Below, piece after piece: positions 1 to 64,000 of a DNA stretch of 64,000 nucleotides. The first letter of the stretch is position 1. Each line of letters begins with the position of its first letter. The notes beneath the pieces were generated by a model, which saw only the letters and a program-made list of their open reading frames with translations, was not told the origin of the DNA and did no database searches. Origin of the DNA: Leptolyngbya sp. 'hensonii' (GTDB taxonomy: Bacteria; Cyanobacteriota; Cyanobacteriia; GCF-001939115). The stretch covers positions 138 through 64,137 of the forward strand of contig NZ_MQTZ01000048.1 of the NCBI RefSeq assembly GCF_001939115.1. Direction: 5' to 3'. The translations under genes and the position numbers were made by a program.

Positions 1-2357
1 GGTGGCAGGGGTTCTACTAAGGTAGGAGATGGGGGAACAGGGGGCGGGGGAACCGTCGGGGAGCTATCTACCGGAGTAGGACTTGCAGGCACAACTACAG
101 GCGGGATCGAATTATTAGGGGAAGGACTCGTCGGTGCTGAATTGAACTCGTGAGTATCTCGGCCCGATCGGTTTCCAGAAAAAGCAGGTTCATCGGTTCG
201 ATCGCGCAATTGGCTCGGTCCCTTTGTGTTCTTCTCCGGAGCATAGGGCCTGGAGGGTTCAGCCTTTTTCACATTGACAGGACTGGAATCTCCCCGACCA
301 CTGGACTTACTGGACTTGCCCACCGAAACACTTCCTCGCATCGGTTTAGCTTTAATACTGACCTTACGACCTTCCAGTTTGGGTAACGCCGGAAATTTTT
401 GAACCGGCATCCCCTTTGTGACCTGAGCCATAAAGCGATACCAGACCAGCGCCGCTGTGCTACTGGCTCCCCAGGTGGGCGAGCTATCATCATTGCCCAG
501 CCAAACCCCTGTGACCATCTGGGGAATGTAGCCGATGAACCAGAGATCACGGGCTTCCTCAGAAGTCCCCGTTTTACCCGCTACCGCCCGATCGCCCAGA
601 TTAGCATTCACACCGGTACCACTTTGCACTACCCCTTCTAGCATCCAGGTCATAATTGCAGCAGACCCCTTATCCACTGCTTGTTTAGGCTTAAGAGATT
701 GCTTCGCATCAAACAGGACTTCACCCCGCCGGTTCAGAATGCGACGAATACCATGCACTTCCACATGGATTCCCTGGGTTGCCAGAGTCCCATAAGCGCT
801 GGTAATTTCCAGTAGATTAACCTCAGAAGACCCCAGAGCCAAGGAATAGACTGGCTTCAGCGGCGACTTAATCCCCATGTTTTTAGCCACCTGGATCACC
901 GTTTCAGCTCCAACGTCAACCAGGATGCGGACTGCAATCACATTTACCGATTGGGTCAGGGCTTCTCGCAAAGAAAGCCAACCGTAATGCTTACGGGAAG
1001 CATTCTCGGGCTTATAGCCATCCACAACATAGGGGGCATCCAAATAACCATCATAGGGAGACATCCCTGTTGCGATCGCTGTCGTATAGACTAGGGCTTT
1101 GAAGGTCGAACCTGGTTGTCGCTGAGCCTGGGTGACCCGATTGAACTGGGTCTTAGCATAATCGATGCCCCCGACCATGGCCTTGATTTCTCCGGTGCGT
1201 GGATCGATCGCCACCAGGGCAGCCTGGGCAAACCCCTGACCAGGACCATCCAGTTCGATCGCGTCCTTTACCACTTTCTCTGCCAGCTTTTGCCACTTGA
1301 CCTGCACACTGGTTTCGATGGTTAAGCCACCCAACTCGATCGCGTCCCGGGAGACGTATTTGGGCAATTCCTGCAGCACATAGGTGGTAAAGTAAGGAGC
1401 CTCGACCTCCAAACGTTTGGGCGGGCTGGGCTTTAAACCGAGGGGAGACTGACGGGCCTGATCAGCCTGTTCTTGCGTAATGAATCCCTCATCCGCCATC
1501 CGTTGCAACACGATATTACGGCGTTCCAGGGCTGCCTGGGGATTAACCAGAGGAGAATAATCTGTTGGCGCGGGGGGCAAGCCCGCGATCGTTGCCATTT
1601 CTGGCAGGGTTAGCTTGTAAACCGGTTTACTGAAATAGACCCAGGCTGCATCCGCAACCCCATAGGCTCCCGAGCCCAGGTATACCAGATTGAGATAACG
1701 CTCCAGAACCCGCTCTTTGCTCATGTTCTGCTCAATCCGGCGGGCCAGGAGGGCTTCCTTGAGCTTGCGCCAGATACTGCGCTCTTGGTCCAGAAAAACA
1801 ATCCGGGCGACCTGTTGGGTGATCGTGCTACCCCCTTCCACCACATCTCGGGCAGTCACATTGGACCAGATCGCCCGCATCACTCCATAGTAATCTACGC
1901 CATCATGCTGATAGAAACGCCGATCTTCCACGGACAAGAATGCCTGAATCAACGTGGGAGGAATTTTCTGAACAGACAGTTTTTCGCGAGTAGCCGGCCC
2001 TCTCTGTTGTAGAATTTTACCGTCAGAAGCCTTAATCGTTAGCGTGCCATCTCTAACAAAGGTACGAACCACCGAGACATCGGGCAAACTTTGGTCCAGA
2101 GTCCAGATGATGTAGGCTGCAGCCCCAGCCCCCCCAGCCCCCAAAGTGATAGTAATCCAGAACAAATAACGTAGAAAGATGAATCGGCCCCGCTTCTTGG
2201 GCGGTTTTTCTCCCCTAGATTTCTGAACGTCCAGTCTGCGTGGTTCTAATGGGTTGATTTCAGAATCCGCTGTTGGTGCAGTTGGCTCAGAATTGTTAGG
2301 TTTGGCCAAGCCCTGCAACCTCGAGAAGATATCTCGCTTTGATGAAAACTTTGTCAC
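1..2357 (-). CDS. Class A penicillin-binding protein (PBP1A-like), C-terminus cut by window edge
   Basis: Bifunctional peptidoglycan synthase: a GT51 glycosyltransferase polymerises lipid II glycan and a transpeptidase cross-links peptides in the periplasm. I read the frame directly; it runs off the left edge after about 785 codons. The start is GTG at 2357, six bases after GAGGAG. A basic, Pro-rich cytoplasmic segment precedes one membrane helix near residues 64-86. GT51 motifs follow: EDRRFYQHDG near 142 and EGGSTITQQ near 175. The transpeptidase has STFK (nucleophile Ser) near 416 and KTGTS near 596. After the catalytic domain comes a low-complexity tail rich in Ser, Pro, Lys and Arg that becomes almost pure Pro/Val/Ser/Thr at the edge. 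Its end is not visible. It lies about 100 bp downstream of chlG on the same strand. Confidence 0.93.
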   Translation of the reverse strand, partial: MTKFSSKRDIFSRLQGLAKPNNSEPTAPTADSEINPLEPRRLDVQKSRGEKPPKKRGRFIFLRYLFWITITLGAGGAGAAAYIIWTLDQSLPDVSVVRTFVRDGTLTIKASDGKILQQRGPATREKLSVQKIPPTLIQAFLSVEDRRFYQHDGVDYYGVMRAIWSNVTARDVVEGGSTITQQVARIVFLDQERSIWRKLKEALLARRIEQNMSKERVLERYLNLVYLGSGAYGVADAAWVYFSKPVYKLTLPEMATIAGLPPAPTDYSPLVNPQAALERRNIVLQRMADEGFITQEQADQARQSPLGLKPSPPKRLEVEAPYFTTYVLQELPKYVSRDAIELGGLTIETSVQVKWQKLAEKVVKDAIELDGPGQGFAQAALVAIDPRTGEIKAMVGGIDYAKTQFNRVTQAQRQPGSTFKALVYTTAIATGMSPYDGYLDAPYVVDGYKPENASRKHYGWLSLREALTQSVNVIAVRILVDVGAETVIQVAKNMGIKSPLKPVYSLALGSSEVNLLEITSAYGTLATQGIHVEVHGIRRILNRRGEVLFDAKQSLKPKQAVDKGSAAIMTWMLEGVVQSGTGVNANLGDRAVAGKTGTSEEARDLWFIGYIPQMVTGVWLGNDDSSPTWGASSTAALVWYRFMAQVTKGMPVQKFPALPKLEGRKVSIKAKPMRGSVSVGKSSKSSGRGDSSPVNVKKAEPSRPYAPEKNTKGPSQLRDRTDEPAFSGNRSGRDTHEFNSAPTSPSPNNSIPPVVVPASPTPVDSSPTVPPPPVPPSPTLVEPLP

Positions 2358-2457
2358 TGCAGCTCCTCACACGCCACCACGCATAGGCAACGTTCACTCT
2401 GGTGAATCGATAGTATTCGCTCTATTGTAGAGCCTGGGATCATGGTTTGCACCCGTA

Positions 2458-3483
2458 TCACCCACCAGCATGACCTAAAGCCAAGCCAGCCACGAGCATG
2501 CCCAGTACCAAAAAAGGCTGCGCACTGGCCTGATATTTCACATCATTTTCGAGGGGATTACGCAGGAAATACATATCCTGAAAGGTAATCTGGGGAATGA
2601 TTAGCAGAATTAAAATTACAGCATACAGATTCTGGTGAATAGCAAGCAAATAAGCAGCAATCCCAGCCTGGAAAATATCAATCATCAACACACAGATCCA
2701 GGCAGCCCGATCGATGCCAAACATGACCGGGAGAGATTTCAGACCCAGTTGGCGATCACCCTCCACACTTTTAAAGTCATTCACAACCGCAATGCCCAAT
2801 CCGGCCAAACTGTAAAACAGGGTGAGCACCACAATAACCGGAGTCAGTTCTCCGAATAAGGCCTGTCCAGCCCACCAGGGCAGGGCAATATAGCTAGCTC
2901 CCAGCGCATAATTCCCCAACCAGCCATTCTGCTTCAGCTTCAGTGGGGGAGCAGAGTAGATATAGGACAAAAAGGAGCCTCCCAGAGCCAGAACCGTGAT
3001 GGTGGGAAATGTATGACCGGCCCACTGATCCAGGCCATAGGCGACACCAACCCCAGCCAGCAGCAGAACCAGAATTTGAGTCACAACCTGGGGAATCGAA
3101 ATAACTCCAGAGGGAATCGGACGATAGGGTTCATTGATGGCATCAATCTCCCGATCGTAAAAATCATTCAGGGTCTGGGTATATCCAGCCAGCAGCGGAC
3201 CCGACATGAGCATACAGGCTGCCGCAATCAGAAAATTTTCTGGTGTCCAGTTGTAATGGCCAGAGGAAGCTGCCCCGCAGACCACTCCCCAGATCAGGGG
3301 AATCCAGGTAATGGGTTTCATCAACTGTAACCGGATCTTCCAGATGGAGGTTTCACCGGATTGTGCCCCCTTCATACCCAGAAGTTGACGGGCCTGAGCC
3401 CCCCGATCGGCAGCAATTTCAGGATTTTCAACGGAGGGTGAATTCTCTTCCGCAGAGATTGGGGATGGAGTCGAGTCAGACAT
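2458..3483 (-). CDS. chlG: Chlorophyll a synthase ChlG
   Basis: Integral membrane prenyltransferase of the UbiA family that esterifies chlorophyllide with geranylgeranyl or phytyl diphosphate, the last step of chlorophyll a synthesis. The 341 residues match the cyanobacterial family length. The first Asp-rich substrate/Mg site is NDFYDREIDAINEP at residues 106-119 and the second is NDFKSVEGD near 230. About eight hydrophobic helices follow a roughly 45-residue polar N-terminus. It starts 10 bp downstream of the Get3d-like ATPase stop, so petP, the ATPase and chlG are probably one leftward transcript, which puts pigment synthesis beside a possible membrane-protein targeting factor and a b6f subunit. 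Identity is secure; the operon is inferred from spacing. Confidence 0.95.
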   Translation of the reverse strand: MSDSTPSPISAEENSPSVENPEIAADRGAQARQLLGMKGAQSGETSIWKIRLQLMKPITWIPLIWGVVCGAASSGHYNWTPENFLIAAACMLMSGPLLAGYTQTLNDFYDREIDAINEPYRPIPSGVISIPQVVTQILVLLLAGVGVAYGLDQWAGHTFPTITVLALGGSFLSYIYSAPPLKLKQNGWLGNYALGASYIALPWWAGQALFGELTPVIVVLTLFYSLAGLGIAVVNDFKSVEGDRQLGLKSLPVMFGIDRAAWICVLMIDIFQAGIAAYLLAIHQNLYAVILILLIIPQITFQDMYFLRNPLENDVKYQASAQPFLVLGMLVAGLALGHAGG

Positions 3484-3493
3484 AGGGCTGAGG

Positions 3494-4588
3494 TTAGAAC
3501 GAAATCGTCAGGTAACTATCTTGAAACTTGGCTCCAGTCACCGGTTTACCGCTCAGTTCTGGAGGCAGAAGAATATTGTGGCGTTGATCGCCAGCTTCGA
3601 TGGTGACTTCCGGCCCATTTTGAGACAGCTTCACCTGCGTCTTATCAAAACCGGGCAAGAACAGACGGACTTTTCGTTCCGCCAGATTAATAGTCATGGG
3701 CCGGGGAGCCTGGGTGGCCTGGTGAAAATCTGGAAGTGCCGCCATGAGAGCCTGCCAGTCTGCGCCAGTACGGGAAGGCAGGACATTCACTGGCAAGGGC
3801 GCAAACTCAGCCACCAGAGCTCCCGTAGACGTTGCCTGGTTGAGGATGACCCCCCCGATCGTCAGGTTGACCTGCTGGGCAGCCCCCCAGAGGTACCGAG
3901 CAGTTGCGATCGCCATTGGATCTGCCGTCGTCACCAAATAAGCGGCCATTTTCTCTGGGTTAGAGACAGCGTCCTTCCCCTGATCCAGTAGGGTATTGAC
4001 CTGGTTGGTGGGCTGGGAAAAGTTACCACTTAACCAATCCACATTGAACAGCGTGGCCACGATCGGCTGCAACAGGGGCACCATCGTTTTGGCAAAGTCG
4101 GAGTCTGCGAAAACCTGACGAAAGCGACGCACATACCAGCTCATCACCTCAGGGGTACCCAGCATCCGTAACGTAGCCTGATCCCCGGTGCCGTCGTACA
4201 CGATCGCATCATAGGTTTGACTGGCACTATATTCCCGTATCGCATTGAGCGCCAGAGCCCCATCCATTCCCGGCAAAACACCTAACTCCTGACCATAAAC
4301 CGATTTCAGGGTAGGAGTCCGCAAATACTCTGCCTCCAACCGTTTAATCTCTTCCCAGTTGTGCTCCAGCATGGCAGCAGAATGCAACTGAGCAATTTGC
4401 AGATTAGGCACCAGTTCCTGCGGATCGGGGCCAGGGTTCATGCCTACAAGAAGCCCAAAGGCAGGACCTGTATCCTGCCCCAGCAAAAGAACTCGCTTCC
4501 CCTCAGCAGCAAGGCGTCGGGCTGCTGCAATCGCCACTGTCGTGCGACCTGTGCCCCCTTTGCCCAGAAACGTCAGGATAAAAGTCAT
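3494..4588 (-). CDS. Get3d-type ArsA/Get3 family ATPase with C-terminal alpha-crystallin domain
   Basis: Soluble P-loop NTPase of the ArsA/Get3 family. Get3 proteins deliver tail-anchored membrane proteins; the Get3d class of phototrophs is defined by an extra alpha-crystallin (Hsp20-like) domain and its cargo is not established. Here residues 1-290 are the ATPase and about 298-364 form the beta-rich crystallin-like tail, ending SYLTISF. The P-loop is GKGGTGRTT (residues 9-17): the deviant N-side Lys is kept but the usual Walker A Lys before Thr is Arg. The ATG overlaps the petP stop by one base (TGATG), suggesting translational coupling, and chlG follows after 10 bp. No CxxC zinc site of canonical Get3 is evident. 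Family assignment is firm, function open. Confidence 0.88.
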   Translation of the reverse strand: MTFILTFLGKGGTGRTTVAIAAARRLAAEGKRVLLLGQDTGPAFGLLVGMNPGPDPQELVPNLQIAQLHSAAMLEHNWEEIKRLEAEYLRTPTLKSVYGQELGVLPGMDGALALNAIREYSASQTYDAIVYDGTGDQATLRMLGTPEVMSWYVRRFRQVFADSDFAKTMVPLLQPIVATLFNVDWLSGNFSQPTNQVNTLLDQGKDAVSNPEKMAAYLVTTADPMAIATARYLWGAAQQVNLTIGGVILNQATSTGALVAEFAPLPVNVLPSRTGADWQALMAALPDFHQATQAPRPMTINLAERKVRLFLPGFDKTQVKLSQNGPEVTIEAGDQRHNILLPPELSGKPVTGAKFQDSYLTISF

Positions 4589-4782
4589 CAGCGAACCAGT
4601 TCCAACTCGTCTTCAAAAAACCAGGTAGCAAACTGATCATCGAACTGAACCAGCATGCCAATACCACTACCGTCCACCATTTTGTAGTCTGACACGATGC
4701 CCACTTTGCCAAGACGATTAATAATCGTCGGGGAAACACGATCGCGCAAACGACAGACCCGGACTTTTTGACCTTTTTCCAT
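4588..4782 (-). CDS. petP: Cytochrome b6f complex subunit PetP (DUF2862)
   Basis: Small peripheral subunit of the cytochrome b6f complex found in cyanobacteria and red algae, an SH3-like fold on the cytoplasmic face. The 64-residue reading starts MEKGQKVRVCRL and carries the family hallmarks LGKVG, MVDGSG, VQFDD and ATWFFEDEL. An open frame extends 59 codons further upstream, but that stretch has no resemblance to the family, so ATG 4782 is chosen although only a weak ribosome site precedes it. The stop overlaps the Get3d-like start (TGATG). In other cyanobacteria PetP affects linear electron flow and b6f stability. Co-transcription with chlG would link b6f and pigment supply; that is inference. 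Confidence 0.88.
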   Translation of the reverse strand: MEKGQKVRVCRLRDRVSPTIINRLGKVGIVSDYKMVDGSGIGMLVQFDDQFATWFFEDELELVR

Positions 4783-4946
4783 TGCAATTCTAAAGTTAAT
4801 AGGATCAACCATTTGAAAGTGTATAGCAATGTGTCGTGAAGAAGGAATGGGTTGTAGCCGGAATCGGGCAATGAATCTTGATCCCTGCTCCTGGATTCTG
4901 ACCTGAGGATAGTTCCTGGCTGGGATACCCCCTATCTCCACCTGGG

Positions 4947-5645
4947 TTAGAGCTTCCAACGCACCCGGCCCTGATCATCTTCAACCGTTACCTGAACCAG
5001 TTGAGTGCCCTGGGGAGTCGTGAGCTGGCATTGAAACATCTCACCTGCTTTGGTAATCCGCAGACGTGGACCACAATTGGCCACTACTTCTACCCCTGTC
5101 TTTTGTTTCACCGTTTCTTGAATCTGCTGTTCTAGTCTGGCCAGCACCATCAGGCCCTTAACCTCCACCCGAAAGTCTCCCTGATCATTGCTAACAATTA
5201 CTTTCACTGGAAAAGTCACCCCTTCGGCAGTCACATTACAAACGAAGGTATTTCCTGCCGTAGGTCGAACAGTCGCTGGACAGGCCACAGATTGGATCGC
5301 GACCCCCGTTCTCTGGGCGAAGAAAGCCTTAATCCGCTCCTCCACTTTGGCCTGGATGGAGCCAGCCGTCGGACTGGCTGGAGAAACGGCAGGACTGGGG
5401 CTCCCAGGACCAGGAAACAAGCTGGGGCTACTAGGCTGAGTCACCGATGGGGAGGGCAAACTGGAAGGGGTTCCTGGGGAACTGGGGGGTGTCGGGCTGT
5501 CAGAGCTGGGCTGAGGACTCGACGACGCAACCGGCAAAGGTCTAACCTTGATAGAAGAAGCCAGATAGGCAAAGACCAGAGCACTGGACGCAGCAGCAGC
5601 TGTAATGATGATTAAGGTTGCAAGTGCTTGTCGAACGAGCTTCAT
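4947..5645 (-). CDS. Secreted or membrane-anchored protein with two DUF4333-like domains
   Basis: Unknown function. The 232-residue protein has an N-terminal hydrophobic helix (about residues 8-28, rich in Ala, Ile and Leu) that anchors or exports it. A linker of about 60 residues follows, almost entirely Pro, Ser, Gly and Thr. Two similar units of about 60 residues come next (roughly 100-165 and 168-232). Each has a helix, a Lys-x-Thr-Gly-Val turn, one Cys before a short strand (SVACPA, VANCGP) and a second Cys in the next strand (FVCNVT, FQCQLT), so each probably holds one disulfide, as in DUF4333. The layout suggests a wall-spanning stalk. It lies 164 bp upstream of petP on the same strand. 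Confidence 0.7.
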   Translation of the reverse strand: MKLVRQALATLIIITAAAASSALVFAYLASSIKVRPLPVASSSPQPSSDSPTPPSSPGTPSSLPSPSVTQPSSPSLFPGPGSPSPAVSPASPTAGSIQAKVEERIKAFFAQRTGVAIQSVACPATVRPTAGNTFVCNVTAEGVTFPVKVIVSNDQGDFRVEVKGLMVLARLEQQIQETVKQKTGVEVVANCGPRLRITKAGEMFQCQLTTPQGTQLVQVTVEDDQGRVRWKL

Positions 5646-5820
5646 AAGAGTCCAAGAAAAATCAGTCGGCTGCCCTAACGTAACAGATGAATCCCATTCC
5701 AGAGTACCTTACTGCCATCCTTTCAGTTGGGAAAGGTTGAACAATCCTGAAGGGGTGCTGCCTCGATCGGACAGTGGTGCAGTTTAATGATGGATGGGTA
5801 TTGCAGCAGGTAAGGATAAC

Positions 5821-6918
5821 ATGATTGGTGTTGGAATTGTCGGAACAGGATTTGGCCAGAAAATTCACATTCCAGGCTTTGCTGCCCACCATCAGACCCA
5901 GGTGGTGGCTGTCTATCACCGGGATTTGGCCAAAGCCCGATCGATCGCAGCAGCTCACCAGATTCCCCAGAGCGTGAACAGCCTCTCAGACCTGATTGAC
6001 TTGCCTGAAATCCAGGCTGTCAGCCTCTCTACCCCACCCTTCCTGCATTACGAGCAGGCCCAAACCATCCTGCGGGGCGGCAAACACCTGCTCCTGGAAA
6101 AACCCACCACCCTGATGGCCTCAGAAGCACGCGACCTGTACCATCTGGCAGCCAAAACAGGGTGCCAGGTGACGATGGATTTTGAGTTCCGCTGTGTTCC
6201 CGCCTGGCAGTGGCTGGCCGAGCAATTGGCTGCGGGATATGTGGGTCAGAAGCGGCTGATTAAGGTGGATTGGATGGTCTCCAGTCGGGCAGATGCATCC
6301 CGTCCCTGGAACTGGTATGCCTGCAAGGACCAGGGCGGTGGGGCACTGGGAGCGATCGGCTCCCACTCGTTTGACTACCTGGCCTGGTTATTCGGCCCGA
6401 TTCGCCGCCTCTGTGCCAGGTTGAGCACCACGATCTCCAGCCGCCCTGATCCGGCTACGGGAGAGATGAAACCGGTAGACTCAGACGATGCCTGCAGTTT
6501 CCTCCTGGAACTGGCGGATGGAACCCCCTGTCAGATCTGCCTCAGTTCCGTCACCTATCAGGGGCGGGGGCACTGGCTGGAGGTCTATGGCGATCGGGGT
6601 ACCCTGATTTTGGGCAGTGATAACCAGAAAGATTATGTTCACGGCTTCCGTCTTTGGGGGAGTCAGGGGGGAGAACCCCTGGCAGAACTCCCCATCCCCG
6701 ATCGGCTGGCTTTCCCCAAAACCTATGCCGATGGGCGACTGGCTCCCTTTATTCGAATTGTGGATCGCTGGGTGCAGGCGATCGAGCAGGGGCAACCTGT
6801 GGTTCCCTCCCTGCGAGAAGGGGTTTACTCCCAGCTTTTGATGGATCTGGCCCACCAATCCCATCAGACCGATCGCTGGGTGAATGTGCCTGATCTGGAC
6901 GGTTTTCTGCGCGAGTGA
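5821..6918 (+). CDS. Gfo/Idh/MocA-family NAD(P)-dependent oxidoreductase
   Basis: Sugar or cyclitol dehydrogenase-like protein of 365 residues. The N-terminal Rossmann fold has GIVGTGFG for dinucleotide binding at residues 4-11, and the LLLEKPTTL segment near 95 contains the EKP motif typical of the family. The C-terminal half is the alpha/beta substrate domain. ATG 5821 is chosen over the in-frame ATG at 5794 because AAGGAT precedes it at good distance and the protein then begins directly with the Rossmann strand. The substrate cannot be read from sequence. The stop lies within 2 bp of the next gene's ATG, so the two are almost certainly co-transcribed. Confidence 0.88.
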   Translation: MIGVGIVGTGFGQKIHIPGFAAHHQTQVVAVYHRDLAKARSIAAAHQIPQSVNSLSDLIDLPEIQAVSLSTPPFLHYEQAQTILRGGKHLLLEKPTTLMASEARDLYHLAAKTGCQVTMDFEFRCVPAWQWLAEQLAAGYVGQKRLIKVDWMVSSRADASRPWNWYACKDQGGGALGAIGSHSFDYLAWLFGPIRRLCARLSTTISSRPDPATGEMKPVDSDDACSFLLELADGTPCQICLSSVTYQGRGHWLEVYGDRGTLILGSDNQKDYVHGFRLWGSQGGEPLAELPIPDRLAFPKTYADGRLAPFIRIVDRWVQAIEQGQPVVPSLREGVYSQLLMDLAHQSHQTDRWVNVPDLDGFLRE

Positions 6919-6920
6919 CT

Positions 6921-7778
6921 ATGCGAATTCTGATCACGATCGCGCACTATTATCAGTCTGTCTCTGACACCTCCTTCGGGTCGCTGGGGACCGATCCCCA
7001 ACCCCGCATCACAGCACTGACCCAGTGCCTTAGCGCACTGTACCAGTTGTTTGGCTACCCTCAGGGAGAGTTTAACTACATTCAGCCCGGGATCTCCCCT
7101 GCCAATGAATTTCAGTCCTATGAAATGGATATCGTGATCTGTACCACGCAAGACCGACACCTGTTATATCACTTGCCTCTGGCTGCAGACCTGTTTATGC
7201 ACCATGAGACCCAGGCAGAACCCCTGCTGTTGGGGTTTGAGTGTCAGGCCATCCTGCAGGATTGTCTGGGCCTGTATGATTACTACTGCTTTCTGGAAGA
7301 TGATATCCTCCTGCACGACCCCTGGTTCTTCATAAAACTGGACTGGTTTACCCAGCAGTTTGGACCGCTAAAATTGCTGCAACCCAATCGATATGAAGCG
7401 TCTCTCCGGGTACTGCTCCGGAAAGCTTATATTGATGGTCCATTGCCGTTAAGTGCTACTGAACAGTTTCAAAATCCGCAGGCGGAGGCTGAGCTCTTGT
7501 CTGAAGTGCTGGGCCGATCGATCGGGTTCCATCGGTGTCTGAATCCCCATGCGGGTTGCTACTTTCTGAATGCAGAACAGATGGAGCATTGGGCAGACCA
7601 GCCTTACTTTCTCGATCGGGATGTCCGGTTTCAGGGGCCGCTGGAAAGTGCCGCAACGTTGGGGATTATGCGGACGTTTCAGGTGTATAAACCGGCTGCA
7701 GCTTGCGGAAATTTTCTAGAGGTGCAGCATTTTGGAGCAGGGTATTTGAGGTTTGTGGAGGGGGAGAAGGGGGATTAA
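6921..7778 (+). CDS. Glycosyltransferase-like protein with EDD motif
   Basis: A 285-residue cytoplasmic protein with no signal peptide. It has the look of a nucleotide-sugar glycosyltransferase: an alpha/beta N-terminus (MRILITIAHYY), FLEDDILLHDP near residue 125 resembling the acidic metal/sugar-nucleotide site of GT-A folds, and a hydrophobic core typical of such enzymes. No full family signature is visible, so the call is tentative. ATG 6921 is used; GTG 6915, overlapping the upstream stop, is an alternative that adds two residues. It forms a tight pair with the preceding oxidoreductase, which could modify the same sugar. It converges with the large GH15-like gene, 17 bp away. Confidence 0.55.
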   Translation: MRILITIAHYYQSVSDTSFGSLGTDPQPRITALTQCLSALYQLFGYPQGEFNYIQPGISPANEFQSYEMDIVICTTQDRHLLYHLPLAADLFMHHETQAEPLLLGFECQAILQDCLGLYDYYCFLEDDILLHDPWFFIKLDWFTQQFGPLKLLQPNRYEASLRVLLRKAYIDGPLPLSATEQFQNPQAEAELLSEVLGRSIGFHRCLNPHAGCYFLNAEQMEHWADQPYFLDRDVRFQGPLESAATLGIMRTFQVYKPAAACGNFLEVQHFGAGYLRFVEGEKGD

Positions 7779-7795
7779 CTACAGAGACGTAGAGG

Positions 7796-10700
7796 TTAGG
7801 CTGGGGTGGAGTCAGTTTGGCCCAATTCACTCAGGAATTGGAGGGCTTTCATGACGGAGACGGTGCAGAGATGGGGGGGGCTGTCGTAGAAGGCTTTCCA
7901 GGCAGAGGCTTTGTGCTGGTTATACCGTTCGCGGGTGGATTCTGAGCGGAAATTTGGGGGGCCTGCGGATTCCCGTTCTAACCAGGCCAATCGAACCGCA
8001 TGGCCTACAACAACATCCATCACAATGTAGTCTTCGATCTGGAGTTGGGGATTGTGCTCAACTAAAGTGGCCAGAGCCATCAGGGCTTCCACATTGACAT
8101 GGCGATATTCGGGGGCCTGGATCTTATTTAAGAGGTGCTCTACCCGTAGGGCAAAATTCTTCTCCTGAGGAGTCATCTCTGCCAAAATCAGATGACTATC
8201 CAGTCGATTGCGGCGTTCGAATTTATCTCCAATCACCAGTCCTTTACAATGCTTGAGTAACTGCCAGACCCGAGGATAGAATCCTGTCGGCACCCGGTTG
8301 AGTGCCCCTTCTAATTGCCGCTTCCGGTGCCAGTTGACGATCGTAGGGTCTACTTCTGCTTCAGCAGGTTGCACCACCCAATCGATCACGGGCTGTCGAA
8401 TATGGAGGGATTCTTGCTGGAATACCACCCGGTTTAAGTCCTGATACTCTACCAGCACCTGCCGCAGACGCACTTTAATGTCATGGGGGCTGAGTTGCAT
8501 CAGGCGTTCGTAGGCTTCGTCTTGAGTAACTTCCAGTTCTCGTGCCAGTTCACTAATCAGCAACACAATCAGATAGCCCACTCGCAAGGTGAGGAGCCCA
8601 TCCAGCAGACGAGGTTCCGTTTTCAACAGCAACCCCAGGTAGATGAGAATTTCCTGAGTCAACACCCGATCGCGCATATCCTCGCCACAGAATTCAATGA
8701 TCTTATCCATGATTTCCTGAGGCGAAAGGGGCCGCACAATCAGGGAGGCTTCGCTATAGGCTTTGCCGACAGTAATTTGATGTTGCCGTACCAGAATATC
8801 GGTCACAGCGTCGGAGAGGGTGATATCGACCTTACTCAGCAATCCAGCCGCCCGACGGACGATCGTCCAGAGTTGAAGCTGGCCCGCTCTCTCATAAACC
8901 TCTTGCAGCAAGTCCGCAACCGTAACTAACCGCCCCGGCCCCCCTAATCCCGTGTCAAAATCTGTTCCCCGCAGCCGTAACAGAGCCTGCAGGAGTTCGA
9001 TTTGCTCATACAGATTATTGGAACTGCGCAGATTCGTCAGTAGGAGCTGGGGATTCGTCTCACACTCCAGGCGGAATTCTTGCCTGTAGCTCAGGGGCCA
9101 GTTTTTATCGGGATTGCTGATCAGGTCATAGCGCACCTGGGAGACATCCTGCACCGGAGCCTGGACAAACTCAAAATCATGCAGGAAATTGATCCGCTCT
9201 GTGCCCGCTGTCAGCATTAGTTGATTCAATCGACCCAGTTTGACAGAAACCCCATTACATTCCCCATCTTGCAATTCTTGCATCAGATTCAGCAAGGCTT
9301 CTCGCCCGGTTTCCAGCATTGCCTCTGTAATCAACAACGTCATCATGGGCCGACCCGGCTGGCACCAATGCCGCTGAATATAAGCCAGCTCACTGCGGAT
9401 TTTTGCCACCAGGAAGTGATAGTCCAGGGTCAGATAAAACTGTTGAGGGTCCAGAAAAGAAGGCAGAAATACAATTGCTTCCCCTCGAATCCAAAATATC
9501 CTGGAGGTCGTCAAACTGCGGAGGCGTCGCACGGGCCTGCCGCTCAGTTTCAGCTTATCGTTACGACCAATCTGGGTATAGGCCAGGGCCAACTCCGTCG
9601 CATGGCGCACCTGAATCGGAGCAACCTGACGGGGAGTCTGGGTCGTAATCCCATAGGCCTCCAGCTTGGCCTGTAATTCTTCATTCTCTGCTAGCAGGGT
9701 AATCTGAACGACCGGTTCCCGTTGCCGCCGGATCTGCAGATGACGCCCCAGTGGGTCAATATCTCCGATCGCCAGGAGCCCTTCTCGCAACAACTGGCCT
9801 AGATAATACAGGCTCTGAGCCCATACCAGAGGCAAATTCTCATTCGGGGACCGGAGTTGGCTATGGGGGGCGGCCCGTTCTGCCGGGATCAGATGCTGGG
9901 GCACATAGTACAACTCTGGGAGCAGTGACAGATCACCCTGCTGCACCAGCAACTGATTCAGCCGCTCCTGGTATTCCTCCACCTGGACCTGATCATGGCG
10001 AAATAGCCCATCCAGCAGCAGATAGGTGAAAAACAGGGGCCACTCACACTCAATATGTTCAAACTGCTTCAGCTCCCAGGGTTCATAGTGCAAGCGGGTA
10101 TTGTCCTCCAGCACCGTCTGATGTCCATCGCGCAGGAACCGCTTACAGCCGTAGTTTCCCTGCAATTTGGTCATAATCTCCTGACGGGTCCGATCGCACA
10201 GATCCCCCTTTTCCACGGCAAAGGCCGGATAGCCAATCACACTGAGCAAAGCTGCATCCACTTCTTTAGAGCCAGACTCCCGAGGCAGCAGAGATTCCAG
10301 GGTCATACGGGTACGGGCAATCTCATCCGGCAGAACGTGGATGACGGACATCTGACTCCCTTTAACCCCAAACAGATCCAGGCCATTCATCGCTTCCAGA
10401 GCTGCTTTCGCCATGCCGATCGAACTGGCATTCAGTTCTGGATTTCCATGATTGATCTTGTTACCCCGCTCCCAGATCCCGTAATCCGGGGTCCGATAAG
10501 CTCGACCAATGTAGTAAACCAGGTTCTGAACAAAGTTCACTTCATCGATCGTAAAAACGATATGCAGACCCGAAGCAGTCATCTGGGCCAGCATCAGCAA
10601 ATACAGAGACGTGGCATCCAGTTGTAAATGCCCCCACTCACTATCCCCCACCACCGTATCCCCCGTGGCCGTATCGTACTTGGCATGGAGGGCATCCAGA

Positions 10701-11035
10701 GGTAACTGGCTGTGTTTGAAGCGCTGCACTTTGTGGGCCTGCCGCATCATGGCGAACAGGAGCCCCCGCATCAGTTTAACGACACTGTATTCCAGTTCAA
10801 AGGCCCGTCCTTCCTGGTCTACGTCAATTTTGCGATAGGCCAGGGCCAACCCCCAAACGGCAAGGATGCTGTAAACGTTATCCCGCACCCAGGCATCGGT
10901 ATAGTCCCCATGGGCATTGACTGCAGTGCTGGCTGGCAACAGCCCACTAATGGGATTCTGGCGTGTCAGAATGACAGCCTTAATTTGCTGGTAATAATAG
11001 TCCAGTCGGGCTTTGAGGTGAGGAAGTCCAGCCAT
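7796..11035 (-). CDS. GH15 / phosphorylase-kinase regulatory-subunit-like protein
   Basis: A 1079-residue protein whose N-terminal 400 residues resemble the glucoamylase-type (alpha/alpha)6 barrel shared by GH15 enzymes and phosphorylase kinase alpha/beta subunits. Recognisable pieces are DAWVRDNVYSILAVWGLAL near 47, the GDSEWGHLQLDATSLYL segment near 131 and GIWERGNKINHGNPELNASS near 185. The C-terminal 600 residues are largely helical. Several cyanobacteria carry a homologue with no assigned function. Absence of a signal peptide suggests a cytoplasmic role, perhaps in glycogen metabolism, but activity is unproven. It is last in a probable operon after the topoisomerase subunit and the AI-2E-type transporter, 47 bp below the latter. 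Confidence 0.8.
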   Translation of the reverse strand: MAGLPHLKARLDYYYQQIKAVILTRQNPISGLLPASTAVNAHGDYTDAWVRDNVYSILAVWGLALAYRKIDVDQEGRAFELEYSVVKLMRGLLFAMMRQAHKVQRFKHSQLPLDALHAKYDTATGDTVVGDSEWGHLQLDATSLYLLMLAQMTASGLHIVFTIDEVNFVQNLVYYIGRAYRTPDYGIWERGNKINHGNPELNASSIGMAKAALEAMNGLDLFGVKGSQMSVIHVLPDEIARTRMTLESLLPRESGSKEVDAALLSVIGYPAFAVEKGDLCDRTRQEIMTKLQGNYGCKRFLRDGHQTVLEDNTRLHYEPWELKQFEHIECEWPLFFTYLLLDGLFRHDQVQVEEYQERLNQLLVQQGDLSLLPELYYVPQHLIPAERAAPHSQLRSPNENLPLVWAQSLYYLGQLLREGLLAIGDIDPLGRHLQIRRQREPVVQITLLAENEELQAKLEAYGITTQTPRQVAPIQVRHATELALAYTQIGRNDKLKLSGRPVRRLRSLTTSRIFWIRGEAIVFLPSFLDPQQFYLTLDYHFLVAKIRSELAYIQRHWCQPGRPMMTLLITEAMLETGREALLNLMQELQDGECNGVSVKLGRLNQLMLTAGTERINFLHDFEFVQAPVQDVSQVRYDLISNPDKNWPLSYRQEFRLECETNPQLLLTNLRSSNNLYEQIELLQALLRLRGTDFDTGLGGPGRLVTVADLLQEVYERAGQLQLWTIVRRAAGLLSKVDITLSDAVTDILVRQHQITVGKAYSEASLIVRPLSPQEIMDKIIEFCGEDMRDRVLTQEILIYLGLLLKTEPRLLDGLLTLRVGYLIVLLISELARELEVTQDEAYERLMQLSPHDIKVRLRQVLVEYQDLNRVVFQQESLHIRQPVIDWVVQPAEAEVDPTIVNWHRKRQLEGALNRVPTGFYPRVWQLLKHCKGLVIGDKFERRNRLDSHLILAEMTPQEKNFALRVEHLLNKIQAPEYRHVNVEALMALATLVEHNPQLQIEDYIVMDVVVGHAVRLAWLERESAGPPNFRSESTRERYNQHKASAWKAFYDSPPHLCTVSVMKALQFLSELGQTDSTPA

Positions 11036-11082
11036 GGAGATGCTATATTCAGAAATCTCTTTATTATCGCTCTTGAGGCAAA

Positions 11083-12129
11083 CTACTGGGTATCCAGTGC
11101 TGCCGATCGCAACCCATCTACCGTACTCTTGATCACACTGGCCAGAGGCACCGCAATCAGCAACCCTAGAATCCCCCCCAGTTTGCCACCGATAAACAGG
11201 GCAATGATCAGCCAGATCGGATTCAAGCCCGTCGTATTGCCCATCAGTCGGGGAGACAAAATATTATCATTCAGTTGCCCAATAATCACTGCCGTTACCA
11301 GCACCTTTAAGCCCAGGCTGAAATCCTGCAAGGCTACAACCAGGCTGACAGCCACGATCGTCACTGGACTGGCATAGGGAATCAGAGTCGTCAGACCGAT
11401 ACTGACGCCAAACAAGACCGCATAGGGAACCCCCAGCACCAAAAACGCGATTGTTAGGATCAGACTGAGAATACTGGCCAGCAGAGCCTGGGTCGCAAAG
11501 TACCGCCGAAAGGTTTGTTGAATCGAAGCCTGCAGCGTCAGGTTCCAGGGTTGGGGCAGCCAGTTAAACAGGCCATTCCAGGCATCCTTACCATTCAACA
11601 CCATGAAAATAGTCAGAACCAGCACCAGGGCAATATTCAGTAGACTACTGATCGTACTCAAGAAAAAACTGAGTAACTGGCTGCTGGTAGCCTGGAGAAT
11701 GCCAGACAGTTGGGAGATGGCCTGATCAACAATCCCGGTCAGATCCACCGGCAGGCGTCTTTCGACAGCCCAGGCTTGAAAGGACTGGATCTGCTCATTT
11801 CCAGACTGTAATAAACGAGGCAGACTACTGACCAGTCCACTAAGCTGCTCCAGAATCAGGGGCACCAGCGTAACAGCAATAAAGCCAATCAGGAGGAGGG
11901 CGATCGTCAACACCAGACCGATCGCCGCACCCCGATCCATCCCCCGCTCTTGCAACAACCGAATCGGAAAATTCAACAGAAAGGCCAGGATGATAGCAGC
12001 AATCAGTAGGCTCACCAGGGGCTGCAGGTAATCCAGCAAGAGTAACCATAACCAGCCATTGAGAAAGGCCAGGGGAAAGATCAGCCAAAGCTTGAGCCAG
12101 TTGGGTAAGGTTTTCAGGGATTCAAGCAT
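11083..12129 (-). CDS. AI-2E (PerM/TqsA) family transporter
   Basis: Integral membrane protein of 348 residues with about seven to eight hydrophobic segments, two helices near the N-terminus, a helical soluble loop near 75-145, then a cluster of helices. The stretch near 290-300 (TGLNPIWLIIALFIGGKLGG) and the following LIAVPLASVIK are the family's most conserved signature. Members export autoinducer-2 in some bacteria but most cyanobacterial ones have no known substrate, and the family name should not be read as proof of quorum signalling. It sits 42 bp below the topoisomerase A gene and 47 bp above the GH15-like gene on the same strand. Confidence 0.88.
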   Translation of the reverse strand: MLESLKTLPNWLKLWLIFPLAFLNGWLWLLLLDYLQPLVSLLIAAIILAFLLNFPIRLLQERGMDRGAAIGLVLTIALLLIGFIAVTLVPLILEQLSGLVSSLPRLLQSGNEQIQSFQAWAVERRLPVDLTGIVDQAISQLSGILQATSSQLLSFFLSTISSLLNIALVLVLTIFMVLNGKDAWNGLFNWLPQPWNLTLQASIQQTFRRYFATQALLASILSLILTIAFLVLGVPYAVLFGVSIGLTTLIPYASPVTIVAVSLVVALQDFSLGLKVLVTAVIIGQLNDNILSPRLMGNTTGLNPIWLIIALFIGGKLGGILGLLIAVPLASVIKSTVDGLRSAALDTQ

Positions 12130-12171
12130 AGAGGGCTGACCACCAGATGACGCTTATCTTATTGGGTCCCA

Positions 12172-14769
12172 TTAGTCCTGGGAGTCCTCCCAGGTCAGGG
12201 GAACCTGGGTATTGACGGTGACGATCGTCTCCCCAGCCTCCAGAGCCAGAAGCCGATCGCCCCAGCCATCTTTACCACAGAGCGGAATCTCCGAGGCGGG
12301 TCGGCGAATGATGCGATCGCTGCTAGTCAGGGCCACCATCTCCGCATCCCCTGGCACTACCAAAAGCCGGACCAGGGCATCTGACTTATTGGCAAACTGA
12401 AAAGCGGGTGCCCCAATTTCCCCCCGATTGGTCAAACGCAAGGTGGCTATGGGCAGCCGCTTCGCATAGCCCTGTTCAGAGACTAGCAGCAGATTGTCAC
12501 CAATATCAGCTGCAACACAGCCAACCAGCCGTTCTTGACGCCACAGGCGCAGCATCTGCAATCCCTGGGCCGCCCGACTCATCACTGGCACCTGTTCATC
12601 ATTGACCTCGAAGCGCAAGACCCGCCCCCCTGAGGTGGCAAGGGCCAGTTGCTCCCCGGCCTGGGTCAGGGCAGCATAAAGCAACTCATCGTCCTTCAAT
12701 TTCATCACGGTCAGTCCACGTCCAGTGAGATTCATAAACTCACCCAGGGCGAGCCGTTTCAGACGGCCCTGGCGAGTCAGAACCACCAGATCTTGGTCTT
12801 CCATTCCTTCGGTCAGGACAAACCGGTCCACGATCGCATCCGGATCACCCTGGGCAGTTCCCGGCAGGAGACCAACCAGAGGCGTGCCTCGGGAAGGTTT
12901 TCCACCCGTGCTGAGGGAAATATCCCCGGCTCGAACAGCATGGGCTTTACCATCTCGCAGCAATACCAGGATGTCCTGATTCACATGAACAATCTGAGTT
13001 TGCACAATAAATTCGTTACCAGCTTCCAAACTGGTTCTTTCCTCACTGCGGTTGCGATTCTGGCGTTGAAAGCTCTTGAGTGACAATCGACGAACATACC
13101 CTCGATGGGTCAGCTCCAGGACCGTTTCCTCTTCCGGCGGGGACGGCATCAAGGGAAGATTGGGGAGAGAGGGTTCCTCGATTTCTCGGGCTTTCTTGCT
13201 CTGTGCCCCTGCCGTTGCGTCCCTAGGCCCTGGACTCTCGGGCTCACCGGTTGCGATGGGGGGATGGCTGATGAAAGCCAGTCGAGTCCGACGGGGATCT
13301 CCATATTTGCGCTTCAAAGCCCGCAGGTCTTTCTTCAGGGCCTTCAAAAGCTCCCGTCGATCGTTCAGCAGTCGTTGCAAGTTCTGAATCTGGCCCCTCA
13401 AGTCATCATACTCAGCCTGCAGATTCTGCCGTTCCATCCCGGTCAATCGCCGCAGGGGCATTCCCAAAATGGCGTCTGCCTGCCGCTCACTCAAACTGAA
13501 CCGCTCCTGAAGAACCTGCTTGGCTGTGGTGCCATCAGGAGCCTGACGCAGAATGTCAATTACCTCATCCAGATGGACCAGAGCCGTCAGCAACCCTTCC
13601 AACTGATGGACCCGCCCCTCTGCCTGCTGTAACTCATGGCTGTACTGACGAGTCAGGGTTGTTTCCCGAAAATCGAGAAAATGCTGCAGGAGCTGCCGCA
13701 AAGAGAGTTGACAGGGCTGGCTATCCACCAGGCTGAGCAAGATAGCCCCAAAGTTAATCTGCAGGGGAGTCAACCGGTAGAGGTTAGCCAGAAGCTTTTG
13801 GGGATCCGCTTCTCGCTTCAGTTCAATCACCACCCGCATCCCTTCCCGATCGCTCTCATCCCGGATATCCGCAATCCCTTCCAGGCGATTCTGATTCACC
13901 AGTTCGGCCACTTTCTCAATCCAGGCCGCCTTATTCACCTGATAGGGCAACTCGGTAATCACGATCGCCAGCCGACGATGCCGCCCCCGCCCCAGATGAA
14001 CTTCTTCCATTTGGGCCACTCCCCGCAGGGGAATGCTCCCTCTGCCTGTGGTGTAAGCATCTCGAATCCCCTCCCGGGCAATAATTTCACCGCCAGTCGG
14101 AAAATCTGGCCCCGGAATCAGCTCAAAGAGCTGTTCATCGGACAGGTTAGGATGATCGATCAGGGCAATCAGGCCATCCACCACCTCCGTCAGGTTATGA
14201 GGGGGCACATTGGTGGCCATTCCGACAGCAATCCCAGAACTGCCGTTGAGTAACAGATAGGGCAGTTGGGCGGGGAGGACCGTGGGCTCTTGCTGGGAAT
14301 TATCGAAATTACCCACAAAGTCAACGGTGGCCTCGCCAATTTCATCCAGGAGTCCCTCATTGCCAATCTCCGACAATCGGGTCTCTGTGTATCGCATGGC
14401 TGCTGGGGGGTCATCATCAACGGACCCAAAGTTTCCGTGACCGGCCAGCAACGGGTAGCGGCTGGAAAAATCCTGCACCATCCGTACCAATGCATCGTAA
14501 ACGGCCTGGTCCCCATGGGGATGGTATTTCCCCAACACATCCCCTACCACACGGGCGCATTTCCGAAAGGGTCGATCGGGCGTCAACCCTAATTCGTGCA
14601 TGGCATAGAGAATCCGCCGATGCACTGGCTTCAGGCCATCTCGCACATCCGGTAAAGCCCGACCGACAATAACGCTCATGGCGTATTCCAGATAGGACTG
14701 TTGCATCTCCGTATGGAGTGCCGTTGGGATAACCTGCCCTCCGGAAAGAAAAGTTAACTGTTTAGCCAT
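12172..14769 (-). CDS. Type IIA DNA topoisomerase subunit A (GyrA/ParC type)
   Basis: Breakage-reunion subunit of a gyrase or topoisomerase IV, 865 residues. The winged-helix domain has the expected [17 protein letters not shown] start and the catalytic Tyr127 in AAMRYTE, with quinolone-region residues nearby (GKYHPHGD, 80-87). A coiled-coil and tower follow, then a six-bladed beta-pinwheel C-terminal domain. A basic insert around 525-560 links them. The GyrA-box normally found in the first blade (QRRGGKG) is replaced by [11 protein letters not shown], which argues for a topoisomerase IV-like or divergent gyrase paralogue rather than the main GyrA. No gyrB/parE is beside it. It is first in the run that continues with the AI-2E-type transporter. 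Confidence 0.85.
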
Positions 14770-15178
14770 GAATGTTATCCCTTGTGTTTAACTGAACCGT
14801 GATAGCCCGCCCGCAGCGAGAAAGTAGTATCGGCTAGTAAAGTAACGCCCTGAGACACCCTTTGCCAACTCCAGTTAGGCTAGATTAAAGAAAAATAAAA
14901 TTACCAGGCCATAACGACCCACTCCTTTATTGGAAGCTGCAAGATACCCTACGAGATGTGTTGCAAATGGCAGAACACCCTGTAAACTACTCCTTTGGCT
15001 GCTATTTCTGAGTTTCTCAAGAGCATTATTCTCAAGAGCATTATTCTCAAGAGCATTATTCTCAAGAGCATTATTCTCAAGAGCATTATTCTCAAGAGCA
15101 TTACAGTATTTTGCACAGGTAGTTCCGGGAGTAGATTGATGATTGCAGTAAATGAGCGAAAGCAATAGGAAAATCGCG
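14770..15178. other. Divergent intergenic region with tandem repeat
   Basis: A 409-bp gap between the leftward topoisomerase subunit and the rightward response regulator. It must hold both promoters. For the regulator a weak sigma-70-like pair is visible: TTGCAA at 14961 and TAAACT at 14983, spaced 16 bp. If used, the 15-bp tandem repeat at 15016-15105 would lie in the 5' leader of the regulator mRNA. A minus-strand frame through the repeat encodes NALEN pentapeptides but is judged non-coding. Nothing else was recognised. Confidence 0.5.
15016..15105. repeat. Tandem repeat, six copies of a 15-bp unit
   Basis: The unit CTCAAGAGCATTATT occurs five times exactly (15016, 15031, 15046, 15061, 15076) and a sixth time with the last two bases changed (15091-15105). 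Perfect copies indicate recent expansion. It sits in the leader region of the response-regulator gene. The unit length is a multiple of three but no credible gene runs through it on either strand. Confidence 0.95.
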
Positions 15179-15577
15179 ATGAAGACCGTTTTAATCGTGG
15201 AGGATGATCAGATTAACGCCCGCGTATTCTCCAAAATACTGACCAAGCGGGGGGGACTGGAAGTTCGCCATACAGAAAATGTAGAAGAAGTGATGCAAAT
15301 CGCCCAGGCCGGGGAAGCGGACATTATTTTGATGGACGTATCCCTCTCCCGCAGTGTGTATCAGGGGAAATCGGTCGATGGAATTAAAATTACTCAGATG
15401 CTAAAGTCAGACCCCAAGACAGCCAACCTACCCATTATTTTGGTCACCGCTCATGCCATGCAGGGCGATCGAGAAAATTTCCTCAAGCAGAGTGGAGCAG
15501 ATGGCTACATCTCTAAGCCTGTTGTCGATCACCAGGAATTTGTAAACCAGATCATGGCGCTCTTACCTCAAGATTGA
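15179..15577 (+). CDS. Single-domain response regulator (CheY/DivK-like)
   Basis: Stand-alone receiver domain of 132 residues. The acidic pocket is VEDD near residues 6-9, the phospho-acceptor Asp is in ILMDVSL near 53, and the conserved Thr/Ser and Lys are in LVTAHAM and YISKPV. A loop insertion after the phospho-acceptor (SRSVYQGKSVDG) is longer than in CheY. No output domain is present, so it acts by protein contact. ATG 15179, preceded by AGGA at about nine bases, is preferred to the in-frame ATG at 15152, which has no ribosome site. No kinase is adjacent, so the partner is unknown. Confidence 0.87.
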   Translation: MKTVLIVEDDQINARVFSKILTKRGGLEVRHTENVEEVMQIAQAGEADIILMDVSLSRSVYQGKSVDGIKITQMLKSDPKTANLPIILVTAHAMQGDRENFLKQSGADGYISKPVVDHQEFVNQIMALLPQD

Positions 15578-15791
15578 ATCTCCTGCAAATCAATACTAAA
15601 ACATTAGTACTATTTCCGGAATCCTGGCAAGCGCCTGCAGCAAAATTGGCAGACGAAGAACTCCCAAACTTCAAATTTATCCCTACTGGAATCGTCGTTT
15701 CGGTGCACATCTGTCAGCGTGGCCAAATTGCCCAAATTTCAACTTTAAGATTTGAACTTTATCGTGGTCGGCTCATGGGCAAGGACAGGAG

Positions 15792-15810
15792 GTGGGGACA
15801 GTGCCCCCAC
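15792..15810. terminator. Possible bidirectional hairpin terminator
   Basis: GTGGGG at 15792 pairs with CCCCAC at 15805 across a seven-base loop, in the gap between the convergent response regulator and mgtE genes. There is no clear T-run, so factor-independent termination is uncertain. Confidence 0.3.
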
Positions 15811-15841
15811 GCAGATTGACCTACCCAATCGGGGCTTCTCT

Positions 15842-17191
15842 CTACAAGCGCAGCATGGTCAGAGCCACTGAAATAAGAGAGAGAAACGTCATAAAACCTA
15901 CCGCATCCAGCAGGGTTGTCAACAGCGGACCACTCACCAACGCCGGATCCAGTCCAAGACGCTTCAGCCCCATTGGCAGTAAGGTTCCTAGAGAAACAGC
16001 CAGAAGGACATTCGTGGCCATAACCAAGCCCGCCACAGGAGCCACCCAGCGCTCGTGGGCTGGAGCCCAAATTAGGGAAAGGAGACTCAGTGCTACACCC
16101 AAAGAAACCGCTGTGCCCAACCCCGCCAGGATTTCCTTTTTGAGGATGCTGAAGGTGTCTTTGACAGTAATTTCCCCGATCCCCAGCCCCCGTACCGTCA
16201 CAGACACCACCTGGAAAGCAACATTACCACTACTATTGGCCAGAATGGGCATAATCACTGACAGCACGGGCACAACAGAAATAACTTTCTGGAAGGGTGC
16301 GATCGCACTGGCAGCCCCCACATAAAGGGCAATATTAGCCAGAAGCCAGGGCAGACGCTTGCGAATGGTAACCATGGGAGAGGCCAGAACGGCTTCATCT
16401 CCCCCAGACACACCCGCGAGTTTTTGAATATCTTCGGTGGCTTCTTCTTCCAGGATGTCCACCACATCGTCAATGGTGACGATTCCCACTAGCCGATCTT
16501 CCCGATCGACCACCGGCAGCGCCAGCAGGTCATAGCGCTTCATCAAGCGGGCCACCTCTTCCTGAGGCATCTCGGTATAGGCCTTGATCACCCGATCACT
16601 GGCCACATCCCGAATCAAGGCATCCGGTAGGGAGAACAGGAGTTGGCGCAGGGAAATCACCTGCAGCAGTTTCCGGTTATCGTCCGTGACATAGGCGTAG
16701 TAAATCGTTTCCTTGTCCCGATCGCTCAACCGAATTTTGTTCAGGGCCTCTCCAACGGTTAAGCCCTGCCGCAGTCGCACGTATTCGGTGGTGATCACCC
16801 GACCGGCAGTTCCCTCTGGGTAGCCCAGAATCGTAGCCGTTGCTTGGCGTTCACCGGGGCTGAGTTGCTTCACCAATCGCTTGACGATACCGGCAGGTAG
16901 CTCGTCGAACAATTCTGCCCGATCGTCCGGGCGCATCGACTCTACAATTTGGCACACCTGAATATCATGCAAGGAGCCAATCAGTTCCTCCTGCACATCC
17001 GGTGGTAAATATTCAAAAACATCCGTTGCGTGATCTTTATTGAGCAGGCGAAAGGCAATAGCTTTCTGTTCCGGTGGTAGATCCGCAATATAGTCCCCAA
17101 CATCGATTGCCGGTAACCGATTCAACTCAAGCTTCAACCGGTTTAAATCGGCAATATCCGCCAGTGCAGCACGACCTTCAAGGGTGAGCAT
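15842..17191 (-). CDS. mgtE: Magnesium transporter MgtE
   Basis: Mg2+ channel of 449 residues with the complete MgtE layout: an N-terminal helical superhelix domain (about 15-120, with LPPEQKAIAFRLL), a CBS pair (about 135-260, with IRDVASDRVIKAY and VVDREDRLVGIVTIDDVVDILEEE) that senses cytoplasmic Mg2+, and five membrane helices (about 285-449). The acidic residues around VDREDR and EEEATED fit Mg2+ sensing, and PFQKVISVVPVLSVIMPI matches the first pore-lining region. The start is set by GGAGG five bases before ATG 17191. No M-box riboswitch is seen in the short upstream region, so control is probably at channel level. Confidence 0.93.
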   Translation of the reverse strand: MLTLEGRAALADIADLNRLKLELNRLPAIDVGDYIADLPPEQKAIAFRLLNKDHATDVFEYLPPDVQEELIGSLHDIQVCQIVESMRPDDRAELFDELPAGIVKRLVKQLSPGERQATATILGYPEGTAGRVITTEYVRLRQGLTVGEALNKIRLSDRDKETIYYAYVTDDNRKLLQVISLRQLLFSLPDALIRDVASDRVIKAYTEMPQEEVARLMKRYDLLALPVVDREDRLVGIVTIDDVVDILEEEATEDIQKLAGVSGGDEAVLASPMVTIRKRLPWLLANIALYVGAASAIAPFQKVISVVPVLSVIMPILANSSGNVAFQVVSVTVRGLGIGEITVKDTFSILKKEILAGLGTAVSLGVALSLLSLIWAPAHERWVAPVAGLVMATNVLLAVSLGTLLPMGLKRLGLDPALVSGPLLTTLLDAVGFMTFLSLISVALTMLRL

Positions 17192-17601
17192 AGTACCTCC
17201 TCAGTCTCCCCTGGACCGGGAGACAGGCTCACCAGGCCAGAGTCATTAATTCAATCGGCAGAATGGACTAGAGTCCATGGAATTTGCAGAATGCAGCATC
17301 AGTACTTCTGGAAGCACTGCTATCTGCTATCCTACCCTTCTCAGGGACATGCTGGCAGCCCTTCGCCAAATCTTTGCAGGTCCGATGGAACCGGAATTCT
17401 GGAAAAATCCTTGGCCTGGTAAATTTTTCAACCAGTTCGTCCTACAATGCGAGACTAATACCGATTCAAAAGATAAGATTGCATCGTCTGGCCTCACTGC
17501 TGGCATCACATAACTATTGCTTGCAGGGTTTTCCGGTCATTGTCACTTATCGGATTGGTATCAAGTTCTGCATTTGAGATTATAAAGAGCGATAAAAAAT
17601 T
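17192..17601. other. Intergenic region, no gene recognised
   Basis: A 410-bp gap between divergent mgtE and the 40-residue membrane protein gene. Short open frames exist on both strands but have no family resemblance, no good ribosome sites and abnormal composition. An imperfect inverted pair, ATACCGATT near 17460 and GATTGGTAT near 17552, flanks the last 100 bp. The region should contain promoters for both neighbours. Confidence 0.5.
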
Positions 17602-17724
17602 ATGGATGTCAAGCTAGTTCTTCTGGTTCTATCCGTTGTTTTCACGCTGGCCTGTCTCTTTTTTGGCACTCAAAACGGGTTTTACGACACCGATAATTAC
17701 CATGGCAACGGCTCTGCTCACTAA
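17602..17724 (+). CDS. Small single-span membrane protein, 40 residues
   Basis: A 40-codon frame starting ATG 17602 and ending TAA 17722-17724. Residues 3-22 are a continuous hydrophobic helix (KLVLLVLSVVFTLACLFFG), then a polar tail with a distinctive aromatic/acidic pattern (NGFYDTDNYHGNGSAH). Such a helix-plus-fixed-tail design is typical of small thylakoid subunits, but it does not match PsbX, PsbY, PsaM, PetN or Ycf12 as I know them. The ribosome site is weak (AAAGAG, 12 bases upstream). The intact, well-ordered sequence in an otherwise non-coding gap makes a real gene likely. It is followed 50 bp later by the beta-CASP hydrolase on the same strand. Function unknown. Confidence 0.65.
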   Translation: MDVKLVLLVLSVVFTLACLFFGTQNGFYDTDNYHGNGSAH

Positions 17725-17774
17725 TGGGTCATTGATCATATCGTTCAGGCACCATCTGTGATGTAAGTTAGCCC

Positions 17775-19469
17775 GTGGTTGAGCTGGAATGTTTGCCCTA
17801 TGGTGTAGGTGAGGCAGATGAGGGTATTTGTCTGCTCCTCCGAATGGGATCTCATCGCATCTTATTAGATTGCGGCTTACGGGATATTGCCCCTTTGGAG
17901 GCAGCCTCAACTCCCAAGGGGCAGATTGAACTGGTTTTCTGTAGCCATGCCCATAGCGACCATGCCAGAGGGTTGCTGGCTTTTCACAGGGCCTTCCCCC
18001 AAGTGCCCATCTGCGCCAGCGAAGTCACAACCCAACTCCTTCCCCTCAACTGGCCAGAGGAAGCTGCCACAGAATTACCCTTTTTCACCCAGGCCCTCCC
18101 CTGGCGCACGCCTGTGGAGTTTCGCGATGGCTTGACAGTTGAGTTGTGGCCTGCTGGTCATTTACCAGGAGCGGCAGCGATCCTGTTGACCTATACCCCA
18201 TCCGAGCTCAGGGGAGAAGCCCGACCCCGTTCCTATACTGTTTTCTACACTGGCGATTTTTTCCTCTCCAATTGTCGCCTGGTGGATGGTCTCCCTCTGG
18301 AAGAAATTCGGGGACTGAAGCCAGATGTCCTGATTCTGGAGGGAACCTACGGAACAGCGCGCCATCCCCGGCGACGGCAGCAGGAAAATCAGGTCGCAGA
18401 AAGGATCAGTCGCGCCATCTCAGAAAAACAATCCGTTCTAATCCTGGCTCCATTCCTAGGATCTGGCCAGGAATTGTTGATGCTGCTTCGAAGCCACCAT
18501 AGTTTTACAGGGCGCAATGTGGACATCTGGGTTGATGGGACCGTGGCCACAGCCTGTGATTTTTACCTGGATCTGTTACCCCACTTCCCCACAGCAGTCC
18601 AGAATTTTGCCCAACATCAGCCTTTGTTTTGGGACGATCGCGTCCGTCCTCGGGTTCGCCGTCTGATTTTGCCTGAACAATACGCCCTCATCGGCCAATC
18701 GCCCTGTATTGTGTTGACCGATCGCACCGATCGCCTGGAACTCTTTTACACCTCAGGTAATACCCCATGGCTGGTACTCCTTCCCCAATATGGCCGGATA
18801 GCAGCGCCAACCCTACAAAGCACCCTGGATAAAACCCGACGATGGCCGGATAACCGTCTGGGTCCAGAGTCTGCTGATCTGCCTCCCGTGGCAGTAGAAA
18901 CCTATCTGCTCACCGATCATTGTGATGGCCCCGGCACCAGCCAACTCATCCACAATTTGCGCCCGCAACACGTCATTTTTGTCCATGGTGCTTCTACCTA
19001 TCTGGCAGATTTGACCAATCTGGAAGAACTCCAGAACCGCTATCACTTGCATTGCCCTGCTGCTGGGACGCCAGTGGAGTTGCCGATCGGTGAAACGTTT
19101 CTCCAACCCAGTGCACCCGAGGGAAACTTTGAGGGCGAACTCACCGAATCCGGCCCGTTGGTGACCATTACTATTCCCGATGCCGTCACTGCGGACCCCC
19201 GCTGGCAGAAATTTGCGGATACCGGGTTGATCGAAGTGCGCTGGCAGGGGGAAGAACTGGTGCTTCGGGGGCTTTCCCAGTGGGAAATTTTGGGTCAGGG
19301 AAGCGATCGTCTGCTCATGCAGGCAGAGAATGGGATACCCACAAGAGACTGTTGCGGCATTTGCAAGCATTATCGGGCTCAGCACTGCTGGAATCCAGCT
19401 TCTCCTCTGGTTAATCTGCGGGTGCCCGAAGATGGGTTTTGCCCGGCCTTTGAGTCCAGGCTAGGTTAG
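17775..19469 (+). CDS. Beta-CASP metallo-beta-lactamase-fold hydrolase with Cys-rich tail
   Basis: A 564-residue metallohydrolase, probably an RNA-processing nuclease by family. The metal motif HAHSDH is at residues 58-63, the later ligands lie in AGHLPGAA near 126 and YTGDF near 157, and the beta-CASP part spans about 185-390 (LILEGTYG resembles its opening motif). The last 90 residues form a separate domain with five or more Cys (DCCGICKHYRAQHC, then GFCPAF), which looks like a metal-binding module and is not part of RNase J or CPSF enzymes. Start GTG 17775 is tentative: no strong ribosome site is visible and the fold begins immediately after it. Substrate unknown. Confidence 0.82.
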   Translation: MVELECLPYGVGEADEGICLLLRMGSHRILLDCGLRDIAPLEAASTPKGQIELVFCSHAHSDHARGLLAFHRAFPQVPICASEVTTQLLPLNWPEEAATELPFFTQALPWRTPVEFRDGLTVELWPAGHLPGAAAILLTYTPSELRGEARPRSYTVFYTGDFFLSNCRLVDGLPLEEIRGLKPDVLILEGTYGTARHPRRRQQENQVAERISRAISEKQSVLILAPFLGSGQELLMLLRSHHSFTGRNVDIWVDGTVATACDFYLDLLPHFPTAVQNFAQHQPLFWDDRVRPRVRRLILPEQYALIGQSPCIVLTDRTDRLELFYTSGNTPWLVLLPQYGRIAAPTLQSTLDKTRRWPDNRLGPESADLPPVAVETYLLTDHCDGPGTSQLIHNLRPQHVIFVHGASTYLADLTNLEELQNRYHLHCPAAGTPVELPIGETFLQPSAPEGNFEGELTESGPLVTITIPDAVTADPRWQKFADTGLIEVRWQGEELVLRGLSQWEILGQGSDRLLMQAENGIPTRDCCGICKHYRAQHCWNPASPLVNLRVPEDGFCPAFESRLG

Positions 19470-19505
19470 CGTCCCCTCTAACATCATCAGGCCCAAAGAT
19501 TGACC

Positions 19506-19549
19506 AACCCGATCGTGGCCTTCGACTTGGCTCAGACCACGATCGGGTT
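19506..19549. terminator. Strong hairpin downstream of beta-CASP gene
   Basis: Perfect 13-bp stem AACCCGATCGTGG (19506-19518) with CCACGATCGGGTT (19537-19549) and an 18-base loop, 37 bp after the hydrolase stop. No long T-run follows, so it may act as an mRNA 3'-end stabiliser as much as a terminator. Confidence 0.6.
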
Positions 19550-19582
19550 ATGAAGCTGACTTTGGAACCCCATCAAAAACTC

Positions 19583-19622
19583 AGGAGTCAGAAGCCCAAA
19601 TAAAGGCTGGCTCCTGACTCCT
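19583..19622. terminator. Second hairpin between convergent genes
   Basis: AGGAGTCAG (19583) pairs with CTGACTCCT (19614-19622) and AGCC with GGCT inside, giving an interrupted stem. Read leftward it ends in GAGTTTTTG, so it best serves as terminator for the DUF6679-like gene on the minus strand. Confidence 0.5.
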
Positions 19623-19714
19623 AAAAAACTCCTCAGATTCCGACTCAAATCGATCGCCAGAGGGACAACTGCCAACCCCAATGGCAGGAGAACCTTGGGC
19701 AAAAATTTTGTTTA

Positions 19715-20017
19715 TTACCCTTCTTCATGGTGATTACGAATTTGCTCGGCTTCGGGGCAATCTTCCGAAACCTGGGGCTCCGCACCCATCCGAGAAACTG
19801 TAGCCAGTTTCTGCATGACCGAGCCAATGCTCTCTAAGCGGACCATTTCCTCCCAGGAACAGACCTCATCTTCTTCATCGGTCTCGTACCGCAGAGTAAT
19901 TAAATCTCCTTCAATATCCAGAATGCGTGCCCTTTCAATCCAGCGCTGCTGGTCCCGCAAGAAAATCCAGACTTCCCGGCCTTCAGAACACAGTTGATAG
20001 ATCTTGCGGTGTAACAT
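19715..20017 (-). CDS. DUF6679-like small cyanobacterial protein
   Basis: A 100-residue soluble acidic protein, MLHRKIYQLCSEGREVW at its start, with a short beta-rich core (RDQQRWIERARILDIEGDL) and an acidic tail. It resembles a conserved cyanobacterial family that I associate with DUF6679; no function is known. AGGAGGA eight bases before ATG 20017 fixes the start, although the open frame extends 108 codons upstream; that extension is low-complexity and unlike any family and is rejected. The gene stands alone, convergent with the beta-CASP hydrolase. Confidence 0.72.
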   Translation of the reverse strand: MLHRKIYQLCSEGREVWIFLRDQQRWIERARILDIEGDLITLRYETDEEDEVCSWEEMVRLESIGSVMQKLATVSRMGAEPQVSEDCPEAEQIRNHHEEG

Positions 20018-20659
20018 AGGTTGGCTCCTCCTAAGCACGAATCTTACAGGTGCTTGACTAACTTTAGCTGCTATTCGGCGTACAAATGTTTCAGACGGCA
20101 AAAAATTTCCCATTTCTCCCGCAGGAGTGGGACCATCAGGGGCAATACCAGCGTGGTTCGCTGGCCCCAGGCAATACCCAATTTGGAAGTGGGATTGAGT
20201 CTGAAGGGTGACCTGAATAGCGGGTCGGTGGAATTCGAAGGGTGAGTTTCCAGTAAGGGTTAGGCAATCGTTGATTCTCTCTAATAAATTCTTTCTGACA
20301 CAATTCTCTTTGACACTGTGTGATAGAGGGTTGAATGTCATCGTCCAGGATGAAGACGCTTGACTGAGCTGCTCATAACAGACTGTCGGATAGAAGCATG
20401 ACTCCGTGGAGTAGTGCAGGACACCTTTTGTAACAACATTTTAGCGATTGGCGAGGGGTGTTTGTGAACACATGCCTCTAATTTCCACTAAAGTTTGCAT
20501 TGGAAAGAATTGGAGTGAACAATCCTAAGTAACAGAAATCAATCCTGCTGCCAATTCTAACCTCTTTCAGAAATTGAGAGCTTGAATCATCCAAAGATGC
20601 AAATTCAGTATTTGTTCGTATACGTTACAGGAAACATCTAAAACGTCAAGAGAGGTCTT
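20018..20659. other. Divergent intergenic region, no gene recognised
   Basis: A 642-bp gap between the leftward DUF6679-like gene and the rightward creatininase-family gene. It should hold both promoters. Open frames here have no support. I looked for tRNA, Yfr1-like and 6S-like RNA signals and saw none. The creatininase start is preceded by GAGAGG at six bases. Confidence 0.45.
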
Positions 20660-21406
20660 ATGCAATTGCATCTCTGTTCCTGGATTGAAGTCGATGACTA
20701 CTTAAAGCATTCCCCAGGAATCATCCTACCGATCGGATCCACGGAGCAGCATGGGCCAACTGGCTTAATTGGCACTGATGCCCTTTGTGCTGAGGCGATC
20801 GCTCAGGGTGTGGGAGAAACTGCCCAGGCTCTGGTTGGCCCCACCCTCCATGTGGGGATGGCCCTGCACCACGGCGACTTTCCGGGCACCATCAGCCTCA
20901 AACCCAGTACCCTGCTGCTGGTGATTCGCGACTATTTGACCAGTCTGGCCCGTTCCGGGTTCACCAAATTTTTCTTCATCAACGGTCATGGCGGCAATAT
21001 TGCGACCCTCAAGGCTGCCTTTGCTGAGACCTATGCGCACCTGGCTGAACTGGATCTGCCCCAAGCTGATCGGGTGCAATGTCAGTTGGGCAACTGGTTT
21101 GCCAGTGCGGGGGTGAACAAGCTGGCTCGCGAGTTGTATGGCGATCGGGAGGGGTCCCATGCCACCCCCAGCGAGGTGGCCGTGACCCAATACCTGTACC
21201 CGGCAGCCATCAAACAGGCTCCCCTGAGTGAGGTCGTGGCCAGCAGCCACAAAATTTACGGTGCAGTCGATTTCCGCAGGCGCTATCCCGATGGTCGTAT
21301 GGGCTCTGACCCCTCGCTCGCAACACCGGAGCATGGCCGCCAGTTCTATGAGGTAGCCGTGAAGGAGCTGACGAAAGCTTACCTGGAATTTCTGAATGCA
21401 GACTGA
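20660..21406 (+). CDS. Creatininase-family amidohydrolase
   Basis: Metal-dependent amidohydrolase fold, 248 residues. Ligands are visible in order: STEQHG near 27-32 (Glu, His), GTDALCAE (Asp) near 38, INGHGGN (His) near 109 and EGSHATPSE (Glu) near 163. This is the creatininase family, which includes creatininase, mycofactocin-system MftE and archaeal FAPy deformylase; the substrate here is unknown and no pathway genes adjoin it. Its length is usual for the family. The ribosome site GAGAGG supports ATG 20660. It converges with CRR6, 17 bp away. Confidence 0.88.
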   Translation: MQLHLCSWIEVDDYLKHSPGIILPIGSTEQHGPTGLIGTDALCAEAIAQGVGETAQALVGPTLHVGMALHHGDFPGTISLKPSTLLLVIRDYLTSLARSGFTKFFFINGHGGNIATLKAAFAETYAHLAELDLPQADRVQCQLGNWFASAGVNKLARELYGDREGSHATPSEVAVTQYLYPAAIKQAPLSEVVASSHKIYGAVDFRRRYPDGRMGSDPSLATPEHGRQFYEVAVKELTKAYLEFLNAD

Positions 21407-21423
21407 TCCACGATCGGCCTTGT

Positions 21424-21906
21424 TCAGGAGCGACTCAACAGATCGAACAGATCATCTTCGAGGTCATAACCAAACATCTGGGCCATCGCTTTCAGGCGAG
21501 AGCGGCTCTCCAGCCCCCGTGATCGCAACCAATCTGTCAACACAAAGACCTTGTGCATGACAAAAATTTCCAGGGCTTCCGGGTTGAATTGAATCCCATC
21601 CTGGGTGCTGAACTGGTGAGGAACCAGCATGGCCGCATACCGAACCAGTTCACCAGATTTCCAGTCCAACAGGAAGGGAATCCAGGGATAGCGGCTATCC
21701 AATCGAATGAACCAGAGCCTAATTTCGGGGATTTCAGGGAGTTCCCGTGGGTCTCCGGGTTCTAATTCATAGTCAATTTGAAACTGCAACTGTTGCTCCG
21801 AGCAGGTGATATCTGACTCTTTGAGCAGTTGCTCAATCAGAGCCTGGATGGCAGATAAATCCAGCGCATTAATGGCCTCAGAATTTAAGGTACAGGTTAC
21901 TGGCAT
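21424..21906 (-). CDS. CRR6 family NDH-1 assembly protein
   Basis: CRR6 (chlororespiratory reduction 6, DUF1817) helps assemble the NdhI-containing arm of the photosynthetic NDH-1 complex in cyanobacteria and chloroplasts. The 160-residue protein is soluble and shows the family core: EIPEIRLWFIRLDSRYPW, LDWKSGELVRYAAMLVPHQF and ALEIFVMHKVFVLTDWL, followed by SRLKAMAQMFGYDLED. Length agrees with family. It is divergently placed to the Fur gene with 165 bp between, so the promoters probably share this gap. No other ndh genes are in the window. Confidence 0.85.
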   Translation of the reverse strand: MPVTCTLNSEAINALDLSAIQALIEQLLKESDITCSEQQLQFQIDYELEPGDPRELPEIPEIRLWFIRLDSRYPWIPFLLDWKSGELVRYAAMLVPHQFSTQDGIQFNPEALEIFVMHKVFVLTDWLRSRGLESRSRLKAMAQMFGYDLEDDLFDLLSRS

Positions 21907-22071
21907 ACAACCGCTGACATCTATCAGCTCATTAAGTTAAAGTTGAATTGAGTTTGTTTTAGCAAACCGCCATACAAACTTCTCAAATTCTCCGAGCTAC
22001 ATTGAACATTAGACAAGCGTTCTCTTGTTGTGATGTCTTATGGTTAGCTCAAAAAAAGCTGATATTCCAGT

Positions 22072-22530
22072 ATGTCAAAGCAAGTGACCCCTTCTAAACC
22101 GATTCGATCGCTAGATGATGCCATCAACCATTGTCAGAGGCTGGGAATGCGTCTGAGTCGTCAGCGACGTTTTATTCTTGAACTGCTGTGGCAGGCTCAG
22201 GAGCACCTCTCAGCTCGAGAAATCTACGATCGCTTGAATCGTCAGGGCAAGGAGATTGGGCACACTTCTGTGTATCAAAATCTGGAGGCCCTGTCAGCCC
22301 AGGGCATTATTGAATGTATTGAGCGATCGGACGGACGCCTGTACGGAAATATCAGCGACTCCCACAGCCACGTTAACTGTCTGGATACCCAGCAAATTCT
22401 GGATATTCATGTGGAGTTGCCAGAAGAATTACTCCAGCAGATCGAGGAGCAAACTGGAGTACGGATTACGGATTACCGCATTAATTTTTACGGTTATCGT
22501 CAACCTGAAATTGCCCCGATGGAAGTCTAG
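22072..22530 (+). CDS. Fur-family regulator, PerR/FurC-like
   Basis: DNA-binding metalloregulator of 152 residues. The winged helix spans about 25-95 with recognition helix HTSVYQNLEAL near 62. The C-terminal dimerisation half has DSHSHVNC but none of the two CxxC zinc motifs of classical Fur. This pattern matches the cyanobacterial FurC/PerR group, which controls peroxide defence; Fe/Mn-responsive oxidation is known for that group and inferred here. A roughly 15-residue polar extension precedes the fold. It is followed at once by a compact hairpin terminator, so it is monocistronic. Confidence 0.82.
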   Translation: MSKQVTPSKPIRSLDDAINHCQRLGMRLSRQRRFILELLWQAQEHLSAREIYDRLNRQGKEIGHTSVYQNLEALSAQGIIECIERSDGRLYGNISDSHSHVNCLDTQQILDIHVELPEELLQQIEEQTGVRITDYRINFYGYRQPEIAPMEV

Positions 22531-22551
22531 GGGCGTTGCAGAGAACGCCCC
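22530..22551. terminator. Hairpin between fur-type gene and ndk
   Basis: Perfect 8-bp stem GGGGCGTT/AACGCCCC with six-base loop, beginning on the last base of the fur stop codon and ending 10 bp before the ndk stop. It serves both convergent genes; no T-run is present. Confidence 0.6.
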
Positions 22552-22560
22552 GACCTGGGT

Positions 22561-23010
22561 CTATTCGTAGATCCAGGTGGTCAAACTGGGCTTCCAGCTC
22601 ACCAATTCCTCGTCCTTGAACCAGAGGCTGACCTCGCTTCGGGCCGTTTCGATCGCATCCGAACCATGGATAATATTCCGACCAATGCTGACACCAAAAT
22701 CTCCCCGCAGGGTGCCAGGTTCTGCATTTAAAGGATTGGTTCCCCCGATCAGCTTCCGGGCTGAGGCCACCACCCCTTCCCCTTCCCAGACCATGGCAAC
22801 AACGGGTCCAGAGGTGATGAAGTCTACCAGACCCGGGAAAAAGGGCTTCTCCCGATGCACATCATAGTGCTTCTCAGCCAGTTCACGGGTGACGCTCATC
22901 AGCTTCAAACCAACCAGGGTGAAGCCCTTGACTTCAAAGCGGCGAATGATTTCGCCCACTAGTTTGCGTTGTACACCGTCAGGTTTGACGGCCAAAAAAG
23001 TCCGTTCCAA
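22561..23010 (-). CDS. ndk: Nucleoside diphosphate kinase
   Basis: Transfers phosphate from ATP to nucleoside diphosphates through a phospho-His. The 149-residue protein matches the short bacterial form; active-site His115 is in [13 protein letters not shown], and KPDGVQR (9-15) and the KLIGGTNP nucleotide-binding stretch are intact. It is 64 bp below the SH3-domain gene on the same strand and may be read from that unit or from its own promoter. Convergent with the Fur gene. Confidence 0.96.
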
Positions 23011-23074
23011 GAGTTACTCCTGCGCGTCCGTAATAAGGTCCAGAATCCAGATTAGCCTATTGCTCATAAATTTA

Positions 23075-23638
23075 TTAATTGCAAATCAGGAATCGGTTGT
23101 CGATGTATCCTCTCAGCCCATTGGGAGCGGTAATTTCAGAGTCATACCCGATCGTCTGAACAATGTTCACGATCATCCCAGAGGCAACGGTGCCAATAAT
23201 CTTCGAATTCACGCCTTGAGAGCGGATATTAACCGGATCCCCATCCAGGGTGCGGACCTGCTTGGTGCCTTTAAATCTGCGGGATTCACTGGGATGGGGA
23301 GCCAGGAACGCACTGGCCACCCAACCTGTTTTTCCCCCTTTAATCGTGATTTCGGCCCAATTGCCGCTGCGATCGTAGATATTGGCAATCACCTCCGAGC
23401 CATTACTGACAGTGCCAATGACATCGGTATTATTCCCAGGTTTGGTTCGGAGATTAAGAACACCATTCCGGTCCCTGGTTTTGACAACCTTATAAAAGGC
23501 TTCGCACTGGCTAGAAGCGGCTGCCACCTGGACGGGTAGGGGTGGAGTGGGAGCAGTGAGCAGAGCATTCCCAGAGGGGGAAATCGACGCGGGCTGGGTG
23601 ATCCCCAGACCTACGGCAAGCCACATACCCAAAACCAT
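23075..23638 (-). CDS. Secreted protein with two bacterial SH3 domains
   Basis: A 187-residue exported protein. A hydrophobic N-terminus (about 1-20) is followed by a Pro/Ala spacer ending in a likely signal-peptidase site near residues 38-41 (VAAAS). Two SH3b modules follow, roughly 48-112 (VLNLRTKPGNNTDVIG ... WAEI ... GWVAS) and 122-187 (VNIRSQGVNSKIIG ... GLRGYIDNRFLICN). Such modules bind peptidoglycan or peptides. Single Cys residues near both ends (QCEAF, LICN) may pair. It starts 22 bp below the PEP-CTERM membrane protein and could belong to the exosortase O unit. Confidence 0.8.
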   Translation of the reverse strand: MVLGMWLAVGLGITQPASISPSGNALLTAPTPPLPVQVAAASSQCEAFYKVVKTRDRNGVLNLRTKPGNNTDVIGTVSNGSEVIANIYDRSGNWAEITIKGGKTGWVASAFLAPHPSESRRFKGTKQVRTLDGDPVNIRSQGVNSKIIGTVASGMIVNIVQTIGYDSEITAPNGLRGYIDNRFLICN

Positions 23639-23660
23639 GCTGTTCTCCTTTTTGTTTTTG

Positions 23661-26408
23661 CTACAGGCTCGAACCCAATTTTCGGCGATAGCGGACGATC
23701 AGAACCAGCCCGATCGCCACCACAGCCAGCAACAGCCACTCTTCCGGTTCTGGCACTCCCGATACTTCAAACGGCTGACCGGGTTTCGTCAATTGTTCCT
23801 TGCCCGTTTCCACTTCCCGATCGAACCGATCTTTGCGGGCCTCAGCCTGCTTCAGGGCCTCCCGCTGAGCATCATTCACCAGCACAATCATGGAGGAGTA
23901 AGGGGTGACAATTTTGTAGGATTTGGCGATCGCATGCATGGCATCCAGTTGGGCCAGTTGTCCGGCCTGACTGACCTCCCGACTCAGACCCACAATCAAC
24001 TGTCGGGCTGCGATCGGAGCAAAACCACTACTGGATGCTGCTGTTGCCTGTTCCACCTGACCAGTCAACCAGGCATACCCATCCATGACATTGACTGCTG
24101 CTGCTCCCAGAGCTGTTTTTGTGGCCAGTCGTCGCAAAACCTCCTGGGGATCCGTGGAGACGCCGCCATTACTCCCCTGAATCGCCTGCAGGGTAGTGTC
24201 ATCATATGCTGGGGGCAATTGGCCGCCCAGGTGCACCATCCATAAAGGCGCAGGTACCGCCGCCAGGGCTTTAGCCTCCTTGGACAGTTCATAGCTGCCC
24301 TCATCCGTCACCAGGAGAATGGCATCATAGGCCACTTCCTTGCGAAGCCGGTTAAATTGCTCCAGCATCTGCTGCAGTTGCACTGTTCCATAGAAGGTCA
24401 GTTTTTCAATTTCAAAGGAGCCCAGATTGTCAAACCGCTGGGGCACCATACCGGGGGAGCGAGTGATGTACAAATCCGCCTGGTTCTGCTTCAAGGCCAC
24501 CTGCTTCAGCCAGGTGAAGGTTTTGACCAGATCCTGACGGTGAGCCCCCATGCTGCGGGAGCTATCCACAACGATCGCAAACCGCTTCCCGTTGGGCAGG
24601 CGATAGTCCCGATCGGCCAGAGGCTTCACCGTCATCTGGTAATTGTCCGCCAGGCTGATCTGGTGCAGCAGGGGACGATGATTCGAAGCGGGCAGAAATG
24701 CGGGCAGCCATTCTTGCCGATCAACCTTTACCTTCTTGCCATTCAAAATCCGTTCGGTTCTACCCGTCCAGAACGCATTCCGCTTTTCCCCCAACTGAGG
24801 CATAGCCCAGCCTGCATCCTGCCGCATGACTTTGTAGGTTAACCACAGATGCAGTTGCTGCTTCTGATCCCAACGGGTAACCGCCTGTCGGGGCACGGGA
24901 AACGCCCGCAATCGATAGTGACGAGGCCCCACCTGTTCCAGGAGAGCCGGATCTACCCGTCTCTGCACCTGTTGATTGTAGACCTCCTGAGCGGCTCCGC
25001 GCGGAGACACCACAAAGGGATAGCGATCGTCCAGCTTTTCACTATTCCCCAACCATAACCCTGTAATCACCGCACTTTCCGGCAGGGAGAAGGAGTAGAA
25101 AACCTCCTGCTCATCATTGGTTTTGTTTTCGTAGACCTCATAGAGTTCCACATCAGCCCAGTCCCTCTGTTCTGTCACCGTTACCCGCTGTTGCTTCACC
25201 CAGACCGTTTCCTGGTTAATGCTAATCAGCCCAGCCTTGGCCTCACTGCGGTTATAGGTCGAGGTCAGGGCATGTTGAATTGCTTTGCGTTCAGCCTTTT
25301 GAATCGGAACATCGAAAAATTCCTCATATAGTTTTTCGGCCCGATCGTCCTCGTCATTAGACCCCTGATACAGGAAAGGAGACATAAGCTGGTTATAGCA
25401 ATCCTGCAGAAAGCGGGCTTCGGGTCGGGCAAGATGGAAGACCGATTGGTACATCTGCTCGATGTGGTTGTTATTGCCGGTCGTGCTGAGATAGCGATAG
25501 GGCAGCAGATAGGCATTCAACAGCCCTCGACGCACTGATTCGGACTGGGTCAGCAGGGTCTGCCGATTTTGATCCGTGTTGGCCAGGGTTTTCAAGGTTT
25601 GGAATGCCTGGAGTTGGGGCTGTTGCTGCAACATCCAGAATAAAATCATCCAGACAGCAGCCGGGGCCACGGTTCCGATCCAGGTTTGTAACCGCCCTTG
25701 GTGCTCCAGGGAAGCCAGCATGACCCGCCGCCAGGACTGGACATAGAAGGTAGACAGGGCAAAGGGCATGATCACAAACAGGGTTGCCGTGAAGAAGAAC
25801 AAGACCACACTCAGGGGCAACCACCAGAGGGTTTCCAGGGGACGGGAGATGAACATCGAGAACAGAGCCCCCAGCCATTCAAACTTAAAGAAAGCCTGAA
25901 GCAGGACCCAGCCGAGGGGAATGGCATAAAAAGCAAACAGAGCCCCAGCAAACAGGCCGACCCAGAGCATCAGACTGTGCCCGATCAATTGCAATCGCCC
26001 CAGGCGAGGCTGCTCAGCCCTGTAACCATAGAACAACTCCAGCAGAAAAATCACGATACAGGCCAGAACTGTCCACAGCACCTGGGCTGAGGCAGGTGTC
26101 ACTTCTCGAATCAGGAACAGGCGAATCAAACAGAGGAAAAACAAAGGGGCTTCCACCCCATAAAACAGTCGCATCAAGTGCAAGGGACGCCTGAGGAAGT
26201 AAAACAAGCCCAGAAAGGTACAGAGGGTCGGCACAGCCATGAGCGCCAACAGCGTCAGGAGAATATCCACAGGGACCAGACCCAGAAACCCGTCAACGAT
26301 GAGTGGGGGAGCAATCAGCGGCAGAATACCCAGGTAAACGATCGTCGAGAAAGTCAAATTCCAGGACCAGAAGATCAGGTGTCCGAGGATAGGAAATAGC
26401 TGCTTCAT
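23661..26408 (-). CDS. Exosortase O-associated membrane protein with vWA domain and PEP-CTERM tail (TIGR02921 type)
   Basis: A 915-residue integral membrane protein. About seven hydrophobic helices fill residues 1-270; a VIT-like beta domain (about 395-530) and a von Willebrand A domain (about 620-800, MIDAS-like DSSRSM) follow. The protein ends in a PEP-CTERM sorting signal: PEPEEW, a hydrophobic helix, then basic RYRRK, the exosortase cleavage and retention signal. The TIGR02921 group is known to occur only with exosortase O, and here the exosortase gene overlaps its start by ATGA. It is therefore the probable sole or main substrate. What the vWA domain binds is unknown. Confidence 0.88.
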   Translation of the reverse strand: MKQLFPILGHLIFWSWNLTFSTIVYLGILPLIAPPLIVDGFLGLVPVDILLTLLALMAVPTLCTFLGLFYFLRRPLHLMRLFYGVEAPLFFLCLIRLFLIREVTPASAQVLWTVLACIVIFLLELFYGYRAEQPRLGRLQLIGHSLMLWVGLFAGALFAFYAIPLGWVLLQAFFKFEWLGALFSMFISRPLETLWWLPLSVVLFFFTATLFVIMPFALSTFYVQSWRRVMLASLEHQGRLQTWIGTVAPAAVWMILFWMLQQQPQLQAFQTLKTLANTDQNRQTLLTQSESVRRGLLNAYLLPYRYLSTTGNNNHIEQMYQSVFHLARPEARFLQDCYNQLMSPFLYQGSNDEDDRAEKLYEEFFDVPIQKAERKAIQHALTSTYNRSEAKAGLISINQETVWVKQQRVTVTEQRDWADVELYEVYENKTNDEQEVFYSFSLPESAVITGLWLGNSEKLDDRYPFVVSPRGAAQEVYNQQVQRRVDPALLEQVGPRHYRLRAFPVPRQAVTRWDQKQQLHLWLTYKVMRQDAGWAMPQLGEKRNAFWTGRTERILNGKKVKVDRQEWLPAFLPASNHRPLLHQISLADNYQMTVKPLADRDYRLPNGKRFAIVVDSSRSMGAHRQDLVKTFTWLKQVALKQNQADLYITRSPGMVPQRFDNLGSFEIEKLTFYGTVQLQQMLEQFNRLRKEVAYDAILLVTDEGSYELSKEAKALAAVPAPLWMVHLGGQLPPAYDDTTLQAIQGSNGGVSTDPQEVLRRLATKTALGAAAVNVMDGYAWLTGQVEQATAASSSGFAPIAARQLIVGLSREVSQAGQLAQLDAMHAIAKSYKIVTPYSSMIVLVNDAQREALKQAEARKDRFDREVETGKEQLTKPGQPFEVSGVPEPEEWLLLAVVAIGLVLIVRYRRKLGSSL

Positions 26409-27907
26409 AGCTGTGCTCCAGTAAGGCTTTGGCGAACAGTTTGGTGAATCGTCGTGACGAAGGATTGCAAGCGGGAGTCTGTAGGAGAATAGGTTTGATC
26501 AAACAGAATGGAAACCAGGAACCAGCGGCGATCGCGCTCAAACATCTGGCTCCAGATCCGCGACAAAAAATTGTCCGTTGTGCGTTGAGCAGATTGAAAC
26601 CAGTAGGCTGCCGATAGCTGATCCTGCTGCAGGGAAAGCCAGCGAGCGGGCAGATCGGGAGCCAGTTGCCGTACTTCCATCCGATCGACCCTCAGCCCAT
26701 TCCCCACGAAACAGAGTTCTGGAGCATGGTAAGTACTCCAGTTGGTTCCACCCAACACCAGCAGGGAGCCAGACAGACCTTCAGTCGAAACAAATCGACG
26801 TTTCTCCGTCACCAGAGCCGATCTGCTAGCAAACAGACCTTGCTCAGCCTCAGTCAGGGGGATGGGATGAGAAACCATCTGGGTTGGCCAAACCAGGGGA
26901 GCAATTGGGAGGGTTGAACGGGAGGCACTGATCCCCTGCAAGAGTAATCCCTGAGCCAGGATTGTCGCTAGCAGACCGACCAGAATCAACCGCTTGGGAT
27001 GCAGAATCTGGGCAGGAGATGCGATCGCTGCTACAATCTGGCGATCCTGCCGGGGCACCCCTTGTAAGGCTCCCCAACCCAACCCGCAGGCAGCCACAAA
27101 CCCCAGTAATCCCAGGGGCACATGCAGCAGATGAGCCACTTGGGGCTGCTTCAACACAGCCGTAATCAGGACCAGCAAGAGCACTCGCAGTAGATTGGCC
27201 GAGATCAACAGAAACAGGGTCAGCCCCCAGACCAGCAGCCAGCGAACACCCAACCACCGATGCTCCAGCCAGGTCGCAGCCAGCAGAAACAGGCTTCCGG
27301 TCCACAGGCTCTTCATGCCACTGCAGGGACTATCCACATGGGCAATGCCGTTCTCCAGCAGAATAATGTCATGGGAGGAAACCGCCGCCACCTGCCAGAG
27401 GGAAAGCACATGCTCGACCATTTGAGCCGTCAACACTCTGGCCGGAAAACCCAGGCCGGTGCCAAATTCTGAGCTAAAGGGCAGCAGGCAGGCAACCAGG
27501 AGTGCTACTGGCAGCCCTCTGTGCCAGAGAGTAGGTGGCATAACTAGCCCCAGCAAGCCATAGGTGCCGATCGCAAACAGCAGAATGGTCATCTGGCGTA
27601 GATCGAGCAACCACTGGCAGCCGATCGCCAGGGTGGAAGATCCCAGCAACAGGGTCAGGGGCAGGAACCGCAGGGTCAACGGTTCTACCCACGGAGTTGG
27701 GGAGTGCTGCCGCGATCGCACCAGATAAAATCCAATGGCGACCAGCAGCATCCCAGCCAGAATCAGGTGGGACTGGGATCTCCATTCCAGGGATCGCAAT
27801 AACCACTGCAGGGAGGAAAAATTGGCCAGGAACCAGGCCAGGGCAAGCAGACTAAAAGGAAGCCAATTTTTCCAGATGTTTAATCTGGAGGGAACAATAA
27901 TCCGCAT
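26405..27907 (-). CDS. xrtO: Exosortase O
   Basis: Membrane-embedded Cys protease/transpeptidase that processes PEP-CTERM proteins, 500 residues. The exosortase catalytic triad is visible: Cys195 in SPCSGMKS, Arg241 in NLLRVLLL and His262 in HLLHVPLG, set among about eight helices. A soluble domain of roughly 180 residues after residue 320 is typical of the XrtO subtype. The stop overlaps the next gene by ATGA, so enzyme and substrate are translationally coupled. A separate PEP-CTERM protein at 47.8 kb might use another exosortase not in this window. Confidence 0.88.
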   Translation of the reverse strand: MRIIVPSRLNIWKNWLPFSLLALAWFLANFSSLQWLLRSLEWRSQSHLILAGMLLVAIGFYLVRSRQHSPTPWVEPLTLRFLPLTLLLGSSTLAIGCQWLLDLRQMTILLFAIGTYGLLGLVMPPTLWHRGLPVALLVACLLPFSSEFGTGLGFPARVLTAQMVEHVLSLWQVAAVSSHDIILLENGIAHVDSPCSGMKSLWTGSLFLLAATWLEHRWLGVRWLLVWGLTLFLLISANLLRVLLLVLITAVLKQPQVAHLLHVPLGLLGFVAACGLGWGALQGVPRQDRQIVAAIASPAQILHPKRLILVGLLATILAQGLLLQGISASRSTLPIAPLVWPTQMVSHPIPLTEAEQGLFASRSALVTEKRRFVSTEGLSGSLLVLGGTNWSTYHAPELCFVGNGLRVDRMEVRQLAPDLPARWLSLQQDQLSAAYWFQSAQRTTDNFLSRIWSQMFERDRRWFLVSILFDQTYSPTDSRLQSFVTTIHQTVRQSLTGAQL

Positions 27908-28071
27908 GGAAGTCCTTCTCTGAGGAGCAAAATCAGCCAGATGGCGGTTGTGTTGATGGAAAAAGCCGGTTTTTACTCCATGCTCAGTTGTTCGTTTTTG
28001 GCAGGTCAGGGAGAATCTTTAAAGAAACTTTAGATTGGTTATCCTCAAATTGGGGGCGCAACAGAGGCTGC

Positions 28072-28728
28072 ATGAAACGGGTTATTGGTCTGACAGGTGG
28101 TATTGGCATGGGTAAAACCCTGGTTTCCCGCTATCTGGAGGCGGCCCACCACCTACCCATTCTGGATGCTGATGTTTATGCCAGGGATGCTGTAGCTCCG
28201 GGTTCTCCGATTCTGGCTACCATCGTAGCTCGCTATGGAGCTGAGCTCTTGCTGGCAGACCAGACCCTAGATCGGCGGCGTCTGGGCAGCCTGGTTTTCA
28301 ACGATCCTGCCGAACGGCTCTGGCTAGAACAGCAAATTCATCCCTATGTGCGCGATCGGTTCCAGGCAGCTCTCAGCGCTGAGGTCTATCAGCAGGGCAC
28401 CACGATCGTCCTAGTGATCCCACTCCTGTTTGAGGCCGGGATGACCGATCTGGTGACAGAAATCTGGGTGGTTTACACCTCCAGAAAGCTCCAAATTGAG
28501 CGACTCCTGCAGCGGGAATTGGGAGATGGCTCGGATGGGAACTCCCTAAAACTGGCAGAAATTCAGGCTCGAATTGACAGTCAAATGGCGATCGCGGAGA
28601 AAATAGGGGCTGCCGATGTTGTTCTGGAAAATTCCTCTACCCCGGAGGCGTTGTATGCCCAGGTCGATCGGGCCTTGTTCAGGGGTTCCCAGGGCGATAG
28701 ATCCGCCCCCAGGAATGGTCTGGATTGA
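28072..28728 (+). CDS. coaE: Dephospho-CoA kinase
   Basis: Last step of coenzyme A synthesis: phosphorylation of the 3'-hydroxyl of dephospho-CoA. The 218-residue protein starts MKRVIGLTGGIGMGKT, giving the P-loop at residues 8-15; DADVYARD and HPYVRDRFQ match family motifs of the CoA-binding region. ATG 28072 is used because AGAGG lies five bases upstream; an in-frame ATG at 27988 would add 28 residues with no homology. The 3' end runs 50 bp into the opposite-strand glycerate kinase gene. Confidence 0.93.
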   Translation: MKRVIGLTGGIGMGKTLVSRYLEAAHHLPILDADVYARDAVAPGSPILATIVARYGAELLLADQTLDRRRLGSLVFNDPAERLWLEQQIHPYVRDRFQAALSAEVYQQGTTIVLVIPLLFEAGMTDLVTEIWVVYTSRKLQIERLLQRELGDGSDGNSLKLAEIQARIDSQMAIAEKIGAADVVLENSSTPEALYAQVDRALFRGSQGDRSAPRNGLD

Positions 28729-29689
28729 TTTCAATTACCAGGTTCGCCCGATCGGGGGACTGGATCAGGGGAGGGAGGAACAACTCGGGATGGAGCGATT
28801 TCCAGAAATAGGTGACGAACTGCTCAATTTCTCGATCGGTCATGCCAGACTTCCCTCTAGCGATCAACTGGTGTTCAGCCTGCTGCCGCCATGCCAGACT
28901 GAGACGGTAGTCTACCGGGAAGAGGACCATCAGTAAATCCAGTTGATCCCAGAGGGGCAGGTAGTCCTGCAAGCTGGTATTCATATCACGAGCAAAGGTT
29001 CGATCGGCCTCAGTCACGATCGGGAAAGGTGGATGCAGAAAGGCAGCCGGATCGATCGGTTGGACGCCAACAAACCATCCCTCAAACAGCAGGATATCGA
29101 TCCCCTGGACCAATTCAGGAACAGTCCGATCCCCCTGGCCCCCATGGAGCGACTTATCAAATCGGGGGACGGCAATCTCAGCCAGGGGATGAGCATCCCG
29201 CAACCTTTCCAGGATAGTCAGCCCCAGGGAAATGTCGTGGGTTCCGGGTGGCCCTCGCCAGATTAAGCGGGGATCGCGATCGCGCAGGGCCTGACGATCC
29301 TCATAGGTTTTGTAGAGGTCGTCCAGGGAAAGACTGAGGCTACGATAGCCCAAATGCTGCAGAATCAGGGTAAGCACCCTTCCCAGCGTCGTTTTACCGG
29401 TGCCCTGCCCCCCCAGAATCCCCTGCACCAGGAGTCGATTTGCCGCACGCCGATGATCTGCCAGTTTTAGCGCCAGGGGTAGCCAGGTATCCCAGAGCAT
29501 GGCTGAGACATTGAGGTTGAGTTTGAGGTCGTCCTGACAGAGGTGGAGAATCGCCGGATAGATAGCTGGAAAGATCTGCAATCGTTGTTCTAAGGTCTGG
29601 TTGACATTCTCAAGGGTGATTCCAAAAGCTTGAGCCCGTTCCTGATCCTGCAAAAACTGAATCTTAAGTTGTTGTAAATCCACCATCAT
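28679..29689 (-). CDS. D-glycerate 3-kinase (plant GLYK type)
   Basis: Final photorespiratory enzyme: phosphorylates D-glycerate to 3-phosphoglycerate for return to the Calvin cycle. The 336-residue P-loop kinase has GILGGQGTGKTT near 90 (Walker A), SLDDLYKTYEDR near 120 and LLFEGWFVGV near 200, all characteristic of the plant/cyanobacterial GLYK family and unlike bacterial GarK. Start may be the first or second Met (MMVDLQQ). Its C-terminal 16 codons overlap coaE on the other strand. The gene is alone; the next gene lies 196 bp away. Confidence 0.9.
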   Translation of the reverse strand: MMVDLQQLKIQFLQDQERAQAFGITLENVNQTLEQRLQIFPAIYPAILHLCQDDLKLNLNVSAMLWDTWLPLALKLADHRRAANRLLVQGILGGQGTGKTTLGRVLTLILQHLGYRSLSLSLDDLYKTYEDRQALRDRDPRLIWRGPPGTHDISLGLTILERLRDAHPLAEIAVPRFDKSLHGGQGDRTVPELVQGIDILLFEGWFVGVQPIDPAAFLHPPFPIVTEADRTFARDMNTSLQDYLPLWDQLDLLMVLFPVDYRLSLAWRQQAEHQLIARGKSGMTDREIEQFVTYFWKSLHPELFLPPLIQSPDRANLVIEINPDHSWGRIYRPGNP

Positions 29690-29885
29690 GAATCGCTTTT
29701 AAGGAAATTGATGATATAGAATATGGTTCGACAAAGAATAAGAGTCTTTTCTATAATTTCTATATGTGATGACTACTTATTGGTTTTTATATGTTATTGA
29801 CTAAGTGTAATTGCCCCTCAGTAATTGCACTTTTTGGCTAAGTTAGATCCTTTTAGTTTGCCGCTGGGCTTCTCGGGTAAGTTAA

Positions 29886-30218
29886 TTAACTGGCAAGTTT
29901 CAGCGCTTCTAGAAACAAGCCATAAGTCAGGCCAATTTTTAAACTATTGAGCATCGTCAATAGGAAAGGAGAGCGGCCCTCCTTAAGGTTTGCGTAAATT
30001 ATTCGATTGCATATTTCGACCCCGACAACCAGGATCAACGCCACCACGATATCCCATCGGGCTGCTTGTCCTGTAGAGGTGGGGATAGCAGACCCTAAGA
30101 AAAAGCCAAACAGCAAATTCAGTCCTAACACCGCCAGACGCCGCCAGGGATTTTGAAGAATCTGCTCAATGCGGCTGGTGATGGTCTCCATCAAATTATT
30201 GAGCCGGGTATTTTGCAT
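29886..30218 (-). CDS. ycf20: Ycf20 family protein (DUF565)
   Basis: A 110-residue membrane protein with three hydrophobic helices, homologous to the plastid ycf20 family, whose plant relatives affect photoprotection (NPQ). Core seen: NPWRRLAVLGLNLLFGFFLG, a second helix IVVALILVVGVEICNRIIY, and NSLKIGLTYGLFLEALKL at the end. ATG 30218 is preferred to an in-frame ATG 15 codons upstream because the family starts near this point. It is head-to-head with the next gene, with no more than 35 bp between start codons. Confidence 0.85.
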   Translation of the reverse strand: MQNTRLNNLMETITSRIEQILQNPWRRLAVLGLNLLFGFFLGSAIPTSTGQAARWDIVVALILVVGVEICNRIIYANLKEGRSPFLLTMLNSLKIGLTYGLFLEALKLAS

Positions 30219-30253
30219 AAATGACACTTGCCTTGTGGGGTGAAAGAAAAGCC

Positions 30254-30781
30254 GTGAGTACAAAATTTATAACCTACCCCGCGATCGCCATCTCTGGAAC
30301 CTTGATGGTCGGTCTGGTCGCTTACCTATTAGCCAAACCTCAAAATCCTCCTCAAGTCAGCTTTGCAGAAGAAGCCCTGCGATCGGGGGAACCTGTGGTC
30401 GAAATGACCGATCCGGCAAGACCAGCAGTGGCTTCTGCAGTTGATCGAACTGCTATGCCCGATCAAGGCAATCTCCGCATCAGCAACCGAACTGATCACC
30501 CCATCCGGGTTGCCCTACGGCAAATTACACCCCAATCCACCAGCAATCCACCAGCCCTGGGAAAACCGGTTCATTGGGATTTTGCCCCCCAGGAAGGGAG
30601 TGGCAAAGGATTATTGCTTTCTCTGCCCCAAGGTGGGTTGACCCTGAAGCAGGGAGACATTCTGGTTGCTTTTGCCCAGGATGGTTCCCGTACCTATTGG
30701 GGACCTTATGTCGTGGGTAAAACCAATCAACCACTCTGGAACAATCAAGCCAGAGAATGGCAATTGACGATAGAACATTAA
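30254..30781 (+). CDS. Unknown membrane-anchored protein
   Basis: Unrecognised 175-residue protein. A single N-terminal helix (about residues 6-27) is followed by a beta-rich, largely soluble part. The middle, NLRISNRTDHPIRVALRQI, resembles a strand-pair seen in periplasmic domains, and the end has aromatic/Gly-rich strands (DGSRTYWGPYVVG). GTG 30254 is chosen because a start at ATG 30221 would leave only two bases between it and the divergent ycf20 start. Cyanobacterial homologues seem likely but I cannot name a family. The next small gene follows 49 bp later on the same strand. Confidence 0.6.
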   Translation: MSTKFITYPAIAISGTLMVGLVAYLLAKPQNPPQVSFAEEALRSGEPVVEMTDPARPAVASAVDRTAMPDQGNLRISNRTDHPIRVALRQITPQSTSNPPALGKPVHWDFAPQEGSGKGLLLSLPQGGLTLKQGDILVAFAQDGSRTYWGPYVVGKTNQPLWNNQAREWQLTIEH

Positions 30782-30830
30782 TGGGTTGTAAAATTCTTTC
30801 CAGGAGTTGCCTGGAAAGGAATCATTGTAA

Positions 30831-31094
30831 ATGAGTGAGACGGATCAACCCTTACCTGAAACCCCGACTTCCAGCAGTGGACCCATCCCCCTGTCTCCCC
30901 CCCCCCGAAAGCCGAAGCCCGAAAAAGTAACCCTGGGAGAGGCGATCGCCCGGGGCTGGGATTGGATCACTTTTAGTTGGCAAACCCTGCAGCGCCTGGG
31001 TGGGCCAGGAGAAATCTTTAAATCTCTCTCCACCATTACAGGCATGATGGTGAAACGGACCCTCATTCAATGGGGTGTACTAAAGCAGAAATAA
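30831..31094 (+). CDS. Small unknown protein, Pro-rich N-terminus
   Basis: Unrecognised 87-residue protein. The first 35 residues are low-complexity (Pro, Ser, Thr, Lys), followed by an amphipathic or membrane-associated helix region (GEAIARGWDWITFSWQTLQRLG) and a basic C-terminus (VKRTLIQWGVLKQK). GGAAAGGAAT lies upstream of ATG 30831 at suitable distance. It is in a three-gene rightward run between the membrane-anchored protein and the beta-hydroxylase-like gene. No function can be inferred. Confidence 0.6.
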   Translation: MSETDQPLPETPTSSSGPIPLSPPPRKPKPEKVTLGEAIARGWDWITFSWQTLQRLGGPGEIFKSLSTITGMMVKRTLIQWGVLKQK

Positions 31095-31137
31095 AACAGC
31101 GTACAATCAATTTTGATTTAAGTTCTGAATTTCTAGC

Positions 31138-31722
31138 GTGTTTTACAATTCTGCTGACTTTGCCTTTGTCACAACCCTGGAATCTAACTGGGAAGCCATT
31201 CGGAGCGAACTTAACCAACTTCGCCAGGGAGATTTCATTCCCTGGCCAGAGAAGTATCTCTATGGTAAAGGCTGGGATACCTTCGGGCTCTACGCTTTCG
31301 GTGTAAAAATTAGCAAAAACTGTAACCTCTGCCCGGAAACGACCCGTCTGGTGGAAGCAATTCCCGACTTGGTCACTGCCGGATTTTCATCCCTTGCTGC
31401 CGGAACCCATATTGAGCCCCACACTGGCTATCCGGATGGCTTACTCCGCTGTCATCTGGGCTTGATTGTCCCTCAGGGCTGTGGCATCCGGGTCGGAGAG
31501 GAGATCAGAACCTGGACTGAAGGTCAATGCATGGTCTTCGATGACACAGCCGAACATGAAGCCTGGAATCAGAGTGGCAGCACCCGCGTGGTCCTCCTCC
31601 TAGACTTCAAAGCCCCTTCAGGTCTACTTCCTGAGCCTTCAGAGGTGGAAAAACTGGAGGCTCAGGGAAATGGGGGGTTGCGATCGATCCTGAAGTTATT
31701 CCCCAAGAAGGCATCCCCCTGA
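31138..31722 (+). CDS. Aspartyl/asparaginyl beta-hydroxylase-type dioxygenase
   Basis: Fe(II)/2-oxoglutarate oxygenase of the Asp/Asn beta-hydroxylase fold, 194 residues. The first His is in THIEPHTGYPDG near 88, the second in DDTAEHEAWNQS near 140, and the 2-oxoglutarate Arg is in STRVVLLLDF about ten residues on. Substrate unknown. The only start is GTG 31138, without a clear ribosome site. It is convergent with the C39 peptidase, with a hairpin in the 31-bp gap. Homologues occur widely in cyanobacteria. Confidence 0.82.
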   Translation: MFYNSADFAFVTTLESNWEAIRSELNQLRQGDFIPWPEKYLYGKGWDTFGLYAFGVKISKNCNLCPETTRLVEAIPDLVTAGFSSLAAGTHIEPHTGYPDGLLRCHLGLIVPQGCGIRVGEEIRTWTEGQCMVFDDTAEHEAWNQSGSTRVVLLLDFKAPSGLLPEPSEVEKLEAQGNGGLRSILKLFPKKASP

Positions 31723-31732
31723 TTCAAGCCCG

Positions 31733-31754
31733 GAGACGTTGCGAGCAACGCCTC
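31733..31754. terminator. Hairpin between convergent genes
   Basis: CGTTGC (31737) pairs with GCAACG (31745-31750) over a two-base gap, extended outward by GAG/CTC around one mismatch. It fills the gap between the hydroxylase-like and C39 genes. A similar hairpin family (gagacgttgc...gcaacgtctc) is common in cyanobacteria. Confidence 0.5.
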
Positions 31755-33379
31755 TACTGGGGACGGGAGATGAAATGGGCCCACACACCACCATCTGGCC
31801 CCGCTTTCTGATCCACATAACTGTAGGGATAGAGTAACTTGCGGCCCTCCATGTTGGTGTATCCGGAGAGGGCATCCCCCCAGGGATCATTCACCAGATA
31901 GCCCAGGGGCGTATAGCCCACCAGGGTCACAATGTGACCACCATGGGTAAACAGCCCTCCCAGTACCACAGGGCGTCCGTTTACCAGTTCATCTCGAACC
32001 TGGGACCAGCGGCGGGTCGTACTGAAGCTGGTATTAAACCCATAGGCTTTAATCAACTGGGACAGCACCATATTATCGGTCTGACTCCCCTGGCCATAGC
32101 GATCGAAACACCACTGCAACAGTTCGTCCTCCAACTGGCCGCCCTGCTGAGACCGCACGCCGTAAAAGTACATGACCATGCCAATGGCCGTCACATTACA
32201 GGTTGCCCAGGAGAGGCGGGGGTTGTCCCGCTGAGAAAAGTAGGGGACATTCAACTCCACCGATTTTGGGGCTGGATTAAAGATCTGACTGCCTCGCTTC
32301 ATCCGAATATGGTTGATATACAGGTAACCTGTATTGCCAAAGTCAGGCAGGTTTTCATTCAGGGCCAGTTTGATGTGATCTCCTGTAACGGAATACCCCA
32401 CAACCCCGTAGATCCCACCCTTGGGCAACATCACCTTTTCCCGATCGGACAGGGTATTCGACTGAACAGGACGTTTTTTCAGCAGGGTGGTCTGCAAAAT
32501 CGTCAGATTGATGGCATTGGGGGTAAAGCCCACAATCCGGCCATCCTTCTTAATCTGAACATGTTGCCAGTAGACATAGCCAGTTTTACCAAAACCAGGA
32601 ATTTCCTCCTGCAGAATTAAGCGGAAATGACCTGAAATAGAGGCGAACCCTATGATCTGCAGCACCAAGCCCTGAATCAAGGGAGTCTTCTGGCTGTCGG
32701 GCAACTGGGAGGAATCTATCGGCTGGGTTTTCAACAATGTCGTTTGGGTGACCAGAACCTGACCGATTAACGGGATATCCGCAACGTCCTCGATATCAAA
32801 CCGAAGTACCTTAGGGCCTTTACTTAACTGAACATGGGGTTCATAGAAAAAACCAAATTCCCCGATCGGGGCGATCGGGGGGGAAAGTAGCAATTTCAAG
32901 TGGCCATCCACAAACCCATACTTGGTCACAGTAAAGGTTTTCCCGGCTTCCACAGTCACTTTTTGGTCCGCCTGGAGGGTAGATGAATCAGCCGGAACGA
33001 CTTTAAACAGGGTATCTTGCAACACTTTCAGAGTCAGCGCTTCTCCAACCGTCATTGGGTCAGTACTGACTGTGAGATAGATCACCTGATTAGAAACTAC
33101 TTTGCCACTTCGATTCGTTCCTTTGAGCCGGAGCCAGCGCTGCCCTCCAGTCTTAAATCCCTGGGGTAGGTTCACCTGCCAGGTTTTAGTCTGGGTATTG
33201 ATCACCACAGTCAGAGCAAACTTATCTTCGGCCACCAGAGAAATCTGGGCTATCTGGGCAGGGTCAAAATTACCCTTCAGGATTATGGGTTGGTTAATCA
33301 GGACCTCTCTGGGGCCGAGGTAAGTCAGGGGCAATAGGGTAGATGCACTGTTGGGAATGGAAGAAGCAGAGTCGGTCAT
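31754..33379 (-). CDS. C39-like peptidase with three internal repeats
   Basis: A 541-residue protein ending in a papain-like C39 peptidase domain (about 375-541): Cys in SWATCNVTA, His in GGHIVTLVGY and Asp in VNDPWGD. In front are a beta-sandwich-like N-terminus (about 15-110) and three related units of about 90 residues (starting near 117, 210 and 297). Each begins LxxTLLKxxPxxSxxL and contains GHxKLxL and GxxGYxYxxH. There is no signal peptide or membrane helix, unlike C39 domains of exporters, so location is unclear. The repeats suggest a scaffold or glycan-binding role. Sequence supports the enzyme fold; function is open. Confidence 0.78.
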   Translation of the reverse strand: MTDSASSIPNSASTLLPLTYLGPREVLINQPIILKGNFDPAQIAQISLVAEDKFALTVVINTQTKTWQVNLPQGFKTGGQRWLRLKGTNRSGKVVSNQVIYLTVSTDPMTVGEALTLKVLQDTLFKVVPADSSTLQADQKVTVEAGKTFTVTKYGFVDGHLKLLLSPPIAPIGEFGFFYEPHVQLSKGPKVLRFDIEDVADIPLIGQVLVTQTTLLKTQPIDSSQLPDSQKTPLIQGLVLQIIGFASISGHFRLILQEEIPGFGKTGYVYWQHVQIKKDGRIVGFTPNAINLTILQTTLLKKRPVQSNTLSDREKVMLPKGGIYGVVGYSVTGDHIKLALNENLPDFGNTGYLYINHIRMKRGSQIFNPAPKSVELNVPYFSQRDNPRLSWATCNVTAIGMVMYFYGVRSQQGGQLEDELLQWCFDRYGQGSQTDNMVLSQLIKAYGFNTSFSTTRRWSQVRDELVNGRPVVLGGLFTHGGHIVTLVGYTPLGYLVNDPWGDALSGYTNMEGRKLLYPYSYVDQKAGPDGGVWAHFISRPQ

Positions 33380-33445
33380 AGTTCTGGTCGAAAACTACGC
33401 TTCAATACTAATACTTCATTTTCCCATTGTTGGAAATTGGGGGGA

Positions 33446-34297
33446 CTATCCGATCTGCCCTACAAAGACCTGTTCTGCTGGACCAGTCATATACACCCGA
33501 TCGTCTGCGGCAGACCACTCGATCAACAGGAGCCCCCCCGGCAACTCCACCGTTGCCCGTCGATCGCAACGGCCCGTCATCACCCCCGCGACCAGGGCAG
33601 CACAGGCTCCAGTACCACAGGCCAGGGTGATGCCAGCTCCCCGTTCCCAGACTCGCATCTTCAGATAATCCGCTCGCACCACCTGGATAAACTCCGTATT
33701 GGTCCGTCGGGGAAACCCAGGGTGATGTTCAAACTGAGGTCCGATCTCTGCCAGCGGGATCACAGCCACATCCTCCACGAAAGTAATGCAATGTGGATTG
33801 CCCATACTGACACAGGTAACGGCCCAGGTCTGCCCAGCTACTTCCAGGGGCTGATTCACCACGGATCGATCGGCCACTCCCAGCGTAGTCGGAATTTCAC
33901 CCGCCAACAAACGGGGCTGCCCCATATCCACAGTCACCTGACGATCCGCTTCCAGTTTGGGGGCAATCACTCCGGCCAGGGTATGAATCCGATAGGACTG
34001 GGAAGGAGAAGTCTGCCCGTCCCGGGTTTCCAGATCCGACAAGAATCGGGCCAGACAGCGAATTCCATTGCCACACATCTCCGGTTCAGAGCCATCTGAA
34101 TTAAAAATACGCATGGTGTAATCAGTCCCATCCTGACCAGGCAAGGCAAAGATGACCCCATCGGCACCGATCCCAAAATGGCGATCGCACAGGGCTACCG
34201 CTTGCTCTGGCGTGAGGCAGGGGACTGGTTGATGACGATTGTCTATCAGAATGAAATCATTCCCTAGACCGTGATACTTCGTAAATTCGATGCCCAT
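33446..34297 (-). CDS. dapF: Diaminopimelate epimerase
   Basis: Converts LL- to meso-diaminopimelate for lysine and peptidoglycan synthesis. The 283-residue protein begins [21 protein letters not shown]. Both catalytic Cys are present: EMCGNGIRC near 73-80 and ACGTGACAA near 226. ATG 34297 has AGGAG five bases before it; the in-frame Met eight codons upstream is rejected. It is divergent from hfq. The dapF-hfq neighbourhood is a recurrent cyanobacterial arrangement as I recall it. Confidence 0.95.
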
Positions 34298-34471
34298 AAC
34301 TTCTCCTGTAACCATTTGCACTTGAATAGAAGTCCCATGAACCCCTCAAAAACAATTATCTGGCTCGTTTTGGGGGGCACAGGTAGCTGTTGCCACTTGA
34401 GCGCGAAGCGCTATATATATGGATGAAGTGAAAATTGAAATCTCAAGCAAAGTTCTGTAGAAGGAATCGTC

Positions 34472-34687
34472 ATGTCCCTAGAGCTAGAAACCGGATTACC
34501 TAGTGTACGCCTCATTCAAAACCTGATTCGAGAAGGTAAGGAGGTTGAAATCCAACTCGTAACCGGCAATAAAATATCTGGCAAAATTCGCTGGCAAGAT
34601 CCCTACTGCCTCTGTCTGAGTGACACAGCAGAGCAAACGACTCTAATCTGGCGGCAGAGTATTGCTTGCATTCAACTAAAATCCTGA
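34472..34687 (+). CDS. hfq: Cyanobacterial Hfq
   Basis: A 71-residue Sm-like protein. The Sm1 strand is VEIQLVTGNKISGKIRWQDPYCL and the Sm2 stretch is TTLIWRQSIACIQ. It starts with the cyanobacterial-type LETGLPSVR segment. Cyanobacterial Hfq lacks the usual RNA-binding residues and instead binds type IV pilus machinery (PilB1 in Synechocystis), so sRNA chaperoning should not be assumed. AAGGA seven bases before ATG 34472 fixes the start. Divergent from dapF across 174 bp. Confidence 0.85.
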   Translation: MSLELETGLPSVRLIQNLIREGKEVEIQLVTGNKISGKIRWQDPYCLCLSDTAEQTTLIWRQSIACIQLKS

Positions 34688-34827
34688 AGCAGGAGAACTG
34701 ATATTCATTTCAGTTAAGACGCCCTGCATGCAACGCTCATAACACATTTTGCCTGAATATCACTCTCCTCTGAACAATCGTAATGGATCAATGACGCCAC
34801 CAGTTCCTGAACTGGACAGGCATGGAT

Positions 34828-35100
34828 TCATTCAACCACAATCCGCCATTCGTGAAGCTGGTACTTGACGCAACCATGCTGGATCAGCGGATCCCGAGCC
34901 ACGATCGCCTCCGCCTCTTCCAGAGAACTTGCCTTGAACAACAGCATCCCTCCCCCTCGTCTGGCCCAATATCCGGTTCGGGCTTCATGGCCCTGTTCAA
35001 TTAGCGTCTGCACAAAAGCCTTATGAGCTGGGACATGCTGATCAAAGGTAGCTTTTTCCACAATTCCTTCTTCGATTTTGACAAACCAGGGCATAGGCAT
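34828..35100 (-). CDS. YciI-like protein
   Basis: A 90-residue YCII-fold (dimeric ferredoxin-like alpha/beta) protein beginning MPMPWFVKIEEG. The family's conserved His is in FDQHVPAHKAF and the core DPLIQHGCVKYQLHEW is intact near 70-85. Members act as small hydrolases or dehydrochlorinases in some pathways, but most are uncharacterised. It is a single-gene unit convergent with hfq. The start is supported by family length. Confidence 0.82.
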   Translation of the reverse strand: MPMPWFVKIEEGIVEKATFDQHVPAHKAFVQTLIEQGHEARTGYWARRGGGMLLFKASSLEEAEAIVARDPLIQHGCVKYQLHEWRIVVE

Positions 35101-35267
35101 TGTTCACAGTCTCTGTTACTAGAATACCGCCCTAAAAGGTCCGACTTTCATTCTGATCTGGGCTCCTCAGATAGATCCAAACGACTCATCCTGGCGTAAT
35201 TGAAGGTGGGTTCAGATCAACATAGAGAGGAACTCGCGCCAACCATCTTTGTCACTAGGAGAGACCT

Positions 35268-35933
35268 ATGAACCGAACCAGACGACTCTTCAATTTTGTG
35301 TTGGGCAGCCTAACCTGCCTGTTACTGATCAGCTTCTCAATTCCTTCTCTGGGTAAAACCCTGACTTCGATCGGGCTCCGAAATAACCCCGACATTTTTA
35401 GTGCCTCTGAACTGACCCAGATTGCCTCGGCTCAAACGCTGATTAACCAGCATCTGGACTCAAACTGGCAAGCTGCCGAGTCTGTTTTAGTGGCTCAGGG
35501 AATGATGGAGAGCTCCACAATGAAACGCTACCGGGTCATGCTGACTCGGGATAAGGTGGTGGGTAGTGCCCCCATGACTTCTGCCTTTGGAACCGCAGGG
35601 GCTGTACTGGTGGGCAACCGCTTGGTTCTTCGGGGAGATTTTAGTGGCCTATCCAGTGCATTGCGAGACTATGGCACAGACCCGGTCAGCCCACCTAACC
35701 CCAATATTACGTCTGCGGTCCATATTCATCGGGGAGCCACGACTGAAAACGGGCCTTTCCAGTATGCCCTGAAGGTGATGCTGAATCAGGGAGGACTATC
35801 TGGCCGTTTTGCAGGTGAGTATACCTTGAGCGATGAACAGTTGCAGGCCCTGGAGGGAGGCAAACTATACATGGATATTCACACGAAACAAAATCGGGCC
35901 GGGGAACTGCGAGGTCTGCTCCAAGCGGTTTAG
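35268..35933 (+). CDS. Secreted CHRD-domain protein
   Basis: A 221-residue exported protein. A basic n-region and hydrophobic core (about residues 13-28) precede a likely cleavage site near 29. The C-terminal CHRD domain (about 95-219) has the expected VHIHRGATTENGP, ending KLYMDIHTKQNRAGELRGLL. CHRD modules occur in chordin and in bacterial surface proteins; no specific ligand is known. GGAGAG precedes ATG 35268 at seven bases. A strong hairpin follows the stop. Confidence 0.83.
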   Translation: MNRTRRLFNFVLGSLTCLLLISFSIPSLGKTLTSIGLRNNPDIFSASELTQIASAQTLINQHLDSNWQAAESVLVAQGMMESSTMKRYRVMLTRDKVVGSAPMTSAFGTAGAVLVGNRLVLRGDFSGLSSALRDYGTDPVSPPNPNITSAVHIHRGATTENGPFQYALKVMLNQGGLSGRFAGEYTLSDEQLQALEGGKLYMDIHTKQNRAGELRGLLQAV

Positions 35934-35946
35934 GTCTGGTGTACGG

Positions 35947-35986
35947 CAGAGGCGCAGAGGATTGTCTCCCTATCTCTGCGCCTCTG
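35947..35986. terminator. Hairpin, CAGAGGCGCAGAG family
   Basis: Perfect 13-bp stem CAGAGGCGCAGAG (35947) and CTCTGCGCCTCTG (35974-35986) with a 14-base loop, between the convergent CHRD and cellulose-synthase-like genes. A related hairpin with the same outer ten bases occurs after glutamate synthase at 47741. Confidence 0.65.
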
Positions 35987-35998
35987 GGTCTTTCTGGC

Positions 35999-38275
35999 CT
36001 AAACCTTCGCCACTGAAATGGGGCTGATATCGATATTGCGATCGAACAAAATTCTGGGCCGGAACAGGACTCGAAACAAAAGCAGCAGAGACTGAAATTC
36101 TCCCGGGGTTTCATGGCTTTTCCATTGTCCCGGACGGCAAAACAGCATCTTCACCAGGCAACGCTGTTGGTCCAAACCCAAAGAATTAAACAATACACGA
36201 ACAGTCGGGAATTCTCCCTCAAAACCGCTACGAATCACGATTCCCTCCAGGTGCAGAGACTCTTCCAGAATTTCTAGCGTTACCGGTAGGGTTTCTGCTG
36301 CCACCATTTCCGGAAACCCTGCCTGGGTCAGGGCAACTTCTGCCCCCACCTCTGACACCATGGTGGTAACCCCCCAGAAGATGCCCTCTCCAATTTGCAA
36401 CCGCACGGTACGGCGCAAATCAAACCATTCGTAGGGACTGGGCTTGGGCACGTCAATCAGAATCAACAGGGCAATGCCAATCATGATCAGGTTATAGGCA
36501 CTCCAGAGCCAACCAAGGCCAACTCCTTTCGCCTGCAGGGCTACTTCTGGGGGCACGGTCAATTGCCAGGCTCCCTTAATCAAACACATGCCCAGGTTGA
36601 GCCACAAACTGACCGCCGTCACTCCAAACAAGAGGATGAGAGGAATCGCCAATCCCCAATTGAAGGAAAATCGATCGCTGGAAGTCCCCTTGGGCGTTAC
36701 CTTGAAACCCTTTGAAAAAGGATTCACCATCACCTGCAATACGGTCAGAGCCAGGGGGAAGGTCAAAGCCAGAGAGTAAATGTCGGAGAGCAGGGCCGAT
36801 CGACTGCGCCCATTCAGCCAAGAAAAAACACTCAACTGCACCACATAGTAGGGCAGGAAGAAATACATCAATTCTGGAGCCGTGGCCCGCAGCGGAATCA
36901 CATTCAGAAAAGAATAGGCCAGGGGAATCACCAGAAAACCAATGCGGGGAAAACTGGAAAACCAGTGCAGCAGACCCTCCAGATGAGCCAACCGTTGCAG
37001 GGGGCTCAACCCTCGAATCGTCAGTGGATTGGCTGCGATAAAGAAAGCCTGTAATGTCCCTCTGGCCCAACGCAACCGTTGAATCGCATGGGCGGTGATA
37101 TTCTCAGCCGCCAGGCCAGCACTGAGCTTTTCTTCCAGATAAAGTAACCGATAGCCCTGGGCTGTGAGCCGAATGCCCGTGAAATAATCTTCACTCACGG
37201 AGTCGGTCACAAATCCACCTGTTTCCTGCAAAGCAGACCGACGCACCACAAAAGAGGTTCCAGAACAGATGACGCTGCCAGCCCCATCTCGAATTGGCTG
37301 GATTTGCCGATAGAACACTTCTTCCTCTGGGGTGAGGATATTCTCTAGACCCAAATTCCGAGAAATTGGGTCCGCGTTATAGAAGCTCTGAGGGGTCTGA
37401 ATCAGGGCGATCGTCGGATCCTGAAAAAAACCAACGGTGCGGTTCAGGAAGTTTTTAGTCGGGACAAAATCAGCATCGAAAACGACAATCAGATCCCCAT
37501 GGGTTTTACCCAAAGCATGGTTCAGGTTGCCCGCTTTGGCATGACGATTATCTGGACGAGTTAAATAGTGGCAACCGAGTTCCGCTGCCAGCGCTTCCAT
37601 CTCGGGGCGACGGGTATCATCCAGCAGGTAAACTCGCTTGTCCGGATAGTCGATCGCCTGACACCCTATCACTGTTCGCCGCAGAATGAACGATGGTTCA
37701 TTGTAGGTGGGGATCAAGATATCCACCGAAGGTCTGAAGGTCCCTTCCAGGACAGCCACCGCAAATTGATCCGCCTCCCGTCGCCGATCCTTGACGTTCA
37801 GCATCAATGTCAGTTGAATAATACCGCCCGTCAGCATCAGCAATTCCAGCCCAAACAGCCCAATGCTGAAGCTGCCATTCAACGGCGTTGTCAAATTCAG
37901 GGTATAGACCCGCCAGGTAATGTAGCGAATCGTCAGGGCCAGCAGCATCGTTATGACCACGAAGCGAGACCAGGGCCGGGGTTGGGGTGAAACCCACATC
38001 ACCCCCAAGGCAATCACCAGCAGAATCACGGTGGGAGCAAGCAGGTACTCTCCGGCCACCATTGGGACCATCAGCCAGAGGGGAGGATGGGTCAGAATCG
38101 CTTGTAACTGGTTAAAAATGCCACTGATTCGCCCTTCGCCAGCAAACCATCCGGCAACAATCAGTCCAGACAAAACTACGACAGATAACAGAATGATCGT
38201 AGCCAACCTGGGACGGGCCATAGAAGGAGCCCTGCTATTCTGGCTCGTTAGGCCACTAACCTGAGAAACTGCCAT
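35999..38275 (-). CDS. Cellulose-synthase-like glycosyltransferase with PilZ domain (BcsA type)
   Basis: Membrane GT2 processive synthase, 758 residues. The GT-A domain has the D,D,D,QxxRW set: DDTRRPE, FDADFVPT (DxD), SEDYFTG and QRLRWARG in order between about 205 and 405. Membrane helices lie at about 27-48, 65-85, 105-150 and 420-610. A PilZ domain near 630-720 has RRTVR (RxxxR) but the partner motif reads MVSEVG instead of D/NxSxxG, so c-di-GMP binding may be weak or altered. No bcsB or crdS neighbour is present, so product (cellulose or another beta-glucan) is uncertain. Family is certain. Confidence 0.87.
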   Translation of the reverse strand: MAVSQVSGLTSQNSRAPSMARPRLATIILLSVVVLSGLIVAGWFAGEGRISGIFNQLQAILTHPPLWLMVPMVAGEYLLAPTVILLVIALGVMWVSPQPRPWSRFVVITMLLALTIRYITWRVYTLNLTTPLNGSFSIGLFGLELLMLTGGIIQLTLMLNVKDRRREADQFAVAVLEGTFRPSVDILIPTYNEPSFILRRTVIGCQAIDYPDKRVYLLDDTRRPEMEALAAELGCHYLTRPDNRHAKAGNLNHALGKTHGDLIVVFDADFVPTKNFLNRTVGFFQDPTIALIQTPQSFYNADPISRNLGLENILTPEEEVFYRQIQPIRDGAGSVICSGTSFVVRRSALQETGGFVTDSVSEDYFTGIRLTAQGYRLLYLEEKLSAGLAAENITAHAIQRLRWARGTLQAFFIAANPLTIRGLSPLQRLAHLEGLLHWFSSFPRIGFLVIPLAYSFLNVIPLRATAPELMYFFLPYYVVQLSVFSWLNGRSRSALLSDIYSLALTFPLALTVLQVMVNPFSKGFKVTPKGTSSDRFSFNWGLAIPLILLFGVTAVSLWLNLGMCLIKGAWQLTVPPEVALQAKGVGLGWLWSAYNLIMIGIALLILIDVPKPSPYEWFDLRRTVRLQIGEGIFWGVTTMVSEVGAEVALTQAGFPEMVAAETLPVTLEILEESLHLEGIVIRSGFEGEFPTVRVLFNSLGLDQQRCLVKMLFCRPGQWKSHETPGEFQSLLLLFRVLFRPRILFDRNIDISPISVAKV

Positions 38276-38381
38276 CTGTTGCTCCTGATAAAGAGATCGG
38301 GTTCAATCGATAGAAACATCCCCAACGGACTCATACCCCCTCCCTTTCCCGCACAGGCGTCGCTTGTAGAGGAGGCAGATT

Positions 38382-38477
38382 ATGGAAACACACTTTCAAT
38401 TGGTATCACTTCTTCACAACTACTTACGTGATCGTGAGCCAATCGGATTTGGCCAGCCTGTATTTCATCCCACTTAG
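38382..38477 (+). CDS. Possible 31-residue small protein
   Basis: ATG 38382 is preceded by GAGGAGG at seven bases, the best ribosome site in this gap. The frame gives a 31-residue peptide starting METHFQLVSLL with mixed hydrophobic and charged content and no recognised family. Its TAG stop straddles the edge of the inserted element; removing the element and one TTA copy restores TAA at the same codon, so the insertion did not truncate it. Short length makes chance a real possibility. Confidence 0.3.
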   Translation: METHFQLVSLLHNYLRDREPIGFGQPVFHPT

Positions 38478-38616
38478 GAACGAGAATTAAATAAAGTGTC
38501 AAACTCCTGATTGCCCTCACCCCCCTGCCCCCTCTCCCAAATTTGGGAGAGGGGGAGGGGTTGGGGGTTGGGGGTGAGGGCTGAAGAAATCCAGGTTATT
38601 TAATTCCCGTTCCTTA
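38474..38616. mobile_element. MITE-like inverted-repeat element, copy 1
   Basis: A roughly 137-bp element bounded by GGAACGAGAATTAAATAA (38477) and its near-perfect inverse ending CGTTCC (38613), with TTA on both sides as probable target duplication. The centre is a long GC-rich hairpin, CCCTCTCCCAAATTTGGGAG and flanks. It has no gene. A second copy at 54335-54474 shares the ends and the centre. Confidence 0.8.
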
Positions 38617-38816
38617 AGTAAAATCTCCAGGGGCGAGATCTCTGACTGCTTGAAACAGTCGCAGATCTAAACAGCAGAAGTTGATTTAACCCTTTACAAT
38701 CCGTTAGAAACCAGTAAATTGCTTAGCCCGTATACTAATTTGTTTCTAGTTTACGTCGGACTCTCTTCGAGGTAACAATCTTGTCCCGTCGCCTGTCTAT
38801 CTGCCCATGAGAATGT

Positions 38817-39551
38817 ATGGAATTCAGAGATTTTCTTAGCCTGATTCATCCTGCCCTTGCCGTTTCTTTTGTGTTTCCCCTGATTGGAATCGTTGTCTAT
38901 TATGCACTTCAGACTCGCCAGCGCCGTTTGCAAACGGCTGCACAGGGAAAGAGTCGTATTCCGATCGGCGTCGGGAATGAACACCTGAAACTGGGACGCT
39001 GGTTAACCGGATCCGTCGTTGGCATTGCCCTCATTGGGCTGGCTCATCCCATTTTCAAAACACTTCTGGAGACGGAAGCGTTCACCAAAACTCCTGCTAA
39101 AGCTTTCTTCATTGTCTTGATGTTCATCTTGACGATCGCGTCTCTGGTACTTCTGTACAGAGCTCATAGCCGGGTCTGGCGGGGGGTTTTTGGCTTCCTC
39201 TCTGGAGCAGGGTTGGTTATTCTGGGCTGTCAGGATGGGGTGTATCGGCTCACAGAAGAATGGTACTGGTCCCACTATTACTTTGGGATGGCTGCTGCCC
39301 TATTGATGATTTTTTCACTGGCGATCGTTCCTGATATTTACCAGGATCGCTCTAACCGGTGGCGGATCATCCACACGGTCTTGAATACGATCGCTCTCTT
39401 GTTATTCATTGGCCAGGGCATGACCGGCACCCGGGATTTGTTAGAGATCCCGTTAGGATGGCAGGAACCTTACCTTTACCAGTGCAATTTTGACAAAACC
39501 TCACCCGAATATCGAACCTGCCCTAATTTGACGCCACCGCCCAAATCGTAA
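38817..39551 (+). CDS. DUF4079 membrane protein
   Basis: A 244-residue membrane protein with about six hydrophobic helices and short loops. The layout and the residues LSLIHPALAV, ALQTRQRR, HLKLGRW and HYYFGMAAALLMIFSLAI match the cyanobacterial DUF4079 family; conserved His residues could bind haem, as in cytochrome b561-type proteins, but that is inference. Function is unknown. The C-terminus is a polar, Cys-containing tail (QCNFDKTSPEYRTCPN). It lies alone, convergent with the A-type Fe-S carrier. Confidence 0.75.
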   Translation: MEFRDFLSLIHPALAVSFVFPLIGIVVYYALQTRQRRLQTAAQGKSRIPIGVGNEHLKLGRWLTGSVVGIALIGLAHPIFKTLLETEAFTKTPAKAFFIVLMFILTIASLVLLYRAHSRVWRGVFGFLSGAGLVILGCQDGVYRLTEEWYWSHYYFGMAAALLMIFSLAIVPDIYQDRSNRWRIIHTVLNTIALLLFIGQGMTGTRDLLEIPLGWQEPYLYQCNFDKTSPEYRTCPNLTPPPKS

Positions 39552-39589
39552 AATCCAAGTATTATCGCCCGTTTCAATAGGCAACGTCT

Positions 39590-39937
39590 CTAGGGCGTGG
39601 GTGAGGTTTCCGCGACAATACTAAATGATCCCCCACAATCGCAATGTTTGGCAGCGTTTGGATTGTGGAACCGAAAGGCTCCCCCCATCAGATCTTCGGA
39701 GTAGTCCAGGGTCAAACCATCCAGATAGGAGAAACTTTGAGCGTCAATCGCAATCTGAATCCCCTCAGCATTGTGGAGCCGATCGTCGGGAGCAGCAGAT
39801 TCAACAAACTGCATTGTATAGGAAAGCCCTAAGCAGCCCCCAACCTGAACACTGACACGGAAAAATGCGTCTGACTCTACATTGCGAGACTTCAGACGCA
39901 TGACTTCTTTAATTGCAGTTTTACTTAAATGAATCAT
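39590..39937 (-). CDS. A-type Fe-S carrier (IscA/SufA/HesB family)
   Basis: A 115-residue Fe-S cluster assembly carrier. The three conserved Cys are in VQVGGCLGLSY near 35 and CDCGG near 99-101. Length and motifs fit IscA/SufA. No other suf or isc genes are close, so the subtype is not assigned. It begins two bases below the cupin gene stop, so these two form one leftward transcript. Confidence 0.9.
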   Translation of the reverse strand: MIHLSKTAIKEVMRLKSRNVESDAFFRVSVQVGGCLGLSYTMQFVESAAPDDRLHNAEGIQIAIDAQSFSYLDGLTLDYSEDLMGGAFRFHNPNAAKHCDCGGSFSIVAETSPTP

Positions 39938-39939
39938 TC

Positions 39940-40353
39940 CTACTGGGCGCGAGCGTAATCATCCTGAAAGCGGATGATATCATCTTCCCCTAAATACTCG
40001 CCGTTTTGAACTTCAATCAAAACCAGGGGAATAACACCAGGATTTTCCAGGCGATGTTTGGTGCCTTGGGGAACATAGGTTGACTGATTGCTAAAGACAA
40101 TCACCTCTTTATCATCACAGGTCACCCGGGCTGTACCAGAGACAACAATCCAATGTTCACTGCGATGGTGGTGCATCTGCAGGCTCAGACGATGGCCAGG
40201 CTTCACTTCAATCCGCTTAATTTTGTAACCCCGTCCCTCTTCCAAAACCGTGAAAGAGCCCCACGGCCTCAATTCTGTCGCCGCAACTCCTCTGGCAGCA
40301 CCCAGAGGTAGGGACGGCAGCGCGTACTGGGGAACTTCTTGAAGCTGAGCCAC
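39940..40353 (-). CDS. Cupin protein, phosphomannose isomerase type II C-terminal-like
   Basis: A 137-residue single cupin with the mannose-6-phosphate isomerase/GDP-mannose pyrophosphorylase C-terminal signature: PWGSFTVLEEGRGYKIKRIEVKPG, MHHHRSEHWIVVSGTA, and VPQGTKHRLENPG. Metal ligands are the His cluster and Glu/His of the two cupin motifs. The start is GTG 40353 with AAGGAG seven bases before; the open frame continues upstream for 34 codons without family resemblance. A stand-alone version of this domain probably isomerises mannose-6-phosphate. It precedes the A-type carrier by 2 bp. Confidence 0.85.
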   Translation of the reverse strand: MAQLQEVPQYALPSLPLGAARGVAATELRPWGSFTVLEEGRGYKIKRIEVKPGHRLSLQMHHHRSEHWIVVSGTARVTCDDKEVIVFSNQSTYVPQGTKHRLENPGVIPLVLIEVQNGEYLGEDDIIRFQDDYARAQ

Positions 40354-40593
40354 AGTTTTTCTCCTTCTAGTTAAAATATTTAAGAGCCTGAATCTTGAGA
40401 AATCTGGAAACGGGCTGTTCTGTCGGTGCCATTTTCTCAACCTTAGCAAATACACCTAAGTAGAGCGATGAATTCCGTCTGAATCGAGTTGATTTACATC
40501 AAGTCTTCATTTGCAGCCGGTTTTGCTTTAATTTCGCTTTAAGGAAAAGCGCTGAAGGGTTGACGGGTCAGGGCAGTCATAACCTGATCCCAG

Positions 40594-42453
40594 CTACTTG
40601 GGGGGGGGCTGCCAGAAAACCCCAATGCCATTATGAACCCGGGCTACCGATTGGGGAGAGCGATTCAGTAACCACCCGCCCAAATAGAGACTGGTGGAAC
40701 TGCCACCATCCAGGTTCAGGGCATCCACCGCCCCCAACTGTTCCATCATGCGGGCCATCTCAGTCAGGGTTGGCCCTGCCTGATAGGGCTGACTTTGAAC
40801 CGCTACCAGTAAGAGTTCCCCCGATACAGTCCGACCGATCGCACTGCGAACTGCAGATTCTCGACTGAAGGCATCACTAAACTTCTCTAACTTAGGGTCC
40901 AGGACAATCTGACGGTTCTGGATCAACAATGGACCTGCCCCCAAAATCTGCGGAAAGCGCAGGACATCTTCCGGTTCTGGACGACTCTCCAGCTTGACCA
41001 GACTCCCGATCGGAAAGGCATCCACCGCGCTCTTATTCGAGCGCAGGGTAAGCAGATATCCATCAGGAGGAATCGGAAAGGCCGTCTGTCCGGCTGGCCC
41101 GCCCTGGGCATAGCCAATCACCTGCTGGTTTTGAATCCCGATCAAAATCTCGTCATTGACAATCGGGGTATAGGTGGTGCCCCACTCTAAGGTATAGCGA
41201 GAGATACCAGCCTGGACATAGCCACTATTCAAAGTCAGGACTGGAAACTGTTTACCATCTGCGGTCGTGAGTGTTTCCTGCAAACTGAAGCGACCGATCC
41301 AGATTGCCCCAGTCTGAGTCCAACCGATCGCCCCCCGGTTAAGGATGGGGCCAGACACCCAACGACCATCCCGACGAATCACCCCCAGGGGCAGTTGGGT
41401 GTTACGGTTGAAAAATCCGCCGTTAATGGCAGCGATCGCCTGCTGACGTTGAGCGGTGGTCAGTAGGGGACCCGTTCCAACCAGGGTCTCGGTATCGGTC
41501 CAGAAGGGCTTCACCGTTAGCCCAGGTTGGCGCAGATTGAGGGCCAGCCAAATGACTGGGTAATCCATTTCCCCGACACGCAGGGTTTTCTGCTGCCACC
41601 GTAGACCTGGAGCCCAGGCAATATCCCGGGGCGGCAGGGGCAATGGACGGGTATCAATCACCAGCCGGGGAGGATTAGCCAGGGTCGTCAGGGTGGGATA
41701 CAAGCCCGTCGGAACTTTGACCCGCACGATCGTCTGCCCATTGCCCGATTCAACCTGAGGAGCCGGACTGTGCTGCAAGGCATCTCGGGCAATTCCCTCC
41801 AGGCTAGGGGCCAATCGTTGCAACAACTCTGGACTGGCTGTAGCAGCCAGGGTAATCACAGCCTCTCCCCCTTGCCAATCCAGTTGCCAGGGGGCAGGCC
41901 GCTCCAGGTCCAGGACTACCCGATCGCCCGACGGCTGCAATCCCCAGCTAACGTTGGTCAGACCTGGAGGAACGAGGGTCAACCGCAGAGTTTCCCCCTC
42001 AGCTTGAATGTCCCAGCCCGTCTGCCGCAGTAACGCTGTGGCATCCAGAAATCGGTAAGGGGGAGACCACTGCACCGCCAAGGGCAGGGGTGGGGAAAAC
42101 CATTTCACTGGCTGTTGGCGGAAGTCTCTGGTGTTGAGCAGTTCCAGGCCCAGGAATTGGGCCAGACCGAAATCCGCGATCGCCGTATTCACCTGATCCG
42201 CCTGGGCAACCTTACCCCACTGTACCCAGGGGACAGCCTGAGGCCGACCATTGATCACCACCTGATTTCCTCGACGCAACAAGGCCGTCCCTGACTGAGA
42301 TGGCCCCTGAGCCAGGGAAGATCGACGATCAGATTGGGGAGAGGATGACGCCATTGCAGCACCCTCTCCTGCGCCAGTAGTGAGCAGGGAGAACGCCGCT
42401 ATCAGCAGGCAGAGGGGAAGTCGGCAGGGGGAAGATTTCCCTAAAAAGAACAT
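40594..42453 (-). CDS. Secreted phosphodiester glycosidase-family protein
   Basis: A 619-residue exported protein. A signal peptide (about 1-32) leads to a beta-rich middle part resembling AMIN/copper-amine-oxidase-type N-terminal domains (about 55-290). The C-terminal part from about 330 is the NAGPA/phosphodiester glycosidase domain: AAINGGFFNRNTQLPLGVI, GRTVSGELLLVAVQ and DALNLDGGSSTSLYLGG. Family members cleave sugar phosphodiesters or act on polysaccharides; cyanobacterial substrates are unknown. It lies 240 bp above the cupin gene on the same strand and is divergent from glutamate synthase. Confidence 0.83.
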   Translation of the reverse strand: MFFLGKSSPCRLPLCLLIAAFSLLTTGAGEGAAMASSSPQSDRRSSLAQGPSQSGTALLRRGNQVVINGRPQAVPWVQWGKVAQADQVNTAIADFGLAQFLGLELLNTRDFRQQPVKWFSPPLPLAVQWSPPYRFLDATALLRQTGWDIQAEGETLRLTLVPPGLTNVSWGLQPSGDRVVLDLERPAPWQLDWQGGEAVITLAATASPELLQRLAPSLEGIARDALQHSPAPQVESGNGQTIVRVKVPTGLYPTLTTLANPPRLVIDTRPLPLPPRDIAWAPGLRWQQKTLRVGEMDYPVIWLALNLRQPGLTVKPFWTDTETLVGTGPLLTTAQRQQAIAAINGGFFNRNTQLPLGVIRRDGRWVSGPILNRGAIGWTQTGAIWIGRFSLQETLTTADGKQFPVLTLNSGYVQAGISRYTLEWGTTYTPIVNDEILIGIQNQQVIGYAQGGPAGQTAFPIPPDGYLLTLRSNKSAVDAFPIGSLVKLESRPEPEDVLRFPQILGAGPLLIQNRQIVLDPKLEKFSDAFSRESAVRSAIGRTVSGELLLVAVQSQPYQAGPTLTEMARMMEQLGAVDALNLDGGSSTSLYLGGWLLNRSPQSVARVHNGIGVFWQPPPK

Positions 42454-43049
42454 GGGATAATTTGAGTTAAACTGGACTGTCAGGAAAATCTAACCTGGTG
42501 CGCCACAATCACAGGAACTGAGGAGAATAGATAGAGAGAAGGAAGGGGAATCAGCCCCCTGGCCCATAATTTAGACCAAATCACTAAAACAAAATTTATT
42601 GTTCTTCCTGGTATTGTTCCTACCTATAACCCTTTTTGGATTGTTGCTGTCCCATTGGGAGCACGGATTCAATCCAGTGAATAATTGGGTTGCGGGGGCA
42701 CCCCCCACTTGATTTAATTTTCGGTCTTAACTACAAGTTTTGAGGATTGCCAGATTTAATCAGGTTTTTATAATATTCTTCTCTACCTCGAAATGAGCGT
42801 TTAGATCCTCACAGCGCTAATCTTAACGCCGTGAGGATGCCAGCTCCAGTTTAATCCCACCAGTCCGTTCGTGAGATCATCTGACGATCAGTCCAGTGCC
42901 CCTGTTCCAAGCAGAACAGGATCAGCCCCAAGACCTACGATCGACCTTCAGTTCTCCAGACTCTCTTGCCTGTCGGCAGGCTTCTTCCTCCTCCTTTACC
43001 CTTTCTACCACCCTGTTAACGCTTCTCTGCAAGGATCTAACCCTGAACC
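42454..43049. other. Upstream region and structured leader of glutamate synthase
   Basis: A 596-bp divergent gap. A probable promoter (TTGCCA, 16 bp, TATAAT) ends at 42774. The leader of about 270 nt that follows contains three hairpins: ATCCTCAC/GTGAGGAT (42805-42838), CCTGTTC/GAACAGG (42901-42920) and GCCTG/CAGGC (42968-42981). No NtcA box (GTA-N8-TAC) at the canonical distance and no glnA/glutamine riboswitch consensus was found. Confidence 0.45.
42747..42774 (+). promoter_or_regulatory. Putative sigma-70 promoter of glutamate synthase gene
   Basis: TTGCCA at 42747-42752 and a perfect TATAAT at 42769-42774 with 16-bp spacing. Transcription would begin near 42781, leaving a long structured leader before ATG 43050. 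Confidence 0.5.
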
Positions 43050-46000
43050 ATGAACAACGTGAGCCAAGCGATCGAGACCCGGTCTGTGAATTCAAGTGCA
43101 CTGTCAGACCATCGCCCTGCAACAGGATATGCAGGCCAGCGGTGGCTGGTAGAAGAGCGAGATGCCTGTGGGGTCGGGTTCATTGCCGATCTGGCGGGTC
43201 AGGCGGGTCATGGTCTGGTGGAACAGGCCCTGACAGCCCTCACCTGTCTGGAACATCGGGGGGGCTGTAGTGCCGATCAGGATTCTGGAGATGGAGCCGG
43301 GTTGATGACCCAAATCCCTTGGGCACTCCTGGCACAGCAAATGCCATCGCTGATGCCAGCGGCAACCGGGGTCGGGATGGTCTTCCTGCCTCAGAACCCG
43401 GCAGCAGCAGCGCAAATCCGTCAGATCGTAGAGCAAGTTACCGCAGCAGAGGGGCTGACTTTTCTGGGCTGGCGGGTTGTGCCTGTGAAGCCAGAGGTGC
43501 TTGGACCTCAGGCCAGGGAAAACCAGCCCCAAATCGAGCAATGTCTGATGTCCTCCACCCATCTGCAGGGAGATGCGCTGGAACGGCACCTCTACCTGAT
43601 CCGCAAGCAAATTCATCAGAAAGCTGCTGAAAGCCAAATCCCCGATCGGGAAGAGTTTTATATCTGTTCCCTGTCTAATCGGACGATCGTTTATAAGGGC
43701 ATGGTCCGATCGGAAGTTCTGGGTCATTTCTACCAGGATTTACGCCAGCCCGCTTATAAAAGTGTCTTTGCCATCTATCACCGGCGCTTCAGCACCAACA
43801 CCATGCCCCGCTGGCCGCTGGCCCAACCCATGCGGTTGCTGGGGCACAACGGTGAGATTAACACCCTGCTGGGCAACATCAATTGGATGCTTGCCCGCGA
43901 ACAAGATCTGTCCCATCCTAATTGGGTCATGCCGCAGAACGGAGTTGAGGTCGATCGAATTGCCGAGCTGAAACCCACCGTTAATGCCAACAATAGCGAC
44001 TCCGCCAATCTGGACAACGTGATGGAATTACTGGTCCGTTCCGGGCGCAGTCCAGCAGAGGCCCTAATGATCATGGTGCCGGAGGCGTATCAAAATCAGC
44101 CTGATCTGGATGAGTACCCGGATATTTCTAACTTCTACGAATACTACAGTGGCATCCAGGAACCCTGGGATGGCCCCGCCCTGCTAGTCTTCAGTGACGG
44201 CAAGATGGTGGGGGCCACCCTGGACCGCAATGGTCTACGTCCAGCTCGCTATTGCATCACCCGTAACAATCTGGTAATCGTGGCGTCGGAAACGGGGGTG
44301 GTGGATCTACCGGAAGCTGAGATCGTGGAGAAAGGCCGGCTCGGGCCAGGACAAATGATTGCCGTTGAACTGGAAACCCAGGAAGTTCTGAGGAACTGGC
44401 AGATCAAGCAGCGGATTGCCGGAGCCCATCCCTATGGGCAATGGCTGGAGCAGCATCGTCGCATCCTCGAGGCTCAGCCCTTCGGTGAAGTCGCGGTGAT
44501 CGATTCCCAGGGCTTACTGCAAGCCCAGACCGCCTTCGGTTACACCGCCGAAGATGTGGAGATGGTAATTGAGGTGATGGCTAGCCAGGGCAAGGAACCC
44601 ACCTTCTGCATGGGGGATGATATTCCCCTGGCCGTGCTATCGGATAAACCCCGACTCCTATACGACTATTTCAAGCAACGTTTTGCCCAGGTAACCAATC
44701 CCGCGATCGATCCATTACGGGAGAGCCTGGTCATGTCCCTGACAATGCAGCTCGGGGAGCGGGGCAACCTGCTGGAACACCGACCCGAATCTGCCCAGTT
44801 GCTCAAACTCACTTCTCCAGTTCTGAGCGAAGCCGATTTGGAGACCATTCCACAGTTTGGGTTTATGACCGGGAAACTGTCCACCCTCTATAACTTGAAT
44901 CAGGGACCGGCAGGGCTGCAAGCAGCGGTAGCAAACCTGTGCCAGCAGGCCACTGTCGCTGTGCGATCCGGACAGAAGATTCTGGTCCTGAGCGATCGGG
45001 TGGGAGCTGAGGGCGAGCCCCAGACCTTGAGTACAGAATGCAGTTACATTCCACCCCTACTGGCCGTGGGCGCAGTTCACCACCATTTGATCCGACAGGG
45101 GTTGCGCATGCACACCTCCTTGGTGGTGGATACAGCTCAGTGCTGGAGTACGCACCACTTCGCCTGCCTGATTGGTTATGGAGCCAGTGCGGTCTGTCCC
45201 TATCTAGCCCTGGAGAGCGTGCGGCAATGGTGGCTGGACACTAAGACTCAGGGTCTGATGCAGCGAGGTAAGCTGGAGGCCATTACCCTGGCCACAGCCC
45301 AAAAGAATTACCGCAAAGCCGTGGAGTCTGGCCTGTTGAAAATCCTGTCTAAGATGGGGATCTCACTTTTGTCCAGCTATCACGGAGCCCAGATCTTTGA
45401 AGCGATCGGCATTGGAGCCGATCTCCTCAATCTGGGTTTCTGCGGCACGGCCTCCCGTCTGGGGGGGCTGAGTGTGGCTGAACTGGCTCAGGAAGTGGTT
45501 TCCTTCCACTGCCGGGCCTTCCCGGAGTTGACCAAGCGGAAACTGGAAAACTACGGTTTTGTCAATTTCCGGCCCGGTGGGGAATACCACATGAACAATC
45601 CGGAAATGGCGAAGGCCCTACACAAGGCCGTGATCGACAAGAACTTCGACTACTACGAACTTTACAAGCAACAACTAGAAAGTCGCCCAGTCACTGCTTT
45701 GCGGGATCTACTCGATTTCCGCAGTGATCGTCCTGCCCTTCCCCTGGAGCAGGTGGAGCCGGTTGAGGCGATTGTGACCCGCTTCTGCACCGGGGGCATG
45801 TCCCTGGGAGCCCTATCCCGGGAGGCCCACGAAACCCTGGCGATCGCCATGAACCGCATCGGCGGCAAGTCTAACTCTGGGGAAGGGGGTGAAGATCCCG
45901 TTCGTTACCGAATTCTGGATGATGTGGATGGGCAGGGTCTGTCGCCTCTGTTGCCCCATCTCAAGGGTCTGCGCAATGGGGATACGGCCAGTTCCGCCAT

Positions 46001-47735
46001 CAAGCAGGTAGCATCAGGTCGATTCGGGGTGACGCCCGCCTATCTGGCCAGTGCCCAGCAACTGGAGATCAAAATTGCCCAGGGAGCCAAGCCCGGAGAG
46101 GGGGGCCAGTTACCTGGAAATAAGATTAGCCCTTACATTGCCATGCTGCGCCGTTCCAAGCCCGGCGTAACCTTGATTTCACCGCCACCCCACCACGATA
46201 TTTACTCGATCGAAGACCTGGCCCAACTGATCTTTGACCTGCATCAAATCAATCCTTCGGCCCAGGTCTCCGTCAAGCTAGTGGCAGAAGTCGGTATCGG
46301 CACTGTTGCGGCTGGGGTCGCCAAAGCCAACGCAGACATCATCCAGATCTCTGGCCATGATGGCGGCACAGGTGCATCTCCTCTCAGCTCAATCAAGCAT
46401 GCTGGCGGCCCCTGGGAATTGGGCTTGACGGAAGTGCATCGGGTGTTGATGGAGAACCGGTTACGCAATCGGGTGGTTCTGCGGGTGGATGGGGGCATTA
46501 AAACTGGCTGGGATGTGGTCATGGCCGCCCTGATGGGGGGGGAAGAATTCGGTTTCGGATCGATCGCCATGATTGCGGAAGGCTGCATCATGGCCCGTAT
46601 CTGCCACACAAATAATTGCCCGGTGGGGGTAGCCAGTCAGCGGGAAGATCTGCGGAAACGCTTCCCTGGCACTCCAGAGCGGGTGGTCAACTTCTTCTGT
46701 TTCATTGCCGAAGAGGTTCGCTCCCTTCTAGCCAGACTGGGTTACCAGTCCCTGGAGGACATCATTGGTCGGGCCGATCTGCTTCAGGTGCGAGAGTCCG
46801 TCACCCTGGCCAAGACCCAGACTCTAAATCTGGACTGCCTGACCCAACTGCCTGATGCCCGCACCGATCGCAGCTGGCTACAGCATGAAACGGTTCACAG
46901 TAACGGTCCAGTTCTGGATGATGACTTGCTGGCTGATGATGGGATTCAGACCGCGATTCGGAACCAATCCAGTGGGGTCAAAACGGTCAAGGTGGTAAAC
47001 ACCGATCGGACTGTGGGAGCCCGGTTATCTGGGGCGATCGCCAAATTGTATGGGGATACTGGCTTCACGGGCCAGATTACCCTCAACGCCCGGGGTAGCG
47101 TCGGCCAGAGTTTCGGAGCCTTCAATCATCCCGGCATGGTGCTAAACCTGGAAGGGGAAGCCAACGATTACGTGGGCAAGGGCATGCATGGGGGTGAAAT
47201 TGTGATCCGACCTCCAGCAGAAGCCACCTACGATCCGGCAACAAATGTGATTGTTGGCAACACGTGCCTCTACGGTGCCACGGGTGGTATTCTGCTGGCC
47301 AATGGTCAGGCGGGTGAGCGATTTGCCGTCCGCAACTCCCGCGCCCAGGCGGTGATTGAAGGAACCGGAGATCACTGCTGCGAATACATGACTGGGGGTA
47401 CGATCGTCGTTCTTGGTCGAGCCGGTCGCAACATCGGGGCTGGCATGACCGGCGGACTGGCCTACTTCCTGGATGAAGATGGGAGCCTACCCAAGAAAGT
47501 CAACCCTGAGATTGTCAAGATTCAGCGGGTAAGGACTTCGGCTGGAGAACAGCAACTCAAGGATTTGATTACCTTACAGGCCGATCGGACTGGTAGTCAG
47601 AAAGCTAGAACTATTCTGGAGCATTGGTCTGACTATCTACCCCGATTCTGGCAGGTGGTTCCCCCGTCCGAAGCGAATACCCCAGAAGTGAACCCGGAAG
47701 TGGGATCGGCAAAGGTCCTGAGTTCGGTTCAGTAA
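43050..47735 (+). CDS. Ferredoxin-dependent glutamate synthase, large single-subunit form
   Basis: Makes two glutamates from glutamine and 2-oxoglutarate, the entry of ammonium nitrogen after GlnA. The 1561 residues hold the class II glutaminase with catalytic Cys40 ([11 protein letters not shown]), a central domain, the FMN/synthase domain with 3Fe-4S ligands in [13 protein letters not shown], and the C-terminal GXGXG beta-helix. No small subunit (gltD) follows, which with cyanobacterial context favours the ferredoxin form (gltS/glsF) over NADPH GltB. Residues before Cys40 would be removed to expose the nucleophile. ATG 43050 has AAGGA at distance; a long leader precedes it. Confidence 0.93.
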
Positions 47736-47740
47736 TACCG

Positions 47741-47788
47741 CAGAGGCGCAAAGACAATGAGACAATCCTTCTTGTCTCTGCGCCTCTG
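47741..47788. terminator. Hairpin after glutamate synthase
   Basis: CAGAGGCGCA (47741) pairs perfectly with TGCGCCTCTG (47779-47788), with an inner AGAC/GTCT extension. It fills the gap between convergent genes and shares its stem sequence with the hairpin at 35947. Confidence 0.65.
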
Positions 47789-47799
47789 GGGTTAGTTGA

Positions 47800-48456
47800 T
47801 TAGCCCCGCTGCCAGCGGAGGCGAGAGCCAGCACCGAGAGCCCCGATCGCCAGCAGACCTAACAGTGCTGCAGATTCCGGAACGGGTTTGGGATCAACAG
47901 GGTCGTCTGTGGTTCCACTGTCGGTATCAGCCAGGAAGGACAGATCTCCCTTGAAGCCATTGGCCCACTGCAAGGTCAGTTGGCCGAACAGATCTCCCAC
48001 AGAGATATCAATCGGAACCGAGTAATTAGACGAGGTGGGAGCCTGGCCACTCTGGACATCAAAGGTTCTACCATTTGCTGATCCGGGTGTCCCAGGGCTG
48101 GGTTCACTCAGGTCAAAAACCGTGTTACCCGGAATGGCATTGATGAGCAGGGAGGTAATGCTGCCACTTCCCCCATAGCTCAGGGTCCAGGGGCTGCTAA
48201 AGGTATCCCCAGACTGGACCAGGGACCAACCCGTTCCAAACGCACCCCCAGCACCAGGACCTGTATCGCCCCAGATTTTGGTCTCCGAGCCCCCTCCCAG
48301 GAACTTGACGGTGACTTCCATCCCGTCCATGTCATCCCCAAAGGTCTGGAAACCTGTCAGGGTTGTGGCGTGGGAAGGAGCAGCCAGAAGCGTGCCCATG
48401 GCTGCGATCGCTGTACCTAAAACCCCTGCAGATAAGGTTTTTGCAAAAGACACCAT
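47800..48456 (-). CDS. PEP-CTERM sorting-domain protein
   Basis: A 218-residue secreted protein. The signal peptide (MVSFAKTLSAGVLGTAIAAM ...) ends near Ala30 (SHA-TT). The body is Gly/Ser/Thr-rich beta structure with no enzyme motif. The C-terminus has the sorting signal: PVPES, a hydrophobic helix (AALLGLLAIGALGAG) and basic SRLRWQR; Ser replaces the usual second Pro. ATG 48456 with GGAG upstream is chosen over the ATG 17 codons earlier. It is probably processed by an exosortase, either XrtO at 26.4 kb or another elsewhere. Likely an extracellular matrix or surface protein. Confidence 0.82.
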   Translation of the reverse strand: MVSFAKTLSAGVLGTAIAAMGTLLAAPSHATTLTGFQTFGDDMDGMEVTVKFLGGGSETKIWGDTGPGAGGAFGTGWSLVQSGDTFSSPWTLSYGGSGSITSLLINAIPGNTVFDLSEPSPGTPGSANGRTFDVQSGQAPTSSNYSVPIDISVGDLFGQLTLQWANGFKGDLSFLADTDSGTTDDPVDPKPVPESAALLGLLAIGALGAGSRLRWQRG

Positions 48457-48781
48457 ATATCGTATCTCCAGTTGACTAACGTGTGTGATTCCGTCATCTG
48501 TAAGCAAACGATGACAGGAATAATGACTGATACGCAGCCAAATGTGAAATTCTCAAGAATTTAGGCTTCTCTTTACAAAAGAAAGGAATCAAGAATCTTC
48601 ACAAAAGCACCCTTTTATGGGCAAAAGCAAGGCCAGGAAAGCTTGCAACGACTTCCTGGAAAACACTTAATGAATGAAGATTCTATGAAGCAAGGCTCAA
48701 AGTTCCGGATGGCTGAGTTTTACTACTCACTTTTAGGCCGCAATTCCGACAGACAACCTCTTGCCGACCATGGTTTTAAAT
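48457..48781. other. Intergenic region between panC-cmk and PEP-CTERM gene
   Basis: A 325-bp gap, both flanking genes leftward. It must hold the promoter for the PEP-CTERM gene. A 7-bp stem CCAGGAA/TTCCTGG (48633-48659) may end the panC-cmk transcript. Nothing else recognised. Confidence 0.4.
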
Positions 48782-50359
48782 TCAACATTTCTCTTGATAA
48801 AGGCGCACAATTCGATCGACCACCTCAGCCACCGTTAATCCATCGGTCAGGATTTCGATCGCATCCTCTGCCTGCCGTAAAGGAGCCAGAGCCCGGGTGC
48901 TATCCTTGCGATCCCGTTCCAGGATGGCATGCTCCAGTTCCTCCAGACTAATCTCACCCTTGCCCTGGTTTTTCAGGTCTTGCTGGCGGCGTCTAGCCCG
49001 TTCCAACACCGAGGCGGTCAGGAAGATTTTGATTTCGGCATCAGGAAATACATAGGTACCAATATCCCGCCCTTCGATCGCAATCCCCCCCTGTTCACCA
49101 TACCGCTGCTGCTGTTTCACCAGTTCCTGGCGCACTGCAGGCTGGGCCGCGATCGTCGATACCTGAGCTGTAACTTCTGGGGTTCGGATGGCTTCCGTGA
49201 CCTCCTGCCCATTGATCCAGACCTGGGGAGGGGCCTGAAGATCCGCCTGACTCACCAGCTCAATCCGGCAACGGCTGACTAGCTCTGCAACCGCCGGTTC
49301 ATCCTGGAGGGAAATTCCCGACTCCAACACCAGCCAAGTCACAGCCCGATACATGGCTCCCGTATCCAGATACAACAATCCCAACGACTGGGCCACCAGC
49401 CTGGTTACGGTTGATTTACCTGCCCCGGCGGGTCCATCGATCGCAATCATCGGCTTGCGGTTGGGTCTCAGCAGAATGTTATCAATTAGACGGGTAGAAC
49501 CCAACCGCGCAGCAACTGCCATCAGTCCTGTTTTGATTACTCTATCCATAGGAATCATCGTGATTGGATCGACCATCTCTATATATTCCAACTGCAACTC
49601 TGGCACAGTTGCTAATTCTAGCCTGACAATTTCAATCAGGACACTGCTATCCCGTTCTCCTCTCTGAAATATCTGCTCAGCCCGCTGTAAAGAGCGATAC
49701 AGAATCGTTGCCTGTAGCCGTTGTTCTGGGGTCAGGTACTGATTGCGGGAACTCATGGCCAGCCCATCTACTTCCCGCAGGATGGGACAGGCAACAACCT
49801 CAACCGGCAGGTTCAAATCCGACACCAGTCGCCGGATGACAGCCACTTGTTGAGCATCCTTCTGTCCGAAGTAAGCCCGATCGGGCTGGACGATCGTCAG
49901 CAATTTGGTCACGATCGTCGCCACTCCCGGAAAGTGACCTGGACGATAGGCCCCACAGAGCCTCGATATCAGCTCTGGGGGAGGCATCACCTGGGTCAGC
50001 GGTTCTCCCTGCCCATACATTTCCTCGACCGTCGGGGCAAACATGGCATCGACACCAGCCTCCACACAGAGAGCCCGATCCTGCTCCAAAGCACGCGGAT
50101 AGCGATCGAAATCCTCATGGGGACCAAACTGGAGCGGATTGACGAAAAGACTGACGACCACGATGGCATTTTCCCGTCTAGCTCGCCGAATCAGGCTCAG
50201 GTGCCCCTGGTGTAGCGCTCCCATGGTTGGGACCAGCCCCACCTCTTCCTGAAGCAGGATCAATTCCCCTGCAACGATCGGCGGCTGCAAAACTCGCTGC
50301 TGCGATCGTTGCAGCTCCAGAAAACAGCGCAAGCCTGCGATCGTCCTAAACAGTCGCAC
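48782..50359 (-). CDS. panC/cmk: Bifunctional pantoate-beta-alanine ligase / (d)CMP kinase
   Basis: Fusion typical of cyanobacteria. The N-terminal PanC half (about 1-290) makes pantothenate; it has VPTMGALHQGHLSLIRRA with the HxGH nucleotide motif. The C-terminal Cmk half (from about 305) phosphorylates CMP/dCMP; it has IAIDGPAGAGKST as P-loop and DTGAMYRAVTW. The 525-residue length agrees with known fusions. GTG 50359, giving VRLFRTIAGLRCF, is chosen as the family start; the frame runs 21 codons further upstream without homology. Codon use is uniform across the fusion point. Confidence 0.92.
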   Translation of the reverse strand: MRLFRTIAGLRCFLELQRSQQRVLQPPIVAGELILLQEEVGLVPTMGALHQGHLSLIRRARRENAIVVVSLFVNPLQFGPHEDFDRYPRALEQDRALCVEAGVDAMFAPTVEEMYGQGEPLTQVMPPPELISRLCGAYRPGHFPGVATIVTKLLTIVQPDRAYFGQKDAQQVAVIRRLVSDLNLPVEVVACPILREVDGLAMSSRNQYLTPEQRLQATILYRSLQRAEQIFQRGERDSSVLIEIVRLELATVPELQLEYIEMVDPITMIPMDRVIKTGLMAVAARLGSTRLIDNILLRPNRKPMIAIDGPAGAGKSTVTRLVAQSLGLLYLDTGAMYRAVTWLVLESGISLQDEPAVAELVSRCRIELVSQADLQAPPQVWINGQEVTEAIRTPEVTAQVSTIAAQPAVRQELVKQQQRYGEQGGIAIEGRDIGTYVFPDAEIKIFLTASVLERARRRQQDLKNQGKGEISLEELEHAILERDRKDSTRALAPLRQAEDAIEILTDGLTVAEVVDRIVRLYQEKC

Positions 50360-50498
50360 CCCATCCCCCCGACTTTGCTTCAAACCCCCCTTGCATAGTA
50401 GTAGATTCCGCCATTCTGACAAAATACCTTTGAACCCGATCCAGCTCGCCCAATCCCCCTCACATTTGGACTAAACTGATGCCTAGAGGTGAACTGAA

Positions 50499-51146
50499 AT
50501 GGTCAATACAATCCCTCCCCTCCAAAACACGATCACTGATATCTGGGTGCCAGCCACCTGGGAAGAATTTCTGGTGCTATGCGATCAACCTGAATTAGAG
50601 CAGGCGCGATGTTATTACGATGCCGGTTGGATGAGGATTGAGACAATGCCCATTGGGTCTGCCCACGGTCAGGATAATTCAATTCTGGCAGCAGTCATAA
50701 GTCTATATGGGACACTGAAAGAAATGACCTATGTGTCATTTACGAATACCAGTTTTCGTAAAGCTGGTGAGCGGGAATGTCAGCCAGACTTAGCCTATTA
50801 CATTAGCTCCGATGTGCAGCGCCCGACCAAGAATAATCAGCCGGTGGATGTCGAGGTCTGGGGTTCCCCAACTTTAGCGATCGAAATCTCATCCACAACT
50901 TTAAGTGATGATTTAGGCCAGAAGCGTCTGCTGTATGAGCGGCTTGGGGTACAAGAATACTGGGTGGTTAATGTTACAGCAGCCACGGTAATTGCCTTTG
51001 CGATCGCCGATGGCGGCAGTCGGCAAATTCAGGTATCAGCGGTGCTGCCCAGTTTGCCCATGACGGTGATTGCAGAAGCCCTGCGGCGCAGCCAAAGCGA
51101 GGACGACGGAGCCGTGAATCGCTGGCTATTTGAGCAGTTTCGATAA
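50499..51146 (+). CDS. Uma2-family (DUF820) PD-(D/E)XK protein
   Basis: A 215-residue protein of the Uma2 family, which is hugely expanded in cyanobacteria and has a restriction-endonuclease-like fold. Visible motifs: ECQPDLAYYI (acidic residue of the core), AIEISSTTLSDDL and KRLLYERLGVQEYWVVN. Biological role is not known; many are presumed mobile or stress-related. It is followed 95 bp later by another nuclease-fold gene. Confidence 0.85.
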   Translation: MVNTIPPLQNTITDIWVPATWEEFLVLCDQPELEQARCYYDAGWMRIETMPIGSAHGQDNSILAAVISLYGTLKEMTYVSFTNTSFRKAGERECQPDLAYYISSDVQRPTKNNQPVDVEVWGSPTLAIEISSTTLSDDLGQKRLLYERLGVQEYWVVNVTAATVIAFAIADGGSRQIQVSAVLPSLPMTVIAEALRRSQSEDDGAVNRWLFEQFR

Positions 51147-51241
51147 AACCGGATTGTCCAGTAGCTCACAAAGGATCTCTAAAGACCAGGGAGTGAGGCA
51201 TGATAAAAGTATTCGCCCTCTCCAGTTAAAAGATAACGTCA

Positions 51242-51877
51242 ATGGTCAACACGATCGCGATCGGCAGTCTCACCCTGCCAGATCTCATAGAGAAACAGCA
51301 GTTGCAACTGACGGATGATCCGCAATTTTTTCCAGAGTGGCGATTACCGCTCCCGGATCTGGGTGAAGACGAAAAGCAATTTTTGGATCGCGTTCAACAG
51401 GACTATTTTGATCAAACTCGACAGGGGCGAGTCTCAGAAGGGCTGGTTAAACTGGTGGTTGTTTCGCCCCTGCTGCATTTAGCCGGGTTTTATCGCATTC
51501 CCTTTGAAGTTCACTTAGAAGAATCGGTTCAAATTGAATGGTCCGAAGCGGGCGAAATTTGGCGAGGACGGATTGATGCCCTTGTCGTTCAGGATCAATT
51601 CTGGATGCTTGTCATTGAGTCCAAAGGGTCTGCTTTGGGGATTGACCAGGCCATTCCACAAGCTTTAGGCTATATGTTCACCAATCCCCATCCAGAATTG
51701 CCAACCTACGGCTTCGTTACCAATGGCAGTAGCTATGGATTTATCAAACTGGTGCAGCAACCCCGTCCGCAGTATGGCGTCTCAGATATTATGCTGCTGT
51801 TGCCGGGGCGTAACTGCCTCTATGGCGTGCTGGCGATTCTAAAGCAGATTGGCAGTCAGTTACGGAAATCTGTTTGA
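51242..51877 (+). CDS. PD-(D/E)XK nuclease-like protein, type I R-subunit N-terminal-like
   Basis: A 211-residue protein. Residues 90-135 carry the nuclease core: GRIDALVVQDQFWMLVIESKGS, an Asp followed by a Glu-x-Lys pair typical of restriction endonuclease N-terminal folds. The rest is helical. It lacks the helicase domain of HsdR, so it is a stand-alone domain. It begins MVNTI, as does the unrelated Uma2 gene just upstream. No methylase or specificity subunit is nearby, so an active restriction system is unlikely. Confidence 0.72.
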   Translation: MVNTIAIGSLTLPDLIEKQQLQLTDDPQFFPEWRLPLPDLGEDEKQFLDRVQQDYFDQTRQGRVSEGLVKLVVVSPLLHLAGFYRIPFEVHLEESVQIEWSEAGEIWRGRIDALVVQDQFWMLVIESKGSALGIDQAIPQALGYMFTNPHPELPTYGFVTNGSSYGFIKLVQQPRPQYGVSDIMLLLPGRNCLYGVLAILKQIGSQLRKSV

Positions 51878-51934
51878 AGTCAATCATGGCCCTGGACAAA
51901 TTCTGAGATAATTAGGATTTATTCAATCTGGGTA

Positions 51935-52972
51935 ATGGGTATGAAGACGGAGCATCGGACGGTTCAGTTGGATCAAGCAGGTCTGGATCGGGTGATTCGG
52001 GTTGGCGTTCTGGGCTTTGGCGGCCTAGGGCAGGCAGCGGCAAGAATGCTGGCACCGAAGCAAGAGATGAGGCTGGTGGCCGCCGCCGATCGGGAGGGCT
52101 ATGCCTATGCCGCTGAGGGACTGAACCCCGATGCCTGTATTGCCACCTACCGGAGTCGGGGCACCCTGGGGTATCTGGAGCAGAACGGAGTCCTGAGTCC
52201 CAACAGTATTGAGGCTTTGATGCAACAGGCCGATCGGGTCGATGGCTATTTCCTGGCCCTGCCCAACCTGCCCAACACCTTTATGGCTGATGTGGCTCGT
52301 CGCTTCATTGCATCCGGTTGGCAGGGGGTGCTGGTGGATGCCCTCAAGCGCACCAGTGCCGTCGAGCAACTGCTGGTCCTGCGGGACGAGTTGCAGGCTG
52401 CCGGAATCACCTATCTGACTGGCTGTGGGGCCACGCCAGGATTGCTAACCGCCGCCGCTGCCCTGGCCGCCCAGAGCTATGCCGAAGTCCATAGTGTGAA
52501 GATTACTTTCGGTGTCGGGATTGCCAACTGGGAAGCCTATCGGGCCACAATTCGAGAGGATATTGCCCATCTACCTGGTTTTACCGTTGATCGGGCGCAG
52601 CAGATGACCGATGCAGAAGTAGAAGCCCTGCTGGATCAGACGAACGGCATTCTGGCTCTGGAAAACATGGAGCATGCGGACGATATCATGCTGGAACTGG
52701 CGGGAATTTGTGGACGCGATCGGGTTACCGTTGGCGGTGTTGTCGATACCCGCAATCCCAAGAAGCCCCTGAGCACGAATGTTCAGATTACCGGTCGGAC
52801 ATTCGAAGGGAAGATCTCAACCCATACCTTTACTCTGGGGGATGAAACCAGCATGGCTGCGAATGTGTGCGGTCCTGCCTTCGGGTATCTCAAGGCGGGG
52901 CTGTCCCTGCATCGCCGGGGCATTTACGGGTTGCTGACTGCCGCCGAAGTCATGCCTCAATTTGTTCGCTAG
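51935..52972 (+). CDS. bioU: BioU-like (S)-8-amino-7-oxononanoate synthase / saccharopine-dehydrogenase fold
   Basis: Cyanobacterial biotin synthesis enzyme that replaces BioA and uses its own Lys side chain as amino donor (a single-turnover reaction in Synechocystis). The 345 residues start with a Rossmann fold ([17 protein letters not shown]). The [13 protein letters not shown] segment places Lys138 (about Lys124 in shorter family members if numbered from the Rossmann start) where the catalytic Lys is expected. The C-terminus, [18 protein letters not shown], matches my memory of the family. The N-terminal 18 residues are an extension of uncertain reality. No other bio gene is nearby. The assignment rests on remembered similarity. 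Confidence 0.77.
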
Positions 52973-53147
52973 GTTAGGACTCACCCCGGCACCTCTCCAG
53001 ATGAGAGGAACCCCTCGTGCCCAGACTCTGCCGAGTAGACCCACCCCGGCCCTGCGGGCCACCCCTCCCCAGGGGGGATTTAAATCGGGTTCCTTGCTTT
53101 GCTCTAAGCTCCTATGAGATTTACAAAGGAGGAGATGGATGGCAGGT
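52973..53147. other. Convergent gap with GC-rich hairpins
   Basis: Between bioU and the methyltransferase. It contains GGCCC/GGGCC (53048-53060), an adjoining CCCC/GGGG palindrome and ATTTAAAT, resembling dispersed GC-rich intergenic repeats of cyanobacteria. Probably ends both transcripts. Confidence 0.45.
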
Positions 53148-53897
53148 CTAATCACTGGCTTCCGCAGGACTGGGCTTCTGGGCCAGCATGCCGAAATGGC
53201 CGGGGCCAAACAGGAACGAGCCATATCCCGTCAAGGTCTTTACCTGAAATCCGACCTGGTGTAAAGGTGCCTCCAGATCCGCTGGCTGGAACAGCCTTTG
53301 CCGATGGACTTCATAGTCTCGGTGATAGAGTTCCCCCACCCGCCGAAAACTGGTGATCTGGCGCGTCAGAACCTGCTGCTCCAGGTTTTCCTCTGCCTCC
53401 ACCAACACCACCCAATCCGGTCCTTCCCGGTAGGTGCGTCTTGGCCCTGCTCCCGGCACCCGTCCGGGAGCAACCACATCAAAAATGAACAATCCTCCAG
53501 GCTGCAAAGCTGTATAAACCTGGCAAAAAAACTGCAGCAAGCCCTCGTCCGTATTGTTCGGATCAAAGAGATAGCTGAGACATTCGCCCATGGCTGTGAT
53601 GGCCGCACAGGAAGGCAGTTCCGTTGCCAGGAATGACCCCACCTGAAACTGCCCTTGGGGGACTCGATCGCGGGCGATCGCAACCATGGCTGCGGACAGA
53701 TCAATCCCTAAAACCGAGTACCCGGCCTGGTCTAGGGCTGCGGCCCAGATGCCACTGCCACAGCCCAAATCAACCACCAGGCCGGAGGTCAGGCCATGGG
53801 TTTGCAGGAAGTCCAGCAAGCCTGGGGCCGACTGACGGGCAAAGTCGCCATGACCAACATCATGGATATAAGCCAGGTCATCACCGTAGACTTGCAT
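53148..53897 (-). CDS. Class I SAM-dependent methyltransferase
   Basis: A 249-residue Rossmann methyltransferase. Motif I is VVDLGCGSGIW near 40, followed by VLGIDLSAAM and the LQPGGLFIFDVV post-motif strand near 125. The substrate cannot be read. Met at 53897 is used; it lies inside the 3' end of the RlpA-like gene (17-bp overlap), so the two are coupled in one leftward transcript. The frame continues upstream 16 codons and would overlap further. Confidence 0.83.
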   Translation of the reverse strand: MQVYGDDLAYIHDVGHGDFARQSAPGLLDFLQTHGLTSGLVVDLGCGSGIWAAALDQAGYSVLGIDLSAAMVAIARDRVPQGQFQVGSFLATELPSCAAITAMGECLSYLFDPNNTDEGLLQFFCQVYTALQPGGLFIFDVVAPGRVPGAGPRRTYREGPDWVVLVEAEENLEQQVLTRQITSFRRVGELYHRDYEVHRQRLFQPADLEAPLHQVGFQVKTLTGYGSFLFGPGHFGMLAQKPSPAEASD

Positions 53898-54315
53898 CTG
53901 GCCATTCCAACTTTTGGATATTTCCAGTGACAGAAGTAGTTTCATCCAGGACTTCTAACTTGACCATGGCCGTTCCCAGTTGAATCAGTCCGATCGCTTC
54001 AGCCGCACCACTGGAGAGATCAATGACAATGGATGAATCCTGGTGGCGATCGTTGATCCTGACGATCACGGAACGGCCATTGCGCATATTAGTGACTCGA
54101 ACTCTTGTTCCAAAGGGGAGGGTGCCATGGGCCGCCGTGAGTTCCTTAGGATTAAACCTTTCCCCATTGGCCGTCCTATTCCCAGCGAACCCCGGTCCAT
54201 ACCAGGTAGCCATCCCTTGAGACACAGATTGAGCCAGAGCAGATAGGGAATAGCTAACGATCAGGATCGTCAGCGTGGCTAGAAAAATAGTGCCATCCAG
54301 CAGTCTTTGCTTCAT
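53881..54315 (-). CDS. RlpA-like septal-ring lytic transglycosylase family protein
   Basis: A 144-residue secreted double-psi beta-barrel protein. The signal peptide (about 1-28) ends SALA. The DPBB core has GMATWYGPGFAGNRTANGERFNP and ELTAAHGTLPFGTRVRVTN, then VIVRINDRHQ and DLSSGAAEAIGL, the pattern of RlpA. Several RlpA proteins cleave naked glycan strands at the septum; this one lacks the SPOR domain and is shorter. It overlaps the methyltransferase start by 17 bp. A MITE-like copy lies 20 bp upstream of its start codon, in its promoter region. Confidence 0.85.
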   Translation of the reverse strand: MKQRLLDGTIFLATLTILIVSYSLSALAQSVSQGMATWYGPGFAGNRTANGERFNPKELTAAHGTLPFGTRVRVTNMRNGRSVIVRINDRHQDSSIVIDLSSGAAEAIGLIQLGTAMVKLEVLDETTSVTGNIQKLEWPDASLR

Positions 54316-54334
54316 AAAACCTCAAAGGGGCATC

Positions 54335-54474
54335 TTAGGAATGAGAATTAAATAACACCGATAAACTCCTGATTGCCCTCACCCCCCTCCCCCTCTCCCG
54401 ATGGGAGAGGGGGAGGGGTTGGGGGTTGGGGGTGAGGGCTGAAAATTTCGGAGTTATTAAATCCACGATCCTTA
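54335..54474. mobile_element. MITE-like inverted-repeat element, copy 2
   Basis: A 134-bp element (54338-54471) with the same ends and GC-rich hairpin centre as copy 1 at 38474. It is flanked by TTA on both sides, in a CTTAG context on each side, consistent with a 3-bp TNA target duplication as made by some IS5-family transposases. It lies upstream of rlpA and downstream of the hybrid kinase stop (54521), so it may influence either transcript. Confidence 0.8.
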
Positions 54475-54520
54475 GGGTCCCTCAACCGAAATGGGATTTG
54501 GCCTTGTCACCCAGATCAAG

Positions 54521-57500
54521 CTATTGGGGGTCAATTGCAATTAGAGTCTGAACAGCCATCAACAACTCCTGGATAGTATAAGGCTTCGACAGAAAAGTTT
54601 TAACCCCGGCTGCCATCACCTTCTGCCGATTGGAGTCCAGACCGCTGCTGGCAATAATCTTGACCCGTGAATTAATCTGTTGCAGGGTACGAATAGCGGT
54701 CAATCCGTCCATATTCGGCATCATGATATCGAGGAGCACCACAGCAATTTCTGCCTGATGCTGAGCGTAGAGCGAGAGGGCTTTAATCCCATCCTCGGCA
54801 ATCAGGGTACGGAAGTTACAACTTTCCAGCAGAGCCTGAGTCGTCTGGAGGACTCTGGCTTCATCATCCACAATCAAAATGAGTTCCCCATTCCCCTGAG
54901 AGACCACTTCCTCTGGAGTGGTTGTTGGGGTGATCCCTTCTGCAGAAGGCAAATACACCTTGAACTGAGTCCCTTGACCAACCTCACTCGATACCTGCAA
55001 AAAGCCACCCTGGTTTTTGACAATTCCCAACACAATGGAAAGCCCTAACCCAGTGCCCTTACCAGGCTCTTTGGTGGTAAAAAAGGGATCAAAAATGCGA
55101 TCGAGTAATTCGGCTGGGATACCTGTGCCAGTATCTGAAATTGTCACCATGACATAGTTTCCTGATCGGGCATCGAGATTGAGCAAGGCATCTGCCGCAT
55201 CAATATGACAATTTTCAGCAGTCACGGTTAGAACCCCGCCATTGGGCATGGCATCCCGGGCATTGACACAGAGGTTCAGGAAAACCTGATGGAGTTGAGT
55301 CGGATCGGCAAGAACCAGCCACAGGGATTGCAGAGGAAGATCCTGATGAATTTCAATGGATTTTGGAAAGGTCCGTTGGGCGATCGTGAGCACATCCTGT
55401 AACAAATGCCGGATCTGCAAGGTGATGTGTTTTCCTTCTGCACCGCCCCGAGCAAAAGTCAGGATTTGTTTCACCATCTCTGCGCCCCGTCTGGCACTTT
55501 CTTCCAGGGTTCTTAAAAGTTCCTGGGTGCGATCGTCGGCATTCTGCAATTTCATCAGGAGCAGTTGGGCGATCGTCAGCGTCGGGGTGAAGACATTATT
55601 GAGATCATGGGCAATTCCACTGGCCAGGGTGCCCAAACTTTCCATCCGCTTGGCCCGGTAAAATTGGGCTTCCAGTTGCTTTTTCTCGGTGATATCTCTG
55701 GACACTCCGGCAATACGGTACAGTTTGCCCTCGCCGTCTCGCACAGGAAATGCCCGATCCCAGATCCAGCGCAGCATTCCATCGGGACGAATAATTCGGT
55801 ACTCAATATCCCGTTCCACCCGTTGGGAGATATTCTCAAACCAGGCAATAACCCCCGGTTTGTCTTCTTCATGAATAGCATCCAGAAACGAGTGAGGATG
55901 CTCATAAAGGCTGGCACAGGTCCGCCCCCAAATGCTTTCATAGGCAGGACTGACATAAAGCATCTGGTGCGCTGGAAAGGTAGCTATCCAGAAAATATCG
56001 TGGATGTTTTCAGTCACCTGACGGAACAGCGCTTCACTCTCTCGCAAGGCTTCTTCCATCCGTCTGCGATCGGTAATGTCCTCTTCTGTTTTGACATACC
56101 CAATAATCTCGCCCGTGATCGATCGCATTGGGGCCGCATGGGCAGACACCCAGCGCACCTCTCCCTGGGGAGTCAAGAGCCGAAACTCCCGATCGAACTC
56201 CTGTTTCTGCTCCAAATAAGCTTCCCAGGCAGTGATCACGGTTTCCCGATCGTCCGGGTGAATCGCCTGGGTCCAGCCATTACCCATACAATCCTCCGGT
56301 TTTAACCCCGACATGGCCTGCCAGCGGGCATTGGTATACAAACAGCACCCATCGGCATTGGTCTGGCAAATCCCGATCGGGGCCGAAGCACTCAAGGAGC
56401 GAAAGCGCTCTTCGCTCTCCTGCAGGGCATCCTGTACCCGTCTGCGCCCCAGCAACTCCCGGTGCGTCTGCTGATATAGTTCTGATTGCTGAATCGCAAT
56501 CCCGACCTGAGTGGCCAACTGCCGCAGCAATTCCATTTCCTCCTGGTGCCATTCTCGGGGACTGGCACAGTGATGGGCCACCAACAACCCCCACAACTCA
56601 TCCCCCTGCAAAATGGGAACCACCAGATTGGCTCGGACTTGAAAATGGGAGAGCAGTTCCCGATAACAAGGCTGAACCTCTGCCACAAGCAGATCGGTGA
56701 TGGCCGAGATCCGCCCTCGGCGATAAGGTTCAGCATAACGCTCGCCAAAACAGGGGTCGTGAATCAGGGTCGAGAGAATAGAGGTCCAACCAGGACCCAC
56801 TGATTCCGTAACAATGGTGCCTCGCCAATCAGAACGAAAGCGAAAGATCACCGCCCGATCGGTTTGTAGGAACTGCCGCACCCGTTCCACAGTTCGGCGG
56901 AGAACTTCGTCTAAATCCAGGGATTGGCGAATGTACTGGGCAATCTCCGCCACCAACTGTTCTTGCACCAGTTGCTGTTGAAAGGCTGCTTCCGCCTGCT
57001 TGCGCAGGGTAACATCCGTAGCCACCGTGGTTACAATCCAGCAAGCAGTCCCCTCATCCCGCCTGGACGTATAGGTATCCGTGATCCACCGTTGGGACCC
57101 GTCTTTGTGATGAAAGCGATACTCAAGGGTTACGGTTTCTCCATTAAAGAACTGTCCAAAAGCGGGAACAATCACCTGCTGCCAGTCTTCTGGATGCACC
57201 CTCGACATCCAGAGCGTCTTGTCTGCCATCAGTTCCTGGGAAGAATAGCCAAACAACCGTTCACATCCGGCAGAAAAGTATTCGTACTCCCAGTCTCGAT
57301 TCGCAAATACCCGAAAACTGGTAATCGCCGCGATCGCATTATTCAGGACATCATGCAATTTGCCCTCTGAAGCCTGCAGGGCCATTTCAACCCGTTGACG
57401 CTCCGCAATTTCCCGATGCAGGCGGCTGTTGGTCTGTTTCAGTTGGACTGCCTGCGCTTCCAGCCACTGCTGCAACACCTCGATCGTCTGATAGAGTCTG

Positions 57501-57904
57501 CTCTGCTCAATCAGCCCCACCAGATCCCCCCGATCGTCAACAACGGGCAAATGACAAATGCTATTCTGGTGCATCAACGACAGAATATTGCGCACATTAC
57601 GGGCTGCCGCAGGGGGCAGAGTAATCACAGGTTGCCCCATGACTTCTGATACTGGAATAGTGGCCAAATCCAGCCCAGAAATAGCCAGACGCATGCCATC
57701 CCGTTCTGTGAAGATGCCTTCTAACCGCCTGTCTGACACCACCAGCGCACAACTGGCATGGTTTTGATGAAACTGGCCGAGTTCTGGGGGTTGCGCCAAA
57801 GTCTTCTTCTGCAACAGGGCAGTTACCACCTCCAGGGCGGAAGTCTCTGGCGTAACGATTAAGGGATTGAGATCGATAATCTGGTCCAGAATCGGCAAAT
57901 TCAT
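54521..57904 (-). CDS. Hybrid sensor histidine kinase: CBS, PAS, GAF, PAS, PAS, kinase, receiver
   Basis: A 1127-residue cytosolic sensor with no membrane helix. In order: a CBS pair (about 10-145), PAS (180-300), a GAF domain (310-480), two PAS/PAC units (490-615, 620-740), HisKA with phospho-acceptor His766 in ASGIAHDLNN, HATPase (NARDAMPNGG, GTGIP, KGTGLGLS) and a C-terminal receiver with LLDIMMPNMDG and FLSKPYT. The GAF domain has DPCF at 383-386 and QPCYRELLSHFQVRANL at 411 onward, the two Cys positions used by DXCF-type cyanobacteriochromes, so bilin binding is possible; the second site has Tyr rather than His after the Cys. No regulator is beside it. Confidence 0.88.
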   Translation of the reverse strand: MNLPILDQIIDLNPLIVTPETSALEVVTALLQKKTLAQPPELGQFHQNHASCALVVSDRRLEGIFTERDGMRLAISGLDLATIPVSEVMGQPVITLPPAAARNVRNILSLMHQNSICHLPVVDDRGDLVGLIEQSRLYQTIEVLQQWLEAQAVQLKQTNSRLHREIAERQRVEMALQASEGKLHDVLNNAIAAITSFRVFANRDWEYEYFSAGCERLFGYSSQELMADKTLWMSRVHPEDWQQVIVPAFGQFFNGETVTLEYRFHHKDGSQRWITDTYTSRRDEGTACWIVTTVATDVTLRKQAEAAFQQQLVQEQLVAEIAQYIRQSLDLDEVLRRTVERVRQFLQTDRAVIFRFRSDWRGTIVTESVGPGWTSILSTLIHDPCFGERYAEPYRRGRISAITDLLVAEVQPCYRELLSHFQVRANLVVPILQGDELWGLLVAHHCASPREWHQEEMELLRQLATQVGIAIQQSELYQQTHRELLGRRRVQDALQESEERFRSLSASAPIGICQTNADGCCLYTNARWQAMSGLKPEDCMGNGWTQAIHPDDRETVITAWEAYLEQKQEFDREFRLLTPQGEVRWVSAHAAPMRSITGEIIGYVKTEEDITDRRRMEEALRESEALFRQVTENIHDIFWIATFPAHQMLYVSPAYESIWGRTCASLYEHPHSFLDAIHEEDKPGVIAWFENISQRVERDIEYRIIRPDGMLRWIWDRAFPVRDGEGKLYRIAGVSRDITEKKQLEAQFYRAKRMESLGTLASGIAHDLNNVFTPTLTIAQLLLMKLQNADDRTQELLRTLEESARRGAEMVKQILTFARGGAEGKHITLQIRHLLQDVLTIAQRTFPKSIEIHQDLPLQSLWLVLADPTQLHQVFLNLCVNARDAMPNGGVLTVTAENCHIDAADALLNLDARSGNYVMVTISDTGTGIPAELLDRIFDPFFTTKEPGKGTGLGLSIVLGIVKNQGGFLQVSSEVGQGTQFKVYLPSAEGITPTTTPEEVVSQGNGELILIVDDEARVLQTTQALLESCNFRTLIAEDGIKALSLYAQHQAEIAVVLLDIMMPNMDGLTAIRTLQQINSRVKIIASSGLDSNRQKVMAAGVKTFLSKPYTIQELLMAVQTLIAIDPQ

Positions 57905-58268
57905 GGGATGAAATCACCCAACAACAAGAGGTGAGGCAGGATAATCCTAAATTACCGCAAAGATATGGCGGTTGATCTCCTATCCCTCTGCAGATCCAAT
58001 GGGGTTATTGTGAGTCTAGTTAGACACTTAAACCAGGCTGACCAATGATTAAAAGGGGGTTGAGTGCCTTAGCAAAAAGACCGATTCATCTGAAGTCCAA
58101 CCGATGAATTCTAAACATTCCTTGATAAAACCAGTGGCAAAGATGAATTTTGGGTGAAGCAAGGAACAGTCCCCTACTTCTTCACTTTTCAGTGGAAATC
58201 TAGAGCAAGGATAGCTGAAAGAACTACAGCTCTCACACCAGATCAGCAAGCTCTATCGAGGGAACAGA
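57905..58268. other. Divergent intergenic region, no gene recognised
   Basis: A 364-bp gap between the leftward hybrid kinase and the rightward oxygenase cassette. One minus-strand frame of 66 codons is unsupported. The ribosome site for the oxygenase gene, GAGGGAACAGA, ends at its ATG. Confidence 0.4.
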
Positions 58269-59276
58269 ATGGTTAGAACATTGGTTGAGCGATCGCAGCA
58301 ACTGCAGGACGTGGACAACAGCAAGGCAATGGCCTTCTCCCAATTGGGTGATCAATTATTTAATGAACTGGCAGCCAGAATGGCCACCCGGCACCAATAT
58401 CGGCTGTTATTTGAGCACCAACTGCGGCCCGAACTGTTTCAGCAGATTCAAAATGCTGCTGCAGGTTTTATCTCAGCCTGTCTGAACAGCCCCATCATCC
58501 TCTCAGAAGCGGAGATGATTGAACGACTACTGGGGGCCAGAGGTACCCTTCCCAACCACACAGGCACCGGCTTACTAATGCCCAAGCGGGAGCAGAGCCT
58601 GGAATTCAATCTGTTTCAAAAAAGCGTGGCCAATGCCTTTCGGCAGTTGGGAGCCAATGATCTAATTGATGCGGTTGATCTGCCCGTTAATCTGCGGATG
58701 GTTTACGGCAAAACAGACCCCGAAAAATTGCGGCTGCCGTTTACCAGCACCAAACTCCACAGTGATGTCTGGGCCGGGGTGCATGCCGATGCCACTGTAG
58801 TTGTTCTGCCCCTGTTTGGCGATATCGAAAATATTACGATCGAGGCCGGTGAGATGCCCCGTGAGATGGAACTCTCCGCCATGCGCGTCATGTCTGACTT
58901 TGACGAAGGTCGGGATATCCCCAAGGTCGTATCCTACAGCGATGCCCAACTCCAGCATGGAACGATGTACTTCAACGATGCTCGGGGATTACACCAGACG
59001 GTCAGACGCACCTCCGAAGGGCTGAGAATCTCTGTGGACTTCCGCTTCCGTCGCAAATTCAACGAGGCTTACCGGGCGATGGTTCCCCCCAGCATCGGCG
59101 GTGTTGAAGAAGATAACTGCGTGCCCTATGAAGAGTGGCTGCAAGTCGGCAGCGATCGCCTGATTGTGTTTGATGAAACCATGGCTCAGTGCCGATCGAA
59201 GCAGGGTCAAGGTGGCCCAGTGCCACTCTACGCTCGGGGTTATCGGAAGGTTCAGCTCTTTGACCAGCCTCTGTAA
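58269..59276 (+). CDS. Fe(II)/2-oxoglutarate oxygenase-like protein
   Basis: A 335-residue soluble protein. The fold looks like a phytanoyl-CoA-type or hydroxylase-type Fe(II)/2OG oxygenase: HSD at residues 164-166 gives the HxD pair, His242 in GLHQTVRR the second His, and Arg253 in SEGLRISVDF fits 2-oxoglutarate binding, with about 76 residues between HxD and His as expected. No known family name is clear from sequence. It is preceded by GAGGGA at the start and is the first gene of a three-gene rightward cassette, 54 bp before the methyltransferase. Substrate unknown. Confidence 0.72.
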   Translation: MVRTLVERSQQLQDVDNSKAMAFSQLGDQLFNELAARMATRHQYRLLFEHQLRPELFQQIQNAAAGFISACLNSPIILSEAEMIERLLGARGTLPNHTGTGLLMPKREQSLEFNLFQKSVANAFRQLGANDLIDAVDLPVNLRMVYGKTDPEKLRLPFTSTKLHSDVWAGVHADATVVVLPLFGDIENITIEAGEMPREMELSAMRVMSDFDEGRDIPKVVSYSDAQLQHGTMYFNDARGLHQTVRRTSEGLRISVDFRFRRKFNEAYRAMVPPSIGGVEEDNCVPYEEWLQVGSDRLIVFDETMAQCRSKQGQGGPVPLYARGYRKVQLFDQPL

Positions 59277-59330
59277 GACTGCGTTACCCGATCGAAATTG
59301 TTGCAGGACGTTTTGTTCAGGATTGAAAAC

Positions 59331-60095
59331 ATGAAAACCGATCACTGTTCAACCCAGGAGTTATACAACGGCACAGCCTCAAGCTGGGTTCGAGGAGAGC
59401 CCAGTTCCCTATCTGACTTTACAGCTCGTCCGGCAGTACTAGAGCTATGCGAACCCATTGCCGGATTGCAAATCCTGGATCTGGGATGCGGGGAAGGGTA
59501 TTGCAGCCGGGAATTACGCCGTCGAGGGGCTGGGGAAGTCGTGGGAGTTGACCTATCCCAAGGCATGATTGCTGCGGCCCAGGCCCAGGAAGAACGGGAG
59601 CCTTTGGGGATTAATTACGAAGTAGGCTGCGCCACCGATCTGACCCGATTTGGCGATCGGCAATTTGATCAGGTAGTTGCCGTTTTCCTGTTCAACTACT
59701 TGACCCTAGCCCAGACCCAGGAGTGTATGACCGAGGTCATCCGCATTCTCCGTCCGGGTGGACGGTTCATCTTTAGTGTGCCCCACCCGGCCTTTCCCTA
59801 TATGCGACAGGCAGAATATCCCTTCTACTTCCAGGTTGAAGAAGGGGGATACTTCAGCCAGCGCGATCAGCAATTTCCAGGCCGGATCTGGAAACGAGAC
59901 GGCTCCTCCCTGGCCGTACAACTGGTTCACAAAACCCTGGAAGATTACTTCACAGCTCTGCAAACAGCTGGCTTTAAAACCATGCCCACCCTGCGTGAAC
60001 TGAAAGTTCTGCCGGAGCATGTTGCCCTTGATCCATCGTTCTTTGAACCCCTGGTTGACTATCCCCTTCATCTAGCCTTAGAGGTGTCGAAATGA
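59331..60095 (+). CDS. SAM-dependent methyltransferase
   Basis: A 254-residue class I methyltransferase. Motif I is LDLGCGEGYCSREL near 48, then VGVDLSQGM, and the LRPGGRFIFSVPHPAF stretch near 145. It resembles UbiE/ubiquinone-type small-molecule methyltransferases in outline, but the substrate is unknown. ATG 59331 is preferred to the TTG at 59298 because AGGA precedes it. Its stop overlaps the next ATG by four bases (ATGA), so it is coupled to the diiron oxidase gene. Confidence 0.85.
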   Translation: MKTDHCSTQELYNGTASSWVRGEPSSLSDFTARPAVLELCEPIAGLQILDLGCGEGYCSRELRRRGAGEVVGVDLSQGMIAAAQAQEEREPLGINYEVGCATDLTRFGDRQFDQVVAVFLFNYLTLAQTQECMTEVIRILRPGGRFIFSVPHPAFPYMRQAEYPFYFQVEEGGYFSQRDQQFPGRIWKRDGSSLAVQLVHKTLEDYFTALQTAGFKTMPTLRELKVLPEHVALDPSFFEPLVDYPLHLALEVSK

Positions 60096-60820
60096 AACCC
60101 CTATCTTCTTCTGTGATGCAGACCTTCAGTGAGGTTGCGGCAACTCATCCCCTCTGGAACCATGAATTCCTGGGCCGGTGTCGGGCTGGACAACTCACCC
60201 TAACCGAGGTACAGGTGCTTGCGGTTCAGATGTATAAATTCTCGAAGGAGTTCAATCGAATTCTGGCTGGGATTTTGTCTTGCTGCCCCGATGAGAGTGC
60301 CCAATTTGTGATTCTGGAAAATCTGCTGGATGAGATGGGCCAGGGAGACAACAGCCTGTCTCACCCAGAACTCTTTCGCCGCTTTACCCGAGAACTGGGA
60401 ATTAACGATGAAACTCTGGCCAGCCTGCCCACAGAGCCAGAAACTCGCCACCTGATTGAAACGTATCTGAGCCTGCCCCACCAATATGGTTATCTGGGTG
60501 CTTTGGGTGCCATTTGTTTTGCCTCGGAAGGAATTGTGAGCTCCCTATATACCCAACTCCAAAATGGGATTGTTGGAGCCACTTTTTTATCCAGAGAATC
60601 TCTCATCTTCTTTGATCTTCATATCGATGTAGACGTTAGTCATGCAGCAAAATTAGCTGCCCTGATCGAGCCTCGGATTACCACCACAGAAACTGCCATG
60701 GATGTAAATCGTGCTATTCTAGAAGCAATGAATGCAAGAGTGCAATTCTTTAATGGAATTCAGCGAAAAGCCACCTCATGCAGCTCGAAAAACCATCTGT
60801 CACTGCTCTTGTCTGCATAA
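60092..60820 (+). CDS. Haem-oxygenase-like diiron oxidase (HDO/TenA-PqqC fold)
   Basis: A 242-residue all-helical protein of the haem-oxygenase-like superfamily. A full set of diiron ligand candidates is present in order: Glu53, Glu81, His91, Glu146, His177, Asp181 and His184. The spacings (10 from Glu81 to His91, 55 to Glu146, then 31, 4 and 3) match the pattern I recall for characterised members such as SznF. Characterised HDOs catalyse N-oxygenation, C-C cleavage or terminal alkene formation. TenA and PqqC lack this ligand set. ATGA overlaps the methyltransferase stop. Product and substrate unknown. Confidence 0.78.
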   Translation: MKPLSSSVMQTFSEVAATHPLWNHEFLGRCRAGQLTLTEVQVLAVQMYKFSKEFNRILAGILSCCPDESAQFVILENLLDEMGQGDNSLSHPELFRRFTRELGINDETLASLPTEPETRHLIETYLSLPHQYGYLGALGAICFASEGIVSSLYTQLQNGIVGATFLSRESLIFFDLHIDVDVSHAAKLAALIEPRITTTETAMDVNRAILEAMNARVQFFNGIQRKATSCSSKNHLSLLLSA

Positions 60821-61441
60821 TCATGATAACTTTTCACCTCGCTGAAGATATGGGGTGAAAAGATGGAGTAAACCCATAGGGCGAAAACATCTCCAGTCTT
60901 AAGTTTATTGTTGCCTACTATCACTACTTTAAGCCCTACCTGCTTTTTCCTTGCTATTATCACTTTTTGCTATCACTACAACCACTTTATCCAGAGGCTA
61001 TTTCTGGAGAAAATACACAACAATTTAGCTCAATAAAACAATTCAACATAGAGTTTGAATTGAGTCAGTCACATCAGCTTTCTAGACAGAGTGCCGATCG
61101 AACCAGTATGAGCGGGGAAATTTGCATCTTAATCTACCCCGATCGATGAAATGGAAATAGTTTATCAGCCGACATCAGCAGTTCAGAGAAGTTCTCTCTA
61201 AAGTAATTGTCAAAAGACAAATTGCCTGATACGGGGCAAACATTTTGCCTGCGTTATGAGTGAACCACTTACCCTGATGAGTCAATCAGGTATTTTCAGA
61301 TGATTAAATTTCTTGTTTCAGGAAGCAAGAAATTTCAAAAACCTTATCTGGAAAACATCAGTTTAGCCAGACGAAATAGGTTGATCTGAATCCGCCTGCT
61401 GAAGGAATATTGTTCCCTGGTCAAAGAGAAGGGTCGAAACC
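60821..61441. other. Intergenic region, no gene recognised
   Basis: A 621-bp gap after the oxygenase cassette. A 9-bp stem CTTTTCACC/GGTGAAAAG (60830-60862) directly follows the diiron oxidase stop. The rest is AT-rich, with repeated CTATCAC/TATCACT words near 60917-60980; no RNA gene was recognised. Confidence 0.45.
60830..60862 (+). terminator. Hairpin after the oxygenase cassette
   Basis: CTTTTCACC (60830) pairs with GGTGAAAAG (60854-60862) across a 15-base loop, about 10 bp after the diiron oxidase stop. No T-run follows. Likely marks the end of the cassette transcript. Confidence 0.45.
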
Positions 61442-64000
61442 ATGACATCTGAGTTGAATGTACAAGAACTAACTTGCAGCCACTTCCATGTATCTGAGTG
61501 CACTCAAGCTTGTCCGCGCTATAATCTTTTGCCAGATTTGCTGACAGAAATCTTTCCATTTCATATTGCATTTAACCGCAATCATGAGATTGTTCAGGTG
61601 GGGAAAGTGATTCAACAACTGTATCCCAATCTGCAGATTGGTAGTCAGCTTGAGCAACATTTCCGCATCGATCGACCCAAGATTCCATTAAGTTTTGACC
61701 GCATCAGTCAGCAATCTGGAGCCTTATTTCTCCTGGAATCTCTGCACAACCGCATGAAGCTCAAGGGACAGATGATGTACATTCAATGTCCTGAAGTCAT
61801 GTTATTTCTCTGCTCTCCCTGGGTTACTGATCTGGCTTCTCTAAAAGCTTTTGGACTTTCACTGAATCAGTTCGCCATCCATGACCCAGTAGTTGATTTT
61901 CTTTTCCTGCTACAAGCACAAAATACTGCTTTATCAGATGCCAAAAAATTGACTGATCAGCTCACAGAACAACGAACTGAGCTACGCAAGACTAATCAGA
62001 GACTAGCAGCGCTCTACACTGTTACCCATATTCTGACAGAATCTGCCACCTTTAATGAAGCCATGGTACAACTTCTGGAAGCCCTTTGCATGGCTCTGGA
62101 TTGGCAGGTCGGTGTTTTATGGATGGTGGATCAACAGTCCAATGTCTTGAAGTGTCAGGAAGTCTGGACTACCCTGCCGGAATTCTTTGCCGAGTTCGAG
62201 ACCCTGAATCGGGTGTTGACCTTTGCCCCTGGCACCGGGTTACCTGGGCAGGTGTGGGAAGAGCGCAAGACTGCCTGGATTGAAGACATCAGTTCTGACC
62301 CGAACTCTCCTCGCCGATTACATGCCGTTCACAAAAGACTCCAGGGCGTTTTTGCTTTGCCCATTCAGGATGGGTCTGAGTTAATTGGAGTGCTGGAATT
62401 TTTTAGCCATAAGCCCTGTCAGCCTGATGATAGTTTATTAGAAATGATGACTGACATCAGTATTAAAATTGGTCAGTTTGCCCAGCGAAAAATTATTGAA
62501 ACAGCATTAATTAAACAAACAGAAATTTCAGAAAGCTTAAAATCAATTCTGGATAGCATGGGCGACGCCGTGATTGTGGCCGATGAACAGAAAAACTTTT
62601 TGGTCTTTAATCCGGCAGCGGAGCGCATGTTTAAAACTCAGCCCCACAATCTGACCCACAATCAGTGGTTGCAACAGGTCGAGCTTTATCAGGACGACCA
62701 TATAATTCCGTTTCACCCCGAAGATTTGCCCTTAGATCGGTCCATTCGGGGGGAAGAAGTGAATGATGTTGAAATGCTCGTCTGCCAACCCCATGCCCCC
62801 GACGGGATCTGGATTACAGTCACAGGTCGGCCCATCAAAGATAAAGATGGGGTAGTCAAAGGAGGGGTTGTGGTCTGTCGAGACATCACGGAACGCAAAC
62901 GGGTCGAAAAGCAACTATTGTATGATGCGTTCCATGATGGATTAACCGGTTTGGCCAACCGGGTTCTGTTTATGGAACGCTTGCAGCACGCCAGTGCCAT
63001 GGCCAAAAGGAATAAAACCTATCTGTTTGCGGTGCTGTTTCTTGATCTGGATCGCTTTAAGGTGATCAACGATAGCCTTGGTCACATGGTGGGCGATCAG
63101 TTGCTGATTGCCATTGCCCGCAGGCTGGAAGGCTGTCTCCGTGAAGGGGATACCATTTCCCGCTTGGGTGGAGATGAGTTTGCTATCCTGCTCGAAGGCA
63201 TCAAGAACAGTGACTATGCCACTCAAGTTGCGGAACGAGTGCAAAGGGAACTCATGAAGCCGTTTATGATTAACGGGAATGAAATCTTTGCCAGCACTAG
63301 CATTGGGATTGCGTTCAGCACGAATGAGTATGGGCAACCGGAAGATCTACTCCGGGATGCAGATACGGCCATGTATCACGCCAAAAATATGGGTAAGGCT
63401 CGATACCAGATTTTTGATTCCGCTATGCACCTCCGAGCAGTGAAACTGTTGCAGTTGGAAACGGATCTGCGACGGGCGATCGAGCGTCAGGAGTTTGAGG
63501 TTTATTACCAGTCTATAGTGTCGCTGAAAACCCAGAAGATCACAGGCTTTGAAGCCCTGGTCCGCTGGAAACATCCCGAGCGAGGGTTCATTTCTCCCGT
63601 TGAATTCATCCCGATCGCAGAAGAGACCGGCTTAATTCTTCCCCTGGGTTCCTGGGTTCTTCAGGAAGCCTGCCAGCAGATGCGTCGCTGGCAACAGGAA
63701 TTTCCCAATACCTTCGGTTTAACGATCAGTGTCAACATCTCTGGGAAACAATTTTTCCAGGAGGATTTCACCGCTCAAATTCAGCACATCCTCAAGGAGA
63801 CCGGGCTTAATCCCCGCTGTCTCAAGTTGGAAATTACCGAAAGTATCTTTATGGACAATGTGCCCTCGACAACAGCCACATTGTTGGATCTGCAAGCTTT
63901 AGGGATTCAGCTTTCCATGGATGACTTTGGGACAGGGTATTCCTCTTTAAGCTACCTGAATCGATTCCCGATCGACACCCTGAAGATCGATCGCTCCTTC
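61442..64000 (+). CDS. HNOBA-GAF-PAS-GGDEF-EAL c-di-GMP protein, C-terminus cut by window edge
   Basis: 853 codons are visible. The N-terminal 160 residues match the HNOBA (haem NO-binding associated) domain: FPFHIAFNRNHEIVQVG, then LKGQMMYI, FLCSPWVTDLASL and HDPVVDFLFLLQAQNTALSDAKKL leading into a coiled coil. A GAF (about 200-340), a PAS (about 360-480), a GGDEF (active GGDEF near 574 with an RxxD inhibitory site five residues before it) and an EAL domain (EALVRW near 703, continuing DDFGTGYSS) follow. HNOBA proteins normally pair with an H-NOX haem sensor of NO or O2; none is in the window. AAGGG before ATG 61442 supports the start. Confidence 0.87.
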   Translation, partial: MTSELNVQELTCSHFHVSECTQACPRYNLLPDLLTEIFPFHIAFNRNHEIVQVGKVIQQLYPNLQIGSQLEQHFRIDRPKIPLSFDRISQQSGALFLLESLHNRMKLKGQMMYIQCPEVMLFLCSPWVTDLASLKAFGLSLNQFAIHDPVVDFLFLLQAQNTALSDAKKLTDQLTEQRTELRKTNQRLAALYTVTHILTESATFNEAMVQLLEALCMALDWQVGVLWMVDQQSNVLKCQEVWTTLPEFFAEFETLNRVLTFAPGTGLPGQVWEERKTAWIEDISSDPNSPRRLHAVHKRLQGVFALPIQDGSELIGVLEFFSHKPCQPDDSLLEMMTDISIKIGQFAQRKIIETALIKQTEISESLKSILDSMGDAVIVADEQKNFLVFNPAAERMFKTQPHNLTHNQWLQQVELYQDDHIIPFHPEDLPLDRSIRGEEVNDVEMLVCQPHAPDGIWITVTGRPIKDKDGVVKGGVVVCRDITERKRVEKQLLYDAFHDGLTGLANRVLFMERLQHASAMAKRNKTYLFAVLFLDLDRFKVINDSLGHMVGDQLLIAIARRLEGCLREGDTISRLGGDEFAILLEGIKNSDYATQVAERVQRELMKPFMINGNEIFASTSIGIAFSTNEYGQPEDLLRDADTAMYHAKNMGKARYQIFDSAMHLRAVKLLQLETDLRRAIERQEFEVYYQSIVSLKTQKITGFEALVRWKHPERGFISPVEFIPIAEETGLILPLGSWVLQEACQQMRRWQQEFPNTFGLTISVNISGKQFFQEDFTAQIQHILKETGLNPRCLKLEITESIFMDNVPSTTATLLDLQALGIQLSMDDFGTGYSSLSYLNRFPIDTLKIDRSF

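Follow-up and report, generated by a model that had tools for sequence, protein, structure and literature searches.

The window, i.e., the whole 64,000-nucleotide stretch of Leptolyngbya sp. 'hensonii' DNA that was analysed, carries near its right end three rightward genes for a putative Fe(II)/2-oxoglutarate (2OG) oxygenase (ox1), a class I SAM-dependent methyltransferase and a predicted haem-oxygenase-like diiron oxidase (HDO), hereafter the trio (Table 1). The open reading frames bear out the tight packing noted in the original prediction: 54 bp separate the ox1 stop codon from the methyltransferase ATG at position 59331 (a TTG at 59298 is a possible alternative start), and the methyltransferase and HDO genes share an ATGA overlap. 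This -4 overlap was found again in 49 of 58 related loci, a few of which are counted twice. The trio was also thought to end in a hairpin, which holds in part. The stem is real and folds modestly better than shuffled sequences (z -1.7), but it has no T tract and is absent from the terminator-scan results, and the conserved cluster continues beyond it. In the window 620 bp (positions 60821-61440) lie between HDO and the gene that follows, far more than the roughly 50-160 bp in the relatives L016-L019. As this gap is single-copy in the genome, it was ruled out as a repeat element.

Table 1. Features at the right end of the window and the basis of their assignment.
Feature	Position	Strand	Basis
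ox1, putative Fe(II)/2-oxoglutarate oxygenase, 335 aa	58269..59276	+	PhyH/prolyl-hydroxylase-like predicted fold
Class I SAM-dependent methyltransferase, 254 aa from ATG	59331..60095	+	PF13649/PF08241
Predicted haem-oxygenase-like diiron oxidase (HDO), 242 aa	60092..60820	+	PF14518
Hairpin, 12-bp stem, 9-nt loop, no T tract	60830..60862	+	Folding vs shuffles, terminator scan
HNOBA-GAF-PAS-GGDEF-EAL protein, 927 aa	61442..64000, on to ~64225 past window end	+	ORF L029:3580-6363

The trio is not the free-standing cassette it was first taken for. It belongs to a larger conserved neighbourhood, most of it past the window end, with a gene for an H-NOX gas sensor, an HNOBA histidine kinase gene and often a gene for an HNOBA-GGDEF-EAL protein. 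In the window genome the HNOBA-GGDEF-EAL gene comes first and is followed, past the window end, by H-NOX (L029:6403-6966) and the HNOBA histidine kinase (L029:6963-8417). The domains of the HNOBA-GGDEF-EAL protein (PF07701, GAF, PAS, GGDEF, EAL) were read from orthologues, and the HNOBA domain (PF07701) of both this protein and the kinase was seen in the orthologues L018, L025, and L028. The H-NOX protein matches PF07700 in its own genome and aligns end to end with Alr2278, the H-NOX of Nostoc (E 1e-78), with LHARVG and YYSSR conserved; it thus has the HNOB domain, the haem-ligand His and the YxSxR motif of the H-NOX (HNOB) class. Judged by this alignment it is the orthologue of Alr2278, and it may accordingly be predicted to bind NO. 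The closest known counterpart of this part of the locus is bacterial H-NOX/HNOBA signalling. The usual gene neighbours of H-NOX are kinases and c-di-GMP enzymes (PMC9500659), and here a conserved enzyme trio adjoins H-NOX in addition.

Predicted folds and metal ligands of the trio

The HDO matches Pfam PF14518 (E 3e-27) and its AlphaFold2 model (pLDDT 90) has the HDO helical fold. The best structural match is CADD, a para-aminobenzoate (pABA) synthase (chain 1rcw_B, Z 27.2, rmsd 1.8 over 213 residues, 22% identity), and further matches are the lysine N-oxygenase HrmI of hormaomycin (Z 24, about 20% identity), with which a DEMGxG...H motif is common in the alignment, and BesC (Z 23). HDO proteins have a set of three His and three carboxylate ligands on core helices (PMC13108848). 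The ligands predicted here, E81, H91, E146, H177, D181, and H184, are invariant in 58 of 58 sequences and align with the same six metal ligands in CADD. The full ligand set that had been claimed is therefore present, and by fold and predicted ligands the protein belongs to the HDO class, with an O2-dependent dimetal oxidation as the predicted reaction. CADD sacrifices its own Tyr27 and Lys152, which are replaced by Leu27 (58/58) and Leu/Ile156 in the window HDO, and a CADD-type synthesis of pABA is ruled out for this reason. From the first ligand, E to H, the spacing is 10 residues, as in HrmI and in the N-oxygenase SznF (E215-H225; PMC11705231), and 7 in CADD and BesC. The HDO is nevertheless not an orthologue of SznF, because its 242-aa chain has no cupin domain. 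More distant HDO matches (24-28% identity) lie on plasmids of Pantoea, Burkholderia, Streptantibioticus, and Scytonema; the Scytonema locus is surrounded by prophage and NRPS genes and is uninformative.

For ox1 there was no sequence match in Pfam, NCBIfam or PDB, and no match in plasmids and viral contigs. Its AlphaFold2 model has a pLDDT of 72, with parts of the active-site region below 50, and its best structural matches are consistently 2OG oxygenases at Z 9-10, among them phytanoyl-CoA hydroxylase, prolyl hydroxylases, SnoN, and KanJ (Z up to 9.8). None of 57 relatives departs from H164 and D166 (HxD), H242, and R253, to which the sequence pattern assigns the roles of an HxD...H triad and a 2OG-binding Arg. 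The predicted ligands of both oxygenases are those expected, and so are the modelled fold of the HDO and, more tentatively, the double-stranded beta-helix of ox1. The methyltransferase lies between them, as had been proposed, and is by its Pfam matches a generic class I enzyme.

Linkage of the trio to H-NOX genes

Relatives were sought in a sample of 390 cyanobacterial genomes, and some 85,000 species were scanned with two close peptide patterns of ox1, by which distant relatives would be missed. Genes in the comparison loci were called with a simple ORF picker, and the loci are related to each other. In the sample ox1 is present in 14 of the 390 genomes, and the scan gave 44 ox1 loci, all cyanobacterial, with genes for the methyltransferase, HDO, H-NOX, and HNOBA kinase within 10 kb of ox1 (<=10 kb) in 41 of them. 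When both sets were merged and seven duplicates removed, 47 of 51 distinct loci were fully linked. The incomplete loci are L042 and L070, which run into contig ends, L067, which is rearranged, and L024, which has a remnant HDO. Synteny in relatives is thus very strong, and the three genes form one conserved set through three gene orders: in most loci ox1 is divergent from the methyltransferase gene, in some, the window among them, both point the same way, and in L069 ox1 comes after HDO. As ox1 is usually divergent and HDO is followed here by the 620-bp gap, the neighbourhood is not one operon everywhere.

Two of the incomplete loci have features of their own. In L024 (L024:9476-12917, genome G114) ox1, H-NOX, and the kinase are kept, the methyltransferase is gone and HDO is reduced to a C-terminal remnant, as in a decaying copy. 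In L067 (Nostoc sp. LPT) ox1 adjoins a fragment of the HNOBA kinase, and the methyltransferase, HDO, and H-NOX are missing, which makes a deletion likely.

H-NOX is present in 14 of 14 genomes with ox1 and in 33 of the 376 others. The HDO subfamily, defined by at least 60% identity, occurs in 17 of 390 genomes and adjoins H-NOX in all 17; methyltransferase partners 65-81% identical are found in the same 17/390 genomes. Fisher tests of the association of H-NOX with ox1 and with the HDO subfamily gave 2e-14 and 1e-17, respectively, values that are inflated by the relatedness of the genomes. H-NOX without the trio is common and accounts for most H-NOX genomes in the sample. In one such genome, G190, exactly the trio is missing between apcAB and H-NOX, leaving a clean empty site beside a retained H-NOX, and the trio therefore comes or goes as a unit. 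On the H-NOX tree the trio must have been gained or lost several times; the tree suggests shared inheritance with repeated loss, so that the loci are not independent. The gene-order changes that the linkage has survived, the empty site in G190 and the H-NOX tree are stronger arguments for linkage than the Fisher tests.

It could be argued that the trio and H-NOX are neighbours through common descent and have no functional link, as related genomes dominate the sample and the tree fits one gain followed by repeated loss. We regard this as very improbable. The linkage has outlasted three gene orders, the replacement of one oxygenase (see below) and clean loss of the trio at 60-80% protein identity, and the HDO subfamily is never found away from H-NOX in its 17 genomes.

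Oxygenase replacement and related loci

In four genomes the methyltransferase-HDO pair lies beside H-NOX without ox1, and a TauD-family Fe/2OG enzyme is encoded directly after HDO. The replacement belongs with FrbJ and other TauD/gamma-butyrobetaine-type Fe/2OG oxygenases, to which ox1 itself has no sequence similarity; hhalign, run with shallow profiles, likewise found none between ox1 and the TauD replacement. Of the 18 genomes with one of the two, none has both. Such an exclusive exchange of dissimilar enzymes is as expected if a 2OG-type step is required in the pathway, and ox1 and TauD are, by their sequence assignments, the same kind of step carried out by a different enzyme. In two genomes TauD also adjoins an ATP-grasp-like gene, which was rejected because its Pfam score is weak and the window genome lacks it.

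More distant relatives are found outside the H-NOX context. In G196 (L116:9743-15686) genes for a methyltransferase (53-54% identity), a TauD enzyme (37%) and an HDO (25%) stand in a row, and 196 bp further lies a gene for an ETR1_N ethylene-receptor-like hybrid histidine kinase, the only one in that genome. The sensor beside the trio is therefore exchangeable. In the alphaproteobacterium Indioceanicola profundi a plasmid (L113:14204-18701) carries overlapping genes for an HDO, a methyltransferase (53.5% identical to that of the window), an ATP-grasp-like protein, an HxD...H protein, and a further putative methyltransferase; the record is unannotated, and where Pfam gave no match the names are our own reading. 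The surroundings hold flagellin, FlgK/FlgL, and glycosyltransferase genes; no gas sensor was recognised near the methyltransferase-HDO pair, and hhalign with shallow profiles found no similarity between ox1 and the oxygenase-like protein. Among the members of the trio the methyltransferase is the most constant, and it is the oxygenases that vary. A different arrangement is seen in G121 (L076:2835-5424), a genome without the trio, in which a 385-aa HDO-cupin fusion is encoded divergently from the only H-NOX.

Candidate roles of the trio

We consider it moderately probable that the trio is a dedicated small-molecule pathway, probably in amino-acid or amine chemistry, that is gated by a gas sensor. 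A single pathway to one small metabolite is well supported by the gene arrangement and the oxygenase swap, and an amino acid or other simple metabolite as substrate, as first proposed, is plausible. The locus would then consist of a gas-sensor half and an enzyme half, the trio, whose three members would together turn what is probably an amino acid or amine into one small metabolite. H-NOX would bind NO and act via its two HNOBA partners, the histidine kinase and the c-di-GMP (GGDEF-EAL) enzyme, and NO and a switch of lifestyle would thereby be coupled to the production or action of the metabolite. Gene position, both in the linkage and in the G196 sensor exchange, is most simply read as control by the gas sensor or feedback to it. 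Counting against this reading are the 620-bp gap and the usually divergent ox1, the Indioceanicola pair with no recognised sensor, the relatedness of the loci, and L024 with its HDO remnant.

Non-haem iron enzymes are often NO-sensitive. Together with the H-NOX linkage this could mean that the trio consumes NO, or that its iron enzymes are merely adjusted by H-NOX to nitrosative stress; this seems highly unlikely, as it accounts neither for the methyltransferase nor for two 2OG families that exclude each other nor for the trios without H-NOX.

It is on the other hand conceivable, if doubtful, that the trio makes the ligand of the sensor. An arginine-like substrate would be methylated, N-oxygenated by the HDO and converted in a second iron-enzyme step to NO or to an NO-releasing N-nitroso compound that is read by H-NOX. 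The closest analogy is streptozotocin, for which the methyltransferase SznE/StzE acts with SznF/StzF, in which an HDO and a mononuclear iron cupin domain share one chain, and the N-nitrosourea product decays to NO (PMC11705231). The likeness lies in a methyltransferase, an HDO, and a second, mononuclear iron site, with a similar six-ligand spacing, and the E to H spacing of the window HDO is that of the N-oxygenases rather than that of CADD and BesC. The HDO-cupin fusion beside the only H-NOX of G121 points the same way, but it is a single locus. In contrast to SznF, the window HDO is a separate protein without a cupin, the second iron enzyme has a predicted 2OG-type fold, and a gas sensor is attached; ox1 and TauD are both of the 2OG type rather than cupins. 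The trio is moreover lacking from most of the sampled genomes that have H-NOX, and the related trio of G196 adjoins an ETR1-like kinase, which does not fit NO. It is tempting to speculate further that the trio is a modular producer, independent of NO synthase, of NO or of an N-nitroso/NO donor, and that H-NOX, the kinase and the c-di-GMP partner are its receptor, so that one locus would encode an entire autoinducer system based on a gas or volatile, with variants that use TauD or an ethylene-receptor-like kinase. This broader proposal is rather unlikely.

We found no paper on the chemistry of the trio or on an enzyme trio beside H-NOX; an earlier mention in papers on H-NOX neighbourhoods is possible. 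The Nostoc H-NOX is a standard model for human guanylate cyclase. A trio beside the sensor offers a testable answer to what cyanobacterial H-NOX proteins act on, or where their NO comes from, namely a gas-controlled metabolite pathway or a gas source; in the latter case NO would be formed with no need of an NO synthase. The locus also adds a Fe/2OG-like sequence family, ox1, for which Pfam and NCBIfam hold no model, and an HDO subfamily without known chemistry. As a minor observation, in TauD genomes (L075:633-3697, L079:11869-14927) the HNOBA kinase is followed by a response regulator and a hybrid kinase, which are probably phosphorelay partners of H-NOX.
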